From the NCBI RefSeq assembly GCF_913020055.1, contig NZ_CAJWCF010000005.1, positions 1 through 64,000 on the forward strand: a stretch of 64,000 nt of DNA. Direction: 5' to 3'. Numbering within the stretch: the first letter of the stretch is position 1; every line of letters starts with the position of its first letter. Below are positions 1-64,000 of the stretch, piece after piece. The notes below the pieces were generated by a model. That model saw only the letters and a list, made by a program, of their open reading frames with translations. It had not been told where the DNA came from and did not search any database. Source of the DNA: an uncultured Paraglaciecola sp. Its GTDB lineage: Bacteria > Pseudomonadota > Gammaproteobacteria > Enterobacterales > Alteromonadaceae. The position numbers and the translations under genes are program-made.

Positions 1-562
1 TACGTGTTGTCATTATCTATCTCCAGTTAAGGCTATTATGTCTTAACTGGGGTGGTCGTATCTATTCAACCACGTCAAACATCTTTGCATAACTAGGTTG
101 TACAGCAAAAACAAGTACATTAGGAGTAGGTGTCTCAGCAGAAAAACTTTTAAAAGCAATGAAAAATAATGCCCAGTATACAAATCGTTTCATTTATAAA
201 ACCTTGGTAATTAAATACATTGAAAAAGTTATCGAACAGGAAGTTAAAACCAATGAAACAATTGCCTATATAGATCCCATGAACAGGGTATCAAGCTTCA
301 TAAATTCAGTAAAATAAAATACGGCTTATAACTGAATATCAACACATATTTACCAACCTATAGGTAAACTTTATTTGTGTTACCGCTCCTGTCGCATCAT
401 TAGCACTAAGCATACTTTACGATTCAAAGAGACGATAAAAAAACAAAAATATTTTCAATATTTAAAATATCAAAACCTATTTAATTGTTACTCACCCATT
501 TATACCTAGACGCGAGTGAATTACACTACTTATAATTAAACTCTAACCAAGAATAATAAATA
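1..562. other. Gene-poor region upstream of ettA
   Basis: No convincing gene is visible. A short plus-strand frame is open from about 93 and has an ATG at 159 followed by 52 codons to a TAA at 315-317. It is lysine-rich, has no clear ribosome binding site, and I recognise no family. It could be a small gene or the remnant of a longer one. A short inverted repeat lies at 23-50. A TATAAT hexamer at 531-536 is a plausible -10 for ettA, but I see no good -35 in front of it. Confidence 0.4.
23..50. repeat. 9-bp perfect inverted repeat
   Basis: CCAGTTAAG and CTTAACTGG form a perfect 9-bp stem around a 10-nt loop. No T-run follows on either strand, so it is not a standard intrinsic terminator. The gene to its left is outside the window, so its role cannot be assigned. 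Confidence 0.4.
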
Positions 563-2230
563 ATGGCGCAATACGTTTACAGCATGCTTCGTGTCGGTAA
601 AGTGGTTCCACCCGGCAAACATATCTTAAAAAACATTTCTCTCAGCTTTTTCCCCGGTGCCAAAATCGGCGTGTTAGGTTTGAACGGTTCTGGTAAATCG
701 ACCTTACTCAGGATCATGGCCGGCATAGATACAGATATTGAAGGTGAAGCCATTCCTCAAACGGGATTAAAAATCGGCTATCTACCCCAAGAGCCTCAGC
801 TTGATGAAAGTAAAGACGTAAGAGGCAACATCGAAGAAGCAGTAGCAGATGTAGCCCATGCGCTTAAACGTATCGATGAAGTTTATGCAGCCTACGCAGA
901 AGAAAACGCGGACTTTGACGCCTTAGCTAAAGAGCAAGGTGAATTAGAAGCCATCATCCAAAGCAAGGATGGTCATAATCTCGACAATGCCTTAGAGCGA
1001 GCAGCCGATGCCCTACGTCTACCACCTTGGGATGCCGATGTAAGCAAACTTTCTGGGGGTGAACGTCGTCGAGTTGCACTATGTAAATTGTTACTCGAAA
1101 AACCTGAAATGTTATTACTCGACGAACCTACCAACCACTTGGATGCAGAATCAGTAGCTTGGTTAGAACGTTTTTTACATGACTATGAAGGCACAGTGGT
1201 CGCGATTACCCATGACAGGTATTTCCTCGATAACGTGGCTGGCTGGATATTGGAGCTTGACCGTGGCCAAGGTATTCCTTGGGAAGGTAACTATTCATCT
1301 TGGTTAGAACAAAAAGACGCACGTCTTGAGCAAGAAGAAAAAACCGAAAGCGCCAGACAGAAATCGATTAAAACCGAACTTGAATGGGTACGGTCGAACG
1401 CTAAAGGTCGTCAATCTAAAAGCAAAGCCCGTATGGCTAGGTTCGAAGAGCTCAATACAGGGGATTACCAAAAGCGTAATGAAACCAATGAGTTGTTTAT
1501 CCCACCTGGTGAACGTTTAGGTGAAAAAGTCATTGAAGTGACAGGTCTTAAAAAATCCTATGGCGACCGAGTGTTAATTGACGACCTCTCGTTCAAAATG
1601 CCCAAAGGTGCCATTGTTGGCATTGTTGGTCCTAACGGTGCAGGTAAATCTACGTTATTTAGAATGCTCAGCGGCGATGAAAAGCCTGACGCAGGTAAAA
1701 TTGACCTGGGTGAATCGGTACAATTAGCCAGTGTCGACCAGTTCCGCGATGATATGAATGACGACAATACAGTTTACAAAGAAATATCAGACGACTCAGA
1801 TATTATCCGCATAGGCAACTTTGAATTAAACAGCCGTGCATATTGTGGACGTTTTAATTTTAAAGGATCGGATCAACAGAAGTTTATGAAAAACTTGTCT
1901 GGTGGTGAACGCAACCGGGTACATTTAGCTAAATTATTAAAAGCCGGTGGTAACGTATTACTGCTGGATGAGCCCACCAATGACTTGGATGTAGAAACCT
2001 TACGCGCCCTAGAAAATGCCATTTTGGAATTCCCTGGTTGTGCCATGGTGATTTCACATGACAGGTGGTTCTTAGACAGAATAGCGACGCATATAATGGA
2101 CTATCGTGATGAAGGAAAAATCAATTTCTACGAAGGTAACTACACCGAATATGCCGCTTGGTTAAAAGCGACCTATGGTACAGATGTAGTTGAACCCCAT
2201 AGGCTTAAGTATAAAAAGATTAGTAAATAA
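563..2230 (+). CDS. ettA: Energy-dependent translational throttle protein EttA (ABC-F ATPase)
   Basis: This is an ABC-F family ATPase that binds the ribosomal E site and couples translation initiation and early elongation to the ATP/ADP ratio. It is cytoplasmic and has no membrane segments. There are two ABC cassettes: Walker A GLNGSGKST at about residues 39-47 with signature LSGGERRRV near 163, and GPNGAGKST near 356-364 with LSGGERNRV near 445. Each is followed by a DEPTN-type Walker B. The charged linker at about 240-325 corresponds to the P-site tRNA interaction motif. Its 555 residues equal the length of E. coli EttA. It stands alone, with a GC-rich hairpin just downstream. The family assignment is very secure. 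Confidence 0.97.
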   Translation: MAQYVYSMLRVGKVVPPGKHILKNISLSFFPGAKIGVLGLNGSGKSTLLRIMAGIDTDIEGEAIPQTGLKIGYLPQEPQLDESKDVRGNIEEAVADVAHALKRIDEVYAAYAEENADFDALAKEQGELEAIIQSKDGHNLDNALERAADALRLPPWDADVSKLSGGERRRVALCKLLLEKPEMLLLDEPTNHLDAESVAWLERFLHDYEGTVVAITHDRYFLDNVAGWILELDRGQGIPWEGNYSSWLEQKDARLEQEEKTESARQKSIKTELEWVRSNAKGRQSKSKARMARFEELNTGDYQKRNETNELFIPPGERLGEKVIEVTGLKKSYGDRVLIDDLSFKMPKGAIVGIVGPNGAGKSTLFRMLSGDEKPDAGKIDLGESVQLASVDQFRDDMNDDNTVYKEISDDSDIIRIGNFELNSRAYCGRFNFKGSDQQKFMKNLSGGERNRVHLAKLLKAGGNVLLLDEPTNDLDVETLRALENAILEFPGCAMVISHDRWFLDRIATHIMDYRDEGKINFYEGNYTEYAAWLKATYGTDVVEPHRLKYKKISK

Positions 2231-2234
2231 CAAC

Positions 2235-2259
2235 ACAAGGGCGCATTTAGCGCCCTTGT
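2235..2259 (+). terminator. GC-rich hairpin downstream of ettA
   Basis: ACAAGGGCGC and GCGCCCTTGT form a perfect 10-bp stem with loop ATTTA, starting 5 nt after the ettA stop codon. The downstream T-tract is weak (CCTATGC), so termination is likely but not textbook. Confidence 0.65.
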
Positions 2260-2740
2260 CCTATGCAAAACTTAAGTATCAACGACAACCTACATACATC
2301 CAAAAGATAGTAAATCTGTGCATTGCAAACATTTTAGAGAAGAGTAGTTTTCTGAACTGAAGGTAGGCTTTAATAACACCCTTTCTGCAGCAGCTATACG
2401 AAATACAACAGCTGCATTTTTACATCAACACCTAAGTTCGTAAATTTTCTGCGATGCACTTTAACTACACCTCAATTGTATTTGAGTTTTTTAAATTAAC
2501 TTAATAACAGAAATTTTTATACTGCTTTTCTTTTCCTTAAATGTAGAGTATCGATAATTATTTGAATTTTATTTACTTCACAAAATTGCAATTTGCAAAT
2601 ATATGCGCATTCAAGACAATAAATAAAAACAATCAGTTTACAAAGATGATTAAAACCGTGCAGTAATGGGCAATAAATAATACCATCAGTATCAATAAGT
2701 TTAGTAAAACCTTAAGTGATAAATATAGGATCAGTACAAC
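2260..2740. other. AT-rich intergenic region ahead of the BIG2 lipoprotein
   Basis: About 480 bp without a supportable gene. It is AT-rich and presumably holds the promoter and leader of the downstream lipoprotein gene. The 62-codon frame at 2716 is a shadow overlapping the start of that gene. No strong hairpin or repeat was seen. Confidence 0.5.
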
Positions 2741-5700
2741 ATGTCAGGATTAAAAGACACTCATTTATTTCATTCACTTCTCAGCTATTTTTTCGTTGCT
2801 CTATTACTTTCAGGATGTGGTGGTGGCGACGACGGAGGTTCTACGCCTATTCCCACAACTCCCACAACTCCCACTTTAAGCTCATTGAGCATCACTCCTG
2901 TTGAGTCAACGCTAAAAAAATCAGAAACATTCCAATTAAGTGTGACAGGTACATACTCCAATAATTCAACTCAGAATCTAACATCTTCCGCTACTTGGAC
3001 TGTTGCCGATGCAGCAGTGCTTGAAGTATCAAACACTGGTTTAATAACCACGCTAGAAGCTGGCACCACTACTGTGACGGCAACCTATGAAGGAAAATCG
3101 AATGAAATCAGTGTGTCGGTCAAAGCCTTAACCGATTTAGTGATTTCACCCGTCGTTATGACTTTGCTAATCGGTTCGTCTGAGCAGTTAAATGTAACGG
3201 GACAATATACAGATAATAGTAACGAAAATTTGGATAGTTTGGTCACTTGGGAATCCTCTGATCCCAGTGTCGCTAGTATCTCAACATCTGGCGTGTTGCT
3301 AGCGGTTTCTGCGGGTAGCACTTCAATAACCGCTAGTTTGCAGGGCGTCAGTAAAACATTTCAAGTCACGGTCAAAGCCTTAACCGACTTAGTGATTTCG
3401 CCCATAGTGATGACTTTGGTAATAGGTTCATCAGAGCAGTTAAATGTAACGGGACAATATACAGATAACAGTAACGAAAATTTGAACAGTTCGGTCACTT
3501 GGGAATCCTCTGATCCCAGTGTCGCTAGTATCTCAACATCTGGCGTGTTGCTAGCGATTTCTGAGGGTACCACTTCGATAACCGCTAGCTTTCAAGGAAT
3601 CAGTGAAACATTACCAATCAGAGTGTTGCAAGATTTTGTCTCTTTGTCAGTCACAGAGGTTACCTCTCCCCTTAAAATAGCAGAAACATTTCAACTAATC
3701 GCAACTAGCACTCTGGCTAATGGTTCTAGCCAAGATTCAACATCATTGGCAAGCTGGTCAGTTGCCGACTCAGAAGTGTTAAATGTATCAGATACTGGTT
3801 TAGTAACAGCTTTATCGGCTGGCACTACTTCTGTAACTGCCACTTTCGAAGGATTGTCTACCCAACAAAACATTTCCGTAAAAGCCCTAACCGCATTAGC
3901 CATTTCACCCACAACTGTGACATTAGCGATTGCTTCTTCTCAACAATTAAGTTTGTCGGGTATATATTCTGATAACAGTAACGAAACATTGACTAATGGG
4001 ATTACTTGGCAATCTTCCAACCCGAGTATCGCTAGTATCTCCAATACTGGGGTGGTGCTAGGAATTTCAGTGGGTACGGTTTCTATTACCGCTGGTGTTG
4101 GCGAGCTAAGTTCCAATTTGAATGTGACCATCTCTCCAGCAACACTGCAGTCTATAGTGGTTAGCTCCCCAATTATACAAATAGCAGCAGGTTTAACCTC
4201 GAATTTTTCAGCAAAAGGCATTTATTCCGATGGCACAGAGCAAGACTTAAGTAACCAAGTTGTTTGGAGTGTTTCGGACTCTACAATAGCTTCGATAAAT
4301 TCTGAAACAGGTTTGCTAACGGCATTACAAACAGGTTCAGTCTCAGCCATTGCCAGCAAACAGGGACTAACTAGTTCTTTATCCATCTCCGTAAGTGCGG
4401 CAACTTTAACTGGAATAGCCATTACGCCTTCAGAGCTTTCCTTAGCCAAGGGCACAATTGAACCTATTACAGTAACAGCAACGTTTTCAGATAACACTAA
4501 ACTAGATGTTGGTAGTCAAGTGGAGTGGACAAATTCGAATAATGAAATAGCAAGCATTGAAAGTGATCCATCAACCGTATCAGCCTTAATGCCAGGTTCA
4601 ACAACGCTTACCGCTAGTCTTTCGGGTCAACAGGCAGAGTTATCAATTGATGTAACCGATGCTGAACTTGTTTCTCTTACATTGTCTCCAATTAACACAT
4701 CAATTCCACTTGGTCAGTCTCAGCAATACTCTGCTCAAGGTACGTTTTCCGATGGCACAGTTCAGGACTTAACCTCTGAGGTTACCTGGTTATCAAGCAA
4801 TCAAGACAAAGCGCTGATTAGCAACACCCAATCTTCTCCAGGTTTAGCTGACTCTGTTGCATTAGGCAGCACTTCACTCACTGCGGTTTTAGGAAGTATT
4901 CAACAAAACACCATGTTAACCATTAGTAATGCTGTACTAAGCAGTATTGAGATTCAGCCTACTAATCAAACAGTGGCAAAAGGTACCGATACGCAAATTA
5001 AGGCCCTTGGTCATTTTACCGATGGTTCACTAATCGATTTAACTTCACAAGTCTTATGGAGCTCTTCCAATACCAGCTCAGTAGACGTGCAATCTTCAAG
5101 TAACGGATCTGTCCTGATTCAAAATGAAGGTTCAGCTTTGATAAGCGCAGAGTTGCAGGGATTGGTTGGCTTAGGGCATATAACTGTCACATCAGCAACG
5201 TTACAGAGTATTTTCATCAATGCAGCACAAACTTCAGTGCCCAGCGGTATAACCCAACGTCTTATTGCAGTTGGAACATACTCTGATATGACTTCTAGAG
5301 ATGTTAGCCAACAAGTGAGCTGGAAGAGTGATGATGTGCTAAAAGCCACTGTTGCAAATAACAATACAGAATCAGGTTTAGTAACAGCCATTAGCCCAGG
5401 TCAATTAACAATATCAGCCAACTTAGATCTGCTCACCGACCAAATTAATATTGATGTTACCGATGCAGAGTTGACTAGTATTCAAGTCAATAGTGCAAGC
5501 ACTCAGGTTATAGTGCCGTCATCCATATTGGCCACAGCAATTGCGAATTTTTCTGATTCTTCCACCCTAGATGTGTCATCTCAAGTCAATTGGTTAAGTA
5601 GTGATACTAATATTGCTGAGGTAGGAAATTCATCAGCGGACAAAGGTCTAGTTAAAGCGCTGGCAGCGGGTAGCGTTAACATATCGGCGTCTATACTGGG

Positions 5701-6403
5701 TATTAATTCTTTACTCGTGCCCCTTGAAGTTTCTCTTGAGCCTAATTTACCCAAAGCCCTAAGTTTGACTGTGCAACCCAACTTTATATTAAATGATGAC
5801 AATGATACTGCCCTAGTTAATCTGGTGTTAGTGCCTAATGCTGAAACTGGGGTAATAGCAGACGGTACTCCCATAACATTAACAATCAATGAAGGCACAA
5901 CTAATCGAGATGAAGAATTAGTAACCACAAATGGCGCTGTGAGCTACTTGTTAAAATCTACCTATGATGGTTTTATTTCATTATCTGCCACAGCGAGTAA
6001 TTATTCTGTAGGTGCTGGTGTGTCTAGTACTGATGAATTAACTGATGCTTTCTCTGTAATTGGTCAAGGGTCTGCAGTGTATGAGAATAATACGCTCAAA
6101 GCGGGCAGTGTTTTCTACTTGTTCGTCAAGAACTTGACTAATAGGGCGTTTATTGTTGAGCAAATAAATTTTGGCTATTTGGATCCGAATAATAATAATG
6201 CTTTCGTTAACTTTCCTGAGTCACCAATATCATCTGGTGCATTTGTAAGTAATGGGGATTTAACGGCTGGAGAATTTAATTATATTGGTTATGAATTAGA
6301 AAGCGATGTTGAAGCCAGTATATATGTGATTTCATACCTCCTCTATGATTCTCAAAGCGATAGTACTTTCAGGTTTGACAGTACATTTAATTTTGCACAA
6401 TAA
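2741..6403 (+). CDS. Large lipoprotein with eleven bacterial Ig-like (BIG2) repeats
   Basis: Residues 1-26 form a lipoprotein signal peptide ending in lipobox LSGC (Cys26), followed by a glycine/aspartate stretch and a Pro/Thr linker, so the protein should be lipid-anchored and exposed in the envelope. From about residue 46 to 1000 I count eleven tandem repeats of 83-90 residues. They share a pattern of a first strand such as LxxLxIxP, then YSDNS, VTWxSSDxxVASI and AGxTSITA, which is the BIG2 (intimin/invasin-type) Ig fold. Repeats 2 and 3 are nearly identical even at DNA level. The last 220 or so residues are a distinct domain I do not recognise. Such proteins usually act in adhesion or surface structure, but nothing here names a ligand. 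The ATG at 2741 is chosen because it gives a complete signal peptide. Monocistronic. Confidence 0.85.
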   Translation: MSGLKDTHLFHSLLSYFFVALLLSGCGGGDDGGSTPIPTTPTTPTLSSLSITPVESTLKKSETFQLSVTGTYSNNSTQNLTSSATWTVADAAVLEVSNTGLITTLEAGTTTVTATYEGKSNEISVSVKALTDLVISPVVMTLLIGSSEQLNVTGQYTDNSNENLDSLVTWESSDPSVASISTSGVLLAVSAGSTSITASLQGVSKTFQVTVKALTDLVISPIVMTLVIGSSEQLNVTGQYTDNSNENLNSSVTWESSDPSVASISTSGVLLAISEGTTSITASFQGISETLPIRVLQDFVSLSVTEVTSPLKIAETFQLIATSTLANGSSQDSTSLASWSVADSEVLNVSDTGLVTALSAGTTSVTATFEGLSTQQNISVKALTALAISPTTVTLAIASSQQLSLSGIYSDNSNETLTNGITWQSSNPSIASISNTGVVLGISVGTVSITAGVGELSSNLNVTISPATLQSIVVSSPIIQIAAGLTSNFSAKGIYSDGTEQDLSNQVVWSVSDSTIASINSETGLLTALQTGSVSAIASKQGLTSSLSISVSAATLTGIAITPSELSLAKGTIEPITVTATFSDNTKLDVGSQVEWTNSNNEIASIESDPSTVSALMPGSTTLTASLSGQQAELSIDVTDAELVSLTLSPINTSIPLGQSQQYSAQGTFSDGTVQDLTSEVTWLSSNQDKALISNTQSSPGLADSVALGSTSLTAVLGSIQQNTMLTISNAVLSSIEIQPTNQTVAKGTDTQIKALGHFTDGSLIDLTSQVLWSSSNTSSVDVQSSSNGSVLIQNEGSALISAELQGLVGLGHITVTSATLQSIFINAAQTSVPSGITQRLIAVGTYSDMTSRDVSQQVSWKSDDVLKATVANNNTESGLVTAISPGQLTISANLDLLTDQINIDVTDAELTSIQVNSASTQVIVPSSILATAIANFSDSSTLDVSSQVNWLSSDTNIAEVGNSSADKGLVKALAAGSVNISASILGINSLLVPLEVSLEPNLPKALSLTVQPNFILNDDNDTALVNLVLVPNAETGVIADGTPITLTINEGTTNRDEELVTTNGAVSYLLKSTYDGFISLSATASNYSVGAGVSSTDELTDAFSVIGQGSAVYENNTLKAGSVFYLFVKNLTNRAFIVEQINFGYLDPNNNNAFVNFPESPISSGAFVSNGDLTAGEFNYIGYELESDVEASIYVISYLLYDSQSDSTFRFDSTFNFAQ
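3119..3610 (+). repeat. Tandem 252-bp in-gene duplication encoding BIG2 repeats 2 and 3
   Basis: The unit at 3119-3370 is followed directly by a near-copy starting at 3371. The period is 252 bp, exactly 84 codons. Long stretches are identical, for example the block from GAGCAGTTAAATGTAACGGG onward, while the other repeats in the protein are similar only at protein level. This looks like a recent duplication within the gene. Confidence 0.85.
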
Positions 6404-6437
6404 ATATATTCAATAACTGAGTGTCTATAACTTGATT

Positions 6438-6482
6438 TTTCAAACTTAACATTGTAGCTAATAAGCAATGTTAAGTTTGAAA
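6438..6482. terminator. 17-bp perfect inverted repeat between convergent genes
   Basis: TTTCAAACTTAACATTG pairs perfectly with CAATGTTAAGTTTGAAA around an 11-nt loop, TAGCTAATAAG. It lies 35 bp after the BIG2 gene and 176 bp before the end of the convergent radA. Neither strand shows a T-run after the stem, so a terminator or mRNA 3'-end stabiliser is an inference from position only. Confidence 0.5.
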
Positions 6483-6657
6483 TGTAAAAGCTAGTTTAGC
6501 TGCTATCGAATTAAGACCAACCTATCCTCCACAAGTAATTATAATTACTTTGCAAAGGCATTGGATACAATCAGCGCAACTATTAACAGCAGGTTCATCA
6601 AAGCTAGACGTAATTATCGTGATTTTGAACAGTATAAATTCCCCAACCTTAAGTTAA

Positions 6658-8022
6658 TTAGATAGCCTCTAACGCCTCTGACAAGCGCGACACCCCTATA
6701 ATTTCGATACCAGCAACCCGTTGTTTGGGTACATTAGCTTTTGGTACGATGGCCCGCTTAAAGCCATGTTTAGCTGCTTCACTTATTCTTTCTGACCCAT
6801 TGGGAACAGGCCTTATTTCCCCCGATAACCCAACCTCACCAAAAGCAATTAACTCTTTATCTAACACCTTATTTTGAAAGCTCGAAACTATTGCCAGCAG
6901 CAAAGCCAAATCAGCGCTAGTTTCATTTACTTTAACCCCGCCTACTACATTGGCAAACACATCCTGATCATTCATTTGCACATTGCCATGTCTATGTAAC
7001 ACTGCCAATAACATCGCTAGTCGATTTTGGTCTAATCCTACTGCCACTCGTCTTGGATTAGCCATTTGCGAATAATCAACCAAGGCTTGAATTTCCACTA
7101 GCAAAGGCCGCGTCCCTTCCCACACAACCATAACGATACTACCTGGTGATTGTTGGTCATCACGACTAAGAAAAATGGCAGAAGGGTTACTGACTTCCTT
7201 CAATCCTTTTTCAGTCATAGCAAATACACCTAATTCATTCACCGCGCCAAAGCGGTTTTTTTGACTTCTCAAAGTCCGATATCTGCTATCACTTTCTCCT
7301 TCAAGCATCATTGAACAATCAATACAATGTTCTAGTACCTTTGGACCTGCCAAACTGCCATCTTTGGTCACATGCCCAACTAAAAACATTGCGATATGAT
7401 GTTGTTTGGCAAATCGCGTTAAATAGGCGGCACTTTCGCGCACTTGCGAGACACTGCCGGGAGCTGACTGTACATCGGGTACTTGCATGACCTGAATGGA
7501 ATCAATCACCATTAACTCTGGTTTGTGCTGTAAAGCGAGATCACAAATCACTTCTATATTGGTCTCGGCCAGCAATTTTAGTTTGTCATTAGGTAATCCA
7601 AGTCTCTGGGCCCGCATAGCCACTTGTTGCAATGATTCCTCACCCGTCACATACAGTGCGTTTTTATTGTTCGCCATTTGACACATAACTTGTAGCAACA
7701 TGGTACTTTTACCCGCGCCAGGGGAGCCACCAATTAATATGGCCGCCCCGGGCACTATGCCGCCCCCTAAAACTCTATCAAGTTCTTTGTAGCCCGATGC
7801 AAATCGAGGTAATGCTTGTAAATCAATGTTAGCTAAAGATTCAACTTTGGCTTGAGTTTGGCCGGAATACCCACCGGTATTTCGACCACTTGAATTACTA
7901 GTCGAAGACACGGCAAATTCAGTGATAGTATTCCAAGTGTTGCAATCGTTACATTGTCCTTGCCAACGGGGGTATTCCGCCCCACAGTCGGAACATACAT
8001 AAGCAGTTTTACGTTTAGCCAT
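6658..8022 (-). CDS. radA: DNA repair protein RadA
   Basis: RadA is a RecA-like, DnaB-type ATPase that drives branch migration of recombination intermediates. Domain order is standard. An N-terminal zinc finger has Cys10, Cys13, Cys24 and Cys27 (CxxC...CxxC). Walker A GGSPGAGKST is at about 98-107. The diagnostic RadA motif KNRFG is at 255-259. The C-terminal third is Lon-protease-like (GEVGLSGEIRPV). At 454 residues it is close to the 460 of E. coli RadA. It is divergent from the PilZ gene with 165 bp between the starts, and converges on the BIG2 gene. In enterobacteria radA follows serB; that linkage is not present here. Confidence 0.97.
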   Translation of the reverse strand: MAKRKTAYVCSDCGAEYPRWQGQCNDCNTWNTITEFAVSSTSNSSGRNTGGYSGQTQAKVESLANIDLQALPRFASGYKELDRVLGGGIVPGAAILIGGSPGAGKSTMLLQVMCQMANNKNALYVTGEESLQQVAMRAQRLGLPNDKLKLLAETNIEVICDLALQHKPELMVIDSIQVMQVPDVQSAPGSVSQVRESAAYLTRFAKQHHIAMFLVGHVTKDGSLAGPKVLEHCIDCSMMLEGESDSRYRTLRSQKNRFGAVNELGVFAMTEKGLKEVSNPSAIFLSRDDQQSPGSIVMVVWEGTRPLLVEIQALVDYSQMANPRRVAVGLDQNRLAMLLAVLHRHGNVQMNDQDVFANVVGGVKVNETSADLALLLAIVSSFQNKVLDKELIAFGEVGLSGEIRPVPNGSERISEAAKHGFKRAIVPKANVPKQRVAGIEIIGVSRLSEALEAI

Positions 8023-8187
8023 ATTAATCGTTATCTTTTTTCATTTTGAGTTGGTATTCATGATGTGATTATCGTATTTTACATTAAGGCAATATGCTCT
8101 ATAAATCATAGTTTTAGCTTTTTTGCCGATAACTGTTACAACAAACGCAAAAGCACATAACAATATTAGTGAGTTTACCCTGAATTC

Positions 8188-10707
8188 ATGAGCCAAGATT
8201 TAGAAGAATACCACGACATCATTGAAGAACTTAAGCCAATGATCAATGAGCCTGAGTTTAATCAGGTATTGAATCAGGTTGCTTCAGATATCCCAAAGCA
8301 AAAACGTTTTTTGTTAAAGATGGAACTGATGCGCCTAGCTCGCCCGTGTATCCGTCTAATAGACTTACGCGGCTTGGTCGATGGCAAATGCAGAATTTAT
8401 GAACATCAAGGTAAAGAGCACTCATTAGATGATGTAGCGATTGAAACCTTTGAACGCCAAGTTCGTATTTTTGGTGAATACACCATTGGTGTATATGAAG
8501 CAGTGACGAATACCGAAAATAATTTTCGGGTCATGTACAAAAAAGAGCAACAAGCAGCGAAAGTCAATCGAAACAAGCCTGAAGTAATCAAGGCAAAAAT
8601 TGAAAATTTTCAAGCTCCGCTTATTCAATTTGGTACTTTTGCCCAAAGAGGCGAAGAAAGAATGAATTTTTCAGTAAACATAGAAATGTTTACTGAAATG
8701 AACAAAAGTATTCAAGCGACTACCATCGACGTATCAGTAAACGGACTAAAAGTTAAAGCCAACAAAGAACATTTGTTCAAACCTGGCGATCGCCTTACTG
8801 TGCAATTTCGTGGTTTAGAAAAAGAATATTTGCTCGATAAGCGCCAAGGCGTAGCTTACATAATTAGTAGTGTTGAACGTATTAAAGAAGATCAAAGATT
8901 AAACCTCAAACGTCAATTTGATATCCCCTTCCCTTCTTTTGATAAGTTTTTTGAACGTTTTATTCACGGTAATAAACGTCGCTATAAAGTCAATTTAGAC
9001 AATACAATCACCGCTATTCAAAACAAAACTTACGAGCAATATTATATTCCTAATTTTGCTTCAATACCGGTATTTATCGAACAAGTAGACAACCAATACA
9101 TACCCAAATATGCCTTAGCGAATGACTGTAACAGGGAAGAAATTCAGTATTGGGCAAATGAATTACAGGACTTGAAAATTGGTTATTTATTAACTGAAGA
9201 ACGCATAAAACATGGACTTTCCCTGGCCAATGGCCAACAAGAAATGTTTATTTTTGTGTTTAATCATATTAAAAATGAAAAAGTCTATTTTTACTCGGCC
9301 ACACACGCTGAGTTAAATGCTAAACCTGAACTAAAAAAATTATTTTTAGGCTTTGGTTCACGTAAAGCCAGTTGGAGAGTATACAAATTACAGTTTACCC
9401 AAGTAGACCCAGAACAAAGTTATCGTCCTCTGTCTATTGGTAACTCCATTAATGACAAAGTCAAAAGACAAAACCAAAAGCCCTCCCCACGTTTGATGTC
9501 GAGATTAAAGAACATTAAACATGTCGCATTACTAACCAATATTACAGATGACATCAGTACAGAACACTATCAAAAATTTAAAATAAAGCGTGAGCAGTTG
9601 GCTCAACTTAAAGTATTTGGACATCCTCGAAATAAACCGCCGGCAATAGTTACTGTGTATCGGTTCAAATACTTTAATCAACGTAGAGAAACACGATTTT
9701 TACTTCGTACCGCAGTACAAGTCAGCATTGACAATGTGATATTTGAAGGGCATACCGAAGATATATCAGCCCAAGGGTTAAAAATAGAGTTAGACAAATT
9801 TTTTCATCAAAACGATAAAGCTAAAATAACCCTAACCTTTCCACAACTTCAATCGGTAACAACAAAGTATGAATTGTCAGACTTACCCTATGTGGTTAGA
9901 AATGTGTCTAAAGATCGGCATGTAGTACATTTACAAAATTTTGTTACCAAAGAAAGCAATGTTGCTAGACGTTTTTTTGAAGCATTAATTAAATCTAATC
10001 GTTCAAAACTAAGAGCTTATCGAGACGAAGAGGAAGTTTCTGGCATAGGTGAAGCACTGCGCAACATTTATTCGCATAATGTGATTAACGTGGCATATTT
10101 TTTACGCAAAGACAGTGTTGAATTTGTGCCCGATGCGGTCGCAACATCATCAACCAGTAATAGGTTGACACAGCTCTTGAGCTTTCAAGCAAAACCCGGT
10201 CAGTTCAATCTATACCCACTTTATCGAAATGTTAAAATACGTCACGATTTTATCAATCTCACTTTGGCTAAAATCAAACCCAATGACCGCCCTGAAATGC
10301 GCGAGTTGTATATTGCATTTGATCCCGGTAAAGACGCAATAGGCGACGCAATCACCAGCTATTTTGCTGAGCAGTTTACTAAGCCAGAAAAACGTAGACA
10401 GTTTATCGCCCAAGCGTTACAAAATGGTCAATTTATTGCCGTAAAAGTTTTTCTCGGACGCACCGGAAGACCCGACTTTGAAACTATGCAGTCAGAACTC
10501 AACTATGTGAGTGTGTACGCGGTTCATAAAGCGAAATCCCTAGAGGAGCAACTATGGAATGTATCTGCAATGGGCGACATTATTGATGTCACTGACGAAG
10601 TGTTAAGACGTTTTGAGTTTGCTGAGGGCGAAATATTAGTCAATCAAAAACCGCCCAAAACCCATAAAATAAAACAAGTAGGCATTGAACAATTGCTTAA
10701 AGCCTAA
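8188..10707 (+). CDS. Large protein with two PilZ domains (putative c-di-GMP effector)
   Basis: An 839-residue cytoplasmic protein with no signal peptide or obvious membrane helix. Two PilZ-like segments can be seen. The first, around residues 165-215, has DVSVNG. The second, around 495-600, has the fuller signature: an Arg-rich RRETRFLLR near 498, followed by DISAQG near 525. In PilZ proteins the RxxxR and D/NxSxxG motifs bind cyclic di-GMP. The first copy lacks a clear Arg motif and may not bind. The remaining regions (about 250-480 and 620-839) match nothing I can name. The next gene, a receiver-TPR protein, lies 200 bp downstream on the same strand. A role in c-di-GMP-controlled motility or surface behaviour is inference from the domain. 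Confidence 0.75.
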   Translation: MSQDLEEYHDIIEELKPMINEPEFNQVLNQVASDIPKQKRFLLKMELMRLARPCIRLIDLRGLVDGKCRIYEHQGKEHSLDDVAIETFERQVRIFGEYTIGVYEAVTNTENNFRVMYKKEQQAAKVNRNKPEVIKAKIENFQAPLIQFGTFAQRGEERMNFSVNIEMFTEMNKSIQATTIDVSVNGLKVKANKEHLFKPGDRLTVQFRGLEKEYLLDKRQGVAYIISSVERIKEDQRLNLKRQFDIPFPSFDKFFERFIHGNKRRYKVNLDNTITAIQNKTYEQYYIPNFASIPVFIEQVDNQYIPKYALANDCNREEIQYWANELQDLKIGYLLTEERIKHGLSLANGQQEMFIFVFNHIKNEKVYFYSATHAELNAKPELKKLFLGFGSRKASWRVYKLQFTQVDPEQSYRPLSIGNSINDKVKRQNQKPSPRLMSRLKNIKHVALLTNITDDISTEHYQKFKIKREQLAQLKVFGHPRNKPPAIVTVYRFKYFNQRRETRFLLRTAVQVSIDNVIFEGHTEDISAQGLKIELDKFFHQNDKAKITLTFPQLQSVTTKYELSDLPYVVRNVSKDRHVVHLQNFVTKESNVARRFFEALIKSNRSKLRAYRDEEEVSGIGEALRNIYSHNVINVAYFLRKDSVEFVPDAVATSSTSNRLTQLLSFQAKPGQFNLYPLYRNVKIRHDFINLTLAKIKPNDRPEMRELYIAFDPGKDAIGDAITSYFAEQFTKPEKRRQFIAQALQNGQFIAVKVFLGRTGRPDFETMQSELNYVSVYAVHKAKSLEEQLWNVSAMGDIIDVTDEVLRRFEFAEGEILVNQKPPKTHKIKQVGIEQLLKA

Positions 10708-10908
10708 TATCCATCAATCTAGGCTTCTAAGCATCTAGAGAGAGTTAAAAACAATCCATTCACAAAGGCGTATTGAAAGCTCCAAGGATAGGAATAATGA
10801 CTCCATTTTTTTCAGCCTTAACAAATTCGCATTATTTCTGCGTTTAGGCCTTATTATTTTAGTTACAAATACGATAACCTTTATGCATATTAGAAATATT
10901 GGCAACCA

Positions 10909-12531
10909 ATGAATTCACAACTGGCTAAAAATACCAAAGTACTTATCGTAGACGATCAAGTCTTAGCTAAGGGATATATGAAATATTCCTTAGAGGAGTT
11001 GGGGTTTAGCGATATTACTTATGTGGATAAAATTAACCTCGCTTTGACCACGCTAAGAAGTCAGCGTTTTGATTTAATCATTTGTTCCTACAACTTAAAA
11101 CGCGAACAAGATGGTTATTATTTTTATGATGAAATTAAAACCAACGGTGAGCTGCCCTTAAGCACCGCATTTGTGTTTATTAGTGCGGATACCAATTCTG
11201 ACTTAGTACAAAGTATTATTGAATTACAACCCGACGATTTTTTAGCAAAACCTTTTACCGTCAAAGATTTAGATCGAAGACTAAGCCGAGTATTGGCCCG
11301 TAAAAAAGCCTTAAATGATGTCTACCTGTGTATTGAAAAAAATCAATATGTGCGGGCATTATCAGAGGTGGAATTATTCTTAGGTAATCCAAAACATTCA
11401 GAATTTTTTCCTTTGGCGTTAAAAATTAAAGGCGAAATGCTCACTGCCAGCGGCAACTTTCAACAGGCCAAAGACTTCTATTTAGCCATTTTAAAGGTAC
11501 AAACTTTTACCTGGGCACAACTAGGGTTAGTAAACAGTTACTTACGCCTGAATGAAGATGAGTCAGCAGAAAAGTTAGTCCTACGTTTGGCCTTCAAGCC
11601 AGACTCACAGCTTGCCGCATATGACTTGTTAACTGCATTGCAGATTAAACAAAATGATTTTGAAACCGCACTTGAATGCGTAATGATGGCCACTGACATT
11701 TCTCCAAGGAGTATTCGTCGGCATAAAACAGCCATGGACTTATCCCGTATTACTCATGATTATGAAACCCAATTTGAAGCAGCAAAAAAGATTGTTCGAT
11801 TCGCTAAAAACTCTATTCATGATAAACCCGAAAATTATTTGAATGTAGCCAGATCGGGTATCGACTATGCGATGACAACCGAGCCTAAAGATACCGAACG
11901 CTTAATCAAACAAGCAAATGAATACGTTAGACAGCTTAAGCAGGCGTTCCCCAAAGCAGACGTTCAAGAACAAATGAAAGTGATCAATGCTCGTTTATTA
12001 TATCTCGAGGATGAAAAAGACAACGCGTTGGCATTACTAAATATGCTCGACGAAGACAGTTGGGACAACGAAGGCGTAGACGCCTTATTAGATAAATCCA
12101 AAATATTTCATGATGTAGGTTTACATGAACGCTCACAAGCGGTGCTAAATCAAATAGAAGAACGCTGTAAAGGTAATTCAGAGCATAGTGAAATATTTAT
12201 GCACTACATCACTCAAGAAAAAGAAGAGAAGTCTGCGATTAAATTTAGTTCAAAAGACCTAAATAACACCGCAGTAAGGTACTTTCAAAAAGGTGATATT
12301 GACAATGCGATGCAGGTATTTACTCAAGCATTCACTATCATGCCCAAAAACACCTCAATTGCCCTTAATCTGTTGCAGGCTATTTCATCTAAAGCTGCGA
12401 AAGCAGGTGTAGCGGCTGTCTCTGCTCCTATGTTGAAACGATGTATTAAAACCATTGAAAACAGTGAGTTGGATGAAGCGCAGCAGGAAAGGTATCACAA
12501 AATTCGCACTAGCCTCGACGCAATGGAATAG
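10909..12531 (+). CDS. TPR protein with a degenerate response-regulator receiver (copy 1)
   Basis: Residues 8-130 form a receiver fold: VLIVDDQ with Asp15-Asp16, the S/T position in FVFISAD, and Lys114 in AKPF. The phosphoacceptor position, which reads CDYNL in the related receiver-TPR family, reads CSYNL here, so Asp is replaced by Ser60. Phosphorylation in the usual way is therefore unlikely. The remaining 400 residues are helical tetratricopeptide-like repeats, probably for protein contacts; there is no DNA-binding domain. The protein is clearly paralogous to the product at 50915-52561, sharing for example AKNSIHD and RSG segments. It follows the PilZ gene. The partner and process are unknown. 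Confidence 0.85.
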   Translation: MNSQLAKNTKVLIVDDQVLAKGYMKYSLEELGFSDITYVDKINLALTTLRSQRFDLIICSYNLKREQDGYYFYDEIKTNGELPLSTAFVFISADTNSDLVQSIIELQPDDFLAKPFTVKDLDRRLSRVLARKKALNDVYLCIEKNQYVRALSEVELFLGNPKHSEFFPLALKIKGEMLTASGNFQQAKDFYLAILKVQTFTWAQLGLVNSYLRLNEDESAEKLVLRLAFKPDSQLAAYDLLTALQIKQNDFETALECVMMATDISPRSIRRHKTAMDLSRITHDYETQFEAAKKIVRFAKNSIHDKPENYLNVARSGIDYAMTTEPKDTERLIKQANEYVRQLKQAFPKADVQEQMKVINARLLYLEDEKDNALALLNMLDEDSWDNEGVDALLDKSKIFHDVGLHERSQAVLNQIEERCKGNSEHSEIFMHYITQEKEEKSAIKFSSKDLNNTAVRYFQKGDIDNAMQVFTQAFTIMPKNTSIALNLLQAISSKAAKAGVAAVSAPMLKRCIKTIENSELDEAQQERYHKIRTSLDAME

Positions 12532-12564
12532 TTTTACATTGGGTTAAATATTTTTATTAGGCAT

Positions 12565-13329
12565 TCACAAGCCACCAGCAATATCGACCAAACTGCCGGT
12601 AACGAACGAAGATTTTTCTGATGCAAGCCAATATATAGTCTCAGCTACTTCAGTAGGTTCACCACCTCTTTGCATGGGTATTTTAGTTTTAAGCCTGTCG
12701 ATACGGTTTGGCTCGCCCCCCGAAGCATGAATGTCAGTGTGAATAAGACCCGGCCTTACAGCATTAACCCGAATACCTTCTGCAGCCACTTCCATTGCCA
12801 AGCCTTTGGTTAAACTATCAATTGCACCTTTTGAAGCGGCATAATCAACATACTCATAAGGAGAGCCAGTTTTTGCCGCAGCAGATGAAACATTGACTAT
12901 CGCCCCACCTACACCGCCATATTTGTTAGACATACGTTTAACAGCTTGTTTTGAACACAAAAAGCAACTCATGACGTTGGTATTCAACACTTGGCCAAAT
13001 CGTTGCTCGTCGATTTCATCGAACCGACACTGAGCTTTTAATATGCCAACATTGTTAACCAGCACTGACAAACAACCTAGTTCTTTATCAACTATATCGA
13101 ATAGACGTTGCACTTCGCTAGATTTTGCAACATCGGCTTTAACCGTGATACATTTTGCTGTGTATTGCAGTATTTCATTTTTTAGTTGTTCAGCAGCAAT
13201 GTCACTGGTCATGAAATTAATACATACCGCATAACCATTTTGCGCAAAAAGTTTAGCTGTAGCTGCGCCAATTCCTCGGCTGGCACCTGTAATAATAACT
13301 ACCTTATCCGTTGTCATATTGATTCCCAT
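12565..13329 (-). CDS. ygfF: Short-chain dehydrogenase/reductase, YgfF type
   Basis: An NAD(P)-dependent oxidoreductase of the classical SDR family. The nucleotide-binding TGASRGIG is near residue 14, VNNVG near 90, and the catalytic Ser in VNVSSAA with YVDYAASK supplying Tyr and Lys. Stretches such as EYVDYAASKGAID, HASGGEP and IPMQRGG match E. coli YgfF closely, which supports that orthology; the substrate of YgfF is not established. A second ATG four codons in (13317) has a better-placed GGGA in front of it and may be the real start. It lies 34 bp after the kynureninase gene on the same strand and could be cotranscribed with it. Confidence 0.8.
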   Translation of the reverse strand: MGINMTTDKVVIITGASRGIGAATAKLFAQNGYAVCINFMTSDIAAEQLKNEILQYTAKCITVKADVAKSSEVQRLFDIVDKELGCLSVLVNNVGILKAQCRFDEIDEQRFGQVLNTNVMSCFLCSKQAVKRMSNKYGGVGGAIVNVSSAAAKTGSPYEYVDYAASKGAIDSLTKGLAMEVAAEGIRVNAVRPGLIHTDIHASGGEPNRIDRLKTKIPMQRGGEPTEVAETIYWLASEKSSFVTGSLVDIAGGL

Positions 13330-13363
13330 TAATTTAGGCTCTTACTTAATGAACAAATTAATC

Positions 13364-14599
13364 CTAAGTCACTTTTAAACTAATATTAAAACGATCTGCT
13401 TTATATAATTCAGTTTCTACAATACTTGCCAAGGTGGTCACTGCCTGCCATACATCTTCAAACGAGGTATACAGTGGTGTGAAACCAAAGCGTAATATAT
13501 TTGGAGCACGAAAATCAGCTATCACGCCTTTTTCAATTAACGCTTGGCAAATGGCAAAGGCATCATTGTGTGAGAAAGCTAACTGACTGCCTCTTTGTTT
13601 AGCAGTATTCGGCGAACATAGGATCAAGTCATGCAAACATTCATGCATGTGAATAAGCCCTAAAAATAGGTCCGCTAAGGCAATAGATTTATTTCGAATC
13701 TGCTGCATATTCACATCCTGCCAAACATCAAGTGCTGCATCCAAGGCACTCATTGCCAGCACGCTAGGGGTACCACACTGAAATTGATTGATACTGTCTG
13801 CTGCTTGGTATTCGGGTTCAAATGCAAAAGGGTTAGCATGACCCATCCAGCCCGATAATGGCTGCTTAACCGCTGTTTGGTGATGTTTGGCTACATATAA
13901 AAAAGCCGGTGAACCAGGTCCAGCATTTAAATATTTGTAACCACAACCAACAGCAAAGTCCACCTGACACTTATCTAACTCTACAGGCAATGCTCCGGCG
14001 CTATGAGCTAAGTCCCAAATCACCAGAATTCCTTTGTCATGAGCGAGTTGGGTCAGCTTTGCCATATCCAGTAATTTCCCCGTTCGAAAATTTACCTGAG
14101 TCAATAACAAGACTGCCACTGACTCTGTCATGCTCTGCTGAATCAACTGCTCTTCGACTAGTTGTAATTGACACAAGTCAGGCCCTAACAAATCACTCAG
14201 CCCTTGCACCATATACAAATCAGTTGGGAAATTATCTTTTGTAGACAACACCACACTTCGATCTGAACTAAGAGTCAGTGCACTGCATAACAACTTAAAT
14301 AGATTCACAGAGATAGAATCACAACAGATGACTTGACCTTTAGCCGCACCAATAAGTGGCGCTATTTTTTCACCAACCTTTATTGGTAAATCAATCCAGT
14401 TATGTTTATTCCAACTTTTAATTAAGTCGTTTCCCCATTGCTGGCTAACCACCTCTGCCACTCTCGATTTAACCGATTTAGGCAAAGCCCCTAATGAATT
14501 TCCATCCAAGTAGAGAGTGTCAACAGGAAGGTCGAACTCAAGGCGCTTTTTTGCCAAGGGATCTGCTTTATCTAGTGCAATAATCTCGTCAATATTCAT
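13364..14599 (-). CDS. kynU: Kynureninase
   Basis: A PLP-dependent hydrolase that splits kynurenine (or 3-hydroxykynurenine) to anthranilate (or 3-hydroxyanthranilate) and alanine, in tryptophan degradation or NAD precursor synthesis. The fold type I aminotransferase pattern is complete: YLDGNSLG near residue 30, WDLAHSAG near 195, and the PLP lysine Lys222 in GCGYKYLN. At 411 residues the length is normal for bacterial KynU. It overlaps the upstream alpha/beta hydrolase by 4 bp (ATGA), which implies translational coupling. Tryptophan dioxygenase (kynA) is not in the window, so the rest of the pathway must be elsewhere. Confidence 0.94.
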   Translation of the reverse strand: MNIDEIIALDKADPLAKKRLEFDLPVDTLYLDGNSLGALPKSVKSRVAEVVSQQWGNDLIKSWNKHNWIDLPIKVGEKIAPLIGAAKGQVICCDSISVNLFKLLCSALTLSSDRSVVLSTKDNFPTDLYMVQGLSDLLGPDLCQLQLVEEQLIQQSMTESVAVLLLTQVNFRTGKLLDMAKLTQLAHDKGILVIWDLAHSAGALPVELDKCQVDFAVGCGYKYLNAGPGSPAFLYVAKHHQTAVKQPLSGWMGHANPFAFEPEYQAADSINQFQCGTPSVLAMSALDAALDVWQDVNMQQIRNKSIALADLFLGLIHMHECLHDLILCSPNTAKQRGSQLAFSHNDAFAICQALIEKGVIADFRAPNILRFGFTPLYTSFEDVWQAVTTLASIVETELYKADRFNISLKVT

Positions 14600-15438
14600 T
14601 TTGTTAAGTCTCTTAAACGTTGAGTCAGTGTGCTAAAACCCTCAGAACCAGGATGAATCCAATCAAAATGCCCCACGTCATCTAATATAATGATCTTACG
14701 ATCTAACTTATCCAACTCAAACGCGGGAACAATATTATCTTTACCACCTTGTAAAATAACGGTATTGATATGTAACGGCTGCTTACTCGGATTAGCCAAA
14801 TCGTATTGCTCGGGTAAGTCTTTGGGTAGCCCTTGCATAAAATTTTTGGTGACTTGCTGGCAACTATTTTCGCCCGCAGCATACTGTTCGATATCTGTAA
14901 TTGCGGCTAAACCAATCACACCTCTAAGATTGTTTATTTCACCTCCAGCGAGCAAGGCTAAATGCCCCCCCGCAGAATGACCGACTAATACTGTACTGGC
15001 TAAATCAAATTCACTGTTATTGTATTTGCCCGCCGCTAAAATCCCCGCTTTAACATCATCATAAGTACCAGGCCACCCTCCGCCTTTATCTCCAGTACGA
15101 CGATACTCTAATGACCATACATTGAAGCCGGCTTGAACTAATCCAGTGCTTAACGCATAGGTATGTTGGATATCGTAGGCACTTAACCAGCAACCACCGT
15201 GGATCAAAACAACCAATGGTTTTTGTGCTGCAGTGTCAAGTTCGTTGGCTCGCCAGAGTAAGGCGTATTGCAAAGGGTCCGCACCATAAACAATCTTTTG
15301 ATCAGCTGGCGAGAATGACAAGGCAGCAACTTTTGAGTAGGCGACATTGCTGTCCACTTTTGCAAAGGTGATTTTGGGTGGTGAAGCGCTGGCGATTATC
15401 GAAAAAATGCACAGTGATAATGTTATTAACCAATTCAA
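14596..15438 (-). CDS. Exported alpha/beta hydrolase, possible kynurenine formamidase
   Basis: A 280-residue alpha/beta hydrolase. The oxyanion HGG is at 80-82 and the nucleophile elbow GHSAGG contains Ser155. A late Asp (QGGKDNIVP) and His (VGHFDW) complete the triad. This pattern fits the esterase/lipase group that includes eukaryotic-type arylformamidases. Its 4-bp overlap with kynU suggests that it hydrolyses N-formylkynurenine, but this is inference from context. The N-terminus (about residues 1-19, ending in SASP) looks like a signal peptide, which would put it in the periplasm; that is odd for a formamidase feeding a cytoplasmic KynU. A terminator upstream separates it from the thiolase gene. 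Confidence 0.7.
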   Translation of the reverse strand: MNWLITLSLCIFSIIASASPPKITFAKVDSNVAYSKVAALSFSPADQKIVYGADPLQYALLWRANELDTAAQKPLVVLIHGGCWLSAYDIQHTYALSTGLVQAGFNVWSLEYRRTGDKGGGWPGTYDDVKAGILAAGKYNNSEFDLASTVLVGHSAGGHLALLAGGEINNLRGVIGLAAITDIEQYAAGENSCQQVTKNFMQGLPKDLPEQYDLANPSKQPLHINTVILQGGKDNIVPAFELDKLDRKIIILDDVGHFDWIHPGSEGFSTLTQRLRDLTK

Positions 15439-15455
15439 AATAGTTGTTTCCTTAA

Positions 15456-15487
15456 ATAAAAAAGCAGTGTTAAAAATAACACTGCTT
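15456..15487 (-). terminator. Intrinsic terminator of the thiolase gene
   Basis: Read on the minus strand, AAGCAGTGTTA and TAACACTGCTT form an 11-bp stem around TTTT, followed by a further run of T. It lies 27 bp after the thiolase stop codon and 18 bp ahead of the hydrolase start, and separates these two units. Confidence 0.85.
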
Positions 15488-15513
15488 GTATACCCACTAA
15501 ACCGACATTTGGA

Positions 15514-16704
15514 TTAGATCATTTCAACTGCGATTGCGGTCGCTTCGCCTCCGCCAATACATAATGATGCTATGCCTCTTTTTAGATTTTTTTGTTTAAG
15601 GGCATGTAACAAGGTGACAATCACTCGTGCACCAGAGGCGCCAATAGGATGACCAAGGGCACAGGCACCACCTTTGATGTTTACCTTATCTGAGTTTAGC
15701 CCAAGCTCTTTTATTGCCAGCATAGTCACCATGGCAAAGGCTTCATTAATTTCAAATAAATCTACATCTTCGTGGGACCAACCGGTTTTTGCAAAAAGTT
15801 TTTGCATGGCACCTACTGGAGCCACGGTAAAATTTTCTGGTTCAATGGCATGCGAGCTGTGGGCCACAATTTTAGCTATTGGAGTTAAACCTAGTGCGTG
15901 TGCTTTACTCGCAGACATGACCAACAAAGCAGCCGCACCGTCAGAAATCGAGCTTGAGTTTGCAGCAGTTACGGTGCCATCCTTTTTAAAGGCTGGGCGC
16001 AAAGTGGGTATTTTTTCAGGTTTGGCTTGTTTGGGTCCATCATCACTATCAACAACAACATCGCCTTTGCGGTTTTTGATGGTAACGGGTGTAATTTCAT
16101 CAACGAATAAACCCGCTTCTTGAGCACTGTTGGCCTTTTGTAAACTTGCTAGTGCAAATTCATCCATTTGTTCCCGTGTGATACCTTCAGCATCAGCTGT
16201 TGCTTGAGCGAAACACCCCATAGCTTGTCCATCATAAGCGTTTTCTAAGCCATCAAGCATCATGTGATCTAACACCTGCCCATGTCCCATACGATATCCT
16301 ACACGGCCCTTTGGCAATAAATAAGGTGCATTGCTCATGCTTTCCATGCCGCCTGCCACGATTGCTTCCGCGGTACCCGCTTTGATCAGATCGTGAGCTA
16401 ACATCAAAGCTTTCATACCGGAACCGCATACTTTATTTATAGTGGTAACACCACTAGATAACGGCAACCCCGCTTTTAAAGAAGCCTGTCTAGCGGGCGA
16501 TTGTCCTAAACCGGCTGGTAATACGCAGCCCATTATTACTTCATCGATATGTGACGATACCGCAGCTGAGTCTTGCGTTTCTTCTAGTACAGCTTGAATC
16601 GCGCTGGCTCCCATTTCAGTAGTGGTCATTGGTGACAAACTACCCATAAACCCACCCATAGGTGTGCGCTTGGCCGATACAATTACAATAGTATTATCAG
16701 ACAT
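15514..16704 (-). CDS. Acetyl-CoA C-acetyltransferase (thiolase)
   Basis: A degradative-type thiolase that interconverts acetoacetyl-CoA and two acetyl-CoA. The acyl-accepting cysteine is Cys93 in NKVCGSGMK. The C-terminal catalytic set is complete: GGACALGHPIGASGAR with the His, and SLCIGGGEA with the second Cys. At 396 residues the length matches biosynthetic and short-chain thiolases (AtoB/PhaA). It diverges from liuR, and the 200 bp between them carry the LiuR palindrome, so it is probably part of the same leucine/acetoacetate system. The product of LiuE is acetoacetate, which still needs activation to acetoacetyl-CoA; no such enzyme is beside it. Confidence 0.92.
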   Translation of the reverse strand: MSDNTIVIVSAKRTPMGGFMGSLSPMTTTEMGASAIQAVLEETQDSAAVSSHIDEVIMGCVLPAGLGQSPARQASLKAGLPLSSGVTTINKVCGSGMKALMLAHDLIKAGTAEAIVAGGMESMSNAPYLLPKGRVGYRMGHGQVLDHMMLDGLENAYDGQAMGCFAQATADAEGITREQMDEFALASLQKANSAQEAGLFVDEITPVTIKNRKGDVVVDSDDGPKQAKPEKIPTLRPAFKKDGTVTAANSSSISDGAAALLVMSASKAHALGLTPIAKIVAHSSHAIEPENFTVAPVGAMQKLFAKTGWSHEDVDLFEINEAFAMVTMLAIKELGLNSDKVNIKGGACALGHPIGASGARVIVTLLHALKQKNLKRGIASLCIGGGEATAIAVEMI

Positions 16705-16846
16705 AAAAACTCCTAAATGTTGCTCTATTCACTAAACTTTTTAATCTTTAGCGTACAGGAATTTGCACGCTTTGGATTTTATTACGCATACTGACTTAGC
16801 CAATATATGCATTGCAAGATTGATTTTAAAACCCTAACACTTTACA

Positions 16847-16880
16847 TTGACTTTCAGTTTACGTAAACGTAAACCTTATT
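16847..16880 (+). promoter_or_regulatory. LiuR-type operator in the liu promoter
   Basis: GTTTACGT-AA-ACGTAAAC at 16857-16874 is a perfect 8+2+8 inverted repeat. It begins 4 bp after a TTGACT -35-like hexamer (16847-16852); the -10 is unclear, the best candidates lying around 16870-16880. A palindrome in an overlong -35/-10 spacer is the classical layout for MerR-family regulators, and the motif resembles the known LiuR sites of gammaproteobacteria. It is 30 bp before the liuR start. Confidence 0.75.
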
Positions 16881-16903
16881 AACGTTTTTACCGAGATGAA
16901 TAA

Positions 16904-17317
16904 ATGATGAGTGAACGAACCTTCAGCATAGGCGAACTAGCCAAATCAATGGATATTACACCACGCTCTATTCGCTTTTATGAAGAGCAAGGTTTATTGA
17001 ACCCCACTCGAAATGGTCAGAACCGTATTTATCTTAAAAAAGACCAAGTGCGACTAAAGTTGGTTTTACGTGGTAAACGTTTGGGGTTTTCATTAGCAGA
17101 AACCAAAACCTTATTTGACTTATATGACAGTCACCAAAATTCAAAAGTACAGCTTGAAGCTATGCTTAAGATGACCGCTACTAAGCGAGCTCATATGCAA
17201 CAACAACTAGAAGACATTGAAATGTTAAAAGTAGAGCTCGAAGACGTAGAAGCTCGCTGCCAAGACGAACTCAATGCCTTAACACTCACCACCTTAAAGC
17301 AAGGACAATCCGCATGA
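16904..17317 (+). CDS. liuR: MerR-family regulator of leucine degradation, LiuR
   Basis: A 137-residue MerR-family DNA-binding protein. The winged helix-turn-helix occupies residues 7-75 ([26 protein letters not shown]), and a dimerisation coiled coil follows (about 80-125). There is no cysteine-rich metal site. As first gene of the liu operon, overlapping liuA by 4 bp (ATGA), it fits LiuR, the regulator of branched-chain amino acid degradation in Proteobacteria. The inverted repeat directly upstream supports autoregulation. Two ATG codons are adjacent at the start; either may be used. Confidence 0.9.
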
Positions 17318-18483
17318 ATGCTCCCTACCCAACTCTAAACTTTGGTCTCGGTGAAGACATCGATATGTTACGTGACCACGTAAATAACTTCGCTCAAGGT
17401 GAAATTGCACCTTTGGCTGAAAAAGCCGATCAAGCTAACAGTTTTCCCAATGAATTATGGCCAAAACTCGGTGAGATGGGATTACTCGGTGTAACGGTTG
17501 CCGAGCAATATGGTGGATCAGACATGGGGTATTTGGCACATGTTATCGCAATGGAAGAAGTGAGCCGAGCATCTGCAGGCATTGGCCTAAGTTATGGTGC
17601 GCACTCTAATTTATGTGTTAACCAAATTCATAAGAACGGAAGCGAAGCACAAAAACAAAAGTACTTACCCAAGTTAGTTAGCGGTGAACACATTGGTGCT
17701 TTGGCAATGAGCGAGCCAAACGCTGGCTCTGATGTAGTGAGCATGAAACTACGTGCAGACAAACGTGGTGATGTGTATGTGTTAAATGGCAACAAGATGT
17801 GGATCACTAATGGTCCTGATGCGCATACCTTTGTAGTGTACGCCAAAACAGATATAGCAGCAGGTGCCAAAGGCATGACAGCCTTTATTGTTGATCGTGG
17901 TACCCCAGGTTTTAGTCAGGCACAAAAACTAGATAAATTAGGTATGCGCTCATCCAACACCTGCGAATTGGTATTTCAAGATTGTGAAGTGCCTGCAGAA
18001 AACATCTTAGGCCAAGAAGGCGGTGGTGTACGAGTATTAATGAGTGGTTTGGATTACGAACGTGTAGTTTTATCCGGTGGACCGCTAGGCATTATGCAAG
18101 CGTGTATGGACTTAGTTGTGCCTTACATCCATGACCGTAAGCAGTTTGGTCAATCTATTGGTGAGTTCCAATTAGTCCAAGGAAAAGTGGCTGATATGTA
18201 TACTCAGATGAATGCTGCTAGAGCTTATGTTTACGCCGTCGCTCGGTCTTGTGATAGAGGTGAAACGACCCGTAAAGATGCAGCAGGCGCGATCCTTTAT
18301 TCTGCAGAGCTGGCAACAAAAATGGCCTTGGATGCCATTCAGCTGCTAGGTGGTAATGGTTATATTAACGAATTTCCAGCGGGTCGATTATTGCGAGACG
18401 CGAAGTTATATGAAATTGGTGCCGGCACGTCTGAAATTCGTAGAATGTTGATTGGTCGTGAGTTGTTTAAAGAGTCTACCTAA
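17314..18483 (+). CDS. liuA: Isovaleryl-CoA dehydrogenase
   Basis: A FAD-dependent acyl-CoA dehydrogenase that oxidises isovaleryl-CoA to 3-methylcrotonyl-CoA in leucine breakdown. Family motifs are present: [19 protein letters not shown] and the C-terminal [32 protein letters not shown]. The glutamate in [14 protein letters not shown] sits where isovaleryl-CoA dehydrogenases carry the catalytic base, on an internal helix rather than near the C-terminus as in medium-chain enzymes. That position and the operon context support the specificity. Length 389 is normal. It starts inside the last codons of liuR. Confidence 0.95.
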
Positions 18484-18515
18484 ATTCTTCTATTGCAAAT
18501 AACTGGAGCAATACT

Positions 18516-20123
18516 GTGCCTAAAATCATCAGTAAGTTAAATACCAAAAGCCAAGAATTTTTGGCTAACGCTTCGCATATGCAAGCGCAAGTCGATGACT
18601 TAAAAACTAAGATTGCAGCAATCAAACTCGGTGGTGGCGAAAAAGCTAACCAAAGGCATCTTGATCGTGGGAAATTACTTCCAAGAGAGCGGATCAATGC
18701 CCTACTCGATTCAGGGTCTCCCTTCCTAGAACTATCGCAACTTGCTGCCTATGAAGTGTATGAAGACAACGTGCCTGCTGCAGGTGTTATTGCAGGCATA
18801 GGTCGTGTGTCTAGTGTTGAATGTATGATTGTGGCCAATGATGCCACAGTAAAAGGCGGGAGTTATTATCCCCTCTCCGTTAAAAAACATTTACGTGCAC
18901 AAACCATCGCTGAACAGAATAATTTGCCGTGTATTTATTTGGTAGATTCAGGTGGGGCTAACCTGCCCCGTCAAGATGAAGTATTTCCCGACAGAGAACA
19001 TTTTGGTCGAATATTCTTTAACCAAGCCAACTTATCAGCACAAAACATCCCGCAAATAGCTGTAGTTATGGGCTCTTGTACAGCAGGTGGCGCATACGTG
19101 CCTGCTATGGCAGATGAGTCCATTATTGTTAAACAACAAGGCACGATATTTTTAGGTGGCCCGCCGTTAGTGAAAGCGGCTACTGGTGAAGTAGTAAGTG
19201 CAGAAGACTTAGGCGGAGGTGATGTACATTGTCGCACATCAGGTGTGGTCGATCATTTAGCCAACAACGACCATCACGCATTAAAAATTGCCAGAGATGC
19301 AATCGCTAGATTAAACCGTAAAAAATCAATTGAACTCGATGTCGTTGAACCTGTTGAACCAAACTATTCCAGTGATGAAATTTATGGGGTAATACCCAAA
19401 GATAAGCGCCAACCTTATGACGTAAGAGAAGTCATCGCCAGGGTGGTAGATAACTCAGAATTTGATGAATTTAAAGCCTTATACGGTCAAACATTGATCT
19501 GCGGTTTTGCTAGAATTTTTGGCTATCCAGTGGGTATTGTTGCCAACAACGGTATTTTGTTTTCAGAATCCGCACAAAAAGGCGCGCACTTTATTGAGCT
19601 CTGTGCACAACGCAAAATTCCTTTGGTATTTTTACAAAACATTACCGGCTTTATGGTCGGTAAACAATATGAAGCAGGCGGAATAGCAAAACATGGGGCC
19701 AAAATGGTCACAGCTGTGGCGTGCGCCAAAGTACCTAAATTTACCGTTCTTATTGGCGGCAGTTTTGGTGCAGGTAACTACGGCATGTGTGGCCGTGCTT
19801 ACGATCCTCGGTTTATGTTTATGTGGCCAAACGCGCGTATTTCAGTCATGGGCGGAGAACAAGCTGCAGGTGTATTGGCGCAAGTTAAGCGAGAACAAAA
19901 AGAACGCGTCAATGAGCAATGGAGTGCTGAGCAAGAAACACAGTTCAAACAACCCATTATTGACACCTATGAAACACAAGGTCACCCCTATTACGCTTCG
20001 GCGCGTTTATGGGACGACGGTGTAATCGATCCGGCTGACACCCGTCAGGTGTTAGGTTTGTGTATTTCAGCCAGCTTAAATAAACCTATTGAGGACACCC
20101 GTTTTGGTGTCTTTAGAATGTAG
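18516..20123 (+). CDS. liuB: Methylcrotonyl-CoA carboxylase, carboxyltransferase (beta) subunit
   Basis: The biotin-dependent carboxyltransferase subunit that moves CO2 from biotin on LiuD to 3-methylcrotonyl-CoA, giving 3-methylglutaconyl-CoA. Crotonase-type carboxyltransferase motifs are seen: [31 protein letters not shown] and [20 protein letters not shown]. At 535 residues it is the normal length for MCC beta. The start is GTG at 18516 with GGAG about 8 nt ahead. The gene lies 32 bp after liuA. Confidence 0.95.
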
Positions 20124-20136
20124 GGATGAGAATGTA

Positions 20137-20931
20137 ATGAATTCAACCGATAAAGTGCTATTTGATATTGATAAAAGAGGTGTGGCAACTGTCACCTTAA
20201 ATCAGCCTGACATTCATAATGCCTTCGATGACAAGTTGATTGCTCAGCTGACTGACATATTTACTCACATTGATCAAAACTCAAACATTAGGGTGATGGT
20301 ACTTGCGTCTACGGGCAAAAGTTTTAGTGCTGGCGCTGATTTAAACTGGATGCGGCGTATGGCCACTTACAGCTACGAACAGAACCTAGCCGATGCGAAT
20401 GCGCTGGCCAGCATGTTTCAAATTTTAAACAGCATTGATAAACCTACCATTGCCAGAGTACAAGGTGCTGCTTTTGGCGGTGCTGTTGGGCTAGTTGCCT
20501 GTTGTGATATGGCCATTGCCAGTAAATTAAGTAAGTTTTGTTTAAGTGAAGTGAAGCTAGGATTAATCCCTGCCACCATTAGCCCTTATGTAATCGACGC
20601 TATTGGTGCAAGAGTTGCCAGACGCTACTTTACCACCGCCGAGGTATTTTCTGCGCGCCGGGCTAGACGTTTAGGCTTGCTTAGCGAAGCGGTAGTAGAA
20701 GAAGAACTAGACAGCACAATTGACAACTTAATTGAGCATCTTCTGAAAAACTCACCCGCTGCTATCCTAGAAGCTAAAAAGCTCATCTTGGAAATACAAA
20801 ACAAACCGATTTCAGAGGATATGATCGCAATGACTAGCGACAAAATTGCAAAAATTAGAGTCTCTGAACAAGGTCAAGAAGGCCTCAATGCATTTCTACA
20901 AAAACGCCGCGCTAACTGGGTAATGGAGTAA
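20137..20931 (+). CDS. liuC: Methylglutaconyl-CoA hydratase (enoyl-CoA hydratase family)
   Basis: A crotonase-fold hydratase that adds water to 3-methylglutaconyl-CoA to give HMG-CoA. The oxyanion-hole segments SAGADLNWM and AAFGGAVGLVACCD are both present. The ORF track starts at 20089, inside liuB, but the ATG at 20137 is preferred: it follows the liuB stop by 13 bp, has a GGGATGAG ribosome binding site, and gives the usual N-terminus just before the first strand (FDIDKRGVATVTLNQP). This gives 264 residues. Specificity within the crotonase family is assigned from operon context. Confidence 0.9.
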   Translation: MNSTDKVLFDIDKRGVATVTLNQPDIHNAFDDKLIAQLTDIFTHIDQNSNIRVMVLASTGKSFSAGADLNWMRRMATYSYEQNLADANALASMFQILNSIDKPTIARVQGAAFGGAVGLVACCDMAIASKLSKFCLSEVKLGLIPATISPYVIDAIGARVARRYFTTAEVFSARRARRLGLLSEAVVEEELDSTIDNLIEHLLKNSPAAILEAKKLILEIQNKPISEDMIAMTSDKIAKIRVSEQGQEGLNAFLQKRRANWVME

Positions 20932-20934
20932 TCT

Positions 20935-22941
20935 ATGTTCACTAAATTATTAATTGCCAATCGCGGAGAAATTAGCTGCCGCATCATCAAAACCGCAAAA
21001 CGTATGGGCATATTAACGGTTGCTTTATATTCAGATGCCGACCAACACTCTTTACACGTAAAGATGGCCGACGAAGCTATTCATGTCGGTCCTGCACCTT
21101 CTAAAGACAGCTACCTTCAAGCAGAAAAAATCATTCAAATTGCACTAAAAGTTGGTGCCGATGCGATCCATCCTGGTTACGGTTTTTTATCAGAAAATGC
21201 CACTTTTGCTAATCTGTGCCAGAAAAACAATATTGTATTTGTTGGCCCTCCGGTTAGCGCTATTCAAGCAATGGGTTCAAAATCTGCGGCCAAACAGATC
21301 ATGGAGAAAGCTAAAGTTCCATTAGTACCTGGCTACCATGGAGATGATCAAAGTGTACAGGGCTTAAAGTCTCACGCAGACAAAATGGGCTATCCTGTTT
21401 TACTCAAAGCCGCCGCCGGTGGTGGTGGTAAAGGTATGCGTCAAGTTTGGCAGGAAACTGAGTTTAACGATGCATTAGCAGCTGCCAAACGTGAAGCGAT
21501 GTCAAGTTTTAACGATGACCTAATGTTAGTCGAAAAATACCTGACTGCTCCACGTCATGTAGAGATACAAGTATTCTGTGACAATTTTGGCGATGGCGTT
21601 TATCTATTTGAACGAGACTGTTCGGTGCAACGTCGTCATCAGAAAGTCATCGAGGAAGCCCCTGCTTTTGGTATGACCGAAGAATTACGTAAACAGATGG
21701 GTGAAGCCGCATTAAAAGCCGCAAAGGCAATCAATTACGCGGGAGCAGGCACAGTAGAGTTTTTGTTAGACAGTGATGGGCAATTCTACTTTATGGAAAT
21801 GAATACCCGTTTGCAGGTTGAGCATCCCGTAACCGAAATGATCACAGGTCAAGATTTAGTTGAATGGCAATTACGCGTCGCCAACAATGAGTCTTTACCC
21901 TTAACACAAGACGCCTTACGTATTCATGGTCACGCTTTTGAAGCCAGAATTTATGCGGAAGATCCTAATAATGACTTTTTACCTGCTACCGGCAAGCTAT
22001 CCCTGTTGCAACCACCGATTGAATCCGAACATGTTCGAGTAGATACCGGTGTAGTACAGGGTGATGAAGTATCTGTTTTTTATGATCCCATGATCGCAAA
22101 GTTAATTGTGTGGGACGAAAACCGCGATAAAGCCCTTGCTAGATTAACGAAAGCTTTAACCGAATATCATATTGATGGTGTGGTTACTAATATTGAATTT
22201 TTGTATAACTTAGCCAACAGTGCGCCCTTTAAAGCAGAACAAATAGACACTGGTTTTATAGATAAAAATCAAGATTTGTTAATGCTGAATAATGCACAAG
22301 ATATTAACGCTTTATTACCAATGGCAGCTTTGTACGTGATGTTAAGCAGCCAACAAAATAATACATCTATTCAACAAGACCGATTTTCTCCTTGGTCACT
22401 TGGCAATGCATGGCGGGCGAACGAGCAACACCTTCATAACCTAGAATTAGTGGTGGGCGAAACCTCGTTTTCTGTTCAAGTCAGCCAAAAGGGGGTTGGA
22501 AATAGCAGCATATTTGAGATTAGAATCGACCAGCAAGATTACCATTGCACGGGGGCCATTGAAAAAAGTCAGCTAATTTCCACAATCAATGGTCACAAAA
22601 CCGTTGCCAATGTGAATGCTAGCCAAGAAGGCTATTCGATATTTTGCAATGGTAAGGTCATTCGTTTTAGATCACTGCAGGCTGATCTGGGAGATACGCA
22701 AGATACCGCTTCAGATACTGGCTTTATCGCGCCGATGAACGGCACAGTGGTTGCCATTTTAGTCGAACCCAACCAGCAGGTTGAACAAGGCCAAACGTTA
22801 ATGATTATGGAAGCCATGAAAATGGAACACAGCTTAAAAGCACACGCTTCGGGTTGTGTCAGTGAATTCTATTTTAAAGCGGGTGATTTAGTCGATGGTG
22901 GTGTCGAATTATTAGCTTTTCAACCCATTCAAGAGTCATAA
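20935..22941 (+). CDS. liuD: Methylcrotonyl-CoA carboxylase, biotin-carrying (alpha) subunit
   Basis: The biotin carboxylase plus biotin carrier subunit of methylcrotonyl-CoA carboxylase. The N-terminal biotin carboxylase starts with [14 protein letters not shown]. The glycine-rich ATP-grasp loop [11 protein letters not shown] and the catalytic segment [16 protein letters not shown] follow. A less conserved linker runs from about 450 to 590. The C-terminal biotinyl domain has Lys629 in AMKMEHS. At 668 residues the length is typical. It begins 3 bp after liuC and needs biotin ligase encoded elsewhere. Confidence 0.95.
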
Positions 22942-22945
22942 GATA

Positions 22946-23839
22946 ATGTTACCTAAGTCGGTGAAAATAGTCGAAGTTGGTCCAAGAGACGGCTTACAAA
23001 ATGAGCAAGGTATGGTGCCATTAGCCGCTAAAATAGCCCTAATTGAACAACTGGCTGATGCAGGTTGCACTGTAATTGAAACGGGTAGTTTTGTTTCACC
23101 GAAGTGGGTGCCGCAAATGGCTGACAGTACCGCGGTGTTTCAACAAATTAAACGGCAAAATAATGTGCGTTATACCGCCCTGACGCCAAATTTACGGGGA
23201 TTAGAGGCTGCGATTGAAGCGCAAGCAGATGAAGTCGCTATTTTTGGTGCCGCATCAGAAGCCTTTTCACAAAAAAATATTAATTGCTCTATCGCTGAAA
23301 GTCTTGAGCGATTTTTACCCGTGATTGAGCTGGCACAAAAACATCAACTTCCCGTTAGGGGTTACGTATCTTGTGTATTGGGTTGTCCCTACGAAGGGCA
23401 CATTGCGCCTGAAAAAGTAGCTCAAGTCAGTAAACAATTAATTGATATGGGCTGCTACGAAGTGTCTTTGGGCGATACGATTGGTGTGGGTACACCCGTA
23501 AAAACACAGCAGATGTTGAACACAGTATTAAATCTTATTCCTGAAAATAAACTGGCGGTACATTTTCACGATACCTATGGCCAAGCACTGGCAAATATTT
23601 TGATTGCCTTACAACAAGGTATTTCAGTAGTAGACAGTGCTGTTTCAGGATTGGGCGGTTGTCCTTATGCAAAAGGTGCCTCTGGCAATGTTGCCACGGA
23701 AGACTTAATCTATATGTTAGACGGCATGAATATTAAAACCGGCATAGATCTTACAAAGCTAACTCATGCGGGACTAAACATGATGCAATCCTTAGGCAGA
23801 CGGTCTAACTCTAAGGTAGCGCTAGCCCTAAACATATAA
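22946..23839 (+). CDS. liuE: Hydroxymethylglutaryl-CoA lyase
   Basis: Splits HMG-CoA to acetoacetate and acetyl-CoA, the last step of the leucine route. It is a DRE-TIM metallolyase: [12 protein letters not shown] at the N-terminus (the metal/catalytic loop), [20 protein letters not shown] with metal-binding histidines, and the family's signature cysteine loop [14 protein letters not shown]. Length 297 is normal. It begins 4 bp after liuD, and its end is followed at once by the ribosome binding site of a small membrane protein gene. Confidence 0.95.
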
Positions 23840-23853
23840 GGACAAAACTCCCT

Positions 23854-24099
23854 TTGACTGAACAACTTTCTGTACCCAAGGTATTGCCAGCAAATGTCAG
23901 AGTGATGATTGCATTAGTCGCATCACCCACTTTATTAGTAGTGGGTATGTTGCTGTACACACTATTTGTGGATGGTTGGCAAAAAATCAGTATCAGCATG
24001 ATCATTTTTTCACTTCTATGTGTTTTGGCCTACTACACAGTCATAACAGGTCACCCACCTCGACTTCGATTAAAAAATCCCAAGCAAAACGGTGTGTGA
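23854..24099 (+). CDS. Small membrane protein of unknown function
   Basis: An 81-residue protein with two hydrophobic segments (about 17-39 and 46-66), a short cytoplasmic-looking linker and a basic tail (RLRLKNPK). It would be an inner-membrane hairpin. The start is TTG at 23854, with an AAGG element overlapping the liuE stop codon about 12 nt ahead. I do not recognise a family. It lies 14 bp after liuE, so it is probably transcribed with the liu operon, and it is 73 bp before lgt. Confidence 0.6.
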   Translation: MTEQLSVPKVLPANVRVMIALVASPTLLVVGMLLYTLFVDGWQKISISMIIFSLLCVLAYYTVITGHPPRLRLKNPKQNGV

Positions 24100-24172
24100 A
24101 AAAACGCATTCAGGTACAATCTTAAAACTTATCACTTTATTTTTTACGTAAACATCAGTAGGACTAGATTGA

Positions 24173-24955
24173 ATGGAATTTTTCACTTGGGATGTTAACC
24201 CAGTATTAGTCGAATTTTTTGGATTAAAAATACATTGGTATGGTGCTTTATTTGCCACCGCAATTTTAGCCGGTTTACAAGTCATGAAATGGATATTCCA
24301 GCAAGAAAAAGTCAAATTGGAATTACTAGACTCATTGCTGATGCATTGTGTTTTCGGAATTATCGTGGGTGCCAGACTCGGTCATTGCTTATTCTACGAC
24401 CCAGAATTTTATCTTAATAACCCACTGAAGATATTAGCCATCTGGGAGGGCGGATTGGCCAGCCATGGTGGTGGTTTAGGCGTGATCCTAGCGGTATATT
24501 TTTTCCAACGAAAACATAAAGTTGAATATTTGTGGTTATTAGACAGGCTAGCGATCGCCACTGCTCTATTTGGCTTTTTTGTTCGATTTGCTAATTTCAT
24601 GAATTCCGAAATAATCGGAATTCAAACTGATGTGCCTTGGGCTGTGGTATTTTCTCGCATAGACCTACTACCTAGGCATCCAGCCCAACTATACGAATCA
24701 TTGTCTTATTTGAGCATATTTATAGTGCTGGTATTACTCTATCGCTTTTCAAACATTAAGCGGCAATTAGGCGCTCTATTCGGCGCTTTTTTATGTCTAG
24801 TGTTCACTGCTAGATTCGCGATCGAATTCGTCAAAGTAAAACAAGCCGCATATACAGGAGACGTTTGGATTAGCACAGGACAAGCGCTGAGCATTCCATT
24901 TTTTATGGTCGGTATATATCTATTGTTAAGAGCATGGAATAAAAAGCGAACTTAA
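24173..24955 (+). CDS. lgt: Prolipoprotein diacylglyceryl transferase (Lgt), divergent form
   Basis: An inner-membrane enzyme that transfers diacylglyceryl from phosphatidylglycerol to the lipobox cysteine of prolipoproteins, the first step of lipoprotein maturation. Around seven hydrophobic segments can be seen. Catalytic landmarks match the E. coli enzyme: HWYG near 21, SHGGG with His98, RFANFMNSE with Arg138 and Asn141 (E. coli Arg143/Asn146), and the late Arg in ARFAIEF. At 260 residues it is shorter than usual gammaproteobacterial Lgt. Wording such as ARLGHCLFYDPEFYL, IWEGGLASHGG and RHPAQLYES reads like the Bacteroidetes form. thyA, the usual gammaproteobacterial neighbour, is absent. 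It may be a second or transferred copy. Confidence 0.88.
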   Translation: MEFFTWDVNPVLVEFFGLKIHWYGALFATAILAGLQVMKWIFQQEKVKLELLDSLLMHCVFGIIVGARLGHCLFYDPEFYLNNPLKILAIWEGGLASHGGGLGVILAVYFFQRKHKVEYLWLLDRLAIATALFGFFVRFANFMNSEIIGIQTDVPWAVVFSRIDLLPRHPAQLYESLSYLSIFIVLVLLYRFSNIKRQLGALFGAFLCLVFTARFAIEFVKVKQAAYTGDVWISTGQALSIPFFMVGIYLLLRAWNKKRT

Positions 24956-24968
24956 GAGACGAGATATC

Positions 24969-25008
24969 CATTCATATGCAGATGTTTTTGAATATGAATG
25001 TTTTTTTT
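24969..25008 (+). terminator. Intrinsic terminator of lgt
   Basis: CATTCATAT pairs with ATATGAATG (9 bp) across a 14-nt loop, followed directly by eight T. It lies 13 bp after the lgt stop. Confidence 0.75.
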
Positions 25009-25100
25009 CTTCTAACCTTTACGGCAGTTTTAAAAATTTAACCTTTTCAAAAGCCTAAGTTTAAGATTATGCTGTACTTTTTAAGCAATCAGCTGTCACT

Positions 25101-25505
25101 CTGTCACATACTCAAAACTATAACGTGGTTATTATTGATGATAATGAAATTGATTTAGAGCTACTGGCGCACGTTGTTTCTGATTTGACTGAGGTCAATG
25201 TAAACAAGTTTCAGCACGCATCGGAAGCACTTGATTTTTTAATTAACAAAAATAAGACTCGCATAGATCTGGTATTGTGTGATTATGAAATGCCTAAATA
25301 TAATGGCTTAGATATATTAATTAAATTTAGAAAGAAAAATATATCAGTTCCTTTTATGTTTATTTCAGCTTTTAATAATGACGAGCTTACCAACCTATGT
25401 AAAAGTGAGGGTGCAACTGATCTTATCGTTAAACCTTTTGTCACTCACCAACTTTTGACTAAAATTGAGAAAGCATTAAATTACCAAGATGTTTTGCAAG
25501 CATAA
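25101..25505 (+). CDS. Single-domain response regulator (CheY-like), start uncertain
   Basis: A stand-alone receiver domain with a full active site: Asp-Asp in IIDDNEID, the phosphoacceptor in LCDYEMP, a Ser in FISAF at the S/T switch position, and Lys in VKPF. There is no output domain, so it probably acts by protein contact or in a phosphorelay. The ORF track begins at GTG 25125, which would start the protein inside the first beta strand (VVIIDD) and lacks a ribosome binding site. The frame is open back to 25065 with no ATG. A CTG at 25101 would give an eight-residue lead (SHTQNYN before VVIIDD) and is used here as a working start. No kinase is adjacent. Confidence 0.75.
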   Translation: MSHTQNYNVVIIDDNEIDLELLAHVVSDLTEVNVNKFQHASEALDFLINKNKTRIDLVLCDYEMPKYNGLDILIKFRKKNISVPFMFISAFNNDELTNLCKSEGATDLIVKPFVTHQLLTKIEKALNYQDVLQA

Positions 25506-25518
25506 AATTTACCAAGCT

Positions 25519-25932
25519 CTAAATAATTTGAGCTGAGGTGATTTTTTGCACTAACCACCAGGCAGCGTCCTCTCGATTAGAAAAAAAACGAAACGTATCG
25601 CCGGCTTTTGTATGTAATTCACTCAGATGGCGTTTTGCAAACTCTGGCGAATTAGACTCACCAACTAAAATAGCACTGGCGACATTGCCCTTCTTACGCT
25701 CATTTATAATTGTTTTGATTATGTGATCTGCGGCATCTGGCACATAAATCGGATCACCGTGTAATATAACTAACGACCCCCAAGGACTTCCGTACAAAGA
25801 TTCTACCAAGGGTCCAAATCGATTATATGCATCTTTTACTGACTCTAGATTCCAAGGCCCACAACCTTCAATAAATAAAATTCTATCTTGAATATGTAAA
25901 TCAAGACTTCCATGAACTGTAAAACCTGTCAT
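25519..25932 (-). CDS. Hypothetical protein, STAS/SpoIIAA-like
   Basis: 137 residues, cytoplasmic, no signal peptide. The pattern of alternating strands and helices (VHGSLDLHIQDRILFIEGCGPWN, then VKDAYNRFGP, then GSLVILHGDPIY) recalls SpoIIAA-like/STAS folds, but no residue set pins down a family and I do not name a function. It converges on the single-domain response regulator with only 13 bp between the stop codons. The proximity to a receiver is suggestive of signalling, without proof. Confidence 0.65.
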   Translation of the reverse strand: MTGFTVHGSLDLHIQDRILFIEGCGPWNLESVKDAYNRFGPLVESLYGSPWGSLVILHGDPIYVPDAADHIIKTIINERKKGNVASAILVGESNSPEFAKRHLSELHTKAGDTFRFFSNREDAAWWLVQKITSAQII

Positions 25933-26058
25933 TTAACTATCCTTAATAAACGCTACTCTCAAAAACGAATCTTCGATGCAGCATAAAATGCCTTAACCTA
26001 CTGAATAGTAAACTAGTAAATTGTAGGTTTATCAAGCACTTTGGTTGATTTTTTTACT

Positions 26059-27003
26059 CTAAACTCCGATGTTTTTGAACTGTGACTGATATTGACTTGG
26101 CGCCACACCTACATATTTATTGAAGTTAAATCTTAATGTGATGCCATTATCATATCCAACTTTTGCGGCCAACTGTTCGATGGACAAATCTTCAATTTCT
26201 AACAATTGTTTAGCCAAATTGATCCTTTGCTGATTTATCCAAGCTTTAGGGCTAAGTCCTATGGAACGCTTAAAATGCCGATCAAAAGTACGCCGTGACA
26301 TATTTTCCTGTTTAGCTAAATCGTCTACCGATAGGGGGTGATTTAGATGTTTAATTGCCCAGTCTAGTGTGCGACTAAAAGCGCCAGTATTTTTAGTCAC
26401 TGGCGTTTCGATATATTGTGCCTGACCACCTTGCCTATGAGGCGATATAACAAGGCGTCTGGCCACCTGATTAGCTATTTCATGACCAAAATCTTGTCGA
26501 ACTATGTCAATACCTAAATCTAAAGTGGCAGCACTGCCTGCAGAACAGCTTATATTTTGATCATGGGTATACAACACATCATTCATTAAATTGACTAGGG
26601 GAAATCGTTGTTTAAATATTTCGCTATAGCGCCAATGTGTTGTTGCGCTTTTATTTTGTAATAAGCCTAACTGAGCCAATAGAAAGGCTCCAGAGCAAAA
26701 ACAAACAATTCGCCCTCCCCGTTTCGAGAACGAATTGATTTGTTCAGCCATATCTAAACGGACATGATTGTTTCGTGTATTCCAACTGGGGATCACTAAT
26801 GTATGATAATGATTTAATGTCTGTATTGTTTTCGCAGAAATATTCACTCCACCTGTTGCTGCCAATAGGCCTTTCTCAAAACAAACCACCTCGGCATGAT
26901 ACCAATTGTCGTATTCTGGTCGTGGTAACGCGAAAATTTCAATCGCACATGCCAGTTCAAAAGTTGCGATTTTCTCAAATGCTAATATGGCGACTTTCAA
27001 CAT
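26059..27003 (-). CDS. ftrA: GlxA/FtrA-family AraC-type transcriptional regulator
   Basis: A 314-residue regulator with an N-terminal DJ-1/PfpI-like (class I glutamine amidotransferase-like) domain at about 1-190, containing the nucleophile-elbow-type FCSGAFLLA and THWRY, and a C-terminal AraC-type double helix-turn-helix at about 220-310 (DDLAKQENMSRRTFDRHFKRS and QLAAKVGYDNGITLRFNFNKYVG). The phrases FELACAIEIFALPRPEY and VARRLVISPHRQGGQAQ match the FtrA branch of the family. The ligand and targets cannot be told from sequence. It is transcribed away from glgC; its target may lie elsewhere. Confidence 0.85.
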   Translation of the reverse strand: MLKVAILAFEKIATFELACAIEIFALPRPEYDNWYHAEVVCFEKGLLAATGGVNISAKTIQTLNHYHTLVIPSWNTRNNHVRLDMAEQINSFSKRGGRIVCFCSGAFLLAQLGLLQNKSATTHWRYSEIFKQRFPLVNLMNDVLYTHDQNISCSAGSAATLDLGIDIVRQDFGHEIANQVARRLVISPHRQGGQAQYIETPVTKNTGAFSRTLDWAIKHLNHPLSVDDLAKQENMSRRTFDRHFKRSIGLSPKAWINQQRINLAKQLLEIEDLSIEQLAAKVGYDNGITLRFNFNKYVGVAPSQYQSQFKNIGV

Positions 27004-27386
27004 GTTTATTTCTCCTTGCCCTACTTCATTACTTGAAATGGCTTCAAACCAAAATAATCTAACTCATGAGTAACTTACCCTACGATTAGTATATTCAAAA
27101 AGAATAAAAGGTGAGTAGCGGTGTTAAGAGAGCTGTCGATAATAGAAAAATTAGCCATTAAATCACTTAGCACAATCATTGACTCATGCTTGGTTGAGCA
27201 ATTTGTATAGGAATTAACCGTTTAAGTTAATTGTCAAGGACAACAAAGTCCAACTCATCGTAAACAGAGGACTTTAGGATTGAGTTAAGAGGGTTGTTGT
27301 GTAAACTGAACTTAGTATTTAAACAGTCAGTTAAGAGTCATGTAACACAATATTAAGCAATTTTATTTTTGATGGAGTAAGAATTT
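27004..27386. other. Divergent promoter region between ftrA and glgC
   Basis: About 380 bp of AT-rich DNA without a supportable gene. It must hold the promoters of both flanking genes. A purine-rich GGAGTAAG lies 7 nt before the glgC ATG and is its ribosome binding site. I see no perfect operator palindrome or long repeat. Confidence 0.5.
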
Positions 27387-28649
27387 ATGGCAAAACAACC
27401 ATCTCGCTATATTAGTAATTTAACGCGCGATACTTACGCACTTATTCTAGCGGGGGGCAGAGGTTCGAGACTTTATGAGCTAACGAACTGGCGTGCAAAA
27501 CCTGCCCTATATTTTGGGGGAAAGTTTCGAATCATTGATTTCCCCCTGTCTAATTGTATTAACTCAGGGATCCGCAATGTAGGTGTTGTTACACAATACA
27601 AATCCCACTCCTTAATCCGCCACCTTGTCAGAGGATGGGGACACTTCAAAAAAGAACTGGGAGAGTCAGTTGAAATTCTTCCTGCATCACAAAGGTTTTC
27701 AGATAACTGGTATGAAGGTACTGCAGATGCAGTCTTTCAAAACATCGACATTATCCGTGACGAATTACCTAAGTATGTGATGGTGTTATCTGGTGATCAT
27801 ATATATCGAATGGATTACGGCAACCTACTTGCGCAACATGCCGAGTCTGGTGCAAAAATGACAGTAAGTTGTATGCCAGTTCCTTTAGAAGAAGCAGCTG
27901 GACAGTTTGGTGTCATGTCGGTAGATGAAAATTTAAAAGTTATAGGCTTCGAAGAAAAGCCAGAACACCCGACACCTTTGCCTAACGATCCTACAAAATG
28001 TTTAGCTTCAATGGGCAATTACGTATTTGATACTGAATTTTTGTTTGAGCAGTTAAAAGCAGATTCCGAAACTTCAGGCTCTGAACGAGACTTCGGTAAA
28101 GATATTATTCCTTCAATCATCGAAGAAGGTTCAGTTTACGCCTTCCAATTCGAAAGTGATGGTGAACATGAAGCTTATTGGCGTGATGTAGGGACCTTAG
28201 ATTCTTTCTGGCAAGCCAACATGGAATTGGTTGCGCCAGTACCTGCACTTAATTTATATGATAAAAAATGGCCTATTTGGACCTACCAAGAGCAATTACC
28301 TCCCGCCAAGTTTGTATGGGAAGAAGATAACCGCAGAGGTACAGCGATTAATTCAGTGGTGTCCGGTGGCTGTATAATTTCCGGGGCTACCTTACGCCGT
28401 AGTATATGTTTTTCAAACGTCAGAGTGCATTCTTATAGTGAAATAGAGGACTCTGTATTATTGCCAGACGTTGAAGTGCAGCGCAATTGTCGAATTAGAA
28501 AAGCGATTATTGACCGTGGTTGTATTGTTCCTGAAGGCACCACTATAGGTCATAGCCGTGAAGAAGATTTAGCCCGGGGTTTTAGAGTCTCAGAAAAAGG
28601 CGTGGTGTTGGTTACACGGGAAATGTTAGGGTTAAAAGTAGGTTACTAA
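27387..28649 (+). CDS. glgC: Glucose-1-phosphate adenylyltransferase (ADP-glucose pyrophosphorylase)
   Basis: Makes ADP-glucose from ATP and glucose-1-phosphate, the committed step of glycogen synthesis. The nucleotide-binding GGRGSRL is near residues 18-25, followed by [22 protein letters not shown]. Sugar-phosphate binding segments FEEKPEHP and [12 protein letters not shown] are present. The C-terminal part is a left-handed beta-helix (hexapeptide repeats) typical of the family's regulatory domain. Length 420 is normal. No glgA, glgB, glgP or glgX is adjacent, so it is an orphan in this window. A good intrinsic terminator follows. Confidence 0.95.
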
Positions 28650-28685
28650 GCTTTTCTCTTTAAAACACCAACACAGTTAATACAG

Positions 28686-28707
28686 AGCCGCTAATTAGCG
28701 GCTTTTT
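28686..28707 (+). terminator. Intrinsic terminator of glgC
   Basis: AGCCGCTA pairs with TAGCGGCT (8 bp, very tight loop), followed by TTTT. It lies 36 bp after the glgC stop, immediately before the end of the convergent hydrolase gene, and may also act on the other strand. Confidence 0.85.
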
Positions 28708-28708
28708 A

Positions 28709-29524
28709 CTACCTAATCCCTGTATTCTCCCATAAACGAATTCTATCGCTAATGATTTTTGCGACTTGCTGTGGTTTTTCCATGGGGAACATATGCCCAC
28801 CACCTTCAAAAATAACATGTTCAATCTTGCTCTTTTTAACAAAAGTCGCCAAAAGTGATGGGATACACACATCGCTATCACTGCCAGTAACAAGTAGCCC
28901 AGGAACGGTTAGGCGTTTGTAATATTGGTTAATATTATGTGGCACATTGCGATATATACTCGCCTCAATCTGCGCGTCAAAGTTAAGTTTTAATTGCCCC
29001 TCTCCTTCGTCAACTGCAGCTAATACGTAATCTTGGACACAGTCCAATTGAAATTTTTTGAATAAAGCTTTGTTCTTGAAGTAATCCACCAAGTCAGTAC
29101 CTAAAGGCCAGCTTTGACAGCGAATTTTGGCTTTTCCTGCCGGTGAAACTTTATCAATTAACGGAGAATATTTTAATAGCTTAAATGCTATTCTAGCCAG
29201 CCCTGAGGCGATGGGCGGGTCGAGCATGATAACACCTTTGATTAAATCAGGCCTTTCACACGCGGCCATAAAAGACACAACAGCGCCCATTGAGTGGCCT
29301 ACTGAATAAACAGGTTTGGCTACCTTATTGGTTAAATAATCAATCAACTCTGCCACTTGATTAGCTAAATTGGCATTCACCGGAAAACGTTCTGAGTGGG
29401 CAAATTTAGTTAAGGCAAACACCTCAAAATCATCGGGGAATTGATTGAAAATCTCTTGGTAGCTGCCAGCTGGAAACCCATTAGCATGGGCAAAGTGTAA
29501 ATTAATATTTGTTGATTCAGTCAT
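28709..29524 (-). CDS. Alpha/beta hydrolase of unknown substrate
   Basis: A 271-residue cytoplasmic alpha/beta hydrolase. The oxyanion region is AHANGFPAGSY. The nucleophile elbow is GHSMG (Ser about 79), and a late Asp (TGSDSDVCIP) and His (GGGHMFPME) complete the triad. The start FAHANGFPxxxY is seen in a group of esterase/haloperoxidase-like proteins of gammaproteobacteria whose substrate is not known. It lies 147 bp downstream of the MFS gene, behind a terminator, so it probably has its own promoter. Confidence 0.8.
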   Translation of the reverse strand: MTESTNINLHFAHANGFPAGSYQEIFNQFPDDFEVFALTKFAHSERFPVNANLANQVAELIDYLTNKVAKPVYSVGHSMGAVVSFMAACERPDLIKGVIMLDPPIASGLARIAFKLLKYSPLIDKVSPAGKAKIRCQSWPLGTDLVDYFKNKALFKKFQLDCVQDYVLAAVDEGEGQLKLNFDAQIEASIYRNVPHNINQYYKRLTVPGLLVTGSDSDVCIPSLLATFVKKSKIEHVIFEGGGHMFPMEKPQQVAKIISDRIRLWENTGIR

Positions 29525-29546
29525 TTATAACCCGTTAGTTTGAATG

Positions 29547-29576
29547 AAATAAGGCTCCCATATGAGAGCCTTATTT
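29547..29576 (-). terminator. Intrinsic terminator of the MFS transporter gene
   Basis: AAATAAGGCTC and GAGCCTTATTT form an 11-bp stem with an 8-nt loop. The 3' arm ends in a T-rich stretch on either strand, so it could work in both directions. It sits between the MFS stop codon and the hydrolase start. Confidence 0.75.
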
Positions 29577-29671
29577 TATGACTAATCCTTCAGTGATGTT
29601 CTAAATTAATAATCTCAAATACCCGCAGCTAGACCAAACAAACCTTAACAAACATGGGTTTGTCACTTTTG

Positions 29672-30997
29672 TTATCCATTACGAATTTCAGCAGCCTTCC
29701 AATCAGCCGGAATGTGCTTCGCAGTCCAAAAGAATGCGATAATCGACATGATGTAAGGCACTGCTAACCAAGATAAGGATAATCTTAACGCTTCTACTTC
29801 ACCATGCTGCTCCGTGTAAAAGTTACTCACTATACCAATAAAAGTCGGTCCTCCACCCAAGGCAATGATATTTAACACAAAGAAGAATAACGCCGTAGAC
29901 ATCGCCCGAACTTTTACTGGGGCGAGAGTTTGCGCCAAAGCAAAAGAGGGTCCAAGATAAAATCCACTAGTAAAGAGCAAAATGGTCACCAGTGCGATAG
30001 ACAATTCTAGTGATGCAACTTGTAATGAAAAGTAATACGCTGGTGCGCCTACTATCAAAGCTAATGCTGGCACTAGTCCGTATGCCCCTCTGTTAGTTTT
30101 TCCCCACTTATCAACCAATACACCGCCAAGCCAAACACCGCCTGCATAAGCAGTTCCATTGATAACTCCCAATATGATTAGGAATTGAGTGATATCTAAA
30201 CCAGCGTGAGCACGCACGTAAAAATCAATCATCCAGGTAGATATAGCGTAATTACCAAAGGATCCGAAAGAAATAGCAAAACACATTCCCCACCAAGACT
30301 TAATAGATAATAGCGCCTTAATTGAATGCCATGATTTCCCCTGAGCCGAAGCCGTTTGCATATTACCACTACGAGCAGGTTCTTTGACCGTTAGCTTAAG
30401 CAAGATGGCCAATGCGATTCCTGGTAAACCAACCGCTATCATGACCATGCGCCAGTCAGCCTCTCCACCTCTGAGAAAAAATGCCGATGCAAAAAACGCC
30501 AACATAATACCAAATGGAATGCCCAACGAGTAAACAGCTAAAGCACCAGCGCGTTTTTCCTTGGGAAACAAATCTGAAATGATTGAATGGGAAGGCGGAC
30601 TACCACCCGCCTCTCCAATACCAACGCCGATTCGGGCTAAAGCAAGTTGAGTGAAGTTTCCGGCTAAACCTGATGCAGCAGTAAAACCACTCCAAAGCGT
30701 CAGTGAAATTGCAACTATATTAACTCGACTATATCTATCCGCGAGCCAAGCAATAGGAATACCTAGGAGGGTATACAACAGAGCAAAGTAAATTCCTTTA
30801 AGCCAGCCCAATTGTGCATCGTCTAAACCCAAATCTGCCTTTATAAAAGGCGACAATATGCCTATTATTTGACGATCAATAAAATTAAACGCATAAATCA
30901 GAGTCAATATGAATAACACATAATTACGATAGCCATTTGAAATGGCTGTTGGACTTTCTTCGGATTCGCTACCCACTTTATCGTCACCTACCATCAA
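29672..30997 (-). CDS. Major facilitator superfamily transporter, Spinster-like
   Basis: A 441-residue inner-membrane carrier with about twelve hydrophobic helices. It has the MFS loop 2-3 motif (GIPIAWLADRYSR), RIGVGIGEAGGSPP in helix 4-5 and the DRQIIG segment in helix 1. These, especially the GEAGG sequence, fit the Spinster-like branch common in marine and sphingomonad-type Proteobacteria. The substrate is unknown; neighbours give no clear hint. Transcribed alone, with a terminator about 95 bp past the stop. Confidence 0.85.
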   Translation of the reverse strand: MMVGDDKVGSESEESPTAISNGYRNYVLFILTLIYAFNFIDRQIIGILSPFIKADLGLDDAQLGWLKGIYFALLYTLLGIPIAWLADRYSRVNIVAISLTLWSGFTAASGLAGNFTQLALARIGVGIGEAGGSPPSHSIISDLFPKEKRAGALAVYSLGIPFGIMLAFFASAFFLRGGEADWRMVMIAVGLPGIALAILLKLTVKEPARSGNMQTASAQGKSWHSIKALLSIKSWWGMCFAISFGSFGNYAISTWMIDFYVRAHAGLDITQFLIILGVINGTAYAGGVWLGGVLVDKWGKTNRGAYGLVPALALIVGAPAYYFSLQVASLELSIALVTILLFTSGFYLGPSFALAQTLAPVKVRAMSTALFFFVLNIIALGGGPTFIGIVSNFYTEQHGEVEALRLSLSWLAVPYIMSIIAFFWTAKHIPADWKAAEIRNG

Positions 30998-31209
30998 TAT
31001 ACCCTCTGACCTACGTATTTAAATTCGTTCCTCATGTTACGGTTGCAGACCTAGTAATTTCAAGCTAATTTGTTAATTTTTTGTAAATATAACAAATAGT
31101 TATGTCCAATTATAAAGACATGAAATCATGCAACGTTAACTAATCATTAATATAAATAAATACAAATCAGGTCAGTTTATGACTAATTAATAACCGAGCA
31201 AATATCACC

Positions 31210-32019
31210 ATGCATATTGATACATTGTTAAATTCTGTCAAACAGCAAGCAAAATCAAATCTTAAAGTTATAACACTATCAGTAGCCAGCAGCTGGTCTC
31301 AAGGTCGTACACTTTATGGTGGTATTTCAGCATCGATATTATATCAAGCCATGCGTGAAGCAGTTTCTCCAGAAAAAGTGATGCGTTCACTTAACACCAA
31401 TTTTATTGGCCCTATAGAGCCGGATAGTGAGTTTAGCATCACCGTTGAAGTGCTAAGAGAGGGCAAGAATGTGACTCAGGTGGTAGCTCATCTAGTACAA
31501 GACAATAAAGTAGCAGTAATGAGCCAAGCGAGCTTTGGCATTGCCCGGCCATCTCAAATTATTGTATCGAATGACTTACAACACAAAATGGATTACCCAC
31601 AAAAATCAGATTTTTCACCCAAAAATTCAAATGGAATACCCAAGTTTTTAGGACATTTCGATTTGGCGCAAACGAAAGGCGGGTTGCCCTTTACAGGTAA
31701 AAAAGACAGTGATGTGCACGGATGGATGCGTTTCAATAAAAAACCAAGTGACTTTTATGATGCTCATTTGGTTGCCTTAATCGACATATGGCCACCAACA
31801 GTTTTACAAATGTTAGATCTACCCGCTATGGCTAGTACAATGAGCTGGAATCTAGAGTTTATCCATCCACATCAAAAAAGTTCAGGAAGTGACTGGTTCG
31901 CTTACCAGGCTGAAACAAGGCAAGCGGCAGACGGTTATGCCCATACCGAGGCTAATATTTTTGACAAGCATGGCACTTTAGTGGCCATTAGCAGACAGGT
32001 AGTGGCAGTATTTGCCTAA
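31210..32019 (+). CDS. Acyl-CoA thioesterase, TesB-like double hotdog
   Basis: A 269-residue protein with two hotdog halves. The first half has the TLYGGISASILYQAMRE helix and the central strand LNTNFIGPIEPDSEFSI. The second has DIWPPTVLQMLDLPAMASTMSWNLEF. This matches the thioesterase family of the TE_3/4HBT_3 type, which cleaves acyl-CoA to fatty acid and CoA. Substrate length cannot be told. It stands alone and converges on the HDOD gene. Confidence 0.82.
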   Translation: MHIDTLLNSVKQQAKSNLKVITLSVASSWSQGRTLYGGISASILYQAMREAVSPEKVMRSLNTNFIGPIEPDSEFSITVEVLREGKNVTQVVAHLVQDNKVAVMSQASFGIARPSQIIVSNDLQHKMDYPQKSDFSPKNSNGIPKFLGHFDLAQTKGGLPFTGKKDSDVHGWMRFNKKPSDFYDAHLVALIDIWPPTVLQMLDLPAMASTMSWNLEFIHPHQKSSGSDWFAYQAETRQAADGYAHTEANIFDKHGTLVAISRQVVAVFA

Positions 32020-32077
32020 TTCAATGGCTAACTAATTACGCGCAAAGGCTAACTCTAATTAACCGCGCGCAATTTTT

Positions 32078-32923
32078 TTAGAATATCGTGAAAGAAGAAG
32101 GGCTAAATAAAGCTAAAACACTCATTAACTGTAAATTACTAAAGTCTAGTGCATCGTTAATATTCTCTATATCCACCCCTAGGCTTTCGTACATTTCCTC
32201 AGTAACATTCGCATGGGATGAATAGAATTCACCATTAACGTTATTTAGAGCTAATAAGTAAGCTAATTGAATAATTTTTTCCTCTTCGCTCTGAGCCGAG
32301 TGCTCATTAACATGTATTTTTGACACTATTTGCGAAATATCGTTGGGAATCCCCCAAATTTTCAATAGTTCAGATGAAATATCTGCATAAGAGAAACTCA
32401 AGTACTTTTTTTGCAACATCAAAGGCGTATTTTCACTTGAGATAGAGGCACATTTTTTCGCTACTTCTGGGTTTAACTGCACTAAAACCAATTCACCTAT
32501 ATTATGTAACAGGCCGCAAACAAACAATTTTTCCGGTTCTTTTAGGTTTATTTCTTCAGCGAGATATTTACATATTAAGGCGCAACTTACTGCTTGCTCC
32601 CAAAACTTTTCCGTATCGATTGTTTCTGGATCTATATCTTTAAAAGCGTTTGCCACGCCATAAGCTAAAACAAGATCATAGATTGAACGCGTACCAATAA
32701 CCTGAATAGACTTTGTCACTGTGGTAATAGTGTGAGGGAATTTATACAAGGCGCTGTTAGAAATCTTTAAGACTTGTGACATGATGGCCGGATCATAATT
32801 AATCACTTCTGCAATATCGTCCATAGATGTCGCATCATCATCGATTAATTGCTTAACTTTTATCACAGCTTCAGGCAAAACAAATATATCACCAGCGTTT
32901 ACAGCATATTCTTGTACATTCAT
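32078..32923 (-). CDS. HDOD domain protein
   Basis: A 281-residue protein whose first 200 residues are an HDOD domain: FVLPEAVIKVKQLIDDD, then YDPAIMSQVLKISNSALY and VTKSIQVIGTRSIYDLV. A sequence resembling HD (LLHNIGELVL) is present, but the full HD metal-binding set is not, as usual for HDOD. Such proteins serve as scaffolds or signalling adaptors, often near c-di-GMP systems. No GGDEF/EAL or other output domain is fused here. It has no close operon partner. Confidence 0.88.
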   Translation of the reverse strand: MNVQEYAVNAGDIFVLPEAVIKVKQLIDDDATSMDDIAEVINYDPAIMSQVLKISNSALYKFPHTITTVTKSIQVIGTRSIYDLVLAYGVANAFKDIDPETIDTEKFWEQAVSCALICKYLAEEINLKEPEKLFVCGLLHNIGELVLVQLNPEVAKKCASISSENTPLMLQKKYLSFSYADISSELLKIWGIPNDISQIVSKIHVNEHSAQSEEEKIIQLAYLLALNNVNGEFYSSHANVTEEMYESLGVDIENINDALDFSNLQLMSVLALFSPSSFTIF

Positions 32924-33285
32924 TAATTTAGTACACCATTGGGTCTATTACATTGATTGTAATCTTAGATTAATTTTACTGCATGTCCAATCGTAACAAG
33001 TTATAAAAATATAACTGTAACAAGCAATACCAATCAACTAGGGTAGGTTAAATGCGACTTTTGGCGAGCGTTCACCACATATACATGTATAACTTAGCAT
33101 GAAGACTATAGCTAGTGCATATTATGCTTAGCTTTAACTTGTTTTGTTAAGTGAACTTCTTACTTTATCGTTAAAAAATTTGATAGATATATTGAATTTG
33201 CGAGATGATGAACAATAAGTAGTGTTTCGATACTATAAAAATGTTTAGTTTTACGAATGTACTATAGGACTGAAGTAAAAAAAGA
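32924..33285. other. Intergenic region between the HDOD gene and tRNA-Lys
   Basis: About 360 bp, AT-rich, no supportable gene. A short perfect inverted repeat AGTTATA-AAAA-TATAACT lies near 32999-33016 and has no T-run. A T-run sits directly past the CCA end of the tRNA (minus strand, about 33275-33283) and probably helps end its transcript. Confidence 0.45.
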
Positions 33286-33361
33286 TGGTGGGTCGTGCTG
33301 GATTCGAACCAGCGACCAATTGATTAAAAGTCAACTGCTCTACCAGCTGAGCTAACGACCC
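33286..33361 (-). tRNA. tRNA-Lys (anticodon UUU)
   Basis: Read on the minus strand the 76-nt gene starts GGGTCGTTAGCTCAG and ends in an encoded CCA. The acceptor stem GGGTCGT/ACGACCC pairs fully. The D-arm holds AGCTCAGCTGGTAGAGC. The anticodon loop CTTTTAA gives UUU, and the T-arm contains GGTTCGAATCC. It lies downstream of cpoB, as lysine tRNA genes do behind the tol-pal cluster in E. coli. Confidence 0.97.
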
Positions 33362-33402
33362 ACTTTTCAATTTTTCTTTCCGCCTCACTGCGAGGGCGGC
33401 AT

Positions 33403-33430
33403 ATAATACTCAATTGAAACTTCAGTGCAA
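33403..33430 (-). promoter_or_regulatory. Promoter of tRNA-Lys
   Basis: On the minus strand TTGCAC and TATTAT are separated by 16 bp, about 40 bp ahead of the mature tRNA 5' end. The DNA just after the -10 is GC-rich (GCCGCCC), a discriminator type found at stable RNA promoters under stringent control. The 5' leader can form a small hairpin (CCTC-GCAGT-GAGG). Confidence 0.65.
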
Positions 33431-33592
33431 GCCAAATGGCATTATTATTTCAATAATTCCAACTGTTTGCTGAAAAACCGAACAATAGTCAATTTCACAA
33501 TCCTTGATGGTTGAAAAAGTGACCTAAAACACCTGTGAATTTTTCAATTGTGTTTTAACAAAACAATCGAAATCTAACAGGAAACAGATTAA

Positions 33593-34339
33593 TTAAATCC
33601 CTTTGAGTCGTTTTTCAGCTAACTTCGCTGAGGCCGAATCCGGAAATTCAGCAACAACTTGTTCCCAAAGCTGCTTAGCACGAGCAGCATTTGCTCGTTC
33701 CATTTCAGTTATTCCTAACTTCAGTGTAGCATCAGCTCTTTTACTTGAATCAGGGTAATCTGTAATTAACGACTGAAATTGTACACCTGCACCAGCCCAA
33801 TCTTGTTTGTTAAACAATAACTGACCTAACCAATAATGTGCATTTGGCGTATAACTAGAACTTGGGAAGTTTTGTAAAAATGATTGAAACTCAGGTATAG
33901 CTTGATCATACAATCTATCTTTGAGGATCAAATTCACCGCTTTATCATAAGCTTCATTTTCATTCGACGATAAAGTAACGTCATCAGGCGTGGCTATAGT
34001 GTTAATAACAGTTGCTGGTATTGAAGAAGGCTGAGTATTAACCGCCTCAATACGTTTATCTATTTCCAGATAGAGTTCTCTTTGTCGCTCAAGAATTTTC
34101 TCTAACTGATAATTTTGCATTTCAATCGCACCACGAAGCTCATTCACCTCGTTTTGCATCACATCCAGCTGCTCTTGCTGTCGATGCTGTGCTTCTGTAC
34201 GTGTCGAAAACTTTCTTTCCAGCTCTGTAATGCGTTGGTCGCTACTACCGCTGGTAACATCTGTCACAGGCGCAGGAGCCGCAATAACTGCGGCTCCATA
34301 TAGCCCTAGCAAACTTATCGCTAAGGTGCGTTTCATCAT
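33593..34339 (-). CDS. cpoB: Cell division coordinator CpoB (YbgF)
   Basis: A periplasmic protein that links the Tol-Pal machine with peptidoglycan synthesis during constriction. A signal peptide is at about 1-21 (ending VIAAPA). An N-terminal trimerising coiled coil spans about 35-100 (ITELERKFSTRTEAQHRQQEQLD). The C-terminal TPR domain runs from about 125 to 245 (YDKAVNLILKDRLYDQAIPEFQSFLQNFP, YWLGQLLFNKQDW). Length 248 against 263 in E. coli. It starts 15 bp after pal, last protein gene of the cluster. Confidence 0.95.
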   Translation of the reverse strand: MMKRTLAISLLGLYGAAVIAAPAPVTDVTSGSSDQRITELERKFSTRTEAQHRQQEQLDVMQNEVNELRGAIEMQNYQLEKILERQRELYLEIDKRIEAVNTQPSSIPATVINTIATPDDVTLSSNENEAYDKAVNLILKDRLYDQAIPEFQSFLQNFPSSSYTPNAHYWLGQLLFNKQDWAGAGVQFQSLITDYPDSSKRADATLKLGITEMERANAARAKQLWEQVVAEFPDSASAKLAEKRLKGI

Positions 34340-34354
34340 ATTAGACTTCTATTA

Positions 34355-34921
34355 TTAGTAAACCAAAACACCACGGCGGTTTTCAGCAAAAGCCGCTTCA
34401 GATGTTCCATTGTTAACAGGTTTCTCTTCACCGTAAGACACAACGGATATTTGTGATGGGCTCACACCTGCATTCAATAGATAAGTTTGTACTGATTTAG
34501 CACGAGACTCACCCAAGGCAATATTATATTCAGGCGTACCGCGGCTATCACAATGACCTTCAATCACAACTGACTGCCCACTATTTTTCACTAAAAACGC
34601 AGCGTGTTGATCCAACACACTGTAGTACTCTGAACTAATATTTGCGCGGTCAAAGTCAAAGTAAACTAATTGATTATTTTCTAGCGCGACTAATTCTTGC
34701 TTCATTTCTTCTGCAGGAGTCAGCATAGGTTTAACGTTACCGGCTTCAACCATAGAATCACGTGCTTCTTGCGCTTTACGATCAGCTACTGCTTGCTCTT
34801 GGGCAATTCTTGCTTCTTCAGCGGCAACTTTGTCTGCACTTTCGTCTGTTGACGTACACGCCATCATAGTTACAACTGGAAGAGCGATAACCAACCCTTT
34901 AAAAATTTTATTTAGTTGCAT
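34355..34921 (-). CDS. pal: Peptidoglycan-associated lipoprotein Pal
   Basis: An outer-membrane lipoprotein that binds peptidoglycan and, through TolB, the Tol complex. The lipobox Cys is at 22 (TMMAC). A charged Ala/Glu-rich linker covers about 30-60. The OmpA-like domain spans about 75-188, with VYFDFDRANI, IEGHCDSRGTPEYNIALGESRA (diaminopimelate-binding Asp and Arg) and SYGEEKPV. Length 188 is slightly above E. coli's 173 because of the linker. It begins 43 bp after tolB. Confidence 0.97.
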   Translation of the reverse strand: MQLNKIFKGLVIALPVVTMMACTSTDESADKVAAEEARIAQEQAVADRKAQEARDSMVEAGNVKPMLTPAEEMKQELVALENNQLVYFDFDRANISSEYYSVLDQHAAFLVKNSGQSVVIEGHCDSRGTPEYNIALGESRAKSVQTYLLNAGVSPSQISVVSYGEEKPVNNGTSEAAFAENRRGVLVY

Positions 34922-34964
34922 TCTTTTTTCCTGTTTTTATAGAATTAAATATCAAATGTAAATT

Positions 34965-36335
34965 TTAACGTAAAAATGGTGACCAAGTCGGAGCCTTCAC
35001 CTGACCGTTGGCCGCTGGCAGTAGCGCTTTAAATCTGCCATCCAAAGACACCAAAGACAAAACTTGTTTTCCTTGATGCAATGTACTGTAAATAATCATA
35101 CTTCCATTAGGAGCAATACTTGGCGATTCGTCTAAATAGGTTTTAGTTAAAACCTGTAGATTACCATTTGTCAAATCTTGACGTGAAATATGATAATTGC
35201 CACGAGTACGATTAACCATCACCATTTGTTTGCCGTCTGGGGTAATAGTCCCCCCTAAGTTCATTTCACCTTCAAAAGTCAAGCGACGAACCTTACCTGA
35301 TGCTAAAGTTACGCGATATATCTGAGGTTTACCACCCCGTTCTGAACTAAATATTAAGCTCTGACTGTCTGGAGACCAGCTTGGTTCCGTATCAATTGCT
35401 CTGTTTTTTGTTACTCTGCGCAGCTGTTTACTCGCAATATTCATCACATAAAGTTCTGGGTTACCATCTTTTGATAACACCATAGCCAGTGTTTTTCCAT
35501 CAGGAGAGAATTTTGGCGCACCATTAATTCCTGGAAAATTGGTCATTTGTGTTCTACTCATGGTGTAGATATCTTGAATAAAAATTTGTGGACGTTTATT
35601 TTCAAAACTTACATAAGCCAATTTAGTGCCATCGGGAGACCAAGAAGGAGACATTAACGGCTCGGGCGATCGCAACAATGTGGTTTCGTTGGCACCATCA
35701 TAATCAGACACGACTAATTGAAAGGGCAAATCATTCACCTTTGTATCTCTTACAATGACATAAGCGATACGTGTTAAAAATGCCCCTCGTTCACCGGTTA
35801 GCTTCTCGTACACGACATCACTTATGCGATGTGAATGTCGCCTAAAATCATTACCAGAAATAGTCATCTTACTGACAGCCAATACGTGGTCGTTACTAGT
35901 AATTAGTTTACCGCCACTTAACACCTGAGACTGACCACCGGTAATTTGACCTCGTAATACATCGATTAACTCATAAGACACGGTGTATCTATCAATGCCT
36001 GATAGTTCCACTTTGCCGACCAACACCGCTTCTATACCTTGTGAGGCCCAAGCGCTGTAGTCCACTTCTTTATCTGCAGTGGGGTATTGCGGCATATCAC
36101 TTGCGTCGATGGGATTAAATTTACCACTACGACGTAAATCAGCCGCAATAACATTTGTCAGTTTTTCTGGCATAACACCTTCGCCAACCCACTTAAAAGG
36201 TACGACTCCTATTGGTCTTGAGGTATCTATACCTTCAGTAATAACAATTTCCAGAGCAGAGAAACTGGGAAAACTAATTGATAAAATAAAAAATGAAAGC
36301 AATAGTTGCTTAGTTATTAACATAGGTTTAAACAT
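34965..36335 (-). CDS. tolB: Tol-Pal system protein TolB
   Basis: A periplasmic beta-propeller that shuttles between TolA and Pal. A signal peptide covers about residues 1-27 (ending FPSFSA). The N-terminal alpha/beta domain follows ([15 protein letters not shown]). The six-bladed propeller has repeated WSPDG or FSPDG blades ([43 protein letters not shown]). The mature N-terminus LEIVITEG is where the TolA/Pal-switching segment lies. Its start overlaps the tolA stop by one base (TAATG), implying coupling. Confidence 0.97.
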
Positions 36336-37228
36336 TATATTTCCGGTGCAAAAGTAAAATTGATATCGCGTAATTTTTCATAAACATCAGGCTCATCAGA
36401 AACTGGTAATTCTACTGCTTTGAGAATTGCAGTTTTACCTGCCCTACAAACCAATGGATCACCACCCAGTTCCTTAACTTGAATCACTAAACCATTAGAA
36501 GCTAAGCGAATATTAAAACGACAAGATTGGCCTTTCATAGCATCATCAACAATTAAGTTTCGTTGAATAGTCTGTTTGATTAGCGCTTGGTATTTTTGTA
36601 CTTCAGTCAAAACTTGTTTGTTTCTTTTTTGTTGTCTGACCGCTTGTTCTGCCTCAAGCTGCTCTTCAAGCATTTTTTCTTGTGCGGCCTTATCCTTTGC
36701 TTCTTGACGCTTTCGTTCTGCGTCTTTTAAGGCTTTTTCTTCTTGTTCGCGTTTTGCTCTAGCTTTCTTGGCTTGATCATCAGCTTTTTTCTTTTCTAAC
36801 TCTTTACGTTTACGATCATCTTCAAGCTGTTTGGCTTTGGCTTTTTCCTGTTTTTGTTTTTCTCTTGCTGCCACTGCAGCTTGTTCAGCTTTTTTCTTGT
36901 CTAATTGCTGTTTTTTAGTTTCTGCTTTCAATTTTGACACTTCGGACTCTTGTTGCTTGCGTTTTCTTTCTGCAATAGCAGCTCTACGCTCGAGTTCTTT
37001 TACCCTATCTTCTTCTTTTATACGTTTGGCTTTTTGTTGGTCTTTCACTTTTTGAACTTGTTTTTGCAGTTGACTCTGGTCAATTACTTTAGCTTCAATA
37101 ATGGGCTCAGGATTAAATGCTTCAGGCGCCACCTTGGGCAAAGAGAAATGCCCACTTACCAGTAAGGTCGCAATAACCGCTATATGCATAAACAACGAAA
37201 TAGAAAACGCAATACGCAACTTAGACAT
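36335..37228 (-). CDS. tolA: Tol-Pal system protein TolA
   Basis: Spans the periplasm from the inner membrane. One N-terminal transmembrane helix (about 5-26, with a [11 protein letters not shown] face for TolQR contact) is followed by a long charged Lys/Glu/Ala helix (about 50-200), then the compact C-terminal domain (about 205-297, [16 protein letters not shown] and a second Cys in LVCRAGKTA) that meets TolB and Pal. At 297 residues it is much shorter than E. coli's 421; the difference is in the helical spacer, which varies widely. Confidence 0.95.
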
Positions 37229-37236
37229 ATGGTTTG

Positions 37237-37665
37237 TTATTCCTCAGGCGGCGCGGTCATTAAGCCGACAGAAGGCGCACCGGCCCTTTGTAATAAAACC
37301 ATTAACTGCACAACTTGACTGTAAGCTACCGCGCCATCACCTTTAACAACTACAGGTGTTTCAGGTTCAACTTGAAGGTGTGCAGCCACTAAAGTCGCCA
37401 AATCTACTGCTGACATTGGTTCTTGCTGACTGTCACCCACATTCAAAAAATATTGGCCTTGCGCATTAACAGATGCCACTAGAGGAGGTTTGGATTCTTC
37501 GTCCAAGGGTTGAGCTTGAGCTTTGGGCAAATCCACTTTCACACCTTGAGTAACAAGTGGCGCCGTTACCATAAAGATAATCAGCAACACTAACATTACG
37601 TCAATATATGGAACCACGTTTATTTCTGAGACAGGGCGTCTACGTTTTCTTACATACATAGTCAA
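37237..37665 (-). CDS. tolR: Tol-Pal system protein TolR
   Basis: An ExbD-family inner-membrane protein of the proton-driven TolQR motor. One transmembrane helix carries the proton-path Asp in YIDVMLVLLIIFMV (about 20-36), followed by a periplasmic domain. 142 residues, equal to E. coli TolR. It lies 5 bp after tolQ and 8 bp before tolA. Confidence 0.96.
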   Translation of the reverse strand: MTMYVRKRRRPVSEINVVPYIDVMLVLLIIFMVTAPLVTQGVKVDLPKAQAQPLDEESKPPLVASVNAQGQYFLNVGDSQQEPMSAVDLATLVAAHLQVEPETPVVVKGDGAVAYSQVVQLMVLLQRAGAPSVGLMTAPPEE

Positions 37666-37670
37666 TCAGC

Positions 37671-38381
37671 CTAAGCAGCAGGTTGGGTAGGGTGAGCCGT
37701 ATCTGCACTTGAGGACAGTGCTTGCCTATGTAAAATACTGGAGAATTCCTCCATAAAATTGCCGTAGCTATTTTCAAGTTTTTCTACTTGATGACTAAAC
37801 CGGTTGTAAGCAATTACCGCTGGTATTGCAGCAAACAAACCCATAGCTGTAGCAATCAATGCTTCGGCAATACCTGGCGCAACCATTGACAAGGTAGCTT
37901 GTTGTTGCCCACCTAAAGCAATAAACGAATTCATTATGCCCCACACAGTGCCAAACAAACCAATATAGGGACTAATAGATCCTGTTGTGGCTAAGAAAGG
38001 TAAGCGGCTTTCCAAACGATCTATTTCACGAGATAAAGACACCCTCATAGCTCTTGAAGTACCTTCCATAACCGCATCTGCTGGTGTGGAAGGGTTTTTA
38101 CGTGACCGAACAAATTCTTTAAAGCCAGCACAGAACATACTAGCCATGCCTTCTAGAGATTGGCGTGCAGCTAATTCTTGATAAAAACGGTTGAGATCAA
38201 CACCTGACCAAAATTTATCTTCAAATTTTTTCATTTCAGAACGAGCAAAATTTAACGCTCGGCTGCGTTCAAATATGAATGCCCATGAGGCAACAGATGC
38301 CGCAAGTAATAACAACATAACCAGTTGCACAAGCAAACTGGCTTCAAGAATAAGATCAACAAAAGATAACTCAGATGGCAC
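37671..38381 (-). CDS. tolQ: Tol-Pal system protein TolQ
   Basis: An ExbB/MotA-type inner-membrane protein forming the pentameric stator around TolR. Three transmembrane helices are visible (about 14-36, 135-160 and 168-195), with the conserved stretches [20 protein letters not shown] and [20 protein letters not shown]. Length 236, close to E. coli's 230. Its start overlaps ybgC by 11 bp. Confidence 0.97.
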
Positions 38382-38775
38382 TTGAAAATTCCCCTAAAAT
38401 TTTGTCAGGAATAGCTTGTGGTTTCATACTAGATAAATTGACACAAGCCACTCTGATTAACGCACTGACCAAACACTTTTCGTTTGGACTTATTATTATT
38501 TGTTTGAATACTAAACTAGCACGCTTTAATTCTACTATTTCAGACTGAATACACAACAATTCATTGAAACGAGCAGGCGCATGATTGTCCATTTCAACAC
38601 GTTTGACGACAAAACCCACAGAATGTTCCAAAAGAATGTCTTGCTCTGTGCCCATTTGCCTTAACCACTCGGTTCTGGCGCGCTCTAAAAACTTCAAATA
38701 GTTAGCATAATAAACTATGCCTCCCGCGTCGGTGTCCTCGTAATACACTCGCACATTGTGACTATGTTTGTTCAT
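38371..38775 (-). CDS. ybgC: Tol-Pal system-associated acyl-CoA thioesterase YbgC
   Basis: A 4HBT hotdog thioesterase of the cytoplasm. The catalytic segment [28 protein letters not shown] near the N-terminus carries the Asp. At 134 residues it equals E. coli YbgC. It is the first gene of the tol-pal operon, and its 3' end overlaps tolQ. The function in the Tol system is not settled; links to phospholipid metabolism have been proposed for the family. Confidence 0.96.
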
Positions 38776-39194
38776 GGTAAGTTACTTTTATAGATGCTAA
38801 GAGAATAGTTATTACTTTTACATACCTAAGTCTAAGGTATCAAATATCCCAACCTGTGAATCTTTATGCTAACAAACAATATGAAATGCTGAACTGAACA
38901 TTTACTTCACTGAAAAACTTTCTTATTTATCATGATTTTAGCAGAAACAAAGACATACACTCTAACGATATGAACACTTTTAAAATGAATAATTATTCAA
39001 TTAAATAGAACTAACACTTAACTAACAAAACACTAACAAGCAATAGTAAAATTAATAGTTTAAAAATCAAACGAATTAAAATACCCTTTATTATTCAGTA
39101 GGTTGGAAACAAAATAAAGCGAAATAAACATTTTATTTACATTTTTGATTAAAACACATTAGATTTTCTAATCCTTTGATTAATTTAATTCAAT
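38776..39194. other. Intergenic region upstream of ybgC
   Basis: AT-rich, no supportable protein gene on either strand. It must contain the tol-pal promoter (minus strand). The right part of the gap, 39195-39360, carries the promoter-like elements and terminator described separately as a candidate plus-strand RNA. Confidence 0.5.
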
Positions 39195-39221
39195 TGAACC
39201 TTTGGTTTATTTAACTAGAAT
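39195..39221 (+). promoter_or_regulatory. Candidate promoter of the plus-strand RNA
   Basis: TTGAAC (39195-39200) and TAGAAT (39216-39221) are separated by 15 bp, which is short. The -10 is preceded by C (CTAGAAT), a feature favoured by sigma-S, for which a weak -35 and unusual spacing matter less. The call is tentative; it is based on position, about 110 bp before a strong terminator stem. Confidence 0.35.
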
Positions 39222-39227
39222 ACGTCT

Positions 39228-39360
39228 TGTTTTCTGAACTGCACATTGTTTTCCAAATGAGGCAAACGATGAAGTAAATAGTTTATTTGACATGTTCCCT
39301 GGATTTATTTCCTTTAACACTAGTTGTTTGGCCCACATTTATTATGTGGGCTTTTTTTTT
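39228..39360 (+). ncRNA. Candidate intergenic small RNA
   Basis: A strong plus-strand intrinsic terminator closes the gap between ybgC and ruvB, both of which are on the minus strand, so some plus-strand transcript must end here if the terminator is used. With the promoter-like elements at 39195-39221 the RNA would be about 130 nt. It has no open frame of note. The single-stranded-looking part contains TTCCCTGGA (39295-39303), a C-rich seed-like stretch also found in the enterobacterial sRNA SdsR as I recall it; that likeness is too short to assign orthology. The 5' end is a guess. Confidence 0.45.
39331..39360 (+). terminator. Strong intrinsic terminator with no plus-strand gene in front
   Basis: GCCCACAT and ATGTGGGC form an 8-bp stem with a 5-nt loop, followed by nine T. 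The T-run is on the plus strand only; in the minus direction the stem is followed by CAAACAAC, so it does not serve ruvB. Confidence 0.85.
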
Positions 39361-39381
39361 GCCTGAAGGTTTTAGAGTCAA

Positions 39382-40389
39382 TTACTCTGCTGAGTAATCT
39401 TTACCAAAGTGCAAGAAAGCACGTTGTGTAGCAATACGCCCCCTAGGAGTACGTTGCAAAAATCCCTGTTGGATTAAAAAGGGTTCAATCACATCTTCGA
39501 TGGTTTCTCGTTCTTCACCAATGGCCGCAGCGAGGTTATCCAGACCCACAGGCCCACCCATAAATGTTTCAATGATAGCCAACAGTAACTTTCGGTCCAT
39601 ATAATCAAGACCTTCTTTATCGACATCCAATATGTCCAACGCTTGACTGGCGACCTCTAGGGTAATATTTCCATCGGATCTGACTTCAGCAAAGTCTCTC
39701 ACTCGACGTAATAGGCGGTTGCTTATTCGAGGTGTACCTCTGGAACGTCTGGCAATTTCAAGAGCACCTTCTTCGTTTAGGTTTAGGTTCAAATAACTCG
39801 CCGAGCGTTTTACAATTTGTGTGAGATCCTTAATATTATAAAATTCTAGACGCTGCACTATGCCAAAACGATCTCTAAGAGGCGAAGTTAACGAGCCCGC
39901 TCTTGTTGTTGCACCTATTAACGTAAAAGGCGGCAATTCCAATTTTATTGAGCGCGCTGCTGGGCCCTCTCCAATCATAATATCCAGTTGGTAATCTTCC
40001 ATTGCTGGATAAAGAATTTCTTCTACAACTGAACTAAGACGATGAATTTCATCAATAAACAACACATCGTTTTCTTCAAGGTTTGTCAAAAGTGCGGCTA
40101 AATCACCGGCTTTTTCAAGCACAGGTCCAGAGGTGGTTTTAATATTCACCCCCATCTCGTTTGCCACAATATTTGCTAAGGTAGTTTTACCTAAACCAGG
40201 AGGACCAAATATGAGTAAGTGATCTAAGGCATCGCTACGTTTTCGCGCTGCCTCAATAAAAATTTCCATTTGTGAGCAGACATGATCTTGACCAGTATAA
40301 TCAGCCAACATTTTAGGTCGTATGGCACGATCAACTACTTCATCTTCGTGGCTGGCGGTAGGTTTTATTATGCGGTCTGCTTCAATCAT
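39382..40389 (-). CDS. ruvB: Holliday junction branch migration helicase RuvB
   Basis: The AAA+ motor of the RuvAB complex. Walker [10 protein letters not shown] is at about 62-70, Walker [10 protein letters not shown] near 115, sensor I in [20 protein letters not shown], and the C-terminal winged helix has [15 protein letters not shown]. Length 335 against 336 in E. coli. It is 98 bp after ruvA, further than usual, but no terminator or promoter could be identified in between. Confidence 0.98.
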
Positions 40390-40487
40390 GCGGTGTTTTA
40401 CTAATCGTTATAAATAGTGTTTTTTTATACAGTAACAAAATTATTGAAAGCCGTCTGTAAAAGACTGTTCTGTTTAATTTCTTTTTG

Positions 40488-41111
40488 TTAAACCATGGCT
40501 CGTAGCGCTTCTCGAATAAGTGTTTCGCTACTTATTTCTTCTTTATACACTGCGTTTATCACTCTAATCGCCTGTGGGGGTTTGTATCCCAAAGCAATCA
40601 GTGCACTTAACGCTTCTTCTTTTGAATCGGTACGTTGCACAAAGGTATTTTCTACTGGCAAATCTGGTGTCAGATGAACTGTATCTGTATATCCCTGTTC
40701 TTTTGCTAACTTACTTAATCTATCGCGCATTTCAATGACTAAACGTTCTGCGGTTTTTTTGCCCACCCCGGGAAGTTTGGTTAACCCTGTCACATCTTCC
40801 ATACTCACACATTGCATAAACTGTTGGGCGTTCATACCAGATAAGATAGTTAACGCTAATTTTGGCCCTACTCCGCTGGCTTTTATTAGCTCGCGGAATA
40901 CCGCTCGTTCTTGTTTATTGGCAAAACCAAACAACAACTGGGCATCTTCACGCACTACAAAATGAATACACAAATTGGCTTCTTGGCCAATTTCGGGCAA
41001 CTGATAGAAACTGGTCATAGGCACTTGTACTTCGTACCCCACGCCCCCTGCTTCAATCAGAATTTCAGGTGGCTGCTTTTCAATCAAGATGCCACGAATA
41101 TTACCTATCAT
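40488..41111 (-). CDS. ruvA: Holliday junction branch migration protein RuvA
   Basis: The junction-binding tetramer that loads RuvB. It has an N-terminal OB fold ([28 protein letters not shown]), helix-hairpin-helix motifs ([13 protein letters not shown] and [18 protein letters not shown]) and the C-terminal RuvB-contacting domain ([16 protein letters not shown]). Length 207, similar to E. coli's 203. It lies 42 bp after ruvC. Confidence 0.97.
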
Positions 41112-41153
41112 TTTGTTTCCTTGGGTTTTAAGTCTTTTGCTCGTAGTGGCAGC

Positions 41154-41675
41154 TTATCTCAAGCGACCACGTACCGTTTTTGTAGCTTGGCCAGACATTT
41201 TTATCAAACTTTGTTGGGTGTGATTGTGACACAAAGCCACAGCCAGAGCATCAGCAGCATCGGCTTGAGGATTGGCTGCCAAGCCTAATAAATAGGTCAC
41301 CATATGCTGAACCTGAGATTTATCCGCACTGCCTTTTCCCACAACGGATTGTTTGATTTGTCTTGCTGAATATTCGGCAACAGGTAAATCAAAAAAAGTA
41401 GCAGCCACAATCGCCGCACCTCTTGCTTGACCGAGCTTTAATGCTGAGTCAGGATTTTTTGCCATGAACACTTGTTCGATCGCAAACTCAGTAGGTTGGA
41501 ATTGGTTGATAATTTCTCTCACGCCATCGAAGATTTGTTTTAACCTTGGCGCAAGCTCATCGCCTTGTAACCGAATACAACCACTGCCGATATATTCAGA
41601 TTTTTGGCCCACTTTTTTTATCACGCCGTAACCGGTAATACGAGAACCGGGATCAATTCCCAAAATAATCGCCAT
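41154..41675 (-). CDS. ruvC: Crossover junction endodeoxyribonuclease RuvC
   Basis: The Holliday junction resolvase. The acidic catalytic set is visible: Asp in [13 protein letters not shown], Glu in [11 protein letters not shown], and Asp residues in [13 protein letters not shown]. 173 residues, equal to E. coli RuvC. In E. coli, yebC precedes ruvC; here nudB lies 51 bp upstream and yebC is missing. Confidence 0.97.
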
Positions 41676-41726
41676 TAGATCATCGCTCGAGTTGTCGTAG
41701 TTAAAGACTTAAGCTGACGATTGAAT

Positions 41727-42176
41727 TTATTGATTGGCATCTGGTACATATAAAGAGATTGCCTCGCGGTTAGTGTCCGACCACACTTTTTGCATTGCAC
41801 AGTGTTTGTCTAGCCATAAATAGGCAGAGTGTTCTGTCAAACTTATCACTTGGTCGTCGGCGACTTCAACCGCGAATACGTGTTCTGTGTTGAAAGGGGT
41901 GTCAGGGGGATAGCGGTGTTTCCATCTATCGCGAATTTCATAGGTATTAATTTTTTGGCAATCGATTAATTGATAGACCTTTTGAGTAATATCGATGCTA
42001 GTTTCTTCCAACACTTCGCGGCGTGCCGTTTCGCAGGGTTTTTCCCCCAGCTCTAGCGTTCCAGTTACCGATTGCCAAAATTCAGGATCATCATTTCTTT
42101 GCATCACCAACACCTGCCCTGACTGGTTATATACAACCGTCAGGGCAGATTGAGGAATACGGTATTTTGCTTGCAT
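41727..42176 (-). CDS. nudB: Dihydroneopterin triphosphate diphosphatase NudB
   Basis: A Nudix hydrolase that removes pyrophosphate from dihydroneopterin triphosphate in folate synthesis; it also acts on dATP. The Nudix box reads GTLELGEKPCETARREVLEETSID, complete with REVLEE and the leading G. At 149 residues it matches E. coli NudB (150). It is 21 bp after aspS, as in E. coli. Confidence 0.93.
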   Translation of the reverse strand: MQAKYRIPQSALTVVYNQSGQVLVMQRNDDPEFWQSVTGTLELGEKPCETARREVLEETSIDITQKVYQLIDCQKINTYEIRDRWKHRYPPDTPFNTEHVFAVEVADDQVISLTEHSAYLWLDKHCAMQKVWSDTNREAISLYVPDANQ

Positions 42177-42197
42177 TGTATTAGTCGACTAAATCGA

Positions 42198-43964
42198 TTA
42201 ATCCGCTTTTTTTTCTATTACCGTTTGAATTGAAAGCTCTTTGAGTTGTTCTGGGTTGGCTTCGCCAGGTGCGTCTGTCAAAGGACAAGCCGCAGTGTTG
42301 GTTTTAGGGAACGCCATCACATCTCGAATAGAGGTTGCACCTGTCATCAACATCACTAAGCGGTCTAAACCAAAGGCTAGGCCAGCGTGAGGCGGCGCAC
42401 CAAACTTAAGAGCTTCTAACAAAAACCCAAATTTCATTTCGGCTTCTTCGTCACTAATACCTAACAATGAAAATACTTTAGCTTGCATATCTTGTTGATG
42501 AATACGTACCGAACCACCACCCAACTCACAGCCATTTAACACCATGTCGTATGCATTAGACAACGCACCAGCTGGATTAGCAGCGAGTTCATCAGGAGTC
42601 ATATCGCGAGGAGCAGTAAAAGGATGATGTAGTGCATGGAACTGCCCATCAAATTCTTCAAACATAGGGAAGTCGACCACCCAAAGTGGTTTCCATTCAC
42701 CTTCTAACAATTCTAAGTCTTCACCTAGTTTTAATCGAAGGGCACCCAAGGCTTCTGTCACAACAGTGTTAGTGTCAGCACCAAACAGCAGAATGTCACC
42801 GCTTTGTGCACCACTGCGTTCAACAATACCTTTAGCCACGTCTTCAGTTAAAAATTTAAGGATAGGTGATTGCAACCCTTCCATTCCGGCGTCTAGGTCG
42901 TTGACTTTCATCCACGCCAAACCTTTAGCGCCATAAATGCCTACAAACTTACCGTAGTCATCAATTTGTTTACGTGACAACTTTGCACCGCCAGGCACAC
43001 GAATCACCGCAACACGCCCTTTCGGATCATTTGCTGGACCAGAGAACACTTTAAATTCAACGTCGTTAAGCAAATCTGCTACATCAGTCAATTCTAATGG
43101 ATTACGTAAATCAGGTTTGTCGCTTCCAAAGCGGCGCATCGCATCCGCGTAAGTCATACTAGGGAACTCGCCCAAATCGACTGACAACATTTTTTGGAAC
43201 AAGTCACGTACCAGACCTTCAGCAATCGACATCACGCCATTTGCATCTAAGAAAGTGGTTTCAATATCGATTTGGGTAAATTCAGGCTGACGGTCAGCAC
43301 GTAAGTCTTCATCACGGAAACATTTTACGATTTGGTAATACTTGTCCATGCCTGACATCATCAATAATTGTTTAAACAATTGTGGTGACTGCGGCAAGGC
43401 AAAAAATTGGCCTTTGTGCGTACGGCTAGGGACTAAATAATCACGTGCGCCTTCTGGTGTGGCTTTGGTCAAGATCGGGGTTTCGATATCTAAAAAACCA
43501 TCACTCTCAAGATAGTTACGTACACTGCTAGTCACTTTAGCTCTGAATTTTAAACGGTCACTCATCAAAGGACGACGTAGGTCTAAATAACGATATTTCA
43601 AACGCTGCTCTTCAGAATTTTCTTGGTTCCAATCTAGTGGTAACGGAGCGGCTTTATTTAAGATAGTTAAAGATTTACCCAGCATTTCAATTTCGCCGGT
43701 CGACATATCTTTGTTCACTTGGCCTTGTGGTCTGGCTCGAACTAAACCTGTGAGCTGAACACAAAATTCATTTCTTAGAGTCACGGCCGTATCAAAAACA
43801 TCGACTAAATCTGGGTCAAATACCACTTGCACCACACCTTCGCGGTCTCTTAGGTCGAGGAAAATAACCCCTCCCAAATCTCGGCTGCGATTGACCCAGC
43901 CACACAAAGTGACAGTTTGTCCGATATAAGATGAATTGATATTGCCACAATAGTCCGTGCGCAT
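42198..43964 (-). CDS. aspS: Aspartyl-tRNA synthetase
   Basis: Class II aminoacyl-tRNA synthetase of the bacterial type. The N-terminal anticodon-binding OB fold spans about 1-105 ([22 protein letters not shown]). Motif 2 is around [18 protein letters not shown]. The GAD insertion domain covers about 290-420. Motif 3 is [27 protein letters not shown]. Length 588 against 590 in E. coli. It is the first gene of an aspS-nudB-ruvCAB set, divergent from the ABC genes. Confidence 0.98.
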
Positions 43965-44188
43965 GAAAAACGACCTCTAAAAACGTAAACACTGATGAAA
44001 AAATAAGGCCGCGAAGTATATACCCAAACCACCTTAAAATACACGCTTCAGGTGGCTTGGATATAAACTGAATCGACATCAACACGAATTAAATTATTTG
44101 TTTTAGTAAGAAAATGTTGCATCCATAGACTATTGAAAATTAATTCTGCATATTTATCCCCATAAAAACTAAAAACAGGGATAAAGGC

Positions 44189-45082
44189 ATGCTAAAAATA
44201 AAAGATATATCAAAAACTTACGACAATGGGGTAAAAGCCCTTAACAATGTCAACTTGGATATTCCAAAAGGCTTGTTTGGCTTGCTTGGGCCCAATGGAG
44301 CGGGAAAATCTAGTTTGATGCGCACTATTGCCACGCTTCAGCAACCCGATACAGGCAGTATTCAATTCGATAAAATCGATGTGCTGACCCAGCCCAACGA
44401 ATTACGTCAACGCTTAGGTTATTTACCACAAGATTTTGGAGTGTACCCCCGTGTTAGTGCTTACGACTTATTAGATCATTTAGCTATTCTTAAAGGCATT
44501 GATAACAAAGGGGAACGCAAAGAAGCAGTTGATGGCTTATTGGCTCACACAAATTTGTTTCAACACCGTAAAAAAGCGGTCAGTGGCTTTTCTGGGGGCA
44601 TGCGCCAACGTTTTGGTATCGCTCAGGCGTTATTGGGCGATCCAGATTTACTGATTGTAGACGAACCCACAGCTGGTCTTGATCCAGAAGAGCGTAATCG
44701 TTTCCATAATCTTCTTGTGACTTTAGGCGAAGAGAAAGTCATTATTCTATCGACCCATATAGTCGATGACGTATCTGAGCTTTGCCCGAACATGGCTGTT
44801 TTGGGTAACGGGCAAATTTTACTTCAAGGTAATCCAGTGGATATTACCGCCGACTTAAACGGACAAATTTGGCGTAAAACAGTGTCAATTGATGAAGCAG
44901 CAATATTAGAGAATACGTTGCCTGTTATCTCAAAACGTCTGTTTGCTGGTCGCACCGTATTGCATGTTCTGGCGCCTGATGCGCCTGAGGGTTTTGAAAG
45001 TACCCCTGCGACTCTAGAGGATGTATATTTTTCTACCTTACATAACTCTCGACAAAACTCTCATTCAACCCAAGTAGCATAA
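44189..45082 (+). CDS. ABC transporter ATP-binding protein
   Basis: The ATPase of an ABC-2 type transporter. Walker A GPNGAGKSS is at about 34-42, the Q-loop in YLPQDFGVYP, signature SGFSGGMRQRFG near 135, Walker B LLIVDEPTAGLDP near 155, and the His switch in LSTHIVDD. The last 80 residues form a typical extra domain. Length 297. It is followed after 12 bp by its fused permease/peptidase partner, so the two form one transport unit. The substrate is unknown. Confidence 0.92.
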   Translation: MLKIKDISKTYDNGVKALNNVNLDIPKGLFGLLGPNGAGKSSLMRTIATLQQPDTGSIQFDKIDVLTQPNELRQRLGYLPQDFGVYPRVSAYDLLDHLAILKGIDNKGERKEAVDGLLAHTNLFQHRKKAVSGFSGGMRQRFGIAQALLGDPDLLIVDEPTAGLDPEERNRFHNLLVTLGEEKVIILSTHIVDDVSELCPNMAVLGNGQILLQGNPVDITADLNGQIWRKTVSIDEAAILENTLPVISKRLFAGRTVLHVLAPDAPEGFESTPATLEDVYFSTLHNSRQNSHSTQVA

Positions 45083-45094
45083 GGAAGCTCTGTT

Positions 45095-48000
45095 ATGTTT
45101 ACTCAAATGTTAAGGTTTGAATGGCGCTATTTTACTCGCCAGCCCTCTTTTATCGTGACTTGTTTAGTTTTTTTCTTATTGCCATTCCTTGCCATCACCA
45201 TTGATGGAGTGCAAATTGGTTCAGGTGGAAATGTGTTGTTTAACAGTCCCTTTGCTGTTAGCCAAACCATGCTAATTTTTGGCCTGATTAGTATGTTTAT
45301 GGTGGTCAATTTTGTAGCCAGTACTGCCACACGAAACCATACATCTTTCATGTCAGAGATTATTTATACCAAACCCATCAAACCTTTAAGTTACAACCTT
45401 GGACGGTTTTTTGGCGCTTATTTAATATGCCTAGCCGTATTTGCCATGGTGCCATTAGGTTTATTTATAGGCAGCTTAATGCCTTGGATCGATGGCGAAA
45501 GAGTTGGCCCAAATAGTTTGATGATGTACTTACAACCCTTCTTGATTTTTTCCACCACCACTATTTTTGTTCTTGCAACTTTATTCTATGGGGTCACTAA
45601 TTTCTTTAAAAGTGTGATGGCTGGTTACATCTGTGCCTTGGGTTTGTTTATTTTATATTTCGTTTCAGGGCAAGTATTTAATGAACCCGAGCAACGAACC
45701 ATAAGAGCATTACTTGACCCATTTGCCATAGGTTCATTTCGCGAATATACACGCTATTGGACAGCCTTTGAAAAGAACGCATTATTACCCGTTCTTGAGG
45801 GTGCAATATTACAAAACCGTTTATTGTGGCTAGCGGTGGGAAGCTTTATTCTTCTGACCGCAGGTCGACTGTTTAAGCCGTTAACGCTAAGCGCAAACAA
45901 AACCAGCAAAAAATCCAAGAAAGAAAGAATAGACGTTATTCCTGCCAACAGTAATATTGCGATTAAGGCCTCATCCAAAAACGGTTTTGCGCAATTTTTC
46001 ATTCGCACCAAATTTGAAATTAAGCAGGTAATGCTGAGCCCAGCATTCCCTGTTTTATTGCTGTTTTCAGCCTTTCAACTTATTGCCGGCTTTCTTAACA
46101 TAAATGGAGCTTTTGGCGCCCCAAACTGGCCACTCACTCAAACCTTAGTGCAAATCATTGTGGGTGCTTTTAGCCTAATGACGATTATTGTCATTACCTA
46201 TTACACAGCAGAAGTGGTTTGGCGTGAACGTACTGTAGGTATGGGCGATATTATCGACAGTATGCCCGTACGCAACGTCACTTTTTGGTTATCAAAATTA
46301 CTTGCAGTGATGTTAGTGATTGTATCGCTGCATTTTGCAGGATTGGTCATCGCTATTGTCAAACAATTGCTTTCGGGTTATGAAAACATTGAGTTCGGGC
46401 AATATTTGATCAGCTTACTGTATTTTGCTGTGTTGCCCTTTTGCCTACTCATAGTATTGGCGTTTTTACTCCAAGTATTAAGCCCCAATAAATATGTGGG
46501 CATGTTAATTTTTGTTGGCTACATAATTGTATCCAGTGTGTTTGGTCAAATAGGCATTGAACACAACATGTTTAATTTTGGCACCGCACCTGTTTTGCAA
46601 TACTCAGATTTAAATGGCTATGGCTGGTATATACAGACTCAGAATTGGTACATGCTTTATTGGACAGCTCTGTCAGTGGTGTTGGGTGTGATGAGTTATG
46701 GTATGTGGCAAAGGGGCCCTCAGGCATCGCTTAAACAACGTTTTAGTTTGTTAAGTTATCAGCTAGGTAATCAAGGCAAAAGTATTGCAGCGGTAGCATT
46801 AGTCATATTTATATCTACAGGTGGCTATATTCATTACAACACCAAAGTGTTGAATGATTTTTATGGCCAAGATCAGATTTTGGATACACAAGCCGATTAC
46901 GAAAAAGATTACATTGAATTTCGTGATGCACCTATGCCAAGTGTCGTAGCCATTAATGCCACAATAGATGTTTTCCCCAAAGAGCGACGTATCCAAGCCA
47001 ACGCCTCCGTCAATCTGATTAACCGCACAGACCAGCCCATCAGTCGTTTTCTGGTGAATATTCCACGCTTCACAAAAGACTATAATGTAGTGATCCCAGG
47101 TGGTGAATTAGGTGAAACCAACACCAAATACAACCTTGCATGGTTCGAATTTACTCAGCCTATGGCACCTGGTGAAGAGCGCACCGGTCAACTGAATGTT
47201 ATCCGAGCTCACCAAGGGTTTAAAGACAGAGGTGAAGACAATACCTTAGTGAAGAACGGTACGTTTATAAACAACTTCGAATTGTTCCCATCTTTTGGTT
47301 TCAACGAAGGTTACCAAATAAGAGATCAACATGAACGCCGTAAACGAGACTTAGAGCCTTTACAGCGGGCATATAAACTTGAAGATACTAGCCGCTATAC
47401 GGAAAGTTTTTTTGGTAGTGGTGTCGAGTTTATTGATTTTAGTGCCACAGTCTCTACAAGCGATGATCAATTTGCCATTGTGCCTGGATATTTGCAAAAA
47501 GAATGGCAACAAGATGGCCGCAATTATTATAGATACGAGATGGACGCCCCGATGGTCAACTTTTTTAGTGTGATGTCGGCTAACCTAGAGAAGAAAACAG
47601 TCGAACATGATGGGATTAATATCGAGGTCTACTACCATAAAAATCATCATTGGAATGTGGACAGAATGATTGAGTCTAGCCAAGACTCTCTCGACTACTT
47701 TCAAAAAGTATTTAGCCCTTATCAACACAAGCAATTAAGGATTATTGAGTTTCCAGGTTACCGTGGATTTGCACAAAGTTTTGCAAACACTGTGCCCTAT
47801 TCCGAAAATATTGGTTTTATTTCGGACTTACGTAACCCTGAAGATATTGACCCAGTTTATTATGTCACTGCTCACGAAGTGGCTCACCAGTGGTGGGGGC
47901 ATCAACTCAACGCTGCCAATGTGCAAGGTAGCGCGGTATTGTCTGAAACCTTATCGCAATACAGCGCGTTAATGGTCATGAAGAAAAAGTATGGTGAAAT

Positions 48001-48652
48001 AAAGCTACGTAAGTTTTTAACCCATGAATTGGATCGTTATTTAAGAGGTCGCAGTGCAGAACGGATTGAAGAAATGCCACTGCTACGCGCAGAAAACCAA
48101 CAATACATTCATTATCAAAAAGGCTCTATAGTGATGATGGCCTTGGTTAACAAACTAGGTGAAGAGCGTCTTAATAAAGCCTTACAAGCATTGCTATACG
48201 AATATCAGTTTAGAGAAGACTTGTACCCTACCACTTTGGACTTGGTGAGACATTTAGATAATGTATCGAACGAGGCAGAACAGGCTTATATTAAAGACTT
48301 GTTTGAGCAAATCACTATTTACGATTTGCGCGCCAAAGAGGTGGTAAAGGAAGAGCTTGAAGACGGCAAAACCAAGGTTATATTAACGGTATCTGCACAA
48401 CAATTTAGTGCAGATGGAAAAGGACAAGAAACCGAACAGCCTTTTAATGAAGAGGTTGAAATTGTTTTGTTTAGCGACGATCCAAACAAATTTGATGCCG
48501 ACAACAAAGTGATTTACCAAGGATTGCATCGTATAGAAAGTGGCGACTCAGTGATCGAACTAATAGTAGATGAAGTACCTGGTTTTGCAGGTATTGATCC
48601 ATTTGTACGTTTTATTGACCGAGACACTGGCAATAATATTATTAAGTTGTAA
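45095..48652 (+). CDS. ABC-2 permease fused to an M1-family metallopeptidase
   Basis: A 1185-residue fusion. The first 590 residues hold two sets of about six hydrophobic helices typical of ABC-2 permeases. A long periplasmic part follows, resembling aminopeptidase N: a beta domain (about 620-800), then the gluzincin site HEVAH at about 927-931 with the third ligand Glu in VLSETLSQYSA downstream. The metal site is intact, so peptidase activity is expected. A single helix (about 565-580) separates permease and peptidase. The architecture is known in Bacteroidetes and some Gammaproteobacteria, but its role is not established. The ATPase gene precedes it, and a good terminator follows. Confidence 0.9.
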   Translation: MFTQMLRFEWRYFTRQPSFIVTCLVFFLLPFLAITIDGVQIGSGGNVLFNSPFAVSQTMLIFGLISMFMVVNFVASTATRNHTSFMSEIIYTKPIKPLSYNLGRFFGAYLICLAVFAMVPLGLFIGSLMPWIDGERVGPNSLMMYLQPFLIFSTTTIFVLATLFYGVTNFFKSVMAGYICALGLFILYFVSGQVFNEPEQRTIRALLDPFAIGSFREYTRYWTAFEKNALLPVLEGAILQNRLLWLAVGSFILLTAGRLFKPLTLSANKTSKKSKKERIDVIPANSNIAIKASSKNGFAQFFIRTKFEIKQVMLSPAFPVLLLFSAFQLIAGFLNINGAFGAPNWPLTQTLVQIIVGAFSLMTIIVITYYTAEVVWRERTVGMGDIIDSMPVRNVTFWLSKLLAVMLVIVSLHFAGLVIAIVKQLLSGYENIEFGQYLISLLYFAVLPFCLLIVLAFLLQVLSPNKYVGMLIFVGYIIVSSVFGQIGIEHNMFNFGTAPVLQYSDLNGYGWYIQTQNWYMLYWTALSVVLGVMSYGMWQRGPQASLKQRFSLLSYQLGNQGKSIAAVALVIFISTGGYIHYNTKVLNDFYGQDQILDTQADYEKDYIEFRDAPMPSVVAINATIDVFPKERRIQANASVNLINRTDQPISRFLVNIPRFTKDYNVVIPGGELGETNTKYNLAWFEFTQPMAPGEERTGQLNVIRAHQGFKDRGEDNTLVKNGTFINNFELFPSFGFNEGYQIRDQHERRKRDLEPLQRAYKLEDTSRYTESFFGSGVEFIDFSATVSTSDDQFAIVPGYLQKEWQQDGRNYYRYEMDAPMVNFFSVMSANLEKKTVEHDGINIEVYYHKNHHWNVDRMIESSQDSLDYFQKVFSPYQHKQLRIIEFPGYRGFAQSFANTVPYSENIGFISDLRNPEDIDPVYYVTAHEVAHQWWGHQLNAANVQGSAVLSETLSQYSALMVMKKKYGEIKLRKFLTHELDRYLRGRSAERIEEMPLLRAENQQYIHYQKGSIVMMALVNKLGEERLNKALQALLYEYQFREDLYPTTLDLVRHLDNVSNEAEQAYIKDLFEQITIYDLRAKEVVKEELEDGKTKVILTVSAQQFSADGKGQETEQPFNEEVEIVLFSDDPNKFDADNKVIYQGLHRIESGDSVIELIVDEVPGFAGIDPFVRFIDRDTGNNIIKL

Positions 48653-48675
48653 TGCTAAAAACTTGTTAAGCTAAG

Positions 48676-48699
48676 CCCTCATTTTGAGGGTTTTTTTTT
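48676..48699 (+). terminator. Intrinsic terminator of the ABC-peptidase operon
   Basis: CCCTCA pairs with TGAGGG around TTT, followed by nine T. It lies 23 bp after the fusion gene. Confidence 0.88.
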
Positions 48700-48919
48700 G
48701 CAACCCAATAAATGACACAGCAACATGACGACTATTTAGTGGAGCCAGCCCATCTCAACTTTGTTAAATTTGCAGTACACCAATGAAAACAAGTGAAGGT
48801 TTATAATTCAGTTGGTGTTTTTAAAAAAGTTAATCAACTGTGCGGCTATTTAAAAACCGCAAAATTTATTTAGTCAGCCTGTTTGCTGTCACTCAACTAC
48901 AAAAACCTAAGAGCAACTT

Positions 48920-50143
48920 ATGCCATCACCATTGTCACATATACGCGTACTAGAACTCAGTCGTATTTTAGCGGGGCCTTGGGCCGGACAAATGTTGGCG
49001 GACTTAGGTGCAGAAGTGATTAAAGTAGAAAAGCCGATACAAGGTGATGACACTCGTCACTGGGGTCCCCCTTATTTAAATAATCAACAAACTGAAAACC
49101 CAACAGATTCAGCATATTTTTTATCGGCCAATCGAGGTAAACGCTCGATTACGGTCGATATACATCACCAAGATGGACAAGCCGTTATTCAGCAACTTGT
49201 AGAAAGCTGTGATGTCCTGATAGAAAACTTTAAGGTAGGCAGTTTACAAAAATACCACCTAGACTTTGCTAGCTTATCAGCGATTAATCCTAAATTGATT
49301 TATTGCTCTATCACAGGTTTTGGCCAAGATGGGCCTTATGCTCAAAGAGCCGGATACGACTTTCTGTTACAGGGTATGGGCGGACTAATGAGTGTAACGG
49401 GGCAGCCTGATCATTTACCTGGTGGAGGCCCACAAAAAGTCGGCGTGGCTTTAACCGACATCATGACAGGAATGTATGCCACCACGGCTATACAAGCGGC
49501 AATAATTGAGCGAGAAAAATCTGGTTTAGGTCAACATATTGATCTGGCTTTACTTGATGTACAAGTTGCGTGTTTAGCCAATCAGGGTATGAACTATCTG
49601 GTTAGCCAAGACATTCCTAAGCGCATGGGTAATGCCCACCCTAATATTGTGCCCTACCAAACGTTTCAAACAGCGGATGGCTTTATCATTTTGACCGTTG
49701 GTAACGACTCACAATTTGCAGATTTTTGTGAGGTAGCGGAATGCCAAGCGTTAATCCAAGACCCTCGCTTCACCACTAATCAAGCAAGAGTGCGCAACAG
49801 AGAAATTGTAATTGAAACATTGGCAGAAATCATCAAAGCAAAAAGCAGTGATGTTTGGTTACAACAACTAGAAATAAAAGGCGTTCCATGTGGCCCAATC
49901 AACGACATTGCGCAAGTATTCGATAACCCACAAGTTAAACACCGCAATATGCTAGGTGAACTAAACCACCCCGAAAATGGCAAAGTACCAACAGTCGCCA
50001 ACCCTATTAATTTTTCACGTACCCCTATCGAGTACAATCAGGCACCTCCGAATCTTGGAGAACATACGGAAAATGTGTTGTCAGAGCTATTAGGTTATGA
50101 CAAAAACACCATTAGCCACCTGCGCCATTCAAAAATAATTTAA
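48920..50143 (+). CDS. Class III CoA-transferase (CaiB/BaiF family)
   Basis: A formyl-CoA transferase/CaiB-type enzyme that moves CoA between carboxylic acids. The N-terminal Rossmann segment reads RVLELSRILAGPWAGQMLADLGAEVIKVE. The nucleophilic Asp of the family is at about residue 213 in DLALLDVQVA. The stretch GNAHPNIVPYQTFQTADG resembles succinate-hydroxymethylglutarate/glutarate CoA-transferases, but specificity cannot be fixed. Length 407. It is monocistronic; a link with the liu pathway or with dicarboxylate catabolism is possible but not shown. Confidence 0.88.
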   Translation: MPSPLSHIRVLELSRILAGPWAGQMLADLGAEVIKVEKPIQGDDTRHWGPPYLNNQQTENPTDSAYFLSANRGKRSITVDIHHQDGQAVIQQLVESCDVLIENFKVGSLQKYHLDFASLSAINPKLIYCSITGFGQDGPYAQRAGYDFLLQGMGGLMSVTGQPDHLPGGGPQKVGVALTDIMTGMYATTAIQAAIIEREKSGLGQHIDLALLDVQVACLANQGMNYLVSQDIPKRMGNAHPNIVPYQTFQTADGFIILTVGNDSQFADFCEVAECQALIQDPRFTTNQARVRNREIVIETLAEIIKAKSSDVWLQQLEIKGVPCGPINDIAQVFDNPQVKHRNMLGELNHPENGKVPTVANPINFSRTPIEYNQAPPNLGEHTENVLSELLGYDKNTISHLRHSKII

Positions 50144-50254
50144 TTAAAGTTACGCACTGCCTAACATCAATTTTTGATGCGGATTGTATAGTTTAACCCT
50201 GATTATTGGTTATAGTCTTGGTGATTACATTCACTTCTAATCGGATTTCCAATC

Positions 50255-50782
50255 ATGGCTAATTTTATTCGACTCACTTTTTTCCTATCGCTAATAGTTT
50301 TCACTTTTGCATTGAAGGCTCACCCTGATGAGGTGTTATCAAATACAGAGACCTTAGCTCCTGGAGCTTCCTCAGCACCCGCTTCAATTGGGGATGTAAA
50401 GTGGATATCGGGTTATTGGCAGGGTGATATCTGAGGTGGTCAGTTCGAGGAAATTTGGTCACAACCCTCGGCAGGCTCTATGATGGCTTCCTTCAAATTT
50501 ATTCAAGATAATCAAGTAAGATTTTATGAATTGATGGCCATATCAGAACATAAAGGTAGTCTCATTTTACGACTCAAACACTTTGGTCGAGATCTCATTG
50601 GTTGGGAGGAGAAAGACCAAAGCATGGATTTTAAGTTGGTTAGGTTCACTAAGACTTCAGCTTACTTTGAAGGTTACACCTATAATCTGGTCAACCAGAA
50701 TGAGATGCATGTCTACGTGGTAATTGACAATGACGGGGAAAAGCAAGAAACAAAGTTTGTATTTAAGCGGCGTTCACAATAA
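50255..50782 (+). pseudogene. Exported DUF6265-like protein broken by one in-frame TGA
   Basis: Reading from ATG 50255 gives a signal peptide (hydrophobic core FFLSLIVFTFAL), then a mature part up to WISGYWQGDI, where a TGA stops the frame at 50432-50434 (codon 60). The same frame continues without shift as GGQFEEIWSQPSAGSMM and on to the stop at 50780-50782, 175 residues in all. The ORF track shows only the 3' part from 50480. The pattern W-x-x-G-x-W-x-G ... GG-x-x-E-E-x-W-x-x-P-x-x-G-x-M spans the stop, so the gene was whole recently. One base (TGA from TGG, TTA or similar) would restore it; a sequencing error is possible. Confidence 0.8.
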
Positions 50783-50914
50783 GCCAAAAAACTTTTTTAT
50801 TGCAGTGTAAATTACTCATTTATTGAGCATTTATTTGCTAGACAATCAGTCCCGACAAGAATAGATTAGTTACTTAATATAAATCACTGATTTATATAAC
50901 AAAGGACTGAGAAA

Positions 50915-52561
50915 TTGATAAAAATACCCGAACAAAAATCTAATGCTGATATTGAAGTACTGATAATAGATGGCCAGGACCTAGTACATACAGTGGTTAG
51001 GGGGGCTTTGCTTGATGCGGGTATTGAAAAAGTAAAAAGTGCTCACAATTCAGACTCAGCATTAAGGTTTTGCCAAGCAACACGTTTCGATATGGTACTG
51101 ATTGCCTTTGACGTCAAAAGTGACAAAGATGGTTTTAACTTATTGGAAGAAATGAAGTTCAAGGGTTACATCACTAAAACCACTTGTGTGATATTTCTAA
51201 GTGCAGATACATCTAAAGGTTTAGTCAATTGTGTAGTGGAAATGGAGCCCACTGATTTTTGGGTCAAACCACTGGATCGCTTAAAAGTTGCCAAGCGTAT
51301 TGGTCAAGTTATTGCCATCGAAAAGAAACTTTACGCCTTGCGTTTTTGTTTTGACCAAGGTGAATTTCCTACGGCTATTTATTACGCTGAACGCCAGTTA
51401 CAAGACTCATCTTTGACATTGTATCACCCGCATATTAATCGATTGATTGGCAGAAGTTTATTTAATATGAAGGAGTATCAAGGGGCACAAGAATTCTATG
51501 AAAATCTGGCTGAAAAATATTCTTACGCATGGGTACAGGTGGGTTTAGCCGCAACTTTACTTAAACAAAAAAAGATAGATGAAGCAACCGAATTAACCTC
51601 CGCACTGCTTTTACGAAATGATACAAAATTTGCTACCTACGACTTACTGGCGGAATATCATATTGATAATGAAGACTATCAGCAAGGGTATGAAATTATT
51701 CAAGAAGCGACTAAATTAGCTCCCCGTAGTATTGAACGAAATAAAAAATCATGGAACTTAGCCAGATTAAATCATGACAGAATGGGGCAATACCTAGCCA
51801 CCAGAAATATTGCCAAATACGCTAAAAACTCGATTCATGACTCACCCGCTTTACAACTTAATGTCATCCGCTCTGGTTCAGATCTGGCAGGCACCTTATC
51901 TGAAACCGAATCAAATAAGCTGTTAATCAACACTGAAAAAACGCTAGAACTATTAAAACAAGACTTTGCTGCAGCCTCCGATTTGGGCGATCAGATCACT
52001 GTGATCGAAGTAAGACTGCTTAACTTGCGCCAAAATAAAAAACAAGCAGAACAAGTCATGTTGCAACACACTCGAGCAAGTGCCTTGAAAAATTTCGAAG
52101 ACAACCTAGATAAAGTTAAAGCCTTTCATGAAGTCGGTTTGTGGGAGCAATCAATGCGTTTGCTTGAACAGATGAAAGATGAAGTTGGCAATGACTCCTT
52201 TACCGGAAAAGTGTTGAGTGAATATTTAGAGCAAGAGTCAAAAGAGCGACAAGACATTCGTTATAGCCCAAAAGAATTGGGTGAAATGGCTTCTGCCTAT
52301 TATAAAAACAAACGCTATAAACCTGCTTATAACTTACTCTGCCAAGCTGCACAGCTGTCACCGAACAATCCCAACATCACTATTAGCCTATTAAAAGTAT
52401 TGGCCATTTTAGCAGAAGTAGAAGGACTAACCGAAGAAGAAACGGAAAGTGTCTCCAGCTGTTTAGAGGCTTTAGAAGGAGTGACTTTGTCTGAAAGTCA
52501 ACAAGTTAAGTTGGATGACTATAATCAACGAATTGATAAAGTACTTGAGACAGAGCAATAA
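50915..52561 (+). CDS. TPR protein with a degenerate response-regulator receiver (copy 2)
   Basis: 548 residues, a paralogue of the product at 10909-12531 with the same layout: a receiver-like domain at about 13-130, then helical TPR-like repeats to the end and no DNA-binding domain. Two key positions have changed. The acidic pair reads IIDGQD (one Asp lost), and the phosphoacceptor site reads IAFDV, with Ala64 in place of Asp. Lys118 (VKPL) is retained. It is therefore even less able than copy 1 to take a phosphate. The start is TTG at 50915 with AAAGGA about 9 nt ahead. It converges on tilS. Confidence 0.85.
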   Translation: MIKIPEQKSNADIEVLIIDGQDLVHTVVRGALLDAGIEKVKSAHNSDSALRFCQATRFDMVLIAFDVKSDKDGFNLLEEMKFKGYITKTTCVIFLSADTSKGLVNCVVEMEPTDFWVKPLDRLKVAKRIGQVIAIEKKLYALRFCFDQGEFPTAIYYAERQLQDSSLTLYHPHINRLIGRSLFNMKEYQGAQEFYENLAEKYSYAWVQVGLAATLLKQKKIDEATELTSALLLRNDTKFATYDLLAEYHIDNEDYQQGYEIIQEATKLAPRSIERNKKSWNLARLNHDRMGQYLATRNIAKYAKNSIHDSPALQLNVIRSGSDLAGTLSETESNKLLINTEKTLELLKQDFAAASDLGDQITVIEVRLLNLRQNKKQAEQVMLQHTRASALKNFEDNLDKVKAFHEVGLWEQSMRLLEQMKDEVGNDSFTGKVLSEYLEQESKERQDIRYSPKELGEMASAYYKNKRYKPAYNLLCQAAQLSPNNPNITISLLKVLAILAEVEGLTEEETESVSSCLEALEGVTLSESQQVKLDDYNQRIDKVLETEQ

Positions 52562-52588
52562 CTTAGGTTTTGGATTTAGTTACTGTGA

Positions 52589-53971
52589 CTAGAGAGTATT
52601 TTCTAACCTTAGGCTAACCAAAAAGTCATTTTCATTTTGACATTGCGCACTTTGTCCAGGATGTAATCTTTCCTCTATTATTAGGGCCAGCACTTTTTCG
52701 TTTTGCAAAATAAATACCACTGACTCTCGTAACCAAGGGGCTATTTTCCACTGCTTAAACCATTGTTTAACGGGTTTTGAATGATCCGCACCAGCAGGTT
52801 TAAACTTTGCACCATATCCACCTAATCTTATCACCACCGCGCCTAATGCTGGGTCAATGGTTATCTGTGACTTTCCATCAACCGGCGTTTTAACTGATTT
52901 CGAAAAGAGCAGCCCCCCTAAACCATCAGGTAGCTGAATTTTTTCTTCTCCTAGCCATTCTTTGCTGTAGGCGTTGTGTTTTACTGGCACATTGATCACA
53001 AATAACTGCTGATCAAATCGCCTGAACTGCCAAGTATTCCATTGTAATATTGGTGTAGAGTCTTCAGCAGCTTCTAATAAATCAGGTGTAAGTCGACTTA
53101 ACACTGCTAAAGATGGGTTTTGCATACCCAATTCGGACAACCAATAACGTACTATTTGATGTAACCATGACTGACTTAACTGCTTTAGGGCTGGCAGATG
53201 TAAACTATATACAGATGCTCTTATTTGTTTGAGCTTTTCAGCGCAGGTTTCATCCAATAAACTTTGTTGCTCGGCGCAAAGTGTGGCACTTCTAGCCACT
53301 GAACGAGAAATTTCTGGCCAACGACCTTGTAATACAGGCAATACATCATGGCGCAAAAAGTTACGTTCGAAATCCGTGTTTTGATTAGACTCATCTTCAC
53401 ACCATTGCAATTTATGCTGCAGTGCATAATCCCAAATAACCTGTTGCGATGAGTCTAAAAGCGGTCGATAAAATCCTACTTTTTTGTCAGATTGTAATGG
53501 GCATTGAACATTCCAAGTGCGATTCATCGAAGATAAGCCTTTAGGCCCCGCTCCCCGCTTTAACTGTAATAAAAAAGTTTCGAGTTGGTCGTCCTGATGT
53601 TGTCCAAGAAGTACTTGGCTATTAGCCGGTGCTAACGCAACTAACTTGTTATAACGCGCCTCTCTGGCTTGTGCTTCAAGACTTTGCCTCGATACCACTT
53701 CAACCGAAACATTGGCGGTTTGAAAGTCAATATGTAGGTCCGCACACACCTGCTGACAATGTGTTTGCCACTGGTCTGCATGTTGACTTAAACCATGATG
53801 AATATGAATTGCGCTGAGCTCAAAACTGAATTGAGCCTCTTGTAAAACGGAATGCAACGCGTGCAACAGAACATGAGAGTCTACACCACCACTGTATGCA
53901 ACCACTAGATGTGTGGCCGACGAGAGTGGCTCACAACTTAGTTGTTCCTTCAGTGTATTTAATATGGACAT
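52589..53971 (-). CDS. tilS: tRNA(Ile)-lysidine synthetase
   Basis: Converts C34 of the tRNA-Ile CAU anticodon to lysidine using ATP and lysine, so that the tRNA reads AUA. The PP-loop motif SGGVDS is at 27-32 (AYSGGVDSHVLL). HHGLSQHADQW and LGQHQDDQLETFLLQLKRGAGPKGL, which bind ATP and tRNA, follow. The C-terminal TilS domain has KWKIAPWLRES. Length 460 against 432 in E. coli. It follows accA on the minus strand, but an intrinsic terminator lies between. Confidence 0.96.
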   Translation of the reverse strand: MSILNTLKEQLSCEPLSSATHLVVAYSGGVDSHVLLHALHSVLQEAQFSFELSAIHIHHGLSQHADQWQTHCQQVCADLHIDFQTANVSVEVVSRQSLEAQAREARYNKLVALAPANSQVLLGQHQDDQLETFLLQLKRGAGPKGLSSMNRTWNVQCPLQSDKKVGFYRPLLDSSQQVIWDYALQHKLQWCEDESNQNTDFERNFLRHDVLPVLQGRWPEISRSVARSATLCAEQQSLLDETCAEKLKQIRASVYSLHLPALKQLSQSWLHQIVRYWLSELGMQNPSLAVLSRLTPDLLEAAEDSTPILQWNTWQFRRFDQQLFVINVPVKHNAYSKEWLGEEKIQLPDGLGGLLFSKSVKTPVDGKSQITIDPALGAVVIRLGGYGAKFKPAGADHSKPVKQWFKQWKIAPWLRESVVFILQNEKVLALIIEERLHPGQSAQCQNENDFLVSLRLENTL

Positions 53972-53994
53972 AGTTCTCTGAATTATCTCAATAA

Positions 53995-54020
53995 CAAAAA
54001 AGCCATCTTAAAAGATGGCT
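53995..54020 (-). terminator. Intrinsic terminator of the lpx-dnaE-accA cluster
   Basis: On the minus strand AGCCATCTT and AAGATGGCT form a 9-bp stem with a 2-nt loop, followed by a run of T. It is 26 bp past the accA stop and 24 bp before the tilS start. Confidence 0.85.
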
Positions 54021-54046
54021 TATACAATCTATATAATGCTGATTAT

Positions 54047-55003
54047 TTAACAATAACCAAAAGACATCAATCGTTCATAACGTTGGGCTAACAATTCCTC
54101 AGTAGATAAACTACCAAGCTGTGCAAGCTGCTGTTTTAGCGTAGCTTTTAAATTAGCTGCCATTGAGTCATGATCCCTATGGGCTCCGCCTAAGGGTTCA
54201 TTTATAATTTGATTGATTAAACCTAATTCTTTAATTTGCCCTGCACTGACACCCATTGCTTCGGCTGCTTGTGGGGCTTTATCAGCACTTTTCCACAAAA
54301 TTGAAGCACATCCTTCTGGTGAAATCACCGAGTAGGTACTGTATTGCAACATGTTAACTCTGTCGCCAACACCTATGGCCAATGCACCACCAGAACCACC
54401 TTCGCCAATTACAGTACATATAATTGGCACCTTTAAGCCTGACATAACTTTTAGATTACGGGCGATGGCTTCACTTTGGCCACGTTCTTCAGCACCTACG
54501 CCAGGATAAGCTCCAGGGGTATCAATAAAGGTAATAATCGGTAAGTTAAAACGCTCGGCCATTTCCATCAAGCGTAATGCTTTTCTGTAACCTTCTGGTT
54601 TAGGCATGCCAAAATTACGCTTAATTTTTTCTTTAGTATCACGGCCCTTTTGATGACCAATAATCATCACTGGCTGCCCATCAATTTTTGCTAAGCCGCC
54701 TACTATGGCTTTGTCATCGGCAAAGGCTCTGTCACCTGCAAGTTCATCAAAATCTGTGCAGATACGCTCTACGTAATCATAGGTATAAGGACGCATAGGA
54801 TGACGCGCAATTTGAGAAACTTGCCATGCGCCTAAATCAGCAAAAATTTTCCTGCTTAATTCTGCACTTTTTTCTCGAAGTTTGGTGATCTCTTCTTCGA
54901 TATTAACGTCGAACTCTCCGCCTTGATTGACTAGTCTCAACTCTTCAATCTTCGCTTCTAATTCAGCGATAGGTTTTTCGAATTCTAAAAAATTTACACT
55001 CAT
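54047..55003 (-). CDS. accA: Acetyl-CoA carboxylase, carboxyltransferase alpha subunit
   Basis: The alpha half of the AccAD carboxyltransferase, which makes malonyl-CoA for fatty acid synthesis. It has an N-terminal helical coiled coil ([19 protein letters not shown]), then the crotonase-type core: [33 protein letters not shown] and [15 protein letters not shown]. At 318 residues it matches E. coli AccA (319). It lies 56 bp after dnaE, the standard order. Confidence 0.98.
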
Positions 55004-55059
55004 TGAACACCTAATAATTAATGTTTACAGCTTGTCATCAGTTCGCTTTTATTAACGAG

Positions 55060-58000
55060 TTAATGAAATTCTAAGTCAACTTGAGGTTTCCCTAACAGCT
55101 GTTGTAAGTCATATAGTAACTCATCTTGGGGAGTAACATACCACTGCGCGCCCAAGGTTAAATTTACTTTTGCATCTGGATGCACGTAATGTATCTGAAC
55201 CGGACAACTTCCACCTTGATAAGGTTGCAAAATTGTTTGCAGTTTAGCCACAGTTGAGGAATTACACCAGCTTGATTCTAAATGTACTTGTAACCCTTTA
55301 GCATTTTTCTCACGGGCTTGTACTAAGTCCATGGCATCACGGGCCGACATTGTATTGCCACCAGAGAATTCATCAAAGCTGACCTGTCCACTTATCACCA
55401 ATATTTTGTCTTCTTGCAGCAATTCTTCGTATTGCTCAAGCATATCAGGGAAAAATCTGACATCCACTCTGGCACTTTTATCATCTAATGTCACCAATGC
55501 CCAACGACGACCACGTTTATTGGTCATCACCCGTACCCCTAAAACTAAACCAACAGCAAAAGCGGTTTGATCTCGGTTGGTCGGTTTAAGATCAACTAAA
55601 CGACAAGGTGCATAATGTTTAATTTCGCTCAAATATTGATTAATGGGATGACCTGTTAGATATAAACCTAAAGTAGTCTTCTCACCATCTAACCATACCT
55701 TTTCTGGCCAAGGTGGCACATCAGCAAAAGCTTGTTGCACCTCTTCAGGTTCAGTGGTCAATAAACCAAACATGTCTGATTGACCGGACGTTTTATCTTT
55801 AGCATGTTGACCTGCTGCGGCCAATGCATCGGGCAATGAAGACATTAATGAGGCTCTATGTGAGCCTAAATTATCTAATGCTCCTGCTAATACTAATTTT
55901 TCCAGTACACGTTTGTTAATACGTTTAAGGTCTATTTTGGCGCAAAAGTCGAATAAATCGCTAAACTTATCATGCTCTTCGCGCGCTTCAATAATCGCTT
56001 CAATTGGGCCTTCACCGACACCTTTGACAGCACCAATACCGTAGACAATGCGCCCTTCTTCATCAACAGTAAACTTATGACTACCGGCATTCACATCGGG
56101 AGGTAATATGGTTAACCCCATACGATTACACTCATCAACCAAAGTCACTATTTTGTCTGAGTTATCCATATCAGCTGACATTACAGCGGCCATAAATTCT
56201 GCGGGGTAATGAGTTTTCAACCATAAGGTTTGATAAGAAACTAAAGCATAAGCTGCCGAGTGGGATTTGTTAAAACCATAACCTGCGAATTTTTCTACCA
56301 GATCGAAAATTTTGATAGCTAGATTTGGATCAATTCCGTTTTCTTTAGCGCCTGTCTCAAATGATTCGCGCTGTTTCTCCATTTCCTCTAGCTTTTTCTT
56401 ACCCATAGCACGGCGTAATAAATCGGCGCCGCCTAGACTATATCCCGACATTACCTGAGCTATCTGCATGACTTGCTCTTGATATAAGATAATACCGTAG
56501 GTGGGTTGTAATATTTCTTTCAAACATTCATGTTGGTATTCAGCGTCAGGGTAAGAGACTGCTTCACGTCCATGTTTACGATCAATAAAGTTATCTACCA
56601 TGCCTGACTGTAACGGGCCGGGTCTAAACAGTGCCACTAATGCGATGATATCTTCAAAACTGTCTGGTTTAAGGCGTTTAATTAATTCCTTCATACCACG
56701 GGATTCAAGCTGGAATACAGCAGTAGTCTCGGCATTTTGCAGGACTCTAAAACATTTTGCATCAACCAAAGGGATAGCGGCGATATCAACATCAATACCT
56801 TTGCCTGATTTGATCATATCAGTTGCCCACTGAATAATCGTCAGAGTACGTAAACCCAAGAAATCAAACTTAACTAGACCAGCCGTTTCCACGTCGTTTT
56901 TATCGAACTGGGTAACCGGGTTTTTACCTTCGTCGTCACAATAAAGAGGTGCAAAATCGGTGATGACTGTAGGGGCAATAACCACCCCCCCAGCATGTTT
57001 ACCAGCGTTACGGGTGCAACCTTCTAAAATACGACACATGTCGATAAGTTCTTTGACGTCTTCGTCTTCGTTGTATAACTCTGGTAAGCGAGGCTCTTCA
57101 ACAAAGGCTTTTTCAAGGGTCATACCTGGAGTAGGCGGAATGAGTTTAGAGATCCGATCAACAAAACCATAAGGATGCCCCAGCACCCTACCCACATCTC
57201 GTACTACAGCTTTGGCAGCCATAGTTCCGAAAGTAATGATTTGGGAAACCGCGTCTCGTCCATACATTTCGGCCACATGATCAATTACCTCATCACGTCT
57301 ATCCATACAAAAATCGACGTCGAAATCAGGCATTGATACCCGTTCTGGGTTCAAAAATCGTTCGAATAACAAATCATATTCAAGGGGATCAAGGTCGGTG
57401 ATATCCAGTGCATAAGCCACTAATGATCCGGCACCTGACCCACGGCCTGGACCAACGGGAATGTTATTGTCTTTACTCCACTGGATAAACTCCATTACGA
57501 TCAAGAAATAGCCAGGGAAGCCCATTTGGTTTATAACTTTAAGCTCTATCGCTAGACGTTCATCATATTCTGGGCGTTTCTCGATACGCACTTGTTCGTC
57601 CGGAAACAGGAATGCCAAACGTCTTTCTAGGCCTTCCTCAGATACCTTAACCAAAAAGTCTTTAATATCCATACCTTCAGTAGGAAAATCAGGCAGGAAG
57701 TAGGTACCTAGCTGCACGGTAACATTGCAGCGTTTAGCAATTTCTACTGTATTTTGGATGGCTTCAGGAATATCTGAGAATAGTTCTGCCATTTCTTCAG
57801 CTGTACGCAGATATTGCTGTTCACTGTATTGTTTAGGTCTACGGGGATCGTTTAACGTATAACCGTCGTGGATAGCCACACGAATTTCGTGAGCATCAAA
57901 ATATTGTCTATCAACAAAACACACTTCATTGGTAGCAACTACTGGTAAATCGAATTGATGCGCCCAGTCTACTGCGCGGTGAATATAATCTTCTTCCCCA

Positions 58001-58572
58001 ACCCTGCCGGTTCGGGTCAATTCCAGATAAAAGCGATCTGCAAAATGTTGCTGATAAAACTGAGTGACATTAGCTGCGATATCCATATTGCCTTTGGTCA
58101 GCAGCATACCTAAATCGCCCGATTTACCTCCAGATAGGATAATCACACCTTTGTTGTGTTCAACTAACCAATCTCTATCGATTGCCGCTCTATCTTTAAT
58201 ACTGCCGCGTAAATAGGCCTTAGAGATCAATAGGGTGATGTTTTTGTAGCCATCGTTATCCATTGCCAACAATGTTAGGCGAAACAACGAGTCTTCTATT
58301 TGGTCACTTTGTACCCAAAAGTCCACACCAATGATGGGTTTGATACCGTTATCATGCGCCTGACTATAGAACTTCACCAAGCCACACATGTTCATCTGGT
58401 CAGTAATAGCCACTGCCGGCATATTTAATTTTTTAACATGGGCAATAAGAGGTTTAACCTTATTTAGCCCATCCAACATGGAATAGTCGCTATGCACACG
58501 CAAATGTACAAAATCGACTGCTGGTTGCGGTGTTTGTTCTGTTTGTTCTGCTTGTTCTGTTTGCTCTGTCAT
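55060..58572 (-). CDS. dnaE: DNA polymerase III alpha subunit
   Basis: The replicative polymerase subunit, 1170 residues (E. coli 1160). The PHP domain starts at [14 protein letters not shown] (about 21-35). The polymerase palm has [15 protein letters not shown] with the catalytic Asp pair near 402 and 404. [29 protein letters not shown], a helix-hairpin-helix region and a C-terminal OB fold follow. The extreme N-terminus is an unusual TEQ-rich stretch (about 2-14) encoded by short near-repeats. Its ATG directly abuts the rnhB stop codon. Confidence 0.98.
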
Positions 58573-59184
58573 TTAAACACCCGCCAATTGACCGTCACGC
58601 ATAACTAGAGACTGCTGAACCGGCTTAAAACTCATTCGATATTGAGGTAATGGTCCAAGCTCCGCTAGCTTAGCCAAATGAAATGCTGTGGGGTATCCCT
58701 TATGTTTGGCAAAGCCATATTCTGGGTATTGTTGATCCAAATCCAACATTTCCTTATCCCGGGTTACTTTTGCAATAATGGAAGCGGCTGAAATTTCTGC
58801 AATTAAACCATCACCTTTGACCACGGCTTCACTCGAATAATCCCATTTTGGACAACGGTTTCCATCTACCATCACATGAGTTGGTTGTATCGACAATCCT
58901 TGTACCGCTCGGGTCATCGCCAACATGGTGGCCTGCAAAATATTTAGCTGGTCAATTTCTGCTGGACTGGCTCGGCCAATTGACCAAGCTAAGGCATATT
59001 GTTTAATTTCTGCAGCCAAAATATCGCGTTTTTTCTCAGATAATTTTTTTGAGTCTGCCAATCCAACTATTTTGTGCTTTGGATCAAGGATAACGGCTGC
59101 TGTCACCACATCACCCACTAAAGGGCCGCGCCCTACTTCATCTACGCCGGCAATAAACTGATTCATGTCCTTTTTTGGGCTCAT
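58573..59184 (-). CDS. rnhB: Ribonuclease HII
   Basis: Removes ribonucleotides and RNA primers from DNA. The catalytic acids are in [15 protein letters not shown] (Asp15, Glu16), MVDGN and the later [13 protein letters not shown] block. [11 protein letters not shown] is the family signature loop. Length 203 (E. coli 198). It overlaps lpxB by 4 bp and runs straight into dnaE. Confidence 0.97.
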
Positions 59185-60341
59185 GGCTGTTGCTCAATTA
59201 ATTTAGCCACTGCCAATGCCGACTGCACATCAGCATCTTTTTTAAGTGACTTATGAAGGGATTCAAATTTAGTAATGAGTGACTGTTGCTCATCACCGTT
59301 TTGTGCGGTCAGCATAGGCAATAGTAACGTGCTTATTGTTTCTGGCGTCACATCGTCTTGTAACAACTCTGGAATTAACTTCTCATCTGCTAATACATTG
59401 GGTAAAGCAAAATATTTTGCTTTGTATAACCACTTCATCATTTGATAGGTCAAGCTACTTAACTTATATGCTGTCACCATATTTCTTTTACATAACATGG
59501 CTTCAAGCGTAGCTGTTCCAGATGCTAATAATACGGCATCAGAGGCAATCATGACTTCTCTGGCATGGCCTATGACCACTTGTATAGTCAAATCTGGCGT
59601 GTGGGTTTGGATATATTCATCAACCTGATCTTTACGTTGACGATTGACCACTGGAATTAACACTTTTAACCTTGGTATCTCTGACTTTAATAACAAACAA
59701 GATTGGATAAACACATCGAGTAATGTATCCACCTCTCGTTGTCTACTGCCTGGCAATACAGCTAAAACGACCTCTTCATCTTTAAGTTGCAACGAATGAC
59801 GAGCTTTTTGTTTATCTGGCTTGATAGCAATATCATCGGCCATAGTGTGGCCTACAAATTCACATGGAATGTGGTGCTTGTCATATACTTGTTTTTCACA
59901 GGGGAAGATACTCAAGACTAGGTTGGTCGCTTTGGCTATCTTAAATATACGTTTTTCACGCCATGCCCAAACCGTAGGGCTGACATATTGCACAGTTTTA
60001 ATACCATGCTTTTTAAGTTTTAATTCAAGTCCCAAATTAAAATCAGGCGCGTCGACGCCAATAAACACATCAGGTGGGTTAAGCAAAAAATGGTTTAGCA
60101 TCGATTTACGCACAAACATTAATCTGCGGATCCTTGACAAGACTTCAACTAATCCCATCACTGACAGTTCTTCCATATCAAACAAACTTTGGCAACCTTG
60201 CGCCTGCATTTTTGGCCCAGCGATACCTTCAAAAGTAGCATTTGGATAACGCTTTTTGAGTTGTTTGATAAGACCTGCGGCAAGAATGTCGCCTGACGCT
60301 TCGCCAGCAACTATACCTACCTTAAGTGTTTTTTCGCTCAT
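59181..60341 (-). CDS. lpxB: Lipid-A-disaccharide synthase
   Basis: A GT19 glycosyltransferase that joins UDP-diacylglucosamine and lipid X to give the lipid A disaccharide, at the inner face of the membrane. Typical stretches: [51 protein letters not shown] and [11 protein letters not shown]. Length 386 (E. coli 382). It starts 3 bp after lpxA. Confidence 0.97.
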
Positions 60342-60344
60342 GAG

Positions 60345-61112
60345 TTAGCGCGCAATTCCTCGAGAAGAATGGGCTACAAAATCAGCCAAGAGTCGTATCT
60401 CGGGTAAGTTACCTGGCATAGACAAAATCAAACTAACGGCCTCTTCAGCTCCATGACCTTGTCTATATAATATTTTATAGGCGCGTTTAATTTGCAAAAT
60501 AGTGTCGCTAGTAAAACCACGACGTTTTAGACCTTCGGAGTTAATACCACGAGGCCTACTATCATTTCCTAACATAACAAAAGGTGGTACGTCAGCTAAA
60601 ACTATCGCCCCTCCACCCACGAAACTGTGATCGCCTATACGACAAAATTGATGTGAGGCTGTCGCGCCGCCCATAATCACCCAATCACCAATGTGAACAT
60701 GTCCTGCAAGTATTGCACTAGTCGCCAAGATACTATTGTTGCCAATCACACAATCATGCGCCACGTGTACAAAACACATCAAAAGGTTATTCGAACCAAT
60801 TTTAGTCACACTATTATCTTGAATGGTGCCACGATGAATGGTTACCGACTCACGGATGATATTGTTGTCACCTATAATGAGTTCGGTAGGCTCTCCAGCA
60901 TATTTTTTATCTTGGCAATCTTCGCCAACAGAAGCGAACTGAAAAATATGATTGCCTTTGCCAATGCTAGTTTTCCCTTTGACTACGACATGAGATTCAA
61001 GCACGGTGTCATCACCTATACTGACATCAGCATCAATTAGGCAAAATGCCCCAATCGAGACATTCTTACCCAGTTTGGCAGAGGGGTGCACAACGGCAGT
61101 AGAATGGATCAC
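60345..61112 (-). CDS. lpxA: UDP-N-acetylglucosamine acyltransferase
   Basis: First enzyme of lipid A synthesis, transferring a 3-hydroxyacyl chain from ACP to UDP-GlcNAc. A left-handed beta-helix of hexapeptide repeats (AVVHPSAKLGKNVSIGAFCLI onward) is followed by a helical C-terminus. The catalytic His lies in CFVHVAHDCVIGN. Length 255, slightly under E. coli's 262. It is 3 bp after fabZ. Confidence 0.97.
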   Translation of the reverse strand: MIHSTAVVHPSAKLGKNVSIGAFCLIDADVSIGDDTVLESHVVVKGKTSIGKGNHIFQFASVGEDCQDKKYAGEPTELIIGDNNIIRESVTIHRGTIQDNSVTKIGSNNLLMCFVHVAHDCVIGNNSILATSAILAGHVHIGDWVIMGGATASHQFCRIGDHSFVGGGAIVLADVPPFVMLGNDSRPRGINSEGLKRRGFTSDTILQIKRAYKILYRQGHGAEEAVSLILSMPGNLPEIRLLADFVAHSSRGIAR

Positions 61113-61115
61113 TTG

Positions 61116-61562
61116 TTACAATTTCCTCATAGCACACATAAACTCAGCTTCACATGCAGGTTTTCCATCCACACTAGCCACACCATGAAACTTCCAAATT
61201 CCACGACGTTCCTTAATTAAGGTGACTTCCATATCCATGCGGTCGCCTGGTACTACCGGCATTTTAAAGCGCGCTTTATCTATACCTGCATAGAGATATA
61301 AATCGTCAGAATTTCCTGCAGTTTTAAAACCTAATACACCAGCCACTTGGGCTAAGGCTTCTAGGATCATGACACCCGGAAAGATCGGTTTACCTGGAAA
61401 ATGCCCCGTAAAACAAGGTTCGTTAAAGGTGATATTTTTATAAGCGGAGATAGACTCATTCAGAGTGTAATCCGTCACTCTATCTACTAATAGAAATGGA
61501 TAACGATGGGGAAGTAACTCCATGATATCTTCTATTTCGAGAGTATTTAAATTATTAGCCAA
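61116..61562 (-). CDS. fabZ: 3-hydroxyacyl-ACP dehydratase FabZ
   Basis: A hotdog dehydratase of fatty acid elongation. [12 protein letters not shown] holds the catalytic His, and [20 protein letters not shown] the catalytic Glu and central helix. Length 148 (E. coli 151). It sits between lpxD and lpxA, the usual order that balances phospholipid and lipid A synthesis. Confidence 0.98.
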
Positions 61563-61601
61563 AAGGTGTTCTCCTAAACTAACCAGTCGGTAGTTAAATC
61601 A

Positions 61602-62636
61602 CTACAGCTGCTGGCTTTTTTCCAATGTTTTGACGCGCTGATTGAGGCTAGTAATATTTCGTAATGCTACCATGTTTTTACGCCATTCTCTGTTGGCTGA
61701 AGCAGGTATACCAGAAGAATACACACCTGGCTCTGAAATACTTTTGGTGACCATACTCATGCCAGTAAAAACCACATTGTCACAAATGGTAATGTGACCA
61801 TTGATGCCCACTAAACCAGCCATGCTGCAATTTTTACCAATAACAGTACTGCCTGCAATCACAGAACATGCCGCCATTGCAGTATTTTCACCAATTTCAA
61901 CGTTATGTGCAATTTGGCATTGATTGTCGATGATCACGCCATCAGCCAAAATAGTATTGTCCAAGGCACCACGATCTATTGTAGTACTAGCGCCAATTTC
62001 TACTCTGTTACCAATGATTACGCTGCCAAGCTGAGGGATTTTAATCCATTGACCATTCTCATTGGCATAACCAAAACCATCACTACCGATCACGGTATTG
62101 GCTTGCACCAAACAATCTGTACCCATTATCACATTATGATAAATAGTCACATTGGCCCATAATTTTGTATTAGCACCCAGCTGTACGTTTTTACCAACAA
62201 AACAGCCTGCACCAATCACAACATTATTGCCAAGTATCACTCCTGACTCAATAACAGCATTCGCACCAATTTTAACGTCTTGCCCTAGTTTGACATTTTC
62301 ACCAATGACAGCGTGAGGGGATACCTCATGCGCGGGTTCTGGTGTTGTATCTAGCAATTGTGCCGCTTTAGCAAACCCTACATAGGGGTTTTTCATAACA
62401 AGGGCGGAACAGTTGCAATGGGGTAATTCGTCTGGGTGCAAAATAACGGCTTGCGCCATCGTGTCCTGAAGCTGGCTACGATACTTACTATTTGACAAAA
62501 AGGAAATCTGACCATTGCCAGCTTTCACTAAAGTAGATAAACCACTAATGAGTGTATCTTGAGTATCAGCCCCAGATAGGTGCAACTCGGCACCTATGCT
62601 CTGGGCTAATTGAATAAGACTAATTGCGTGACTCAA
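61602..62636 (-). CDS. lpxD: UDP-3-O-(3-hydroxyacyl)glucosamine N-acyltransferase
   Basis: Third lipid A enzyme, adding an N-linked hydroxyacyl chain. The N-terminal uridine-binding domain ([15 protein letters not shown]) is followed by hexapeptide repeats, with the catalytic His in [11 protein letters not shown], and a C-terminal helix. The ORF track begins at ATG 62681, overlapping skp by 17 bp. I prefer TTG at 62636: GGAGG stands 4 nt ahead, the start then reads [11 protein letters not shown] like the E. coli N-terminus, and the 344 residues match E. coli's 341. The extra 15 residues of the longer form look non-native. Confidence 0.92.
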
Positions 62637-62664
62637 AGTACCTCCGTTCGAACCACTAAGCGAT

Positions 62665-63180
62665 CTAGTTGATTTTACCAACTTGCTCTAGAACCGATTT
62701 AGAAATTTCATTTTCTGGATTAATAAAAGCGACAGCATTAGAGTTCAATATTACGTCGTATTTTTCTTTTGCCGCTACTGCGTCAATGCCTTGTTTAATC
62801 AAACCTAACAACTTATTTTGTTCTTCTTGTAAACGCTTTTGGATTTCTTGTTGTAAGGGCTGAGCTTTACCAGTGTACTCATCACGTAAAGCGATGATTT
62901 TCCCTTCAAGTTCAGTTTTTTCTTTGGCGCTCATAGTCGCTGCATCACGCTGGTTTTTTTCCATATAATACTTGATGTCTTTTTCTAAACGACTGACTTC
63001 TTCTGTTTTATCTTTGAATTCAGCCGCGATAGTCGCTTGAATACTAGCAGCTTGTGGCATAGATTGAAAAACACCCTGTACATTCACAACACCAATTTTT
63101 TGTTCCGCAAGTACAGCTGAACTAACCATAGCGGTTGATAATAATGCACCTGCAATTAAACTTTTAGTAAACTTTTTCAA
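62665..63180 (-). CDS. skp: Periplasmic chaperone Skp (OmpH)
   Basis: Carries unfolded outer membrane proteins across the periplasm. The signal peptide is at about 1-25 (ending AVLAEQ). The mature protein starts with a short strand ([11 protein letters not shown]), then long helical tentacles (charged coiled coil, about 55-125), and closes with the strand [17 protein letters not shown]. Length 171 (E. coli 161). It lies 54 bp after bamA. Confidence 0.95.
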
Positions 63181-63234
63181 AAGGAACTCCTACTTCTTAT
63201 TGTTGTTCTACGGTCAGTCTATCCCAACCAAAAA

Positions 63235-64000
63235 TTAAAATGTTTGACCAATGTTGAAAGTGAAGAATTTAGAATCATCACCTTCTCTGTCTTGAATCAC
63301 TTTCGAGAAACTAAACACCATCGGCCCCATAGGTGATAGCCATTGTACAGAAACTCCACCCGATGCTCTATAGAGTGATGGGTCACTATAATCAATTAAA
63401 CCATCATCGTTGAATGAATTATTCACATTTAGCGTTTTATAACGATCGAAATCGAATTCGGTATCCCAAACATTACCTACATCGACAAATAAACTAGTAC
63501 GTACTGAGTTATCAAAATCGACTTCAACAAAGGGTGTCGGCACGATTAACTCAATGCCACCCAAAATCATGGCATTACCGCCTAATGAACGAGTAGAAAT
63601 TGAGATTGAATCGTTAGAGTTGTCACCTAAAATCACTTTGCCATTGGGGTCTGTGATGACTCTAGATGGTGTCACCTGAACACCACGGGGTCCTACTGTA
63701 TTGTTTTCAAACCCTCTTAGTGAATCAGATCCTCCTGCGGTGAAATGTTGGGTGAATGGTAATATTTGATCAATACCACCCACGTCTCCATAACCGTTAC
63801 CATAACCCATTTTCAACCTGGCTAAGAACGACCAACGCTGATTGCGCGACAATGGGAAATACCATTTTCCATCAAGTTCTGTTTTAAAATAGTTAACATC
63901 CGAGTTTGGCGTAGTGATACCAAATGATGCTCGCTGTGATGAACCTGCTGTCGGGAATATCCCTCGGTTAAGGGTGCTACGAGACCAAGCTACTGAAGCT
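63235..64000 (-). CDS. bamA: Outer membrane assembly factor BamA, C-terminal part
   Basis: Partial: the 5' part lies beyond the window. The frame is open from 64000 to the stop at 63235-63237, so about 255 C-terminal residues are here; the track's 205-residue version only begins at an internal Met. The sequence is the outer-membrane beta-barrel: GGSDSLRGFENNTVGPRG is the conserved loop 6 VRGF/Y-type motif, and the last strand ends in Phe (FNIGQTF), the beta-signal. BamA inserts beta-barrel proteins into the outer membrane. Position directly before skp-lpxD confirms the assignment. Confidence 0.96.
   Translation of the reverse strand, partial: ASVAWSRSTLNRGIFPTAGSSQRASFGITTPNSDVNYFKTELDGKWYFPLSRNQRWSFLARLKMGYGNGYGDVGGIDQILPFTQHFTAGGSDSLRGFENNTVGPRGVQVTPSRVITDPNGKVILGDNSNDSISISTRSLGGNAMILGGIELIVPTPFVEVDFDNSVRTSLFVDVGNVWDTEFDFDRYKTLNVNNSFNDDGLIDYSDPSLYRASGGVSVQWLSPMGPMVFSFSKVIQDREGDDSKFFTFNIGQTF

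Follow-up and report, generated by a model that had tools for sequence, protein, structure and literature searches.

A predicted small RNA gene in the ruvB-ybgC gap of Paraglaciecola, representing a new family most likely controlled by GcvA

The ruvB-ybgC gap and its predicted transcript

The window analysed here is the whole stretch of 64,000 nucleotides at positions 1-64,000 of NZ_CAJWCF010000005.1 (contig C5 of genome G000), and its gap between ruvB and ybgC is the site of a candidate small RNA (sRNA) gene on the plus strand. The genes and elements of the locus are listed below.

38371-38775, minus: ybgC, family confirmed by profile match
39158-39172, no strand assigned: predicted GcvA recognition site ATTAGATTTTCTAAT, an ATTAG-N5-CTAAT palindrome (10/10 match) with its centre about 63 nt upstream of the predicted start
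39194-39199, plus: -35 element TTGAAC inside a conserved TCAATTG, from homologue alignment and promoter scan
39216-39221, plus: -10 element TAGAAT (CTAGAAT at 39215-39221), from alignment and scan; TATAAT in Alteromonas and other homologues
39228-39360, plus: predicted sRNA of about 133 nt, with the start predicted 7 nt after the -10 element
39228-39287, plus: variable 5' part of the RNA, drifting freely between genera in the alignment
39288-39329, plus: conserved core with the C/U-rich predicted pairing region UUGACAUGUUCCCUGGAUUUAUUUCCUUUAACACUAGUUGUUU, from alignment
39330-39360, plus: intrinsic terminator with a 9-pair stem and nine T, from scan, folding and covariation; putative Hfq landing site
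39382-40389, minus: ruvB, family confirmed by profile match

As described in an initial annotation of this DNA, a GC-rich stem followed by nine T is present in plus-strand orientation between two minus-strand genes: the stem GGCCCACAT/ATGTGGGCT occupies 39330-39352 with eight standard pairs and one G-U pair, and the T-run extends from 39352 to 39360. The terminator faces away from ruvB, in agreement with the earlier view that it does not serve this gene. The TTGAAC/CTAGAAT pair reported about 110 bp before the stem was recovered as well, TAGAAT being located 109 bp before it, and no conserved ORF was found inside the predicted transcript, matching the statement that no coding frame lies between promoter and stem. 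Note that the interval given in that annotation (39195-39360) starts just downstream of the GcvA palindrome, so that the key feature fell outside.

A scan of the gap found one terminator, compared to 0.1 expected from shuffled sequences, while the promoter pair by itself is at chance level (3 found, 3.4 expected). The folding z-scores are -4.5 for the 36-nt terminator and -3.4 for a 135-nt transcript. Promoter and terminator become significant because they are conserved among the homologues. The chance-level promoter pair would fit a locus without any regulatory RNA, at which a terminator happens to follow a chance promoter, or which represents a ruvB 3' UTR or antisense element. This explanation appears very improbable, since it conflicts with the orientation of the terminator and with the joint conservation of box, -10 element, core and terminator in four families, including loci without a ruvB neighbour. 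An sRNA gene of about 133 nt on the plus strand is strongly supported by the sequence, and the earlier estimate of an RNA of about 130 nt is borne out by the conserved promoter, core and terminator. The general features of Hfq-dependent trans-acting sRNAs are present, namely an own promoter and terminator, no ORF, a conserved unpaired region and a U-tail.

Conservation, distribution and comparison with known RNA families

The conservation in related genomes, which had been suggested as a check, extends to promoter, core and terminator. In the homologue alignment, the core is nearly invariant, reading ACAUG(AG)UUCCCUGGA-UUUAUUUCCUU-AACACU(A/U)GUUGUU and then passing into the terminator. The terminator stem varies by compensatory substitution: among 47 distinct sequences, 98.9% of the cells are paired and 78 double changes occur, as opposed to 25.9 in shuffles. 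A fixed core, a covarying terminator and a drifting 5' part together form the pattern of a trans-acting sRNA with a conserved pairing region.

By DNA search, the core was found in 18 of the 21 other genomes of the genus; in the remaining three (G005, G011, and G014) this search did not detect it, yet all of them contain gcvA with its box. A scan of genome contigs for TTCCCTGGATTTATTT returned mostly chance matches, and the named homologues belong to Alteromonas and Paraglaciecola species. In the Alteromonadaceae loci checked, the 3' core (corresponding to 39288-39360) adjoins ruvB, which lies just past the terminator and is convergent with the RNA. For more distant searches, two covariance models were employed, one built from the core (R1) and a broader one (R2), the latter searched class-wide. 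The R1 model scores the window at 97.3 bits over 39278-39361 and, within the order, also exceeds 40 bits in f6, f15 and f20, three families besides the Alteromonadaceae. The RNA gene again adjoins ruvB in f20 and is located near ybgC in most f6 loci, where neighbouring genes resembling motY and rnt suggest that f6 may represent the Shewanellaceae. The class-wide R2 search yielded two false positives (L348 and L349), which are box-less unrelated terminators in other orders scoring 45-49 bits. As the scores of homologues outside the Alteromonadaceae (41-57 bits) overlap with those of these two terminators, membership outside the Alteromonadaceae rests on the promoter box.

The locus passes no Rfam threshold, which also answers the covariance search proposed in the initial annotation, the SdsR model included. 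The kinship to SdsR hinted at there was not borne out: the SdsR/RyeB model (RF00111) yields no hit at this place, even with E values up to 10, and the true SdsR of this genome is encoded elsewhere (L039, G000:C4:90939-91033), scoring 57 bits and thus above the Rfam threshold. The stretch TTCCCTGGA (39295-39303, inside the conserved core) is a short shared motif only, as is TTCCCTGG upstream of the terminator, which both RNAs have in common. Apart from this motif, a relative of SdsR under sigma-S control could be argued, weakly, from the C preceding the -10 element; nothing further was found in support of the sigma-S preference claimed for this element, which reads TAGAAT or TATAAT across the homologues, and the promoter, being of another type than that of SdsR, points to GcvA. 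Moreover, SdsR is not recognised by the R1 covariance model, which scores SdsR 3' ends at no more than 13.7 bits. Taken with the separate genomic copy, these data make such a relationship almost certainly wrong.

Three other families were considered and rejected. ArcZ carries UUUCCCUGG in its processed 3' part, a motif shared by the new RNA, but the ArcZ model (RF00081) gives no match in this genome and none over threshold in 41 relatives. FnrS (RF01796) does not match at the locus and reaches only 16.6 bits on another contig of the genome. The anti-hemB family of Burkholderia (RF02837) resembles the new RNA in UCCCUG and in a similar terminator, the window scoring 27.3 bits and f15 homologues up to 38.7 bits against a threshold of 49.5; however, the internal stems of that family are not formed, and even the best homologues show mismatched stems. 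The RNA should be regarded as a new family within a known type of circuit, most likely one controlled by GcvA, and an alignment and a model are now at hand for this family missing from Rfam. No paper dealing with both GcvB and Alteromonadales was found in the literature searched. In a primary transcriptome study of A. macleodii, 127 small RNAs were assigned to the chromosome (PMC5864184), and it is possible that the RNA has already been detected there as an unnamed transcript.

The GcvA box and the relation to GcvB

According to a study of LysR-type regulators (PMC5002191), gcvB is preceded by two GcvA sites, the more conserved of which reads ATTAG-n5-CTAAT and has its centre at position -65 relative to the gcvB start. 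The palindrome ATTAGATTTTCTAAT agrees with this site in sequence, its centre lying about 63 nt upstream of the predicted start as compared to the published -65. Among 50 homologues, it is matched at 10/10 positions in 30, at 9/10 or more in 46 and at 8/10 or more in 49, and in nearly all of them, including those of f6, f15 and f20, the distance from its centre to the predicted start is 63-65 nt. In shuffled upstream regions, a score of at least 9 occurs anywhere in 320 nt in 3.7% of the cases. A counterpart of the weaker of the two GcvA sites (IR2, at -43) was not made out by eye in the new promoter. The promoter also contains TTAATTTAATTCAATTG, which had raised the idea of an ArcA box; this was dropped, since the stretch, unlike the palindrome, is not conserved in the wider set.

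GcvA has one orthologue in the genome, encoded on contig C126 and scoring 437.6 bits with NF008352 (cut-off 288), and the upstream region of gcvA carries the same box in every examined genome of the genus, including this one. Exact boxes are about as frequent genome-wide as expected (13, as against 14 for the reversed control pattern), and 10 of these 13 are situated inside ORFs. The three intergenic copies are those in the RNA promoter, in the gcvA promoter and upstream of a gene for a ThrE-family exporter. This restriction of the intergenic copies to the RNA, gcvA and thrE is the strongest single argument for regarding the box as a working GcvA site.

At the third of these places, an exact ATTAGAAAAACTAAT box (L228:1501-1515, G000:C82:4421-4435) is located 138 nt upstream of the gene for the threonine/serine exporter, which was assigned by its match to PF06738 (212 bits). 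From its sequence context, the exporter is predicted to be a further member of the GcvA regulon.

The palindrome has the general form of LysR-type sites, and a genuine sRNA could in principle be controlled by a LysR-type regulator other than GcvA. LysR-type boxes have the common form T-N11-A, such genomes contain several LysR paralogues (with weaker matches), and a 2011 regulon study of Shewanella states that the GcvA motif inferred there is not the same as the E. coli one (PMC3223726). This study lists GcvA and leaves gcvB unmentioned (PMC3223726). Nevertheless, the box of the RNA matches that of gcvA in the same genomes, often down to the same A5/T5 spacer, and the only other intergenic copies in this genome are those at gcvA and thrE, which makes another regulator rather improbable.

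With GcvB, one of the most thoroughly studied global sRNAs in enterobacteria, the new RNA has in common a Rho-independent terminator with a long U-tail and a GcvA box of the form ATTAG-N5-CTAAT near position -65, the two 3' domains resembling each other weakly. In contrast, GcvB contains a GU-rich R1 seed, is about 200 nt long and is encoded divergently from gcvA, whereas the new RNA comprises about 133 nt and lies beside ruvB or ybgC, in this genome on a contig other than that of gcvA (C5 and C126, respectively). The GcvB model (RF00022) matches the window at 39209-39358 with 15.4 bits, below its threshold of 42. The seed TGTTGTGTTTG, which was seen in the GcvB loci L280, L282 and L287, is absent from all 50 homologues. 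The missing GU-rich seed, the smaller size, the position away from gcvA and the score below the model threshold are the reasons why the RNA was not filed as GcvB.

Across the 149 genomes of the order, GcvB reaches at least 40 bits in 34, all from families f5, f8, f9, f10, f12, f18 and f21, and the new RNA at least 41 bits in 26, all from f1, f6, f15 and f20. The two were found together in 0 of the 149 genomes (raw genome counts, related genomes being counted singly). Beside gcvA, no GU-rich seed was seen in the inspected loci of f1, f6 and f15, several of which contain a small protein gene at this place.

One of these genes (L230:1680-1982, plus) codes for 100 amino acids with a signal-peptide-like start and occupies the usual place of GcvB, pointing away from gcvA and sharing its box; it has no Pfam or NCBIfam match. 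Different small protein genes occupy this place in other genomes. At L282 (G025, family f2), gcvA is flanked by a divergent, compact sequence resembling GcvB, which contains the GU-rich seed AATGTTGTGTTTG as well as a terminator but is missed by the Rfam GcvB model.

The R1 covariance model matches GcvB 3' ends in 22 of 30 loci with 17-32 bits, the next best non-GcvB match scoring 12 bits. The 3' domains of the new RNA and GcvB may thus have a distant common origin. A stronger form of this idea regards the RNA as a true GcvB orthologue which has kept the promoter and the 3' domain, lost the GU-rich seed and moved from gcvA to the ruvB-ybgC gap. The shared box, its equal spacing of 22 nt to the -35 element (compared by eye), the non-overlapping distribution of the two RNAs and the preference of the R1 covariance model for the 3' ends of GcvB over those of SdsR all fit such a descent. 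However, neither the GcvB model nor the seed is matched in the new RNA, its gene does not lie beside gcvA, and the 3' similarity could reflect strong terminators with U-tails in general. Diverged orthology therefore appears unlikely, though still worth considering. The replacement of GcvB by an sRNA with an unrelated seed in the Alteromonadaceae and three other families, with GcvA and its box retained and the RNA, its location and its pairing region exchanged, is a proposition for which we regard the case as evenly balanced. If true, large marine lineages would have retained this regulator and its box while using them to switch on another RNA, representing a clear case of sRNA turnover under a fixed regulator.

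Proposed mechanism and candidate targets

We consider it probable that the locus encodes a GcvA-activated, presumably Hfq-dependent RNA with a C/U-rich pairing region, acting in place of GcvB. This proposal builds on the gene anatomy, its conservation and covariation, the box and its position, the sharing of this box with gcvA and thrE and the lack of overlap with GcvB, from which we infer transcription, GcvA binding, a response to glycine, Hfq dependence and targets. The ATTAG-N5-CTAAT box at about -63 would be bound by a regulator of the LysR type, most likely by GcvA, of which the genome has one orthologue, and this regulator would, by analogy with GcvB, activate the sigma-70 promoter, presumably when glycine is plentiful. 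Transcription of the plus strand would then proceed from about 39228 to 39360, the RNA ending at its own terminator, whose U-tail may serve as the Hfq landing site as in comparable sRNAs. The single-stranded C/U-rich core (UUCCCUGGA...UUUCCUU) probably pairs in trans with purine-rich ribosome-binding regions. The targets may be mRNAs for amino-acid handling, as in the case of GcvB but reached by a different seed, and the RNA would take the place of GcvB in the families carrying it. The RNA and the thrE-family exporter would then be GcvA regulon members which are directly testable in Alteromonas relatives.

This proposal is weakest with regard to the class of targets. An 18-nt complement, with up to three mismatches allowed, was not commoner than its reversed control, and its recurrent site precedes a transposase-like gene, as judged by eye. 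GcvB represses mRNAs for amino-acid and peptide transport; of such candidates, those examined were the AGCS symporters, which showed no conserved pairing with the RNA, in part owing to uncertain start codons. In two genomes of the genus, an AGCS symporter gene contains one in-frame TAA (G000:C14:22018-23517 and G015:C33:64366-65871), which may reflect gene decay or an artefact at the borders of the search.

Outside the locus, several terminators were observed after a similar TTTAGTGTGTGTTT...TAGTATGTGTTTAGCCCAGAT stretch at L023, L025 and L026 (genomes G003 and G004), possibly representing another, repeated sRNA family in Paraglaciecola.
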